Shown here piece after piece: positions 1-31,732 of a DNA stretch of 31,732 nt. The stretch is from a virus, in IMG/VR virus record IMGVR_UViG_3300000121_000010, positions 1 through 31,732 of that record; one strand, 5' to 3'. Each line of letters opens with the position of its first letter. Within the stretch, counting starts at the first letter, position 1. The position numbers and the translations under genes are program-made. The notes below the pieces were generated by a model. That model was not told the origin of the DNA and ran no database searches. It saw nothing but the letters and a program-made list of their open reading frames with translations.

Positions 1-305
1 CCGATCTATACACTCGCTGCGCTCGCGCTGCCGCGATTGTAAACGTATGCAACCTCGTATTGAGTAAGCTCAGACCTAGCCCCTAAACCCTGGCCGGAAA
101 CTCGACACTAAAGACAAACTATAATCATTAATCCTTAAAATCAAAGGGGGACTGGGGTTTTTGAATTTCGTTTTCTTTTAAAAAATCATTTTTGTTTTTA
201 CTACATAGCCCTATACCTATAATTATGTAACAAAATTTTTTTTCGGCCTGTAGCTTTCTTACAATTTGGGTAATAATATATATTATAGTAATAAATTTTT
301 AATAA
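1..305. other. Non-coding leader region at left end of window
   Basis: No gene is visible on either strand in these 305 bases. The first 100 bases are clearly more GC-rich than the rest of the window (a run of CTCGCTGCGCTCGCGCTGCCGCG-like composition at 12-35), and the remainder is very AT-rich with T runs near 231-243. No tRNA cloverleaf, long inverted repeat or convincing terminator was found. The last 60 bases hold a promoter (separate entry). It could be the region between an upstream module and the fibre module, or a genome/contig end; the sequence does not decide. Confidence 0.6.
250..283 (+). promoter_or_regulatory. Putative phage promoter P1 (two-box class)
   Basis: GTAGCTTT at 250-257 is followed by GTAATAATATATAT at 270-283. 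The first base of the second box lies 20 bases from the first base of the first box, exactly as at 2437, 7848 and 19407. It ends 22 bases before the start codon at 306. The second box is the least conserved of the four full sites. Confidence 0.6.
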
Positions 306-590
306 ATGGCCTCAAAACAAAAATTATCGCCTGCGGCGAGGAAAAGAAAAGCCGCTAGAGACCTAGCTTTTGCTAAAACGCCGGCTCGTAGGGCTAAAAA
401 GGCTCATGCACAGCGCGAAAGACGCAAAGCGAAGAGTAGAGGAGTCAATGTTAAAGGTAAAGACTGGGACCACAAGGACGGAAGATGGGAAAGCGTTGCT
501 AGAAACAGAGCAAATGATGGCAAAGGTACTAAAAAAGAGGGTAAAAAAAGGTACAAGGTACCAAAACGCAAATATAAAAAGAAAAAATAA
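306..590 (+). CDS. Small Lys/Arg-rich basic protein
   Basis: This 94-aa protein is extremely basic, with Lys/Arg clusters at both ends (residues 10-45 and 75-94). A less basic centre around residues 48-75 contains KGKDWDHKDGRW and NRANDGKGTKKEGKKRY. I recognise this centre as resembling a short basic family widespread in marine phage genomes, but its function is not known to me. DNA binding or condensation inside the capsid is a plausible inference from charge alone. The start ATG is preceded by AATAA rather than a Shine-Dalgarno sequence. It is the first gene after promoter P1 and ends 5 bases before the fibre gene, so the two are probably co-transcribed. Confidence 0.8.
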   Translation: MASKQKLSPAARKRKAARDLAFAKTPARRAKKAHAQRERRKAKSRGVNVKGKDWDHKDGRWESVARNRANDGKGTKKEGKKRYKVPKRKYKKKK

Positions 591-595
591 AAATT

Positions 596-2047
596 ATGGC
601 TAGATTAATAAGTTATCCAATAATATCCACATTGTCTTCGGAGGACCTTGTTATTGTATCGGACTCGCTGGAGGCCAGTTATCCTACAAATAATGTTACT
701 TTAGGGGCCTTATCTAGCTTTTTTGATACAAACTCCTCTATGTGGACTCCTGTTGCAGGGGGTATAAACTATTCTGGCGGAAATGTGGGTATTGGGACTG
801 TAACTCCTGGTTTTATTTTAGACGTAAGAGGAAGTGAAGCCTTTATAGAAAACGTATTAACTGTGGGAGATGAACCTGATCCAGTTACAGACCCAACTCC
901 TAACGGAAGTAGGATACGTGTAATTGGCAATAGCAACACATCTGCAAACCCTGGGTTTATTGCAATAGACAAACACCCGAACGGAGGAGATACTAAGGGA
1001 GTGCTTTTCGCTGAGCGAGACTCAGTTATGATAGGGTCATTAACAAATGATCCTGTTCGCATAGTAGCAAACAATTCTGAGAAAATGACTATTTTAGCTA
1101 ACGGTCTTGTTGGCATTGGAACGAGTAACCCAGGAAACCAGTTTAATGTAATAGGTACAGGTAATATAGGGGGATCAGACCTTGCAAATTCTTATATATT
1201 AGCAGGTACTATAACTAAAGGTATAGGTATTGACCCTAATGAAATTGCTTCTAAAGGAGGAGTGTTACAAATCGGTACTTTAGATGATAAAGACGTAATC
1301 ATTAAGGCTAATGGTGCCGAAGCAATGCGAGTAGATAGTGACGGCAACGTAGGTATCGGTACGGCTAGTCCTGGAGCTAAGTTAGATGTTGATGCGGATG
1401 CGTTAATTAACGGCCTAACTATTGGAAAAGGCCCTGGTAATCTTTCACAAAACGTAGTTTTAGGTATTCAAGCATTAAGTAACAATACGACCGGAAATAC
1501 TAATACTGCAATTGGATCACAGGCACTTAGAAGCAGCACAACAGGGGGTAATAATGTAGGTGTTGGTAATAGTGCGTTATTTCAACTTCAAACATCGTCA
1601 TCCAACACGGCGGTTGGTAGCTTGGCTTTATATTATCTCCAAACCGGAGGAAATAATACAGCGATTGGGTGGGGAGCTGGAGGGGGTAGAGTGGGAGGCA
1701 CTAATGCAAGCTCTACAGGATCTGTATTTATAGGAAAATCTACAATCTCAAACGGTATAGGCGCGGTTAATGAAATTGTTATAGGTACAGACGCTATAAG
1801 CGCTGGTTCAAATACAGTAGTTCTAGGAAACGACCTTATAACAAGTACCCGATTAAAGGGAGATGTTATAGTGGCAAACGGCAACGTAGGTATCGGGACG
1901 ACTAGTCCTACTTCTAAATTAGAAGTTGACGGGGGTGATATTGAAGTGGATGACTCAGCTAGCGGATTAATATTAAGATCGCCTGATGGTACAAGATATA
2001 GAATAACAGTAGCAAATGGTGGCGGATTAGCAGTTACCTCGGTATAA
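596..2047 (+). CDS. Trimeric tail-fibre / adhesin-like structural protein
   Basis: This 483-aa protein is built from modules seen in phage fibres and Bacteroidota surface proteins. Four copies of a GIGTxxP motif followed by a short beta segment (LDV, FNV, LEV) lie near residues 61, 169, 250 and 429. Between the third and fourth copies, residues about 285-415 hold repeated N-T-A-I/V-G-x-x-A-L units, such as NTAIGSQAL and NTAVGSLAL, typical of the left-handed beta-roll of YadA-like heads. The C-terminus is short and lacks the SD catalytic dyad of intramolecular fibre chaperone (S74) domains, so no self-cleaving tail is apparent. The likely role is a trimeric receptor-binding or appendage fibre. 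A 30-base near-identical DNA repeat underlies copies three and four of the motif. Confidence 0.78.
   Translation: MARLISYPIISTLSSEDLVIVSDSLEASYPTNNVTLGALSSFFDTNSSMWTPVAGGINYSGGNVGIGTVTPGFILDVRGSEAFIENVLTVGDEPDPVTDPTPNGSRIRVIGNSNTSANPGFIAIDKHPNGGDTKGVLFAERDSVMIGSLTNDPVRIVANNSEKMTILANGLVGIGTSNPGNQFNVIGTGNIGGSDLANSYILAGTITKGIGIDPNEIASKGGVLQIGTLDDKDVIIKANGAEAMRVDSDGNVGIGTASPGAKLDVDADALINGLTIGKGPGNLSQNVVLGIQALSNNTTGNTNTAIGSQALRSSTTGGNNVGVGNSALFQLQTSSSNTAVGSLALYYLQTGGNNTAIGWGAGGGRVGGTNASSTGSVFIGKSTISNGIGAVNEIVIGTDAISAGSNTVVLGNDLITSTRLKGDVIVANGNVGIGTTSPTSKLEVDGGDIEVDDSASGLILRSPDGTRYRITVANGGGLAVTSV
1343..1372 (+). repeat. Intragenic direct repeat, copy 1 (fibre gene)
   Basis: Thirty bases starting GGCAACGTAGGTATCGG encode NVGIGTASP and match 1880-1909 at 28 of 30 positions in the same reading frame. 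The repeats flank the beta-roll segment of the fibre and could serve as homology for module exchange or deletion. Confidence 0.75.
1880..1909 (+). repeat. Intragenic direct repeat, copy 2 (fibre gene)
   Basis: Second copy of the 30-base repeat at 1343-1372 (two mismatches, same frame, encoding NVGIGTTSP). It lies 537 bases downstream, after the beta-roll repeats. Confidence 0.75.
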
Positions 2048-2066
2048 TTATAAAAAACAAAAACGA

Positions 2067-2423
2067 ATGATCACTTACGATTGGAATTGCAAAACAGTAG
2101 ATGCTTATGTAGAACAGGGCGGAAATGACGATGTTGTGTATAATGTACACTGGAGAGTTACGGGAACTACAGAACAAGAAGGAGGGAAGCAATACGCATA
2201 TACTAACATTGGTACCCAAACATTAGATATTAGCAAGATCACAGATTTTATACCATTTGACCAGGTAACAAACGAGCAGGTGGTAGCTTGGACACAAGCA
2301 GCCATGGGAGAAGAACAAGTTGCATTTATAGAAACCAATATAGCTAATGCAATTGAACTAGAAATAAATCCAGTTTCAGTTACACTTACGGTAGGTGAAC
2401 CCGTGCCCTCTGTAGAGGAATAA
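2067..2423 (+). CDS. Small conserved phage protein (DUF7936-like)
   Basis: This 118-aa acidic protein opens with MITYDWNCKTVDAY, contains VVYNVHWRVTG (about residues 24-34), then DFIPFDQVTNEQVVAWTQAA (about 59-78) and ends with NPVSVTLTVG. I recognise this pattern as a small family common in marine phages next to tail-fibre or structural genes (DUF7936 as I recall it). No enzymatic motif is visible. Its position just after the fibre suggests an accessory fibre or assembly function, but that is inference. The start is the first ATG after the fibre stop, in A-rich context. It is the last gene before promoter P2. Confidence 0.72.
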   Translation: MITYDWNCKTVDAYVEQGGNDDVVYNVHWRVTGTTEQEGGKQYAYTNIGTQTLDISKITDFIPFDQVTNEQVVAWTQAAMGEEQVAFIETNIANAIELEINPVSVTLTVGEPVPSVEE

Positions 2424-2436
2424 ATAAAAATTATTT

Positions 2437-2472
2437 GTAGCTTTTTAAATTTCCGTGTAATTATATAATAAA
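2437..2472 (+). promoter_or_regulatory. Putative phage promoter P2 (groEL)
   Basis: GTAGCTTT at 2437-2444 and GTAATTATATAATA at 2457-2470, with the same 20-base offset as the other sites. The stretch CGTGTAATTATATAATAAA at 2454-2472 is identical over 19 bases to 7865-7883. The ATG of groEL is at 2483, so the leader would be very short. Downstream of both identical copies lies a TTWAATCTAAT sequence just before the start codon. Confidence 0.75.
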
Positions 2473-2482
2473 ATTTAATCTA

Positions 2483-4021
2483 ATGAATCAAATAGTAAAA
2501 AAGTTTAGCTTTGGAAACAAAGGTAGAGAAAAAGTATTTAAGGGTATTGAAACCCTAACAGAAGCTGTAGCCTCAACACTAGGCGGCGGCGGGGAGTGTG
2601 TTATTTTTGAGGATGCGCAGGGCGTACCTGTAATAACGAAAGATGGAGTGACGGTAGCGGAGCTATCAGTGTTGTTGGATCCCGTAGAAAATATGGGTGC
2701 TTCTTTAGTTAAGCAAGCAGCTAGAAGAACAGTTGCTGAAGCAGGAGACGGAACTACAACATCCACAGTATTAGCACACGCAATATTAAAAGAATTCAAC
2801 AAGTCGAAAGATAAGTTTACTAGCAGGGAAAAACGCGATGCTATTAATAAGGTAGTTGAAAAAGTGCTAAAAAGTTTAGACAAGCAAGCAAAGCCTGTTA
2901 ACGGGGGTATGATTGATGAGGTAGCTACTATATCTACAAACAATGACGAAGAGTTAGGTAAACTAATTGCAGATGCATATAGGGCTGTAGATTTAACCGG
3001 GGTTGTTATGATGGAAACATCACAAGATGGCAATACAAGTATAGAAGTAGTTGAAGGTGTGCAATATGAAAAAGGATTTACTAACAACCATTTTGTAACT
3101 AACCCCTCCGCAAATACAGCGGAACTAGTTAACCCTAAGATACTACTTGTTGATTCGGCAGTGGATACAATTAGGCAAATACAAACTATACTAGAACATG
3201 TAATTAAGAATAACATACCTTTATTAATTGTGGGTGATGTTGATCCTAAGGTTGCGGCCGCTTTGGCAATGAACAAAAACAAGGGGTCTATAAAAGTTAA
3301 CATTGTTCCCGCACCAACTCACGGCGTAAATAGGAAAGAAATATTTGATGATTTAGCCTTACTAACCGGCGCTACTGTAATAAGTGAAAACCTAGGTGAT
3401 GATTTAGATTTAATTGATCTGTCTTGTTTAGGTACTTGCGTAAAAGCTGTATCAACATTTAGAGACACAGTATTTCAAATAGACGATGAACAATCCGAAG
3501 AAGTCCAGGCTATTATTACTAATATAAAAAAGCAACTACTTACGGAATCTATAGCAGGCAAGGTAATCAAGCTTGAAAAAAGATTAGCAATGCTTGCGGC
3601 GAAACTAGCAATAGTAAAAGTTGGTGGTAATTCTGATGTAGAATTAAATGAAAAGAAAGATAGGGTGGAGGATGCAATATGCGCTACTAAAGCAGCTATC
3701 AAGGAAGGTGTGGTTGCAGGTGGAGGTATCGCGTTGATTAACGCGGCCAATAGCATTAAAGCAAAAAATTCTGCGGAAGAGATGGTTTTAGAAGCGCTGT
3801 TCTCCCCATATAATACAATAATGAAAAACGCGGGTCTCGAGTTAAGAAGCATCGATAAAAAGAATTTTGGTGTTAATGTAGAAACTGGCAAAATGGTTAA
3901 TATGTTTACAGCAGGTATTATAGACCCTGTATTGGTTACAAAGTCGGCTTTAAAAAACGCCGCTTCAGTTGCTTCGACTATATTGTCAACTAACTGTGTT
4001 ATGTCTAATGTAAGAGAATAA
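2483..4021 (+). CDS. groEL: Phage GroEL-type chaperonin (Cpn60)
   Basis: This 512-aa protein is a full-length group I chaperonin, with equatorial, intermediate and apical domains in the usual order. Conserved elements are ITKDGVTVA (51-59), GDGTTT with the catalytic-site Asp89 (88-93), ISTNNDE, the apical stretch from about residue 185 to 370, RVEDA around 393-397 (equivalent to the hydrolytic Asp398 of E. coli), AGGG near 411-414, and IIDP near 481. Two deviations stand out: the nucleotide-binding TLGPKG loop reads TLGGGG (32-37), and the protein ends at VMSNVRE with no Gly-Gly-Met tail, accounting for most of its shortness against the usual ~545 aa. It should form an ATP-driven folding cage, probably for capsid or tail proteins. 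GroES follows one base later. Confidence 0.95.
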   Translation: MNQIVKKFSFGNKGREKVFKGIETLTEAVASTLGGGGECVIFEDAQGVPVITKDGVTVAELSVLLDPVENMGASLVKQAARRTVAEAGDGTTTSTVLAHAILKEFNKSKDKFTSREKRDAINKVVEKVLKSLDKQAKPVNGGMIDEVATISTNNDEELGKLIADAYRAVDLTGVVMMETSQDGNTSIEVVEGVQYEKGFTNNHFVTNPSANTAELVNPKILLVDSAVDTIRQIQTILEHVIKNNIPLLIVGDVDPKVAAALAMNKNKGSIKVNIVPAPTHGVNRKEIFDDLALLTGATVISENLGDDLDLIDLSCLGTCVKAVSTFRDTVFQIDDEQSEEVQAIITNIKKQLLTESIAGKVIKLEKRLAMLAAKLAIVKVGGNSDVELNEKKDRVEDAICATKAAIKEGVVAGGGIALINAANSIKAKNSAEEMVLEALFSPYNTIMKNAGLELRSIDKKNFGVNVETGKMVNMFTAGIIDPVLVTKSALKNAASVASTILSTNCVMSNVRE

Positions 4022-4022
4022 T

Positions 4023-4283
4023 ATGAAAGCAATAGGTAGAAACATAATAATAAAAAAGTTAAAAGAGGGTATAACTGAAACTAAAGGCGGTTTACTTTTA
4101 GCTGAAAGTCACAGGGAAGATATTCGATATGTAGAAGCTACAGTTGTATCAACAGGCAGCGAATGTGATGGCATTAAAAAAGACGATGTTATATATTACG
4201 ATAGGCATGCAGGACATAAAATCGAAATAGATCGCGAAACACTTCATGTTATAAAAACAGGTGATGTAGTATTTGTTTTATGA
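4023..4283 (+). CDS. groES: GroES-type co-chaperonin (Cpn10)
   Basis: This 86-aa protein has the GroES layout: N-terminal strand MKAIGRNIIIKKL, the mobile loop region EGITETKGGLLLAES (about 15-29), then VEATVVSTGSECDGIKKDDVIYYDRHAG and a C-terminal DVVFVL strand. The conserved Gly-Gly-hydrophobic element of the mobile loop that docks on GroEL is present. It is slightly shorter than the usual ~95 aa. It starts one base after the groEL stop and overlaps the next gene by four bases (ATGA), so the three are translationally linked. Confidence 0.9.
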   Translation: MKAIGRNIIIKKLKEGITETKGGLLLAESHREDIRYVEATVVSTGSECDGIKKDDVIYYDRHAGHKIEIDRETLHVIKTGDVVFVL

Positions 4284-4726
4284 GAAAGTTAACAGGAGCT
4301 GATTTAAAAGAAATAGGCCTGTTGAAGCATTATAGGATTATACGCAAATGGGCTTGCAAAACAAACGGTATAACTGACGCAGATTTAGAGCTATTAATAT
4401 ATTTTGACTGCTTAGATCAATTTAGAAAGCGAGACTTTGAAGACGGCAGTTTAACATACTCTTGGGACAACAGAAGATGGAACAGACTACTTAAAGAAGG
4501 CTGGATAGTTAAATGGCGAGGCTATAATGGATCTGATAAAACTTACAGCATATATAAAATAAGTTTTAGATGCAAATGCTTAATACAGCAAATGTACCGT
4601 ATAATGTTAGGGGAAGAGGATATACCTACTTCAACTAGACGCAACCCCTTAATGAAAAAAAATACATACAGCGCGAAAGTGTATTCCGCTGCATTCGATA
4701 AAATTAATAAAGACAAAACAAGATAA
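4280..4726 (+). CDS. Hypothetical protein, possible winged-helix DNA-binding protein
   Basis: This 148-aa basic protein shares an ATGA overlap with groES. Its middle region reads GITDADLELLIYFDCLDQF (about 30-48), followed by SWDNRRWNRLLKEGWIVKWR (about 61-80) and YSIYKISFRCKCLIQQMYRIMLGEEDIP. The helix - helix - basic turn - beta-wing rhythm resembles MarR-like winged helices, and I recognise similar proteins as common in marine phages without known function. A role as a late-gene regulator or packaging-associated DNA binder is possible. Placement in a chaperonin operon is notable. The winged-helix reading is inference; the coding status is secure from length, codon use and tight coupling. 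Confidence 0.8.
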   Translation: MRKLTGADLKEIGLLKHYRIIRKWACKTNGITDADLELLIYFDCLDQFRKRDFEDGSLTYSWDNRRWNRLLKEGWIVKWRGYNGSDKTYSIYKISFRCKCLIQQMYRIMLGEEDIPTSTRRNPLMKKNTYSAKVYSAAFDKINKDKTR

Positions 4727-4728
4727 TT

Positions 4729-5178
4729 ATGTTTGAAGCAATAGGAGGAAGTATTACCCCGTTTGGAAGAGGCCCGTCAAGCTCGCAATCTAGGCTGACA
4801 AACACTATGCAGGGAGCCCTAGATATCGCAGAAAGAATGCGCAATAACAATAACAATAGCAGAAGCCTAATAGGGGGTGGAAATAGTAGTGGGATCGCTA
4901 GCGTAACAGCGGATAATCAGGCGGGAGGCCTTGCGGCAAAATCAACTATACCTGGAGGACTAATAGGTCCAGGAGGATTTGCGGTAGCACCACCGGCACC
5001 AGCGGCAACAGCAGCACCTGAACTAGCACCTGAAACACCCTCTGGAGATCTGGGTGCAATGGCAGCTGCAGCAATCACGCCAGACCCTTACAATAACGCA
5101 ATAAGGACGCCTCAGCAGGACGCTGTAGGTCAAATACAAGGAAACGCATTTATGCGTGACAGATCTCTTTACATTTAA
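4729..5178 (+). CDS. Hypothetical low-complexity protein, probably structural
   Basis: This 149-aa protein has low sequence complexity: an Asn run (RNNNNNS, about 38-44), Gly-rich GGLIGPGGF and a Pro/Ala-rich linker APPAPAATAAPELAPETP (about 86-104). No catalytic motif, signal peptide or membrane segment is visible. The composition suggests a flexible minor virion or linker protein. The ATG follows AAGATAATT two bases after the preceding stop, so it belongs to the same transcript as the chaperonin genes. I do not recognise the family. Confidence 0.7.
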   Translation: MFEAIGGSITPFGRGPSSSQSRLTNTMQGALDIAERMRNNNNNSRSLIGGGNSSGIASVTADNQAGGLAAKSTIPGGLIGPGGFAVAPPAPAATAAPELAPETPSGDLGAMAAAAITPDPYNNAIRTPQQDAVGQIQGNAFMRDRSLYI

Positions 5179-5201
5179 AAACAACGTTAAAATATAAAAA
5201 T

Positions 5202-5426
5202 ATGGATCACAACGAAAAAATACACCACAACAACGGCTCTAGTACACCAATTCAGGGAGAATCAGCTTTATGGGATGGGCCATTGGATCAAAGAGGAAGG
5301 CCTCATAAACCAGGCAGCTCAACAGGGCCAAACGGAATGCAAGTGTTAAAATATCCGGTACCTTACGAATCTAAACCTATAACGGAGTGTGCTAAAAAAG
5401 GACGGTACCATGAGGATTACTACTAA
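5202..5426 (+). CDS. Hypothetical small hydrophilic protein
   Basis: This 74-aa protein is rich in Gly, Pro, His and Asn, with a central SALWDGPLDQRGRPHKPGSS segment. There is no recognisable domain, and it looks disordered. Its 3' end overlaps the endolysin gene by 17 bases if that gene starts at 5410. It lies between the low-complexity protein and the lysis enzyme on one transcript. Function unknown. Confidence 0.6.
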   Translation: MDHNEKIHHNNGSSTPIQGESALWDGPLDQRGRPHKPGSSTGPNGMQVLKYPVPYESKPITECAKKGRYHEDYY

Positions 5427-5793
5427 TTTTAAAAAATCAGAATTTGAATGCAAATGTGGTTGCGAGATGCCTATGGAAGTATTTTTTAATATCCAAAAGC
5501 TAGCTAACCAGTTACAGTACGTTCGTGATTTCTTAGAATTACCAATAACATTAACTAACGCATATCGGTGCCGAAGCCACAACAAAGAAGTGGGTGGAGT
5601 TTCTGACAGCCAACATATATTAGGTAAGGCGGCAGATTTGCAAGTTAAAGGATTAACTACAGCGGAATTATATAAAGCAGTAGATATTTTAGCGGAGTAT
5701 AACCACGTTCTTCAAGGAGGATTAGGTTTGTACAACACGTTTGTTCATTACGATATACGCGGCAATAAAACTAGGTGGGACAAAACAAATTAA
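5410..5793 (+). CDS. Peptidase M15-type endolysin (D-Ala-D-Ala/L-Ala-D-Glu peptidase fold)
   Basis: A 127-aa protein from the ATG at 5410 matches the Peptidase_M15_3 / VanY-like fold used by phage lysins. It opens with MRITTNFKKSEFECKCGC, the usual N-terminus of this group. The zinc-binding motif SQHILGKAAD supplies His69 and Asp76, and VHYDIRG supplies His113 with Asp115 beside it. It should cleave peptide bonds in peptidoglycan stems at lysis. No signal peptide is present, so it needs the holin (7442) for release. An upstream GTG at 5389 would add seven residues, but ATG at 5410 gives the family-typical start. The overlap with the preceding gene suggests coupling. Confidence 0.87.
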   Translation: MRITTNFKKSEFECKCGCEMPMEVFFNIQKLANQLQYVRDFLELPITLTNAYRCRSHNKEVGGVSDSQHILGKAADLQVKGLTTAELYKAVDILAEYNHVLQGGLGLYNTFVHYDIRGNKTRWDKTN

Positions 5794-5799
5794 TTAAGC

Positions 5800-6117
5800 A
5801 TGGCAGTAGCAAAGAAAAAAGCAGCCCCCAAAAAAAAAGGAAAAGCACCATCGCGAAAGAAATCTAAGGGCAATTACGCAGCAGTAAAAAAGGGGAAAGG
5901 TACAGGTAAAAAAGCAGGTGGCGGTATGACCGCTAAAGGTGTTGCAAAGTATCGTAAAGATAACCCGGGTAGTAAGCTAAAAACCGCTGTAACTAAATCT
6001 CCTTCCAAATTAAAGGCAGGTAGCAAAGATGCTAAAAGACGTAAAGCATTTTGCGCAAGATCTAAAAGCTGGAAATCAGAAAGAGGATTAGCCGCGCGAA
6101 GAAAATGGAATTGTTAA
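5800..6117 (+). CDS. Basic small protein, DUF6321-like
   Basis: This 105-aa protein has a Lys-rich N-terminal arm (AAPKKKGKAPSRKKSKG) and a conserved C-terminal domain: GMTAKGVAKYRKDNPGSKL, KLKAGSKDAKRRKAFCARSK and a terminal ARRKWNC. I recognise this domain as the one called DUF6321, frequent as a short stand-alone phage protein. The two Cys residues (in FCAR and the C-terminal WNC) are conserved in my memory of the family and could bind metal or form a disulfide. A nucleic-acid-associated virion role is inferred from charge. It starts six bases after the endolysin stop and ends one base before the next micro-ORF. Confidence 0.8.
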   Translation: MAVAKKKAAPKKKGKAPSRKKSKGNYAAVKKGKGTGKKAGGGMTAKGVAKYRKDNPGSKLKTAVTKSPSKLKAGSKDAKRRKAFCARSKSWKSERGLAARRKWNC

Positions 6118-6118
6118 T

Positions 6119-6256
6119 ATGAAAAGAAACAAACCAAATTGTGGGTGTCTTAGTAAATACATGAAAACGCCACAAACAGGAATTAAAGGATCTAGAGGTA
6201 GAAACGGGTGGGATGCAAAACCAGTATTTAGAATAACTAACCCAGGTAGACGATGA
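6119..6256 (+). CDS. Basic micro-protein, 45 aa
   Basis: Reading ATG at 6119 to TGA at 6256 gives 45 aa beginning MKRNKPNCGCLSKYMKTP and ending NPGRR. It begins one base after the preceding stop. It has a CxC motif and high Lys/Arg content like its neighbours, and its stop overlaps the next start (ATGA). The tight tiling on both sides is the main evidence that it is real. Function unknown. Confidence 0.6.
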   Translation: MKRNKPNCGCLSKYMKTPQTGIKGSRGRNGWDAKPVFRITNPGRR

Positions 6257-6360
6257 AAAATAAGAAGAAGACTACACCTTGTTGGAAAGGATACATAAAG
6301 CAAGGAACAAAGAAAAAAGGGAACAGAACAGTAAACAACTGCGTTAAAAACAAAAAATAA
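6253..6360 (+). CDS. Basic micro-protein, 35 aa, with C-W-K-G-Y ... N-C motif
   Basis: ATG at 6253 overlaps the stop of the previous gene (ATGA) and the frame closes with TAA at 6358-6360, giving 35 aa. The core is PCWKGYIKQGTKKKGNRTVNNC. A C-W-x-G-Y-x(3-4)-G-x-K-K-K ... N-C pattern recurs in my memory of marine phage proteins, sometimes at the C-terminus of larger structural proteins. The paired Cys residues 20 apart may hold a small fold. It sits 15 bases before the next basic gene. Function unknown, but coding is supported by the coupling and recognisable motif. Confidence 0.65.
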   Translation: MKNKKKTTPCWKGYIKQGTKKKGNRTVNNCVKNKK

Positions 6361-6375
6361 CAAATAAAAAATAAC

Positions 6376-7029
6376 ATGGGAGTAAAAGTTAAACCAAAAA
6401 ACAAAAAAGCTGCAACATTAAAAGAAAAAGCGGAAGAAGTTAAAAAAAGAAATCCTGAAAGGGCAGAAAGATTAAAAAAACGCTCTGTAAAAGTATCGGT
6501 TAGAGCTGGGAAGAAGAAAGCAAAGGCAACAAAAACAAAATCTGCAAGATTAAGAGAAAAAGCGGCAGAAGTTAAAAAAAGAAATCCTGCTAGAGCAGAA
6601 AGATTAGAAAAGCGTTCTGTAAGAAAAGAAGGTAGAGAGAAGAAGAAGGAAGCAAGAGTAGACGTAAGGACTAAGCGCAAGATGGATCGCAAAACCACCT
6701 CAGCTTCAAAGGCTGCAGATGACGCAAAAAGCGCAAAAAGCGGTAGTAGAAAAGAAACAAGAAAGTTTAACAAAGTAGTAAAAAAAGTAGGGCAGCGAGA
6801 AAAACTTGCAGCAACTAAATCTGGTAAAAGAGTAGCAGCAGCAGCAAAAAGCAAGAGAGAGACAGCGGCGGCAGCTAAAAGAAAAGCCTCAAAAAAAGCC
6901 GGTACGGGAGGCGAAGAGGCACGCAAAACACGCAAGACAGGTGCTGCGAGTAAAGCGAGTAAAGCGGGTAAATCTGTAGGCAAAGCGGGCAAAACTGCTG
7001 CTGGAAAAATAATGGAAAGAGATTACTAA
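6376..7029 (+). CDS. Histone-like Lys/Arg/Ala-rich repeat protein
   Basis: This 217-aa protein is composed almost entirely of Lys, Arg, Ala and Glu. The N-terminal half carries two copies of a ~28-residue unit (L-K/R-E-K-A-x-E-V-K-K-R-N-P-x-R-A-E-R-L-x-K-R-S-V), 44 residues apart. The C-terminal half is Ala/Lys-rich like bacterial histone H1-type tails (AASKAKS, SKASKAGKSVGKAGKTAAGK). It probably binds nucleic acid, either condensing packaged DNA or acting as an internal head protein; this follows from composition only. Alternating charges in the repeat predict long helices. It ends the basic cluster and is followed by a 77-base gap. Confidence 0.75.
   Translation: MGVKVKPKNKKAATLKEKAEEVKKRNPERAERLKKRSVKVSVRAGKKKAKATKTKSARLREKAAEVKKRNPARAERLEKRSVRKEGREKKKEARVDVRTKRKMDRKTTSASKAADDAKSAKSGSRKETRKFNKVVKKVGQREKLAATKSGKRVAAAAKSKRETAAAAKRKASKKAGTGGEEARKTRKTGAASKASKAGKSVGKAGKTAAGKIMERDY
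6411..6493 (+). repeat. Intragenic direct repeat, copy 1 (basic repeat protein)
   Basis: From TGCAACATTA the segment matches 6543-6625 (start TGCAAGATTA) with an offset of 132 bases (44 codons). Both encode the same Lys/Arg/Glu helix unit containing KKRNP and RAERL, with a handful of mismatches. This indicates an internal duplication. Confidence 0.75.
6543..6625 (+). repeat. Intragenic direct repeat, copy 2 (basic repeat protein)
   Basis: Second copy of the unit at 6411-6493, in the same frame. Confidence 0.75.
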
Positions 7030-7076
7030 ATATAAACAAATAACAGAATAGGACTGTATAAACCTAGCTAAACATA

Positions 7077-7106
7077 AACAATAACAAAAACAAAAACAAA
7101 AACAAA
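7077..7106 (+). promoter_or_regulatory. A-rich ACAAAA-repeat translation leader
   Basis: AACAATAACAAAAACAAAAA and further ACAAAA units run directly into the ATG at 7107. The leader lacks G entirely and has no Shine-Dalgarno sequence. Unstructured A-rich leaders promote initiation in Bacteroidota, so this suggests strong translation of the downstream gene. Confidence 0.55.
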
Positions 7107-7385
7107 ATGGCAAAATTTATCGCAATTAAATCTTCAGGTGCTGGATTAGCAGGTGGAGATGTATTATTAGGAGTAGAAGGAATTATCGGTGTAAGCGCAG
7201 CGTCAGCAACAACAACTGTAGTTGAGTATGATGGCAAAGCAGCAACAATCACTCATTTAACTGTAGGCACAACGCCTTCAGTAAGAGATGCAGTTAACGC
7301 AGCATTAACGGCTAACCCGGGTGGGGTTAAAGCTAGAGTACAGCTACCAGTAGGTATTACTGTGAGCGCAATAGCAATAGCGTAA
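7107..7385 (+). CDS. Small probable structural protein (abundant-protein context)
   Basis: This 92-aa protein is rich in Ala, Val, Thr and Gly with a beta-strand pattern: MAKFIAIKSSG, a GDVLLGVEGIIGVSAASATTT-type stretch, VVEYDGKAATITHLTV and a hydrophobic C-terminus. Few charged residues and no membrane-length helix suggest a compact beta protein such as a decoration or virion surface protein. I do not recognise a named family with certainty. Support for high expression comes from its isolated setting: an ACAAAA-repeat leader in front and a strong terminator 14 bases behind it. Confidence 0.72.
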   Translation: MAKFIAIKSSGAGLAGGDVLLGVEGIIGVSAASATTTVVEYDGKAATITHLTVGTTPSVRDAVNAALTANPGGVKARVQLPVGITVSAIAIA

Positions 7386-7398
7386 TTATTTTTAATAA

Positions 7399-7427
7399 CC
7401 CTGCGGAGTAAAATTCGCGGGGTTTTT
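7399..7427 (+). terminator. Rho-independent terminator
   Basis: Stem CCCTGCG (7399-7405) pairs with CGCGGGG (7416-7422, one G-T pair), with a 10-base loop, then TTTTT. It lies between the 92-aa gene and the holin-like gene. Confidence 0.85.
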
Positions 7428-7441
7428 ATTAAACTAAGAAT

Positions 7442-7846
7442 ATGAGCAAAATAATTTCATGGTTAACTGGAGGACTTATCAAAGAAGTAGGTAATGTAAT
7501 CGACAGCTTAACCACCACAAAGGAAGAAAAACTTGAAATTAAAAAACAATTGCAGGTTATTCTTGAAAAAGCCGAGGCTAACGCTCAGGTAGAAGTTACT
7601 TCAAGATGGAAGTCAGACATGAGCTCTGACAGTTTCCTTTCAAAAAATATTCGGCCAATGGTATTGATATACCTAACGTTTATATTTTCTGTATTAGCAT
7701 TCGCTGATGGAAATATAGGCCAATTTAAAATAGCTGAAGCATACATACCTATTTTTCAAACATTGTTGGTTACCGTTTACGGAGCCTACTTTGTAGGTAG
7801 ATCTTGGGAAAAAGGCCGTAAGATAATGAATAATAAAGACAAATAG
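7442..7846 (+). CDS. Holin-like membrane protein (GTA/3TM holin type)
   Basis: This 134-aa protein starts MSKIISWLTGG followed by a charged helix (about 17-58) with TTTKEEKLEIKKQLQ. Then SFLSKNIRPMVLIYLTFIFSV begins a hydrophobic segment (about 71-89), and a second lies at about 102-119 (IPIFQTLLVTVYGAYFVGRS), ending in a Lys-rich tail. The RPMV-plus-two-membrane-segments arrangement and the W-K-x-D-M linker match the family called holin of 3TMs, for gene-transfer release. It would permeabilise the inner membrane so the M15 endolysin (5410) reaches peptidoglycan. Lysis genes are thus split by about 1.6 kb of basic and structural genes. A terminator lies just upstream and promoter P3 just downstream. 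Confidence 0.83.
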   Translation: MSKIISWLTGGLIKEVGNVIDSLTTTKEEKLEIKKQLQVILEKAEANAQVEVTSRWKSDMSSDSFLSKNIRPMVLIYLTFIFSVLAFADGNIGQFKIAEAYIPIFQTLLVTVYGAYFVGRSWEKGRKIMNNKDK

Positions 7847-7847
7847 A

Positions 7848-7883
7848 GTAGTTTTACAAGATTTCGTGTAATTATATAATAAA
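7848..7883 (+). promoter_or_regulatory. Putative phage promoter P3 (exported protein gene)
   Basis: GTAGTTTT at 7848-7855 and GTAATTATATAATA at 7868-7881, at the standard 20-base offset. CGTGTAATTATATAATAAA at 7865-7883 is identical to the groEL promoter. It starts 2 bases after the holin stop and lies 25 bases before the ATG at 7909. Confidence 0.75.
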
Positions 7884-7908
7884 TATAATAACAATTAAAT
7901 CTAATACT

Positions 7909-8253
7909 ATGAAAAATCTAATTATTGCATTATTTATTACGCTAGCATCATTTACAGTAAAAGCACAAGAACAGTTTAATGGAATCTGGGCAAATAGTGG
8001 CTCTTCATACATGAAAACTATTCTAGCCAGCGAATATAGTGTAATACAGGTATACAATACTAGCTTTGAAGAATATAGAGTAATAAATGAAAAAGTTATA
8101 CCAGGCGATCATACAACGTTTAGCACGGAATTGTATAATAAATCAAATGGATATAGAGTAAATATAAAGTACATATTAAAAGATGCTGACACTATAGAAA
8201 TAGTTTCGTCTGGGTCTTTAAATAGAACAGACACACTAACAAGATTATACTAA
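7909..8253 (+). CDS. Exported small protein with signal peptide, unknown function
   Basis: This 114-aa protein begins MKNLIIALFITLASFTVKAQ, a clear Sec signal peptide with the Bacteroidota-style cleavage site after KA (about residue 19). The mature ~95 residues (QEQFNGIWANSGSSYMKTI onward) have an alternating pattern predicting an all-beta domain and no Cys, so it is not a lipoprotein. GIW near the start resembles small lipocalin-like or lipid-binding beta-barrels in flavobacteria, but that is weak. It is probably secreted to the periplasm or envelope. It has its own promoter, suggesting expression independent of the surrounding structural genes. A superinfection or envelope-modification role is possible but unproven. 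Confidence 0.82.
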   Translation: MKNLIIALFITLASFTVKAQEQFNGIWANSGSSYMKTILASEYSVIQVYNTSFEEYRVINEKVIPGDHTTFSTELYNKSNGYRVNIKYILKDADTIEIVSSGSLNRTDTLTRLY

Positions 8254-8261
8254 AAAAAATT

Positions 8262-9374
8262 ATGGCTTATAAGCAAATTTTCGGCAGAGACAATTTAAAA
8301 AATGAAAATATATCTGCTCTTACGAACGGGGGTGATACTCCTGTAACGGATCCAGTATCAACGGATCCCAAGGAAAAGAAGAAACCTAAAAGTACTTCAA
8401 CTACCGCCACCACTTCTGTGAAAGGAACTGATCCTAATATTCCAGGAAGTAAACGCAAAGGCAGAATATTTACAGATACGGTAACCACTGTTTATGATGG
8501 CACAACTGGAACTGAAAAGCCTGGTAAACCTACGGGACCTACTCAACCTTTTAACAATCCAGCAGTACCTGGACAAACTTACCAGGAATTTATAGATGCA
8601 CCTCCGGGTTCTCCGGGTAAACCAGCCAAACCTACAAAAACGCCTGATACTCCAGGAAGAACAAGTGTAACTAGTTCGACTAGATTCGTAGCGGATCCAC
8701 TAGCAATGCCAATAAGTTTACAATCTGAAGGGCCTAGCCATAAGTTTGATATGCCTAAAGGAGAGCCTCTTGATTTTTCTAAAGATGGTTCAAAACCTTT
8801 TTCGGATCTTGTAGCCATAAAAGTTTCCCGAGGAGGAGGGGGCTCCGAAGCGAGTGATAGCAATAGGCCAAGAAGAATGATGGGTACACTTGTTGACGGT
8901 GGTTTGCGGGAGCGTACTATGGAGGAAACAGTTGCTACCCGTGGGGAAGCATCTCGTCTTAAGGCGCTAGTAAGATACAACAACTCTGAGTTAAGAGACA
9001 GATACAGCCCTGAAAACATAACCAAAAACTGGAAAGGAAATGCTCCGGGGCTGGAAAACGCGTTGGAAAGAGGCAGAAATCTCATCAATAACAATTTGTC
9101 GACAGTAGATGGTTTTAGGGATGTTTATGATGCAGAAGCTGCAACTATACAGGGAGGCCAAACTCGGGTTAACAACAAAAATAGGCCAGCAAAAAATGCG
9201 GCGGAAAAAGAAAAACGATCAAAATTAAAAGCACAGAAAGGAGCAGATGCCGCTGCAAAAGCTGCTGCGCTAAAAGCTAAGCGAGATAAAGAAAGAGCAG
9301 CTAAAGTTGCGGCTATAGAAAAAAAGAAAAAAGAAAGAGCAGCTAAAGTTGCAAAAAACAAAAAACGTAACTAA
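8262..9374 (+). CDS. Hypothetical protein, disordered with basic coiled-coil C-terminus
   Basis: This 370-aa protein has a long Pro/Thr/Gly/Lys-rich, probably disordered N-terminal half (PGKPTGPTQPF, GSPGKPAKPTKTPDTPG). The centre, about residues 225-295, carries RASL-like charged helices (TRGEASRLKALVRYNNSELRD). The C-terminal Ala/Lys tail (about 310-370), with repeated KERAAKVA units, is likely an extended helix. No known domain is recognised. The composition links it to the basic proteins at 5800-7029. It starts after CTAAAAAAAATT with no Shine-Dalgarno, eight bases after the exported protein gene, so promoter P3 may also drive it. Confidence 0.7.
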   Translation: MAYKQIFGRDNLKNENISALTNGGDTPVTDPVSTDPKEKKKPKSTSTTATTSVKGTDPNIPGSKRKGRIFTDTVTTVYDGTTGTEKPGKPTGPTQPFNNPAVPGQTYQEFIDAPPGSPGKPAKPTKTPDTPGRTSVTSSTRFVADPLAMPISLQSEGPSHKFDMPKGEPLDFSKDGSKPFSDLVAIKVSRGGGGSEASDSNRPRRMMGTLVDGGLRERTMEETVATRGEASRLKALVRYNNSELRDRYSPENITKNWKGNAPGLENALERGRNLINNNLSTVDGFRDVYDAEAATIQGGQTRVNNKNRPAKNAAEKEKRSKLKAQKGADAAAKAAALKAKRDKERAAKVAAIEKKKKERAAKVAKNKKRN

Positions 9375-9392
9375 CTAATAAAAACAATAATT

Positions 9393-9884
9393 ATGGCATT
9401 TAAAATGACGCCGGGGATTAAAGGTAGTCCCGCAAATAGCTCGATGATGAACGGGGGCTGTGGAGGAGACGGACAACCACCTTGCCCGCCTAGATTTCAA
9501 GCAGAAAAAATGATGGCACCGGTAGCGGATAGATCTTCTAGTGCTAGATCTAAAGCTACTAAAGCAAAAAAGAAAGTTGTAGCACCACCACCGCCGCCAA
9601 AACCGGTTAAGCTTAAAGTGAACCTGCCAAAGGGTTTTGAAATGGACAAAAAGACTGCGCAGCAATTTGAAATGGCATTTGAAGATCTATCTGGTTATAA
9701 AAATCAGGAAGCACTAGATAGTGCTGTTATGCGATTTATTAAAAAGTATAGCGGACCTAATGCCAATCCTGGTGAGGGACCTGTTATTAGACCACCTGGT
9801 AAATTTGACCCAGAAGCTGGTATTGGCGAAGAAAGCGCAGAAGCAGTGCCTGTTAAAGGAGTAGCGGCTAAAATAGCAAAATAA
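9393..9884 (+). CDS. Hypothetical protein with Cys-rich N-terminus and Pro linker
   Basis: This 163-aa protein starts MAFKMTPGIKGSPANSS followed by GGCGGDGQPPCPPRFQ (two Cys), a Lys-rich patch, a poly-Pro run (APPPPPKPVK, about 67-76) and a more folded segment around 79-125 (LPKGFEMDKKTAQQFEMAFEDL, then a helix ending in MRFIKKYSG). The C-terminal 35 residues look disordered. No function is recognised. The sequence style is like other linker or minor virion proteins in this region. It is separated by 18 bases from the preceding gene. Confidence 0.68.
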   Translation: MAFKMTPGIKGSPANSSMMNGGCGGDGQPPCPPRFQAEKMMAPVADRSSSARSKATKAKKKVVAPPPPPKPVKLKVNLPKGFEMDKKTAQQFEMAFEDLSGYKNQEALDSAVMRFIKKYSGPNANPGEGPVIRPPGKFDPEAGIGEESAEAVPVKGVAAKIAK

Positions 9885-9916
9885 AAATTAATAATTAATA
9901 ATTAAATTAAATCAAA

Positions 9917-10174
9917 ATGAGTAAAGTAAAAAAGATGGAGGTAACTCCAAAGGCGATCACTAAAGACGAGTTAAAAAAAGTTACAGAGCTGCAAACAGAG
10001 CTGCAATCGTATTTAGCTAACATTGGTGTATTAGAAGTGCAAAAAGCTAAAGCTATTTTTCAAGTAAACATGATTGAAAAAGAAATGGGTGAGGTTAAAA
10101 AAGATATTGAGGCTAATTATGGCCCAGTTAATATTAATCTTTCTGATGGAACTTACGAGGAAATTAAAGAGTAA
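9917..10174 (+). CDS. Small coiled-coil protein
   Basis: This 85-aa protein has a central heptad-like helix (about 17-68: ELKKVTELQTELQSYLANIG and onward through EVKKDIEANYG), then a short terminal strand VNINLSDGTYEEI. I recall similar short helical proteins ending in a YG-x-V-N-I-N-L-x-x-G motif upstream of terminases in marine phages, with no assigned function. The start lies after an AT-only spacer (9885-9916). The next gene begins three bases after the stop. Confidence 0.75.
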   Translation: MSKVKKMEVTPKAITKDELKKVTELQTELQSYLANIGVLEVQKAKAIFQVNMIEKEMGEVKKDIEANYGPVNINLSDGTYEEIKE

Positions 10175-10177
10175 GTT

Positions 10178-10405
10178 ATGGAAAGTGTTATAAGAAAAAT
10201 TAGTATCGGGGCTGACTATAAAAACGAAGCAATGCACTACTCTGTTAAACAGACAGTTTACGGCGGTCACGAAATTTCTCATATAATATTTGAAGAGTCT
10301 GATAATTCTTATAACATATTTATTAAGAAAGTAGATGAGATAATGCCATGGAAGAAGTTTAATTCTAACATGGCAATATCCGTTGAGTATGACCTAGAGT
10401 ATTAA
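10178..10405 (+). CDS. Hypothetical small protein
   Basis: This 75-aa protein has mixed alpha/beta character: ESVIRKISIGADYKNEAMHY, then VYGGHEISHIIFEESDNSYNIFIKKVDE. No motif is recognised. Its stop overlaps the next start by one base (TAATG), which couples it to the tandem GroES-like protein. Function unknown. Confidence 0.75.
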   Translation: MESVIRKISIGADYKNEAMHYSVKQTVYGGHEISHIIFEESDNSYNIFIKKVDEIMPWKKFNSNMAISVEYDLEY

Positions 10406-11010
10406 TGCGAAGTATATATGACTTTATCATAAAGCCGGTAGGTGAAAGATATGATAACAAGGTCGAACTAGGAGAGCATACCTTGATAACAAATAGCTCT
10501 ATAGAAAGTTTCAAGCACGTTAACAATGTTGCTGAGGTAGTAGAAACCCCCGCGGCATTCGCAACACCTATTAAGAAGGGTGATTTAGTAATAATACACC
10601 ACAATGTTTTTAGGGTGTTTTATGACATGAAAGGAACTAAGAAAAACAGTAGATCGTTTTTAAAAGACGGTTTGTTCTTTTGTAGCATTGACCAAATATA
10701 TTTGTACAAGAAAAGTAAAACTTGGAAATCATTTGGAGATAGATGCTTTGTTGCCCCCGTTAAAAATAAAGACATTTTAAGCAACCAAAAAACAGCTGAC
10801 CTTATTGGTATACTGAAAATAGGTAATAGCTCCTTAAAGGAGTCTGGAATCAATCCAGGGGATATAATAGGGTTTACGCCAAATAGCGAATGGGAGTTTG
10901 TTATAGACGACCAGATTATGTATTGTATGAAATCAAATGATATTGTTATAAAGTATGAACTCGATAGAAACGAAGAGGAGTATAATAGCCGCTGGGCACA
11001 AAGCAATTAA
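10405..11010 (+). CDS. Two-domain (tandem) GroES-like protein
   Basis: This 201-aa protein reads as two consecutive GroES-type beta-barrels. Repeat one (about 5-102) has DFIIKPVGERY, a loop with HTLITNSSIES, NVAEVVETP, then PIKKGDLVIIHHNVFR and SIDQIYLYKK. Repeat two (about 112-185) has DRCFVAPVKNKD, DLIGILKIGNSSLKESGI, NPGDIIGFTPNSEWEF and NDIVIKY. Each has the GroES signature order: edge strand, loop, VG-like turn, GD-hydrophobic strand, closing strand. This is a fold-level inference by eye. It may be a second co-chaperonin for the phage GroEL (2483) or a structural use of the fold. It lies in the packaging operon and overlaps the small terminase-like gene by 56 bases. Confidence 0.68.
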   Translation: MRSIYDFIIKPVGERYDNKVELGEHTLITNSSIESFKHVNNVAEVVETPAAFATPIKKGDLVIIHHNVFRVFYDMKGTKKNSRSFLKDGLFFCSIDQIYLYKKSKTWKSFGDRCFVAPVKNKDILSNQKTADLIGILKIGNSSLKESGINPGDIIGFTPNSEWEFVIDDQIMYCMKSNDIVIKYELDRNEEEYNSRWAQSN

Positions 11011-11227
11011 AGAATTAGTAAAGGTAGCAGAGGAAAAGATCGTTGACTCAGAGGAAGATATATCAGCTGACAGACTTAAAAATGCTGCCGCTACTAAGAA
11101 GCTTTGTATATTAGATGCTTTTGAAATATTAAATAGGATACAGGAAGAAGAAAGTATGATTAACGAAGCAACTAAAACTTCGGATAAACCTGTATTTAAA
11201 GGCTTTGCGGAAGGGAGATCTAAATAA
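10955..11227 (+). CDS. Probable small terminase subunit or analogue
   Basis: This 90-aa, mostly helical protein contains AGHKAIKELVKVAEEKI (about 13-29) and ISADRLKNAAATKKLCILDAFEILNRIQ (about 36-63). Proteins with the ADRLKNAAATKKL-A-x-x-DAFEIL pattern sit immediately upstream of terminase genes in marine phages as I recall, so a DNA-recognition or small-terminase role is the best guess. It is short for a complete TerS and lacks an obvious helix-turn-helix. Its start lies 56 bases inside the preceding gene; no later ATG gives a protein covering the conserved helices. It overlaps TerL by one base (TAATG). Confidence 0.65.
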   Translation: MNSIETKRSIIAAGHKAIKELVKVAEEKIVDSEEDISADRLKNAAATKKLCILDAFEILNRIQEEESMINEATKTSDKPVFKGFAEGRSK

Positions 11228-13437
11228 TGGCTTATAAACAAAAATTATATAGTATAGTCAAAGACTATATTAGACCCCAAGCGATTAAAAAGAAAAACCG
11301 TTATTCAAAATGGGAGTATGGCTATGACAAAGAACATGATGTTGTTGTTATAAGCAAAACCGGAAAAATAGGTGATATATATTTAATAAGCGGAGTGCAT
11401 ATTGCATTACCGTTATTACAAGACAAACCTGACAAAGGTGTAAATAAGTGGAAAGCCAAAGCTTATCCAAAAGAATTAAGTAAAATAAAAAGCGAAGCTG
11501 ATTGGGTTAAATATCCAAATGCTTTCAAAGAAAAATGGCATGGGTATATTGATGAAGAGTTTAACAGGCGCGAAGAAGGTTTTTGGTTTTATAATCAAAA
11601 TAAGCCTACTTACATTACTGGTACTCACTACATGTACTTGCAGTGGTCCAAAATTGACGTTGGGCAACCTGACTTTAGGGAATCAAACAGATTATTCTAC
11701 ATATTCTGGGAAGCTTGCAAAGCAGACAGCAGATGCTACGGCATGTGCTACCTTAAGAATAGAAGATCAGGATTTTCTTTCATGGCTTCCGGCGAGACAG
11801 TTAACCAAGCAACAATATCTTCGGATGCTCGATTTGGTATATTGTCCAAATCTGGACCCGATGCAAAGAAGATGTTTACAGACAAAGTTGTACCAATATC
11901 GGTTAACTATCCATTCTTCTTTAAACCAATCCAGGATGGGATGGACCGTCCAAAAACAGAACTTGCATACAGGGTTCCCGCCTCCAAATTCACAAGAAGG
12001 AAACTTGACGCCAACGCGGTACCAGAAGAAATCACCGGCCTTGACACAACGGTCGACTGGAAAAACACAGGTGACAACTCGTACGATGGTGAAAAACTAA
12101 AACTATTAGTCCACGACGAAAGCGGTAAATGGGAAAGACCTACAAACATACTTAATAACTGGCGAGTAACTAAAACTTGTTTAAGATTAGGTAGTAGGGT
12201 TATTGGTAAGTGTATGATGGGATCTACATCTAACTCTTTAGATAAAGGAGGCAAAAACTTTAAAAAATTATACGATAGTTCTGACGTAACAAATAGGAAC
12301 AAAAATGGCCAAACAAAAAGTGGTTTATATAAATTGTTTATTCCAATGGAATGGAATTACGAAGGATTTATAGACGAATACGGTTGGCCTGTGTTTGAAA
12401 CGCCAAAAAAAGAAACAGAGGGGCCTCACGGAACCTCTATTGAGGAGGGCGTTATTAATCACTGGGAAAATGAAGTTGAAGGTTTAAAAGACGATCCGGA
12501 TGCATTAAACGAATATTATCGTCAATTTCCAAGAACAGAACAGCATGCGTTCAGAGATGAATCAAAACAATCTATATTTAACTTAACAAAGATATATCAA
12601 CAAATAGATTATAACGAAGAGTTAAGAAACAATACGATGGTTACGCAAGGTAACTTCCAATGGAAAAACGGTATAAAGGATACTGAGGTAATATTTTATC
12701 CTAACAAAGATGGCAGATTTTATATTACATGGGTGCCTAACCAAGAACAGCAAAACAATATAATAATAAAAAATGGTATTAAATATCCAGGAAATGAGCA
12801 CATGGGTGCCTTTGGTTGTGACAGTTACGATATTAGTGGTGTCGTTGGCGGCGGCGGCTCTAACGGAGCTTTACACGGATTAACTAAGTTTTCAATGGAG
12901 GATGTCCCTCCAAATCATTTCTTTTTAGAATATATTGCAAGGCCTTCTACAGCTGAAATGTTTTTTGAAGATGTATTAATGGCTATGGTATTCTACGGAA
13001 TGCCTATACTTGCGGAAAACAACAAGCCGCGATTACTTTATTATATAAGAAGAAGAGGTTATAGAGGTTACTCTATGAATAGACCAGACAGAACATATAA
13101 TAAGTTATCAGTGTCAGAAAGAGAAGTAGGAGGAATACCTAATTCAAGTGAAGATATAAAACAAGCGCATGCATCTGCTATTGAAACCTATATAGAAGAT
13201 TTTGTAGGAGAAAAAGTAGACGGTTATGGAGATGTTTATTTGCAAAGAACATTACAAGATTGGGCTAGGTTTGACATAAATAACAGAACGAAGCATGATG
13301 CGTCTATAAGTTCAGGGCTAGCCTTAATGGCTTGCAATAAACACAGGTATACACCTAGAGCAGCAATGCAAAAAAAGGTATACACCTTAGGATTTAAAAA
13401 ATACAATAACGAGGGAGCTACTTCAAAAATAATATAA
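11227..13437 (+). CDS. terL: Terminase large subunit (TerL)
   Basis: This 736-aa protein packages DNA as ATPase and nuclease. The ATPase domain has a divergent Walker A-like segment KNRRSGFSFMASGE (about 176-189), Walker B LLVHDES (about 292-298, with the Asp-Glu pair) and a coupling motif GSTSN (about 332-336). A DALNEYYRQFPRTEQHAF segment links to the RNase H-like nuclease, with AFGCDSYD (Asp532) as the first acidic site and KHDASISSG (Asp691) as the likely last. It is longer than typical 450-600 aa TerLs, mostly through an N-terminal extension of about 150 residues. Upstream is the small-terminase-like gene with a one-base overlap; the portal follows after tandem TAATAA stops. Confidence 0.9.
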   Translation: MAYKQKLYSIVKDYIRPQAIKKKNRYSKWEYGYDKEHDVVVISKTGKIGDIYLISGVHIALPLLQDKPDKGVNKWKAKAYPKELSKIKSEADWVKYPNAFKEKWHGYIDEEFNRREEGFWFYNQNKPTYITGTHYMYLQWSKIDVGQPDFRESNRLFYIFWEACKADSRCYGMCYLKNRRSGFSFMASGETVNQATISSDARFGILSKSGPDAKKMFTDKVVPISVNYPFFFKPIQDGMDRPKTELAYRVPASKFTRRKLDANAVPEEITGLDTTVDWKNTGDNSYDGEKLKLLVHDESGKWERPTNILNNWRVTKTCLRLGSRVIGKCMMGSTSNSLDKGGKNFKKLYDSSDVTNRNKNGQTKSGLYKLFIPMEWNYEGFIDEYGWPVFETPKKETEGPHGTSIEEGVINHWENEVEGLKDDPDALNEYYRQFPRTEQHAFRDESKQSIFNLTKIYQQIDYNEELRNNTMVTQGNFQWKNGIKDTEVIFYPNKDGRFYITWVPNQEQQNNIIIKNGIKYPGNEHMGAFGCDSYDISGVVGGGGSNGALHGLTKFSMEDVPPNHFFLEYIARPSTAEMFFEDVLMAMVFYGMPILAENNKPRLLYYIRRRGYRGYSMNRPDRTYNKLSVSEREVGGIPNSSEDIKQAHASAIETYIEDFVGEKVDGYGDVYLQRTLQDWARFDINNRTKHDASISSGLALMACNKHRYTPRAAMQKKVYTLGFKKYNNEGATSKII

Positions 13438-13440
13438 TAA

Positions 13441-15852
13441 ATGAACGTAAGTACAAATACTAATAGCCCATTTCCTGATCAGGTAGTTAGCGATGCCGAA
13501 AAAGCTACGCTAGAATACGGACTACAAGTGTCAAGAGCTATTGAGCAGGAGTGGTTTAATTATGGAGGAGCCGGATCAAACAGATATTCTGTTAATTGGA
13601 ATAGCTTTCATAATCTTAGGCTATATGCCAGAGGTGAACAAAGCGTGCAAAAGTACAAAGATGAATTAGCTATTAACGGTGATTTATCTTATCTTAATTT
13701 AGATTGGAAGCCAGTCCCAATACTTTCAAAGTTTTCAAATATTGTTGCTAATGGTATTACACAAAAACAATACGATTTATCCGCCTATTCTCAAGATCCG
13801 CAGTCTTTAAAGAAAAGAACTAAATACGCGGAAAATATTCTATTTGATATGTTGACAATAGAGACCCGTGCTAAAGCCAGTGAAGTTATTCCCATGGATC
13901 TAAGTAGGTCAGGAATACCGGATAGCGCTTTACCGGAATCAATGGAAGAAAGAGATCTTCACATGCAGCTTAGGTACAAGCCAGCGATAGAAATTGCGGA
14001 GGAAGAAGCAATTAACACAGTATTGGCTACAAATGAGTACGACTTGGTAAGAGCTAGGGTAAATCAAGATCTAGTTAACATAGGGATAGGCATAACAAAA
14101 ACGTCGTTTAACCCAGCCGAAGGTATTGTGGTTGATTACGTGGATCCGGCGTATTGTGTTTGGTCCTATACGGAAGATCCGCATTTTGAGGACATATATT
14201 ATGTAGGAGAAGTAAAATCTATAACCATACCAGAACTTAAAAAAGAGTTTCCTTATATATCTAATGAGCAGCTAGAAAAAATTCAAAAGTTTCCAGGAAA
14301 CAAAAGAATGATTCAAGGGTTTGAAAATTATGACAATAATACTGTTCAAGTATTATATTTCGAATATAAAACCTATGCTGATCAGGTATTTAAAATAAAA
14401 AAGACAGATAGCGGCTTAGAAAAAGCTATTGAAAAAACAGATCTATTTAATCCTCCTCCAAACGATAATTTTGAAAGAGTGGCGAGATCTATTGAGGTGT
14501 TGTATGAAGGAGCTAAAGTTATAGGTACTGATATAATGCTTAAATGGAATATGTCGGAAAATATGACTAGGCCGTTAGCTGATACCACCAGAGTAGAAAT
14601 GAGTTACTCAATGTGCGCTCCCCGGATGTATAAAGGAGTTATACAATCGCTTATAAGTAAGTGTGTAGGATTTGCAGATGTTATACAATTAACTCATTTG
14701 AAAATACAGCAAGTATTGGCTAGAATGGTTCCGGACGGGGTGTTTTTAGATGTAGATGGATTAGCGGAGGTTGATTTAGGCAATGGTACGAACTACAACC
14801 CTCAGGAGGCATTGAATATGTATTTTCAAACAGGTTCGGTTGTTGGTAGATCAATGACACAAGAAGGGGATATGAACAGGGGTAAAGTTCCTATACAGGA
14901 ATTATCAAGTTCATCAGGCATAGGCAAGATACAGGCGTTGATTACTGCATACAATTATAATATGCAAATGATTAGGGATGTAACGGGTTTAAATGAAGCG
15001 CGTGATGGCAGTATGCCAAATCCAGATTCTTTAGTTGGACTTCAAAAAATGGCTGCCAACGCGTCTAATACCGCTACAAAGCATATACAAGATGCCAGTA
15101 TACAATTAACTTTAAGTACTTGCGAAAATATTTCTTTAAAAATAAATGACGTTTTAAATTTTCCATTAACAAAAAATTCGTTAATGAACAGTGTATCTAC
15201 GTTTAATGTAGAAACCCTAAGAGAAATTGAAAATCTTAATTTACATGATTTTGGTATATTTTTAGAAATGGAACCAGATGAAGAAGAAAGAGCAGAGCTG
15301 CAAAAAAACATACAGATATGCTTGCAAACAAAGGAAATTGATATTGAAGATTCAATAGATATTAATCAAATTAAAAACCTTAAGCTGGCTAATGAAATGC
15401 TAAAGGTAAAAAGGAAAAAAAGGCAGCAAAGGGAACAAGCATTAGTGCAGCAAAATATTCAAGCACAGGCGCAGGCAAATGCGCAGTCTGCCGAAAAAGC
15501 CGCGATGGCTGAGGTGCAAAAACAACAAGCGCTAACCGCTGAAAAAGTTTCAATAGAGCAAGCAAAATCAAATTTTGAAATGCAAAGAATGCAAGCTGAA
15601 GCGCAAATTAAAAAAGAGCTAATGGCCACTGAGTTCCAATATAACTTACAATTAGAACAAATAAAGTCTCAACAAATAAAAGCCAAAGAAGATAATGCAG
15701 ATGCTGCCAAGGCAAAAAGAATAGAAAAAGAAGGCACGCAGCAAAGCCAAATGATAGAGCAAAGACAATCTAGAGGCATGCCTAAGGACTTTGAGAACGG
15801 CGGGCAGGGAGCTATGGGTGGTATGGACATGTCGCAGTTCATGCCCCAATAA
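13441..15852 (+). CDS. Portal protein (P22/crAss-type)
   Basis: This 803-aa protein would form the dodecameric DNA gate at the head vertex. Recognisable portal features are LNLDWKPVPILSKFSNIVAN (about 81-100), VDPAYCVWSYTEDPHFEDIYY (about 234-254) and the helical GLNEARDGSMPNPDSLVGLQK stretch (about 518-538) of the stem/wing region. The last ~150 residues are Gln/Ala/Lys-rich heptads (QANAQSAEKAAMAEVQKQQ), a likely barrel or long coiled coil, then a Gly/Met tail. The length fits the large portals of crAss-like and P22-like short-tailed phages rather than the ~450-aa portals of siphoviruses. It sits between TerL and scaffold as expected. Confidence 0.88.
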   Translation: MNVSTNTNSPFPDQVVSDAEKATLEYGLQVSRAIEQEWFNYGGAGSNRYSVNWNSFHNLRLYARGEQSVQKYKDELAINGDLSYLNLDWKPVPILSKFSNIVANGITQKQYDLSAYSQDPQSLKKRTKYAENILFDMLTIETRAKASEVIPMDLSRSGIPDSALPESMEERDLHMQLRYKPAIEIAEEEAINTVLATNEYDLVRARVNQDLVNIGIGITKTSFNPAEGIVVDYVDPAYCVWSYTEDPHFEDIYYVGEVKSITIPELKKEFPYISNEQLEKIQKFPGNKRMIQGFENYDNNTVQVLYFEYKTYADQVFKIKKTDSGLEKAIEKTDLFNPPPNDNFERVARSIEVLYEGAKVIGTDIMLKWNMSENMTRPLADTTRVEMSYSMCAPRMYKGVIQSLISKCVGFADVIQLTHLKIQQVLARMVPDGVFLDVDGLAEVDLGNGTNYNPQEALNMYFQTGSVVGRSMTQEGDMNRGKVPIQELSSSSGIGKIQALITAYNYNMQMIRDVTGLNEARDGSMPNPDSLVGLQKMAANASNTATKHIQDASIQLTLSTCENISLKINDVLNFPLTKNSLMNSVSTFNVETLREIENLNLHDFGIFLEMEPDEEERAELQKNIQICLQTKEIDIEDSIDINQIKNLKLANEMLKVKRKKRQQREQALVQQNIQAQAQANAQSAEKAAMAEVQKQQALTAEKVSIEQAKSNFEMQRMQAEAQIKKELMATEFQYNLQLEQIKSQQIKAKEDNADAAKAKRIEKEGTQQSQMIEQRQSRGMPKDFENGGQGAMGGMDMSQFMPQ

Positions 15853-15863
15853 ACAAGTATTTA

Positions 15864-15877
15864 ATAATTATATAATA
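15864..15877 (+). promoter_or_regulatory. Isolated AT box upstream of scaffold gene
   Basis: ATAATTATATAATA matches 13 of 14 bases of the second box found at 2457 and 7868, in the short gap between portal and scaffold genes. The expected GTAG[CT]TTT box is absent at 15844. It may be a partial or weaker promoter for the scaffold/capsid pair, or chance in AT-rich spacer DNA. Confidence 0.35.
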
Positions 15878-15884
15878 TCATATC

Positions 15885-17012
15885 ATGAGTGAAAAAACAG
15901 AAGGATCTTTTAAGATCAAGTCTAAGCCAAAGCTAACTGAAGAGCAATTAGCGGCTAAAAACAGGGAACCTTTAATAGACATTCCCAGTAACGTAACAAA
16001 AGTAGTAATTCCTAAAGAACCACAAGATGCCACTCAAGAGCCAAGCTCAAAGGAAGTGGATGTACATAAATCTTCTGAAGATAGCAAAAAAATGGTCGAA
16101 GAAGTATCCGAGCCAGTTATCAAGGAAATTACCGAAGAAAGTAAAAAAGAAGAAGAAATAAAGCAAGAGCCCTTAGTTCAACAACCCGCATTACCAGAAA
16201 ATATTACTAAGCTAGTATCATTTATGGAAGAAACAGGGGGTACTATGCAGGATTACATTCGACTAAATACTAATTACGACGATGTAGATCGTGACGTTTT
16301 AGTCAAAGAATATTATAAGAACACTAAATCTCATTTAAGTGCAGAGGAAATCGATTTTATGCTCGATGATAACTTTGCGTTTGATGAAGAAGTAGATGAG
16401 GAGCGAGACATCCGAAGAAAAAAACTCGCATATAAAGAGGAGGTTGCAAAAGCCCGTAAGTTTTTGAATGACACTAAAGATAAGTATTATGATGAGATCA
16501 AGTTGAACTCGCCTAAATTATCTGGAAATCAACAAGAAGCTTCGGATTTTTTTAATCGATATAAAGAGGACCAGGAAAGAAACGTCGCTAATCACGAAAA
16601 GTTTAAAGCCAGCACTAATCAATTACTTAACAACGAATTCGAAGGTTTCGATTTTAATTTAGGTGAAAAGAAATTTAGATATGGTATACAAAACCCTTCG
16701 CAGATAGCAGAAAAGCAATCAGACATCAGTAATTTTATAGGGAAGTTCCTTGGAAAAGATGGTACGATTGAAGATACTGCAGGGTATCACAAAGCGTTGT
16801 ATGCAGGTGCAAATGCTGATAAAATAGCAAATCACTTTTACGAGCAAGGCAAAGCAGATGCTATTAGAGATGTTGTGAACAAATCTAATAACACATCCAG
16901 TTCAGCTAGAAAAGCTGCGCCGGTGGACGGAGCAAGGTTTGGCGCATACAAAGTAAAATCAGTTTCTGGAGCGGACTCAACAAGACTAAAAATTAAAAAG
17001 TTTAAAAATTAA
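15885..17012 (+). CDS. Probable capsid scaffolding protein
   Basis: This 375-aa protein lies between portal and capsid genes. It is highly charged and mostly helical: a disordered Lys/Glu/Ser-rich N-terminus (about 1-105), an acidic segment (VDRDVLVKEYYKNTK, then SAEEIDFMLDDNFAFDEEVDEERD, about 138-182) and long charged helices to about 260. The C-terminus is basic (STRLKIKKFKN), as is typical for scaffold contacts with the capsid shell. Position and composition are the evidence; no enzymatic site for a prohead protease is visible. The capsid gene starts five bases later. Confidence 0.78.
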   Translation: MSEKTEGSFKIKSKPKLTEEQLAAKNREPLIDIPSNVTKVVIPKEPQDATQEPSSKEVDVHKSSEDSKKMVEEVSEPVIKEITEESKKEEEIKQEPLVQQPALPENITKLVSFMEETGGTMQDYIRLNTNYDDVDRDVLVKEYYKNTKSHLSAEEIDFMLDDNFAFDEEVDEERDIRRKKLAYKEEVAKARKFLNDTKDKYYDEIKLNSPKLSGNQQEASDFFNRYKEDQERNVANHEKFKASTNQLLNNEFEGFDFNLGEKKFRYGIQNPSQIAEKQSDISNFIGKFLGKDGTIEDTAGYHKALYAGANADKIANHFYEQGKADAIRDVVNKSNNTSSSARKAAPVDGARFGAYKVKSVSGADSTRLKIKKFKN

Positions 17013-17017
17013 TAACA

Positions 17018-18490
17018 ATGAGTTTATTACCACAATTTGGGGATATAGTCCCTTCACAATCACAGCAAATACTTAACACTAACTACCTACAATGGACCGC
17101 CAATGGAGGAGCTGGTGCAGTGCCTGCTAATTTCGCTGACTTTGCTCAGCAGTATTTACCAGAAATTTATGAAGCAGAAGTAGAGCGTTATGGAAACAGA
17201 ACGTTAGCTGGATTTCTAAACATGGTTGGCGCTGAAATGCCAATGACTTCTGATCAAGTTATTTGGTCTGAACAAAATCGTTTGCATATTGCTTATGATG
17301 ATTGTACTTACGCTGGAGGAGCACCTACTGTATTAATTATAGGAGGAGGCGCTACCGCACAAAACGTAATGTCTATTAACGATACAGTTGTTCTTTTGGA
17401 CACAGTAACAGGAACAGAGGCTAAGGCTGTTGTAACTGCTACTACCCCAGGAGTTGCTGGTGTTGGAAGTGTTACTCTTCAATTCTATAACGGAAACGTA
17501 TTGAACACTGCTGGATCTGTATTCACATCTGGTGCTATCAAAGTTTTTGTATATGGATCTGATTACTCTAAAGGTACCACTATTGGTGCTGGAGCTGGAA
17601 ATTCAGCTGCTAGAGTATCTGTAGAGCCTGTGTTATCACAGTTTTCAAACTCTCCAATCATTATTAGAGATCAGTATGTTGTATCTGGATCAGATACTGC
17701 GCAAATCGGTTGGGTAAATGTAGCAACAGAAGATGGAACTGACGGATACTTATGGTACCTAAAGGCCGCATCTGAAACTCGTTTACGTTTCCAAGATTAC
17801 CTAGAAATGGCTATGGTAGAAGGAGAATTAAACACAAATGCAGGAGCAGGTGCTTATCAGGACCTACAGCAGCCAGGAACACAAGGTTTATTTGCAGCTA
17901 TCCAAGATAGAGGTAATGTAGAAACTGGGTTTACAGCAGCCAACGGACTAACTGAATTTGATGCAATTCTTAAAAACCTAGATACTCAAGGGGCAATTGA
18001 AGAGAACATGTTGTTTTTACAACGTCAAACTTCTTTAGATTTTGATGATATGCTAGCTGCAATTTCTAGTGGACAAACTGGTGGAGTTGCTTATGGTTTA
18101 TTTGAAAATTCAGAAGACATGGCACTTAACTTAGGATTTAGCGGATTCCGTAGAGGATCTTACGATTTCTATAAGACAGATTGGAAATACTTAAATGACG
18201 CATCCACTCGTGGAGGAATCACTGGAGTTAATTCAATTGAAGGTGTATTAGTACCAGCTGGAACATCAACTGTTTACGATCAAATTTTAGGAACAAATAT
18301 CAGACGTCCATTCTTGCACGTACGATACAGAGCTTCTCAAACTGACGACCGTAGAATGAAATCTTGGTTAACAGGATCTGTTGGTGGAGCTAGTACTTCA
18401 ACTCTTGATGCAATGGAAGTAAACTTCCTATCTGAGAGATGTTTAGTAACGCAAGCTGCTAACAACTTTGTACTATTCAAAGGAATCTAA
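17018..18490 (+). CDS. Major capsid protein
   Basis: This 490-aa protein follows the scaffold, the standard position for an HK97-fold capsid protein. N-terminal features include FAQQYLPEIYEAEVERYGNR and GFLNMVGAEMPMTSDQVIW (about 65-83), which I recognise from large capsid proteins of crAss-like and marine flavobacterial phages of about this length. The centre is beta-rich (about 95-200, GGGATAQNV and TGTEAKAVVTATTPG), perhaps an insertion domain. Codon choice shifts from its neighbours: more CGT for Arg and ATT/ATC for Ile, fewer AGA and ATA, as expected for the most abundant protein. A strong terminator follows 21 bases after the stop. Confidence 0.88.
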   Translation: MSLLPQFGDIVPSQSQQILNTNYLQWTANGGAGAVPANFADFAQQYLPEIYEAEVERYGNRTLAGFLNMVGAEMPMTSDQVIWSEQNRLHIAYDDCTYAGGAPTVLIIGGGATAQNVMSINDTVVLLDTVTGTEAKAVVTATTPGVAGVGSVTLQFYNGNVLNTAGSVFTSGAIKVFVYGSDYSKGTTIGAGAGNSAARVSVEPVLSQFSNSPIIIRDQYVVSGSDTAQIGWVNVATEDGTDGYLWYLKAASETRLRFQDYLEMAMVEGELNTNAGAGAYQDLQQPGTQGLFAAIQDRGNVETGFTAANGLTEFDAILKNLDTQGAIEENMLFLQRQTSLDFDDMLAAISSGQTGGVAYGLFENSEDMALNLGFSGFRRGSYDFYKTDWKYLNDASTRGGITGVNSIEGVLVPAGTSTVYDQILGTNIRRPFLHVRYRASQTDDRRMKSWLTGSVGGASTSTLDAMEVNFLSERCLVTQAANNFVLFKGI

Positions 18491-18511
18491 GGATTCAAAT
18501 AATGTAGAGAT

Positions 18512-18538
18512 AAGGGTGCCTTCGGGCACTCTTGCTTT
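18512..18538 (+). terminator. Terminator with UUCG loop after the capsid gene
   Basis: AAGGGTGCC (18512-18520) pairs with GGCACTCTT (18525-18533, one G-T pair) around a TTCG tetraloop, followed by GCTTTAC and then TTTTT. A 9-bp stem with UUCG is very stable. It probably ends the packaging/capsid transcript. Confidence 0.85.
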
Positions 18539-18565
18539 ACTTTTTAACTATTAAATTATATTATA
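18531..18565 (+). promoter_or_regulatory. Weak promoter-like match after the capsid terminator
   Basis: CTTGCTTT at 18531-18538 matches GTAG[CT]TTT at 6 of 8 positions, and TAAATTATATTATA at 18552-18565 matches the AT box at 11 of 14, with spacing one base longer than the other sites. The AT box ends only 2 bases before the ATG at 18568, leaving no leader, so this may be non-functional or drive a leaderless message. Confidence 0.3.
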
Positions 18566-18567
18566 TT

Positions 18568-19407
18568 ATGGCTAATAAAAAACCAGTAGCTAAAAAAGCT
18601 ACGCAAGTAGAAGAGATTGTAGAAAAAGTTACAATACCTACTATAAAAGAAACAAAAGTAGAGTCTAAACCTCAATGGGAAATTAAGGATAGGATATACT
18701 ACTTAGTGGGAGACAAATCCCCTTTAACATTAACAATACCAGGAAAGCATACAAGAAAACATTCTTTGTTGTATTTTGACATAGAAAACGGGAAGCAAAA
18801 AGAACTTAGATATGCTACTAACCATGACTCTCCTTTTAAAGAAGAGCAAGAAGGTGAGGCAACATTAGGGCATATAATGTTTAGAAATGGTGACTTAAAA
18901 GTACCAAAAGAAAAACAAAATTTGCAAAAGCTACTTTCTTTATATCATCCCTTAAAAGGCAGGCTATATCAAGAATTTGACGCAGTTGAAGAAGCTTATG
19001 ATGATTTAGAACTACTAGATATACAAACAGATGCAGCTGTGTTTGCCAGAGAAATGGATATTGACGATGCCGAGGCTATACTGCGAGTTGAAATGGGTAC
19101 TTCGGTAAACAAATTATCTTCTAAGGAAATAAAAAGAGACCTAAGATTATTCGCAAGAAGCAATCCTTATTTATTCTTAGAGTTAGCTCAGGATGAAAAT
19201 GTAGGACTTAGGAATACAGCTATTAAAGCAGCAGAAGCTGGCATTATTGCTTTATCTCAAGATCAAAGAACATTTTCTTGGGCCTCTAATGGAAGAAAGC
19301 TAATGAATGTGCCGTTTGATGAAAACCCATATTCAGCAATGGCAGCTTATTTCAAAACCGACGAAGGTGGAGAAGTATTTAGATCTATAGAAAAAAAGAT
19401 TAATTAG
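18568..19407 (+). CDS. Hypothetical protein following capsid gene, probably virion-associated
   Basis: From the ATG at 18568 the protein has 279 aa: MANKKPVAKKATQ with a Lys-rich disordered N-terminus, a beta-rich part (about 35-105: EIKDRIYYLVGDKSPLTLTI, LLYFDIENGKQKELRYATNH, HIMFRNGDLKVPKEK) and helical C-terminal segments from about 125 (LYQEFDAVEEAYDD, DIQTDAAVFAREMD). The type is familiar from marine phages after the capsid gene, without known function; it may be a head-completion or accessory head protein. The frame is open upstream from a TTG at 18532, but that lies inside the terminator stem and is not a credible start. Its TAG stop overlaps promoter P4. Confidence 0.75.
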   Translation: MANKKPVAKKATQVEEIVEKVTIPTIKETKVESKPQWEIKDRIYYLVGDKSPLTLTIPGKHTRKHSLLYFDIENGKQKELRYATNHDSPFKEEQEGEATLGHIMFRNGDLKVPKEKQNLQKLLSLYHPLKGRLYQEFDAVEEAYDDLELLDIQTDAAVFAREMDIDDAEAILRVEMGTSVNKLSSKEIKRDLRLFARSNPYLFLELAQDENVGLRNTAIKAAEAGIIALSQDQRTFSWASNGRKLMNVPFDENPYSAMAAYFKTDEGGEVFRSIEKKIN

Positions 19408-19440
19408 TAGTTTTTAAAAAAACTATGTGATTATATTATA
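19407..19440 (+). promoter_or_regulatory. Putative phage promoter P4 (neck/tail module)
   Basis: GTAGTTTT at 19407-19414 begins on the last base of the upstream TAG stop. GTGATTATATTATA follows at 19427-19440, at the standard 20-base offset with two differences from the groEL site. It lies 68 bases before the ATG at 19509, leaving a leader that contains a hairpin. Confidence 0.7.
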
Positions 19441-19455
19441 GATGGTGAATTAATT

Positions 19456-19485
19456 TTAGCCGGCTTCATCACTGGGGCCGGTTAA
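19456..19485 (+). promoter_or_regulatory. 5' leader hairpin before neck gene
   Basis: TTAGCCGGC (19456-19464) pairs with GCCGGTTAA (19477-19485) with one G-T pair, around a 12-base loop. It lies downstream of promoter P4 and upstream of the ATG at 19509. The following bases (TATTTATAATAAAAAG) are a poor U-tract, so it could be a weak terminator for the preceding unit or a stabilising or regulatory leader structure. Confidence 0.55.
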
Positions 19486-19508
19486 TATTTATAATAAAAA
19501 GAAATAAA

Positions 19509-20432
19509 ATGGCAGTAAATGTAGATATAGTTTATAAAACAGTATTACTTATTCTGAATAAAGAGCAAAGAGGTAATTTAACTCCGGATGAATTCAATAA
19601 GGTTGCTACTCAAGTGCAGTTGGAGATATTCGAGAGCTACTTTGATACGCTTAATCAGCAATTACGTAGACCAGATAATGATACAGAGTATGGAGATCGC
19701 ATTAAGAATGTAGATAATAATATAGCTGTATTTAAAGCATACGGTAATGCAACTTATGTGCCAGCAGGAAAGTATTTTACTTTACCAGTAATTTCAAGTT
19801 CTTTAACGCCTTCACCTACTCAATCGATTACGGGAAACGGAATTTCTATATCATTTCCTTTTACAACAATATCTTCTTCCCAATTACAAACCAGCGTGAT
19901 TACAGCTACAATAAATGGGGTGTCAACAACGGCATTTACCATAAGCGGGGCTAACGTTGTATTTGATTCTATACCAGCTTTAAATGATGCGATAATTGTT
20001 ACAGCTGCTCCAGAAAACTTTTATAAGTTAGGTACAGTAATATATAAAGATTCTAACGAAGCGCAGCTATCTCAGCGCAACGAGCTTCTATACTTAAACA
20101 GCAATCCTTTAGTAGCTCCCACGGAAACATATCCCATATATTTATATGAGAATCATAAATTATACTTGTACCCGCAAACTATTACATCGGATATAAGTAT
20201 TAGTTACTTAAGAAAACCCGTGGACGTAATTTGGAACTTCACAATACCATCGGGTCAAAACTATTACCAATACAATCCAACTAACTCAATTAATTTTGAG
20301 TTATCAAAAACAGAGCAAGCAAATATTATTTTAAAAATATTGCTTTATTCAGGAGTTGTAATACGAGATCCTTCGATAATAAACGTAGCAGCACAGCAAG
20401 TGCAACAAGAAAATCAACGCTCAATAATGTAA
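19509..20432 (+). CDS. Probable head-tail adaptor/neck protein
   Basis: This 307-aa protein starts MAVNVDIVYKTVLLILNKEQ with a helical N-terminal domain (about 1-50, TPDEFNKVATQVQLEIFESY), followed by a beta-rich middle containing an insertion (about 95-170, Ser/Thr/Ile-rich) and the motif LYLYPQTITSDISISYLRKPV (about 217-237). The helix-plus-late-strand pattern matches connector or adaptor proteins found after capsid genes of short-tailed marine phages. It is the first gene after promoter P4 and is spaced three bases from the next neck protein. No enzymatic motif is seen. Confidence 0.72.
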   Translation: MAVNVDIVYKTVLLILNKEQRGNLTPDEFNKVATQVQLEIFESYFDTLNQQLRRPDNDTEYGDRIKNVDNNIAVFKAYGNATYVPAGKYFTLPVISSSLTPSPTQSITGNGISISFPFTTISSSQLQTSVITATINGVSTTAFTISGANVVFDSIPALNDAIIVTAAPENFYKLGTVIYKDSNEAQLSQRNELLYLNSNPLVAPTETYPIYLYENHKLYLYPQTITSDISISYLRKPVDVIWNFTIPSGQNYYQYNPTNSINFELSKTEQANIILKILLYSGVVIRDPSIINVAAQQVQQENQRSIM

Positions 20433-20435
20433 GAT

Positions 20436-21653
20436 ATGCCTATACCTAATGGCGGTTTAATAACCGAAACTAACGAACAATACTACGCTGGAGCACAGCG
20501 ATTTTTACTAGGAGCAGAATCTAAAGTAACAACTACATTTAATACAGATTTAGTTTTTGGTTCTTACGATCCCTCAGATCCTAACTATGCGTTGAATAAT
20601 TTTAAAGTTTACATAAGTGCTGATGGATTACCAGGTAATTATGACGAATTTACGGGTTCGTATACTGTAACGGGTAATACCATAGAATTTACAGGGGCTA
20701 CCGCACCTGGAGCCGGAAAATACATAGCTGTACAATTAAAAATGCTGAGTGGCGGTGCTTTTGGAACAAAGCAAGCTTACGGGGACACAGTGCAGCAAAA
20801 TTATGGCGGCTATTCATACACGTCTTTGAACGATGTTATTAACGGATTTATTGCAACGTATGTAGGTGAGCATAAATTAATAGGTGACGTAAAAAGGACC
20901 GATGTTATATTCCACGCTAAAAGAGGATTACAAGAGTTTAGCTATGATACATTGAAAAGCGTTAAGTCTCAGGAACTTACAATACCACCAAGTCTAAGCG
21001 TTATAATACCGCAAGATTACGTAAACTATACGGCTATATCTTATATAGACCAATTAGGAGCTAAGCATCCAATATATCCCGCTAATAATCTAACAACTAG
21101 CCCTTATGAAGTGCCGTTGCAAGATAACGCAGGTCAGCCTACGCAAGATAACTTCGGGGATAACCTAGAGGGAACATCGGTAACTAATGAAAGATGGGCG
21201 GAAGCAAATGACCGTTTACTTAACGGAAACATAAACGCATACGACTATCAGGCATACGACAATTACTTAACAGGTAACGCATTTTACGGGCAAAGATACG
21301 GCAACGACCCACAAAATGCTCAAAGAAATGGTTGGTTTAATATGAATGAAAGAGATGGTACAATAGCTTTTTCCTCAAATTTAAAAGACCGATTAATAGT
21401 GCTTGAGTATATATCTGATGGATTAGCGTATGATTTGGATTCTAGGATACCTAAGATGGCCGAGGATGCATTATATGCTCATATACTATATTCTATATTA
21501 GCTGGAAGAATTAATCAACCAGAGTACGTTATACAGCGTTTAAAACGCGATAGAGCAGCTAAGTTAAGAAATGCTAAGATAAGATTATCTAACATTAAAC
21601 TATCAGAGATAGTTCAGGTTATGAGAGGCAAGTCTAAATGGATTAAATCATAA
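20436..21653 (+). CDS. Probable neck/tail-tube (ring) structural protein
   Basis: This 405-aa protein has a beta-rich N-terminus (about 1-120) and a recognisable core: DVINGFIATYVGEHKLIGDV, KRTDVIFHAKRGLQEFSYDT (about 145-165), then ELTIPPSLSVIIPQDYVNYT (about 175-195). Similar cores occur in structural proteins next to adaptors in marine phages as I remember them. The C-terminal helical part (about 335-400, LYAHILYSILAGRIN, RLKRDRAAKLRNAKIRL) is basic. It is likely a ring protein between portal and tail. The start is ATG four bases after the upstream stop. Confidence 0.74.
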   Translation: MPIPNGGLITETNEQYYAGAQRFLLGAESKVTTTFNTDLVFGSYDPSDPNYALNNFKVYISADGLPGNYDEFTGSYTVTGNTIEFTGATAPGAGKYIAVQLKMLSGGAFGTKQAYGDTVQQNYGGYSYTSLNDVINGFIATYVGEHKLIGDVKRTDVIFHAKRGLQEFSYDTLKSVKSQELTIPPSLSVIIPQDYVNYTAISYIDQLGAKHPIYPANNLTTSPYEVPLQDNAGQPTQDNFGDNLEGTSVTNERWAEANDRLLNGNINAYDYQAYDNYLTGNAFYGQRYGNDPQNAQRNGWFNMNERDGTIAFSSNLKDRLIVLEYISDGLAYDLDSRIPKMAEDALYAHILYSILAGRINQPEYVIQRLKRDRAAKLRNAKIRLSNIKLSEIVQVMRGKSKWIKS

Positions 21654-21657
21654 CAAT

Positions 21658-22173
21658 ATGCACCATAACTTTTCAAAAAACTTTTTAAACAAAAATCCCT
21701 TAAAGCCAACCTCTACTACAAAAAGTATTGAAGGCGAGGCAGTGCACCGCCTTCCAACAAAAAGTATTGAAGGCAAGGCAGAGGAGTTTTTACAATTTCC
21801 CCAAGAAAAAGGAAGAAAAAGAACCGATAAGTATTTAAACATTGCAGAGGGACAAGAGCAAAATAGCGTTCAGTATGGGGATGCCGCGCGACATTTTTTA
21901 GTAGCAGACGAAACATCTAGGTCTATCCAAGACAAGTTTGGTATTTTTAAAAACTCAGGGCTGTCTAAGATGACTGGATTTATTGGAGCTAATGCTGGGG
22001 GTATAATACACGAAGTTAAAAATTTAAAAGACGGAAGGCCCTTTATGGAATCCGTAGAAGACGTAGCAAATAATTTAGCGGGATCACTGGCTTCTGTTTT
22101 TTCAAGAAACACTAGCGAAAAAATATTAGATTTTTACAAAAAAATAGCTCCTGACGGAAAAGTAAAAAATTAA
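21658..22173 (+). CDS. RH/HE/D-NN motif protein (DUF6973-like)
   Basis: This 171-aa protein has a disordered N-terminus carrying two tandem TKSIEG units (residues 21-26 and 34-39), then a helical domain with YGDAARHFLVADETSRSI (about 73-90), GANAGGIIHEVKNL (about 110-123) and ESVEDVANNLAG (about 131-142). The ordered residues Asp75, Arg78-His79, His118-Glu119, Asp135 and Asn138-Asn139 form a pattern that I associate with DUF6973-like domains in phages and bacteria; their clustering suggests a metal or catalytic site. Function is not established. It lies between neck and giant tail genes, so it may be a virion-associated enzyme, for example for entry. Confidence 0.62.
   Translation: MHHNFSKNFLNKNPLKPTSTTKSIEGEAVHRLPTKSIEGKAEEFLQFPQEKGRKRTDKYLNIAEGQEQNSVQYGDAARHFLVADETSRSIQDKFGIFKNSGLSKMTGFIGANAGGIIHEVKNLKDGRPFMESVEDVANNLAGSLASVFSRNTSEKILDFYKKIAPDGKVKN
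21718..21742 (+). repeat. Tandem 39-base-spaced repeat, copy 1
   Basis: A 25-base sequence beginning ACAAAAAGTATTGAAGGC recurs at 21757-21781 with a single difference, in frame (13-codon period). The stretch from 21731 also holds a short inverted repeat, GAAGGCG...CGCCTTC. Confidence 0.75.
21757..21781 (+). repeat. Tandem 39-base-spaced repeat, copy 2
   Basis: Second copy, 24 of 25 bases identical to 21718-21742; both encode TKSIEG(E/K)A. Confidence 0.75.
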
Positions 22174-22178
22174 AATAA

Positions 22179-25100
22179 ATGGCACAAGAAATTAAAAACA
22201 CATTTCTAAAATCCAAGATGAATAAAGATCTTGATGATAGAATATTGCCTAACGGCGAATATAGGGATGCTCGGAATATATCAGTTGGTAGATCCGAAGA
22301 TAGCGATGTCGGTGCTTTAGAAAATGTAATTGGAAACAATTTAGTTGCTGGTACTGACATTGAAGATGGATTAACCATTATAGGAATTAAAGAAAGTAAT
22401 TCTTTAAATCAACTTTTTGTGTTTTTAACAGACTACGAAGATCCCAATCCTCTCAACCCTACTAATGCTCCTTCTACTTCAAAGCATTATATTTATTCAT
22501 ACAATAATACAACAGGAGCATACACTAGATTAGTGCAAGGTGAATTTTTAAATTTTTCGACTACAAATAGAATAATAGGCATAAATTTAATTGAAAATTT
22601 ATTATTTTGGACAGACAATAGAAATCAGCCTAGAAAAATAAATATTGATGTGGCAAGGGCTTTTAAACCAGGAGGTTTATCTACCCGTCAAGGAGATTAT
22701 TATACAGAAGAACATCAAATATCTGTTGCAAAGTACAATCCATATCAACCCATAAATCTTTATAATAGGGCTGATTTAAAAGTAAGAGCAGGCGCCACAA
22801 CCACTACTTTTACTTTAGAAGGCACAAGCAGAGCAGAACTTATTGAATTTATAGGGGCAACAGTTGTTTGTACAGAAACAAGTCCTCCAACGCAAGGCGT
22901 TGATTTTGTTGAGGTTGTTAATGTCACTAATTCTTTCGCTCAACCTAATATTGTAACCGTAACTGTTTCGCCGGCAATGCAAGCGGCACCTGCAACGGGA
23001 GATTTCGTTTCTCTTATAAAGTCCACAATGACAAATAAGAACGACGATGCCCAGTGGCCTGGTGATCCAGACTATTTAGAAGACAGATTTGTTAGGTTTA
23101 GCTATAGGTTTAAATTTGACGATAATGAATACTCCTTAATGGCACCTTTTACGCAAATAGCGTATATCCCAAAACAAAAAGGGTATTTTATTAACGGCGA
23201 TGAAGATGCTGCTTATCAATCTACTATAGTTGGCTTCATGGAAAACATGGTTCAAAATATAGGTTTGGTTATCCCTCTACCTACGTCCGCTAGTAAAATG
23301 ATAGCTGATTATAAAATTAGCGGTGTAGAAATATTATTTAGAGAAAGTGATGGTCTTGCTGTAAAAGTACTTGAAAAAATTTCAGCAAATCAAATTGCAG
23401 GAGCAAGTGGAATAGATAATTATTACACATACGAGTATCAATCAAGGAAACCATACAGAACTTTACCTGAAGCTCAAACGGTAAGGGTTTATGATAAGGT
23501 ACCGGTTAGAGCATTTTCTCAAGAATCAGCGGGTAATAGAATTATATATGGTAATTTTAGAGATCAACATACTCCTCCCCCGAATATAAATTATAATTGT
23601 AGAATAACTAAAAAATCTACAACTGGTGCATATAATAACTGGATAGAGTACCCTAATCATTCTGTAAAAAGAAATAGAAATTATCAAGTAGGGTTTGTTT
23701 TAGCAGATAAGTTCGGAAGACAATCCCCGGTTTTGCTTTCATCAATAGGAGCGGGTAGCGAAAACAATGGTACATTTTATTCTGGGTCCACAATATATAG
23801 CCCTTATGATTTGCTAAAAACAGACACAGATGTAGACACTTGGTTTGGAGACGCAATACAGGTATTAGTAAATTCGCCCATTGAATCAGAAATAAATAGT
23901 GCTGCAGGAACACCTGGTCTTTATGCTTTAAAGCAGCAAAATGCTTCTACGGGAGAAGGGTTTGCTGTAACAGCAGGTCTTGTAGCTTCAGGCGTTTCTC
24001 CTATAACGGATACTACTTGGACGTTTTTTTTAAAAAATACTACCTATCCAAACAACGTAAATATTCCTCAAGAGGGCGATTATTTAAGAGGAGCTCGTCA
24101 AGACTTTGTTAAAGTCACAGGCATAACTAATCCAACATCTAATTACTATATCGTTACCACGGACGGCAGAGTAAGTGATACTTACTTAAGAACTTTAAAT
24201 TTGCCCCCTGACACACCTGATTTAAAATTTGCTTACACTATAAACGATTTAGGGTGGTACAGCTATAAAATAGTTGTAAAGCAAACCGAACAAGATTATT
24301 ATAATGTTTATTTGCCGGGAATACTTAACGGATACCCTGGACAGAGTACTGCGGGGGTGGCGGAAGGACCTTTTCCAACAGACGAGGTAAATCTTACTGC
24401 GCATACTGTTTTATTTAATGATAACATAAATAAAATTCCTAGAGATCTAGCCGAAGTAGGTCCTGATCAAAAACAATTTAGAAGTTCAGCAACTCTTTAT
24501 GGTATTGTTTCTAATACGATGGTTAATGTATCAGGAACTGGTACTCCTTCTAATACACAATATTATCCAAGGCTTCAGTCTATGGGCCCAAATGCTATTT
24601 CGCATACATCGACAGCTATTGCCGCAGCGAATGAATTTGATATGGCTTTTAGCGATCTTTCTTCAACAACCGCAACAGACCCTGATATGGTAGGGGGTGA
24701 TAATGGAAAGCTAGTTTTTTATCAGATAGATACAAAACCATTAATAGCAAGAATATCTACCACAGATAAGCCAATAGGGCAAGAGAACACTACAACAGGA
24801 ACAGGGGCTCCATACAATATGCTTCCTTATTTAGCTATTTATGAAACAGAAGCAGTGGAATCTCTTCTGGATATTTATTGGGAAACCACTTCATCTGGAT
24901 TGATAGTTGATCTAAATCAAGATGTGGCTTCAACAAATGTTGGTGTAGTTGGTTTTGAAAACCTCAATTGGGAATTTAAAGAAGATACTACACAAGGTCA
25001 GGCTGTTACTCCTTCGTATTTTAGTCCTATAAATAACGAAGGTGATCCTTACATTGGGGATTTAACTCCTTCTTTAACTGACATAAGAAACGGAGATAAT

Positions 25101-27161
25101 TTAGAAAACACTGATTTTGATATTGTAAAAGGAACTGTAGGTACTATCAATGAAGGAAAATTTCAAATTATATATACAAAGACCACTTCCCCTATTTATG
25201 AAGCAGCTAGCCCTACAAGAGATGTTTATTCTTTTGAAGTAACTCTTACTCCACCAACTGGAGAACCTTTTGTAATACAGCTTAATGGTGTAGAAGGAGG
25301 TTTTGGGGCTTTAGAAAACATTCAACCAACAATAAACCAACCCGGCAATATAATTAACGCTACGCCTTCCACGGCAACGTTAATATCTGAGAGCGATATT
25401 GATGGTTTATGGCCCGAGAACGGTAGTGCTACAGCAGATGGTCATAGAGTAGGGCTTCGGTTTTTCCTAAGAAGAGACACAAGTGCTGGTGTAGTTAGTA
25501 ACGAGATTCCCGCAAACTGGTCAATGAATGAAACTACGGGAAAATTGACCCAGAATACCCCAAGCAACGAGTTTGAGGGCAACGGGCTAGCCACATACAG
25601 GGTAAGACTAATAGTAACTGACGCCTTTGGATCAATTACTTCACCTATGCAGTCTGAAGGGTATTCTGCTCTTAGGACGGAAGTAAATTTCAGTATAACA
25701 CTAATCCCTACCCCGTTAAACGGCGAAGTAACAGCCGGAAGGATTTGTGTGGTAGATAATAGTAACTCTGGAATACCTGCTAAAATTACACAAACCGAAT
25801 TTAACAATCAAGTCTCTAACCAAATTAATGGAGCTCCTCCTGCTTTTCCGGATGGTTCTTTCGGACATTGGAAATGGGGTATACCTTATCCTTATGGTCC
25901 TTCAGGGAGAATAGGTAGCCATACAACGGGATGTATTTATTATATAGGAGCCAGCAACCCAATGGCTAATGGTGCGGGGTCTGGAGCTCAGAATCAAATA
26001 CTTAGTCATGCTAAAGGGCTTGATACAGATTTTAGTAATAGCACCAACACCCCTGTTTTTTATCACAAGATAGGAACTGGTCCGCATCGAAGTGGCGTAA
26101 TACATTTTACAATTAATACTTTCTCTCCTAATAGGCCTACAAGAGTACCTAATGTATTTCTTGTACCAAATGCAAGGTTTTACTATAGACAGCCCACAGA
26201 AGGAAATGACAATCCTAATTGGGAGTTATTAGGAAGAAGTTCAGAAATGAATCAGGTTGGAAGCGCAACGAATACGAATTTTGGACGCTATAATGACGCA
26301 CCTGCGTTAGAAACTACCTTTACCTATAGCACCGCCTTGAACGAATTTGAAGTTCCTATCCCTCCTAATGAAGGTGTGTTTAGGGCTGTAAGCAATTCAG
26401 AAGACCTTCAGAACGTATGGGTGCAGACCATGAGGGCATTTGATTTTAACGATTTATATGATTCTACTTTAGACGGTGCTAGTTCATCTGCGGGTATTGA
26501 GTACGCAATAGTTCTTACTGGGCAACAACAATGCAGCCCCCAAGCTGATGGAGATGCTCAAACCACTAATGGGGGTATCTGCAGATCTTATGTGATAGCT
26601 GACGATTTGAATTATCCTACATGCGCGGTATGGCAAAATAAAAACCTTTATGCCTTAAACGGAAATCAGCCTGGAAAACTGTTTAAGTATGACACTGCCA
26701 AAGTTGGAACTGATAGTGACACTGCTTGGAGATACATAAATGACCCCAGTGCTTCTTCAACCTACCAGGCCAGATTTGCTAGAAGCCCTTACGGTGATTA
26801 CGTAACTGAGTTATACACAGATGCTACAAGTAATGTTTTGTTTATACCCACAGCGGAAACTAATAAGTACGTGAACATTAAATTAAATAGAGTCAATTTA
26901 TCCCCTGTTCCAAATCGATATAATAACTTAGTAGATACAGACAAATATGGAAATAATGTTCCAGGGCAAACTACTATATATCAAGACCTGCAATTTAATG
27001 TAGCTTTTTCACCTTTAACAGGCAGAAAGGAACCTAGTTTGCTTAGTAACGCAGGAGTAGCTGGAATAAGGGTGTTTGAAGAAGAGAGCGCAGAATTTAA
27101 TCATTTACAAAACTACAGAAATAAGGGAACTTTAAGAGTAGCTAAACCACTTAATCCATAG
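22179..27161 (+). CDS. Giant tail stabilization/hub-type structural protein
   Basis: This is the largest gene in the window, at 1660 aa. The N-terminus has a distinctive motif run: KNTFLKSKMNKDLDDRILPN, GEYRDARNISVGRSEDSDVG, ALENVIGN (about 5-52), which I recognise from the large structural proteins called stabilization or tail proteins in crAss-like and marine phages. The next ~450 residues are beta-rich, with propeller-like repeats such as LLFWTDNRNQPRKIN. Around 1040-1170 lies an Ig/cadherin-like section (SMNETTGKLTQ, YRVRLIVTDAFG). The C-terminal third has further beta domains and Cys-containing segments. It probably builds the tail hub surrounding the neck and may carry receptor contacts. 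The next gene starts five bases after the stop. Confidence 0.82.
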   Translation: MAQEIKNTFLKSKMNKDLDDRILPNGEYRDARNISVGRSEDSDVGALENVIGNNLVAGTDIEDGLTIIGIKESNSLNQLFVFLTDYEDPNPLNPTNAPSTSKHYIYSYNNTTGAYTRLVQGEFLNFSTTNRIIGINLIENLLFWTDNRNQPRKINIDVARAFKPGGLSTRQGDYYTEEHQISVAKYNPYQPINLYNRADLKVRAGATTTTFTLEGTSRAELIEFIGATVVCTETSPPTQGVDFVEVVNVTNSFAQPNIVTVTVSPAMQAAPATGDFVSLIKSTMTNKNDDAQWPGDPDYLEDRFVRFSYRFKFDDNEYSLMAPFTQIAYIPKQKGYFINGDEDAAYQSTIVGFMENMVQNIGLVIPLPTSASKMIADYKISGVEILFRESDGLAVKVLEKISANQIAGASGIDNYYTYEYQSRKPYRTLPEAQTVRVYDKVPVRAFSQESAGNRIIYGNFRDQHTPPPNINYNCRITKKSTTGAYNNWIEYPNHSVKRNRNYQVGFVLADKFGRQSPVLLSSIGAGSENNGTFYSGSTIYSPYDLLKTDTDVDTWFGDAIQVLVNSPIESEINSAAGTPGLYALKQQNASTGEGFAVTAGLVASGVSPITDTTWTFFLKNTTYPNNVNIPQEGDYLRGARQDFVKVTGITNPTSNYYIVTTDGRVSDTYLRTLNLPPDTPDLKFAYTINDLGWYSYKIVVKQTEQDYYNVYLPGILNGYPGQSTAGVAEGPFPTDEVNLTAHTVLFNDNINKIPRDLAEVGPDQKQFRSSATLYGIVSNTMVNVSGTGTPSNTQYYPRLQSMGPNAISHTSTAIAAANEFDMAFSDLSSTTATDPDMVGGDNGKLVFYQIDTKPLIARISTTDKPIGQENTTTGTGAPYNMLPYLAIYETEAVESLLDIYWETTSSGLIVDLNQDVASTNVGVVGFENLNWEFKEDTTQGQAVTPSYFSPINNEGDPYIGDLTPSLTDIRNGDNLENTDFDIVKGTVGTINEGKFQIIYTKTTSPIYEAASPTRDVYSFEVTLTPPTGEPFVIQLNGVEGGFGALENIQPTINQPGNIINATPSTATLISESDIDGLWPENGSATADGHRVGLRFFLRRDTSAGVVSNEIPANWSMNETTGKLTQNTPSNEFEGNGLATYRVRLIVTDAFGSITSPMQSEGYSALRTEVNFSITLIPTPLNGEVTAGRICVVDNSNSGIPAKITQTEFNNQVSNQINGAPPAFPDGSFGHWKWGIPYPYGPSGRIGSHTTGCIYYIGASNPMANGAGSGAQNQILSHAKGLDTDFSNSTNTPVFYHKIGTGPHRSGVIHFTINTFSPNRPTRVPNVFLVPNARFYYRQPTEGNDNPNWELLGRSSEMNQVGSATNTNFGRYNDAPALETTFTYSTALNEFEVPIPPNEGVFRAVSNSEDLQNVWVQTMRAFDFNDLYDSTLDGASSSAGIEYAIVLTGQQQCSPQADGDAQTTNGGICRSYVIADDLNYPTCAVWQNKNLYALNGNQPGKLFKYDTAKVGTDSDTAWRYINDPSASSTYQARFARSPYGDYVTELYTDATSNVLFIPTAETNKYVNIKLNRVNLSPVPNRYNNLVDTDKYGNNVPGQTTIYQDLQFNVAFSPLTGRKEPSLLSNAGVAGIRVFEEESAEFNHLQNYRNKGTLRVAKPLNP

Positions 27162-27166
27162 AATAA

Positions 27167-28765
27167 ATGGCAGCAATAATAGAATTAAAATACTTTAATA
27201 CGTTTTGGCTTAAAAAAATTAAATCAATTACAGATGTTACGCCGGGACAGGTTGCTCAAATATATCCAACAAATGGTTGGAATGCGGCTACTAAAACAAT
27301 GATCCTTTCTACTTTGTGGGCAGAAAGTCTTGTTAATGTAGGGCAAGAGACTACAGTTAATTATACTGAGGCAGGAATAGAATATACATGGACAAGTTAT
27401 GTAGTATCCTTAGACAATAGTAATGCTACTACCCGGATTGTGCTAAACGATTTGCCCCCTGTGCCGTTCACTAATAGTCCAGTAACAACTGTGTTATTAG
27501 GTAAAATTATTAATTTTGATAATATACCTCAAGCCTATATAGCCACAGCAGATGTGGATACGGATTGGTTATTAGAAGAATCTAGAATACGAGGAGGGTA
27601 CAATAATACAAGTGTAGATCTTGGGGTTAAGGCATATTTAGTAGAAGAGGATCCTAGGCAAAAACATAGATTTAGTTCACTTATACACTCCGGCATATTT
27701 AATTCTAGAACAAATGTTAATCAAACAAATCAATTTTCAGTTGGTGAAGACATAACTCGTACAATTGACCCCGCTAATGGGTCTATACAAAAATTATATG
27801 CGGAAGATACTAACCTAATTATTTTTCAAGAAAACAAGGTAAGTAAATCTTTAATTGACAAGGACGCAATATATTCAGCAGAAGGAAATGCTAGCGTTAC
27901 TAGCCGTAATTTAGTTATTGGACAAAATGTGGCTTATGCAGGCGAATATGGCATAAGCAAAGACCCCGAATCATTTGCAGTTAATGGATACAGAAAGTAC
28001 TTTACCGACAGGAACCAAAATGTTGTATGCAGATTATCTATGGACGGTATTACCGTTATATCTAGCTACGGTATGACAGACTTTTTTAGAGATAAGCTTT
28101 CTACTGCTAAAAATAATTTAATAGGTGGTTGGGATGCACATAACAAGCAATACGTTTTATCTATGCCCCAATCAGATAGTTCTTTTGCCACTGAAAGCAG
28201 CTATGACACATTAGCTTTTGATGAAACAGCTAAAGGGTGGGTAAGCTTTTTTAGCTACAGGCCTAATAAAATTATCAGTCTAAACAACAATTATTTTACG
28301 GCTTACGAAGGTAAATTATGGAAGCATTATGAAAAACCTCCAAACAACTCGTCAATGGTCCGATTTTATGGAGTAACTTACAGTGCGAGAGTAACCTTTG
28401 TCTTCAATGGTGCTCCTTCTATGTCTAAAAACTTCCAAACCATAAATTACGAAGGGGATAACGGCTGGAGCGTTTCTCAATTTCAAACTAATACTGACAT
28501 AGCATTGCCTATATCACAGGCAAACTTTGCTACTACATTGGAGCAAATGCAAAAATCATTGTTGGTTAATAACTTTAAACTAAAAGAAGACAAGTATTAC
28601 GCGGATATTACAAATAATACACGGCCGCAAAGTGGGGAAGTTGTATTTGGAAGATCCTCTTCCGGAGTAAAGGGGTTTTTTGCTACTGTGACCATGCACA
28701 CCCAAAGCGGCGGTCAAAGAAAAGAATTGTTTGCAGTAAGCACAGGGTTTGTACAATCATCATAA
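27167..28765 (+). CDS. Tail structural protein, companion of the giant protein
   Basis: This 532-aa beta-rich protein begins MAAIIELKYFNTFWLKKIKS. Its central part, LIIFQENKVSKSLIDKDAIY (about 217-236), VTSRNLVIGQNVAYAGEYGI and FAVNGYRKYFTDRNQNVVCRLS (about 268-290), resembles the propeller-like C-terminal region of phage stabilization proteins in my memory. Five bases separate it from the giant protein, so the two may be halves of what is one polypeptide elsewhere. The remaining 200 residues contain HNKQYVLSMPQ and YEGKLWKHYEKP, typical of propeller blades. It is likely an outer tail or hub component. Confidence 0.75.
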   Translation: MAAIIELKYFNTFWLKKIKSITDVTPGQVAQIYPTNGWNAATKTMILSTLWAESLVNVGQETTVNYTEAGIEYTWTSYVVSLDNSNATTRIVLNDLPPVPFTNSPVTTVLLGKIINFDNIPQAYIATADVDTDWLLEESRIRGGYNNTSVDLGVKAYLVEEDPRQKHRFSSLIHSGIFNSRTNVNQTNQFSVGEDITRTIDPANGSIQKLYAEDTNLIIFQENKVSKSLIDKDAIYSAEGNASVTSRNLVIGQNVAYAGEYGISKDPESFAVNGYRKYFTDRNQNVVCRLSMDGITVISSYGMTDFFRDKLSTAKNNLIGGWDAHNKQYVLSMPQSDSSFATESSYDTLAFDETAKGWVSFFSYRPNKIISLNNNYFTAYEGKLWKHYEKPPNNSSMVRFYGVTYSARVTFVFNGAPSMSKNFQTINYEGDNGWSVSQFQTNTDIALPISQANFATTLEQMQKSLLVNNFKLKEDKYYADITNNTRPQSGEVVFGRSSSGVKGFFATVTMHTQSGGQRKELFAVSTGFVQSS

Positions 28766-28774
28766 TTAAATTAA

Positions 28775-29242
28775 ATGAATAAAGAATTATCAAATAACTT
28801 TATAGAACAACTAGAAGTATTACAAAATGTTTTCATAGAAAACAATGATGTAGACGGAATATATGGAGACGGGAAATCTTTAGTTAACAACGAAGAGTTT
28901 CCTATAGCAAACAATTTTACAGATGGACTTTACATGAGACATCTTACTATGAAAGCGGATACTGTAGTTATCAGTGCAATACACCATACAAATCATTTTT
29001 GGTTTTTGCTTTCAGGTAAAGTAATAGTGGAGTCAGATAATGAGGTTGTAGAGCACGTTGCGCCTTGTTGGTCTTATTCTATTAAAGGAACAAAAAGGCT
29101 CGTTAGGTGTGTCGAGGATTGCGTTTGGATAAACGTAATAGCTAATCCTACAGATGTGAGGGATATGAAACAAGTAGAAAATAATTTTTTCTCAATGACA
29201 CTTGAGGAATATAATAAAAAAGAAAAGTTATGTCAGGAATAA
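28775..29242 (+). CDS. Cupin-like small protein in the tail module
   Basis: This 155-aa protein has an RmlC/cupin pattern: MRHLTMKADTVVISAIHHTN, then HFWFLLSGKVIVESDNEVVEHVAPCWSYSIKGTKRLV (about 71-111), ending WINVIANPTD. The H-H-x-x-H cluster (residues about 69-73) sits where cupin metal ligands lie, followed by the Gly of the first cupin motif, but the usual Glu is missing. The first 50 residues are helical, a likely docking segment. I recall similar cupin-like proteins among tail genes of marine phages. It could bind a ligand or act structurally. Its 3' end overlaps the next gene by 13 bases. Confidence 0.72.
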   Translation: MNKELSNNFIEQLEVLQNVFIENNDVDGIYGDGKSLVNNEEFPIANNFTDGLYMRHLTMKADTVVISAIHHTNHFWFLLSGKVIVESDNEVVEHVAPCWSYSIKGTKRLVRCVEDCVWINVIANPTDVRDMKQVENNFFSMTLEEYNKKEKLCQE

Positions 29243-29979
29243 TAGTAGCCGCGGGAATCGGCATATTAGGTAGTGTAGCCGGTGGAATTATCAGCGGTAA
29301 AGCCGCTAAGAAAGCAGCAAAGGCTGCAGCCGCAGAAAAAGCAAGAATAGGTAAACAAATGGCGCAATTTGAAGCGAATAGGCAAGCCGTAACTAACCCT
29401 TTTTCTGATGTAACCTCCTTATCTGGTTTAATAGACGATATGAGGGGCGACCTATCTAATCCCTTTGCTAGTCTAGGTGTTGCTACGGGAGCCGCAGAAA
29501 TACAAATGGAACAAACAGATATAGCGCTGGCAAATACATTAGATACACTGCAAGCAACCGGGGCGAGCGCAGGAGGCGCTACAGCATTGGCTCAAGCCGC
29601 TAGAGCAAGTAAAAAAGACGTTGCTGCTAATATAGAGCAGCAAGAAGCTGCTAATGAAAAAATGAAGGCTCAAGGGGCACAGGATTTGCAAGCAAAAGAA
29701 ATGCAGCTTACTCAAATGGAAATTAGTGAGGAAGGGCGTGTGCAAAATGCTCAAGCTCAAGGTAAACAATTTATGTTTAATGCTCAGGAACAAAGGGATA
29801 TGATGACATTAGATAGGATGCAGTCGGGTATTGACCAATCAAATCAAAATCAAGCGAATGCTAATGCAGCAAAAGCACAGGCTACTGCGGGTATGATAAG
29901 TGGCATAACATCTTCAGTGGGGGGAATGATGAGCTCTGGAGCATTTGCAGAGGGAGGATCTTTAAATCCTAACGGTTAA
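29230..29979 (+). CDS. Probable internal virion (ejection) protein with membrane helix
   Basis: This 249-aa protein begins with a Gly/Ala-rich hydrophobic segment (IIVAAGIGILGSVAGGIISG, residues about 4-23), followed by a basic Lys/Ala helix and long Ala/Gln/Glu coiled coils (about 100-220, EQQEAANEKMKAQGAQDLQ). The end is Gly/Met-rich (FAEGGSLNPNG). This arrangement, a short membrane-active helix plus Ala/Gln coiled coil, is typical of podovirus internal core/ejection proteins such as T7 gp14-type. It would be expelled at infection to help form a DNA channel across the envelope. It overlaps the cupin-like gene and precedes a second internal-type protein. Confidence 0.75.
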   Translation: MSGIIVAAGIGILGSVAGGIISGKAAKKAAKAAAAEKARIGKQMAQFEANRQAVTNPFSDVTSLSGLIDDMRGDLSNPFASLGVATGAAEIQMEQTDIALANTLDTLQATGASAGGATALAQAARASKKDVAANIEQQEAANEKMKAQGAQDLQAKEMQLTQMEISEEGRVQNAQAQGKQFMFNAQEQRDMMTLDRMQSGIDQSNQNQANANAAKAQATAGMISGITSSVGGMMSSGAFAEGGSLNPNG

Positions 29980-29992
29980 ATAATAAGAAAAT

Positions 29993-31612
29993 ATGAGTTA
30001 TAGAAATCCAAAAATAATCGACGACAAGTCTGGACAAATACTTGGCCAGGCAATAGCGCTAGGTGCGCAGAATATTTCTAAAGGTATTGTAGGTATGGAA
30101 GCCCAATACCAAGCAGCACAAAAGCGAAAAGAAGAAAAGGCAAAAGCTGACCAATTAAAAAGGGATAGGGAATCTGATGACATGGTTAAGGCTATAGAAA
30201 CAAACTCAAAAAACAGAACCGCTCAATATAAACGGCAGCAAGAAAACATGAAGAATGTTGGTGAAAATTTTACCGGCAAGATGGAAAAAGTCGTAAATGA
30301 GGGGGGCCAGCTAAGAATGGATAATGTTACGGACAAAAGCCCTGAAATGGTTGCTAAAATTAAAAAAAACGCGGAAGAGCAAGATAACTTAAATGGTTTT
30401 ATGGTAAATATAGGCTCTATAATGCCCGAAGCTGCTGAGCTATCAGAATTAACTCCCAGTCAATTAAAAGATCTTGTATATTATACTTCTATAAACGGGG
30501 ACAACGGGGGATCTGCTCAGGTTATTCTAAAGGGACTAATGGCTACAGAAGGATATGGATATGATATAATGCAGGAAGATGGTATAAATTACCTTCTTAT
30601 AAATACTCCAGATGGAAGTCAAGCCAGATTTAGCGAAGCTGAGTTAGAGGCCGCAGGAGAGCTTTTTGGAAAACGAGAGCAGACTACTTCCCAGTATTTA
30701 GATGCAACACTTAAAGACAAAATATTAGTAGAACAAGAGGGACAGTCAGGGTTAGCGTTGGCTCAGGGCTTATCTGACATAAACGGGGATGGTACAGAAA
30801 TAAGTGTACCTGTTATTACAGAAGAAGTAGATGCTCAAGGATATAAAATTGTTAAACAAGACATAAATGCGGGTAAACTTGATAAGATGTTAAACACAGA
30901 AATAATGCAGGTTTATTCTACAATAACTACAGCACCCTCTGCTACTTTTAGAAACCATACTTTAAATGATTTACTAATAGATCCAGACGAGTTTGATAAC
31001 CTTACAAAAGAAGATCAAGAAAAAATGGTTGGCGCTCAGGTTACCAATAACATATTGCAAAAATATGGTATAAAGCAAGTAGAAGTTGCTTTAGAAAACG
31101 ATGGCAAAGAAACACAATACTACCGTCAAAGCAGAGGACCAGCTATGCCAAAAGAGGGAGTTACCGCTACGCAAAGGGTTGAAAACTTTAATGATTTTAA
31201 CGCTGGATTAAATAGTTTAGTTAAAACAGCAGGGGATGCTCCGGTGGGCATGCAATCAGCCCTGAAACTTCTTTCTGTTGGGGCGGGTAAAAAGTTAACT
31301 ATAAATAGTAAAAGAAGACCTATAAACGATGTCGTATTTAATGGCGGCAGCATGACCGTAACGTGGGATAGACCTAAATTTGCTAGCTCAGAGTCAGATC
31401 AGAGCATAGAAAAATACAATAATCCTGATAGAAATATCATAGATCCCGTGACAAGACAGCCGGTTAGGCCCGCTAAGAATTTAAACTCTAAAACGTTTGA
31501 TTTAAACAATTATGAAACATTAACTAATTTTATTCAAGATGCAGGATATGTTTCGGCTACTCAAGCAAGAGAAATGGCTAAAAAAATAATAGAGGCAAAC
31601 AAGGCTAGATAA
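29993..31612 (+). CDS. Probable internal virion protein
   Basis: This 539-aa protein has a helical N-terminus (about 1-110: charged RKEEKAKADQLKRDRESDDM and KNRTAQYKRQQENMKN), a mixed middle with YGYDIMQEDGINYLLINTPDG (about 184-204) and a C-terminus of about 100 residues with NNYETLTNFIQDAGYVSA and a final helix. No catalytic motif is recognised. It follows the ejection-type protein by 13 bases and precedes another virion gene, as in the internal-core clusters of short-tailed phages. Function is inferred from position and helical content only. Confidence 0.65.
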   Translation: MSYRNPKIIDDKSGQILGQAIALGAQNISKGIVGMEAQYQAAQKRKEEKAKADQLKRDRESDDMVKAIETNSKNRTAQYKRQQENMKNVGENFTGKMEKVVNEGGQLRMDNVTDKSPEMVAKIKKNAEEQDNLNGFMVNIGSIMPEAAELSELTPSQLKDLVYYTSINGDNGGSAQVILKGLMATEGYGYDIMQEDGINYLLINTPDGSQARFSEAELEAAGELFGKREQTTSQYLDATLKDKILVEQEGQSGLALAQGLSDINGDGTEISVPVITEEVDAQGYKIVKQDINAGKLDKMLNTEIMQVYSTITTAPSATFRNHTLNDLLIDPDEFDNLTKEDQEKMVGAQVTNNILQKYGIKQVEVALENDGKETQYYRQSRGPAMPKEGVTATQRVENFNDFNAGLNSLVKTAGDAPVGMQSALKLLSVGAGKKLTINSKRRPINDVVFNGGSMTVTWDRPKFASSESDQSIEKYNNPDRNIIDPVTRQPVRPAKNLNSKTFDLNNYETLTNFIQDAGYVSATQAREMAKKIIEANKAR

Positions 31613-31639
31613 TAATTACTACAATTAAAATATATATTT

Positions 31640-31732
31640 ATGTACGAGTACCTAATTAACAACGAAACAGTAATTTTTAAAAACGAAGCAGACATGCTTG
31701 CGGGTCTTAAAGCTGCAGAAGACGCTGAGTAT
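31640..31732 (+). CDS. Virion protein, N-terminus only (runs off window)
   Basis: ATG at 31640 opens a frame that stays open for 31 codons to the end of the window: MYEYLINNETVIFKN, then a helix with EADMLAGLKAAEDAEY. The start is preceded by ATATATATTT in A/T-rich context. Similar M-Y-E-Y/F openings precede very large internal virion proteins in marine phages as I remember them, so a large ejection protein is plausible. Only the N-terminus is visible, so no function can be supported. Confidence 0.55.
   Translation, partial: MYEYLINNETVIFKNEADMLAGLKAAEDAEY

What the first reader, a model, noticed from the sequence alone, without database searches (positions are those of the whole stretch)
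7848..8253. Exported phage protein with its own promoter
Seen: a clean Sec signal peptide (MKNLIIALFITLASFTVKAQ) on a 114-aa protein, driven by a promoter identical over 19 bases to that of groEL. Exported proteins in phage structural clusters are rare apart from lysis functions, and an independent promoter suggests timing or dose of its own. Candidate roles are envelope modification, superinfection exclusion or release.
Basis: partly seen in the sequence, partly recalled or inferred. Interest (0 to 1): 0.62.

Follow-up and report, generated by a model that had tools for sequence, protein, structure and literature searches.

The report
Secreted barrel protein of marine flavophages
A virus of marine flavobacteria carries a small, fast-changing, barrel-shaped protein that is predicted to be exported into the envelope of the infected cell from one of the virus's few strong promoters; it belongs to a widespread but undescribed accessory family, and its job is most likely to alter the envelope, for example to keep rival phages out.

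Summary
ORF 7909-8253 (114 aa) has a Sec signal peptide that follows the Bacteroidetes Q-rule (cut A19|Q20). A 36-nt promoter-like element at 7848-7883 shares 19 consecutive bases with the one before groEL; this is not chance (0 of 100 shuffles). The element is one of three late copies of a phage-wide promoter class that looks sigma70-like rather than like the host consensus, and the phages encode a sigma70-like protein. It probably heads a transcription unit, not this gene alone. The gene belongs to a new family (about 75 distinct loci, plus divergent relatives) found in an abundant group of marine flavobacterial podophages. No Pfam or PHROG family matches. Both modelled members are eight-stranded avidin-like barrels. 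It is accessory (13 of 30 anchored loci), single-copy, and almost always near the holin. It is the only Sec-exported protein found in two 53-58 kb relatives. The signal peptide is conserved while the mature barrel diverges and recombines. Relatives include one lipoprotein and a few chromosomal copies. Best reading: an accessory, periplasm-acting envelope effector, most likely of superinfection-exclusion type; the mechanism is inferred. A periplasmic lysis-timing role is the main rival. Spanin and virion roles fit poorly.

The parts
7848..7883 (+). Promoter element GTAGTTTTACAAGATTTCGTGTAATTATATAATAAA (sigma70-like TTTACA 7853-7858, TATAAT 7875-7880)
   Evidence: kept 10-25 nt upstream of the gene in most relatives
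7884..7908 (+). 25-nt leader, no Shine-Dalgarno, A at -3 and -6
   Evidence: conserved in relatives; flavobacterial initiation rules PMC6847099
7909..7965 (+). Sec signal peptide, 19 codons, predicted SPI cleavage A19|Q20
   Evidence: Q20 invariant in 20 relatives; Q-rule PMC5837995
7966..8253 (+). Mature domain: eight-stranded avidin-like beta-barrel (GxW motif at residues 25-27), plus stop codon
   Evidence: AlphaFold2 model, mature blocks pLDDT at least 92; VIA Z 11.3
8262..9374 (+). Next gene: conserved N-terminal 25-40 aa, variable body; likely cotranscribed
   Evidence: 9-nt gap
7442..7846 (+). Holin (PF11351 GTA_holin_3TM, phrog_3427)
   Evidence: within 2.5 kb of the gene in 38 of 40 loci
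5389..5793 (+). Peptidase M15 endolysin
7397..7424 (+). Intrinsic-terminator-like hairpin upstream of the holin
2437..2472 (+). Same promoter element before groEL (2483-4021)
19407..19442 (+). Third, weaker copy before the virion gene at 19509

Best explanation
The gene encodes a small soluble periplasmic (possibly later secreted) protein with an avidin-like beta-barrel, exported by the host Sec/SPI pathway and trimmed by the Bacteroidetes Q-rule. It is an accessory gene of a group of lytic-type marine flavobacterial podophages. It is transcribed with the late genes from one of three late copies of a phage-wide promoter, probably read by RNA polymerase carrying a phage-encoded sigma-like factor. 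It most likely acts in the envelope of the infected cell by binding a host or phage envelope component, so that further phages cannot productively infect, or released progeny are not lost on receptors: a superinfection-exclusion-type effector. Shown computationally: ORF, signal, promoter conservation, fold, accessory distribution, variability. Inferred: periplasmic residence, sigma assignment, binding, and exclusion.
For: Export: signal peptide conserved, Q at +1 invariant in the 20-member alignment; one relative (L189) is a predicted lipoprotein. Sole Sec-exported protein found in two 53-58 kb relatives, G001 and G002. Accessory: 13 of 30 anchored loci carry a member; single-copy. Mature domain diverges (pN 0.31) while its signal peptide (0.04) and holin (0.02) do not; 85 pairs share a signal peptide but not a mature domain and 27 the reverse, as for genes swapped under changing selection. 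Small-barrel binding fold in two members 17% identical. Promoter kept with the gene across different gene orders. Precedent: T5 Llp, a small exported periplasmic protein encoded beside a virion gene that blocks the receptor (PMC9586334).
Against: No direct functional evidence. In close pairs dN/dS is only 0.10 (holin 0.035), so no positive selection is shown. Distances do not track tail-fibre genes specifically over 9 genomes (r 0.16-0.35; underpowered). Late-gene promoter sharing fits early exclusion less well. Constant holin neighbourhood fits a lysis role at least as well.
Confidence: 0.4

Rival explanations
1. Periplasmic lysis-timing factor (antiholin-like, in the manner of T4 RI): the secreted barrel binds the periplasmic loop of the neighbouring holin and delays or tunes lysis.
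For: PF11351-type holin within 2.5 kb in 38 of 40 loci, on either side, often adjacent. T4 RI is a small protein with a cleavable signal peptide acting on the holin (PMC8385771).
Against: Many loci have the holin but no family member. The holin is nearly invariant where the barrel is about 55% identical. The synteny block is conserved anyway. L042 keeps the barrel with a different lysis set.
Confidence: 0.25
2. Ligand-binding secreted protein of another kind (metabolite or envelope-polymer binder, or inhibitor of a host periplasmic enzyme), acquired from or shared with the host.
For: Avidin/FABP/lipocalin-like folds bind small ligands. Three of 299 genomes of the flavobacterial family sampled carry relatives, apparently chromosomal.
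Against: No conserved known ligand signature; host copies are rare.
Confidence: 0.2
3. Outer-membrane disruption protein replacing the missing spanin.
For: No spanin-like protein seen in the near-complete window-type relatives G001 and G002.
Against: L042, L165, L167 and L180 carry a lipobox u-spanin-like protein together with a family member. The window protein has no lipobox or C-terminal TM segment.
Confidence: 0.08
4. Virion or structural protein with a chance hydrophobic N-terminus.
For: Lies among packaging and structural genes.
Against: Signal peptide and Q at +1 conserved; virions assemble in the cytoplasm.
Confidence: 0.03

Closest known systems
Phage T5 Llp / T1-type Cor superinfection-exclusion lipoproteins
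   Same: Small exported phage protein beside a virion gene, envelope-acting (PMC9586334)
   Different: Llp is a lipoprotein; this one is an SPI product (one relative, L189, is a predicted lipoprotein). No sequence relation was tested; target unknown
Phage T4 antiholin RI
   Same: Small phage protein with a cleavable Sec signal, possible action on the holin from the periplasm
   Different: This protein is predicted as a beta-barrel; its holin has only a short predicted periplasmic loop, and many holin-bearing relatives lack the gene
Avidin/streptavidin and lipocalin/FABP small barrels
   Same: Eight-stranded up-and-down barrel, GxW near the first strand (VIA Z 11.3, rmsd 2.2, 96 aligned, 12% identity)
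   Different: No biotin-type Trp set (usually one Trp), no sequence match
DUF6705 (PF20448)
   Same: Weak match in two of 20 members (best E 0.043)
   Different: Far from significance; not a member on this evidence

Membership tests
Bacteroidetes Sec/SPI (Q-rule) substrate | Signal peptide with Q at +1 after cleavage | tested here: met
   Q20 invariant in 20 relatives; rule from PMC5837995. Cleavage itself not observed
Avidin/streptavidin | Eight-stranded meander barrel fold | tested here: met
   Predicted model only:
Avidin/streptavidin | Biotin-binding Trp set | tested here: not met
   86 of 95 family sequences have a single Trp, in the GxW motif; biotin contacts recalled from general knowledge
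Avidin/streptavidin | Sequence homology | tested here: not met
   No avidin-type chain in hmmsearch of PDB sequences at E up to 10
T5 Llp/Cor-type exclusion protein | Lipoprotein signal | tested here: not met
   No lipobox in the window protein; lipobox in relative L189
T5 Llp/Cor-type exclusion protein | Blocks infection by binding the receptor | not testable with these tools
   -
Antiholin (T4 RI-like) | Binds and inhibits the holin | not testable with these tools
   -
Antiholin (T4 RI-like) | Constant partner of the holin | tested here: inconclusive
   Near the holin in most carriers, but many holin-bearing loci lack the gene
Spanin | Lipobox and/or TM segment bridging the envelope | tested here: not met
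DUF6705 (PF20448) | Score above gathering threshold | tested here: not met
Host sigma-ABfr promoter | -33 TTTG and -7 TAnnTTTG | tested here: not met
   Element reads TTTACA/TATAAT; consensus from PMC6847099

The most novel reading that the evidence does not exclude
An abundant marine flavophage group carries a rapidly shuffled, undescribed family of secreted avidin-fold barrels that act as allele-specific envelope (superinfection-exclusion) factors, expressed through a phage-encoded sigma factor and its own E. coli-like promoter in a host phylum whose polymerase uses a different promoter.
Probability: 0.25. Interest if true: 0.68.

Novelty: new variant of a known kind. Interest (0 to 1): 0.45.

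Why it matters
If right, it gives marine flavobacterial phages, abundant but hardly studied genetically, a named candidate for controlling who may infect an already infected cell, with some 75 natural loci to test. The conserved promoter together with a phage sigma-like gene also makes phage transcription takeover in Bacteroidota directly testable.

Tried and rejected
Synonymous conservation of the signal-peptide DNA first looked like a recombination anchor. A control on other genes showed low synonymous change in the first 20 codons is common there (groEL 0.08 against 0.57), so that claim was dropped; only the amino-acid contrast is special. Positive selection: not supported (dN/dS 0.10 in close pairs). 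Coupling with tail-fibre genes: no specific signal, small sample, some broken ORFs. Late-only promoter: rejected, as weaker copies occur in the early region. Spanin substitute: unlikely, because spanin-like genes coexist with family members. Searches without hits: INPHARED tblastn with three members; GTDB genome scan with the family; Pfam and PHROGs; PDB sequences; viral fold library, nothing below E 0.001. The signal-peptide and spanin calls rest on a crude home-made scan, not SignalP.

Full report
What is there. The ORF at 7909-8253 encodes 114 aa with a Sec signal peptide. It starts 62 nt after the end of a holin gene and ends 9 nt before the next ORF start. An M15 endolysin lies at 5389-5793. 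The terminase, portal and virion genes follow. The predicted cut is A19|Q20, which fits the Bacteroidetes Q-rule (PMC5837995); Q20 is invariant in a 20-member alignment.

Promoter. The 36-mer at 7848-7883 matches the one before groEL at 30 of 36 positions with 19 in a row; no exact repeat of 19 arose in 100 shuffles. A PWM from relatives finds only three sites in the window. In 53-58 kb relatives such as G001 and G002 the same three late sites recur, before groEL, this gene and a virion gene. Weaker copies lie in the early region, one just after the gene of a sigma70-like protein (Pfam Sigma70_r2 and r4, E about 0.001, below the curated cut-offs; orthologues in several contigs). The element looks like TTGACA/TATAAT and not like the host TTTG/TAnnTTTG (PMC6847099). 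A phage sigma reading it is an inference. No terminator-like site on the + strand was found between this gene and the next ones, so the promoter probably heads a unit. Distant relatives such as L042, L084 and L121 lack the element.

Family. Pattern scans gave about 75 distinct loci, in the same kind of phage contig, with one clear copy in each of 15 long contigs. Anchoring instead on the conserved gene at 10178 shows the family is accessory: 13 of 30 loci with at least 5 kb upstream carry a member. Those members can be as little as 17-28% identical to the window protein, sharing the signal, GxW and little else; one, L189, is a predicted lipoprotein. No known family matches. Three of 299 sampled flavobacterial-family genomes hold relatives; the neighbouring genes look chromosomal, and one copy is truncated. 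MAG binning limits that statement. The host is inferred as Bacteroidota from the Q-rule, from related phages of Flavobacterium and Cellulophaga and from the MAGs holding related terminases, though some of those are labelled as other phyla.

Fold. AlphaFold2 with 20 relatives gives a confident eight-stranded up-and-down barrel; best VIA match is streptavidin, Z 11.3, rmsd 2.2, 96 aligned. A relative about 19% identical in the alignment gives the same strand order and avidin-like matches. The biotin Trp set is absent. A shared fold shows no function.

Evolution. Across 12 relatives the first 20 codons hardly change in protein (pN 0.04) while the mature part does (0.31); no other gene tested shows this split. 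Signal and mature types are reassorted: 85 pairs share the signal but not the mature part, 27 the reverse. L006 and L009 are identical up to about residue 82 and then differ. Close pairs are under purifying selection. L004 shares this gene unchanged and the next ones nearly so while the holin and terminase differ more, suggesting block transfer.

Mechanism. An accessory, exported, recombining small binding-type fold, in the late region, suggests an envelope effector. Superinfection exclusion in the manner of T5 Llp (PMC9586334) is my first choice; a T4 RI-like periplasmic lysis timer (PMC8385771) is second, because a holin lies within 2.5 kb in 38 of 40 loci on either side. Against the timer, the holin is almost invariant where the barrel varies, and many holin-bearing loci lack the gene. 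A spanin role is unlikely because spanin-like genes coexist with members. None of this is functional proof.

Verdict. It is a new exported accessory family of a known general kind.

Noticed in passing
window 19407-19508: Third promoter copy followed by a leader that is nearly invariant across relatives, with a GC-rich hairpin TTAGCCGGCTTCATCACTGGGGCCGGTTAA (19456-19485) before the gene at 19509; terminator-like or a leader RNA element.
   Followed up: partly
L098:7398-8165 (also L135, L136, L139, L150): Phage-encoded sigma70-like protein, with a copy of the promoter class just downstream.
   Followed up: partly
window 8262-9374: Protein with a conserved 25-40 aa N-terminus (MAYKQ...ALTNGG) and unrelated bodies between relatives, directly downstream of the exported gene.
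   Followed up: partly
L042:9708-10151; similar in L165, L167, L180, L181: Lipobox proteins resembling u-spanins (C-terminal TM segment seen in L042) in other phages of the group, while window-type relatives show none.
   Followed up: partly
L260:1721-1975: Truncated phage-type copy of the family near a resolvase-like gene in a flavobacterial MAG.
   Followed up: no
L259:14131-16058: Three tandem related lipoprotein genes (SCMKSEITQHWYE) near a chromosomal relative of the family.
   Followed up: no
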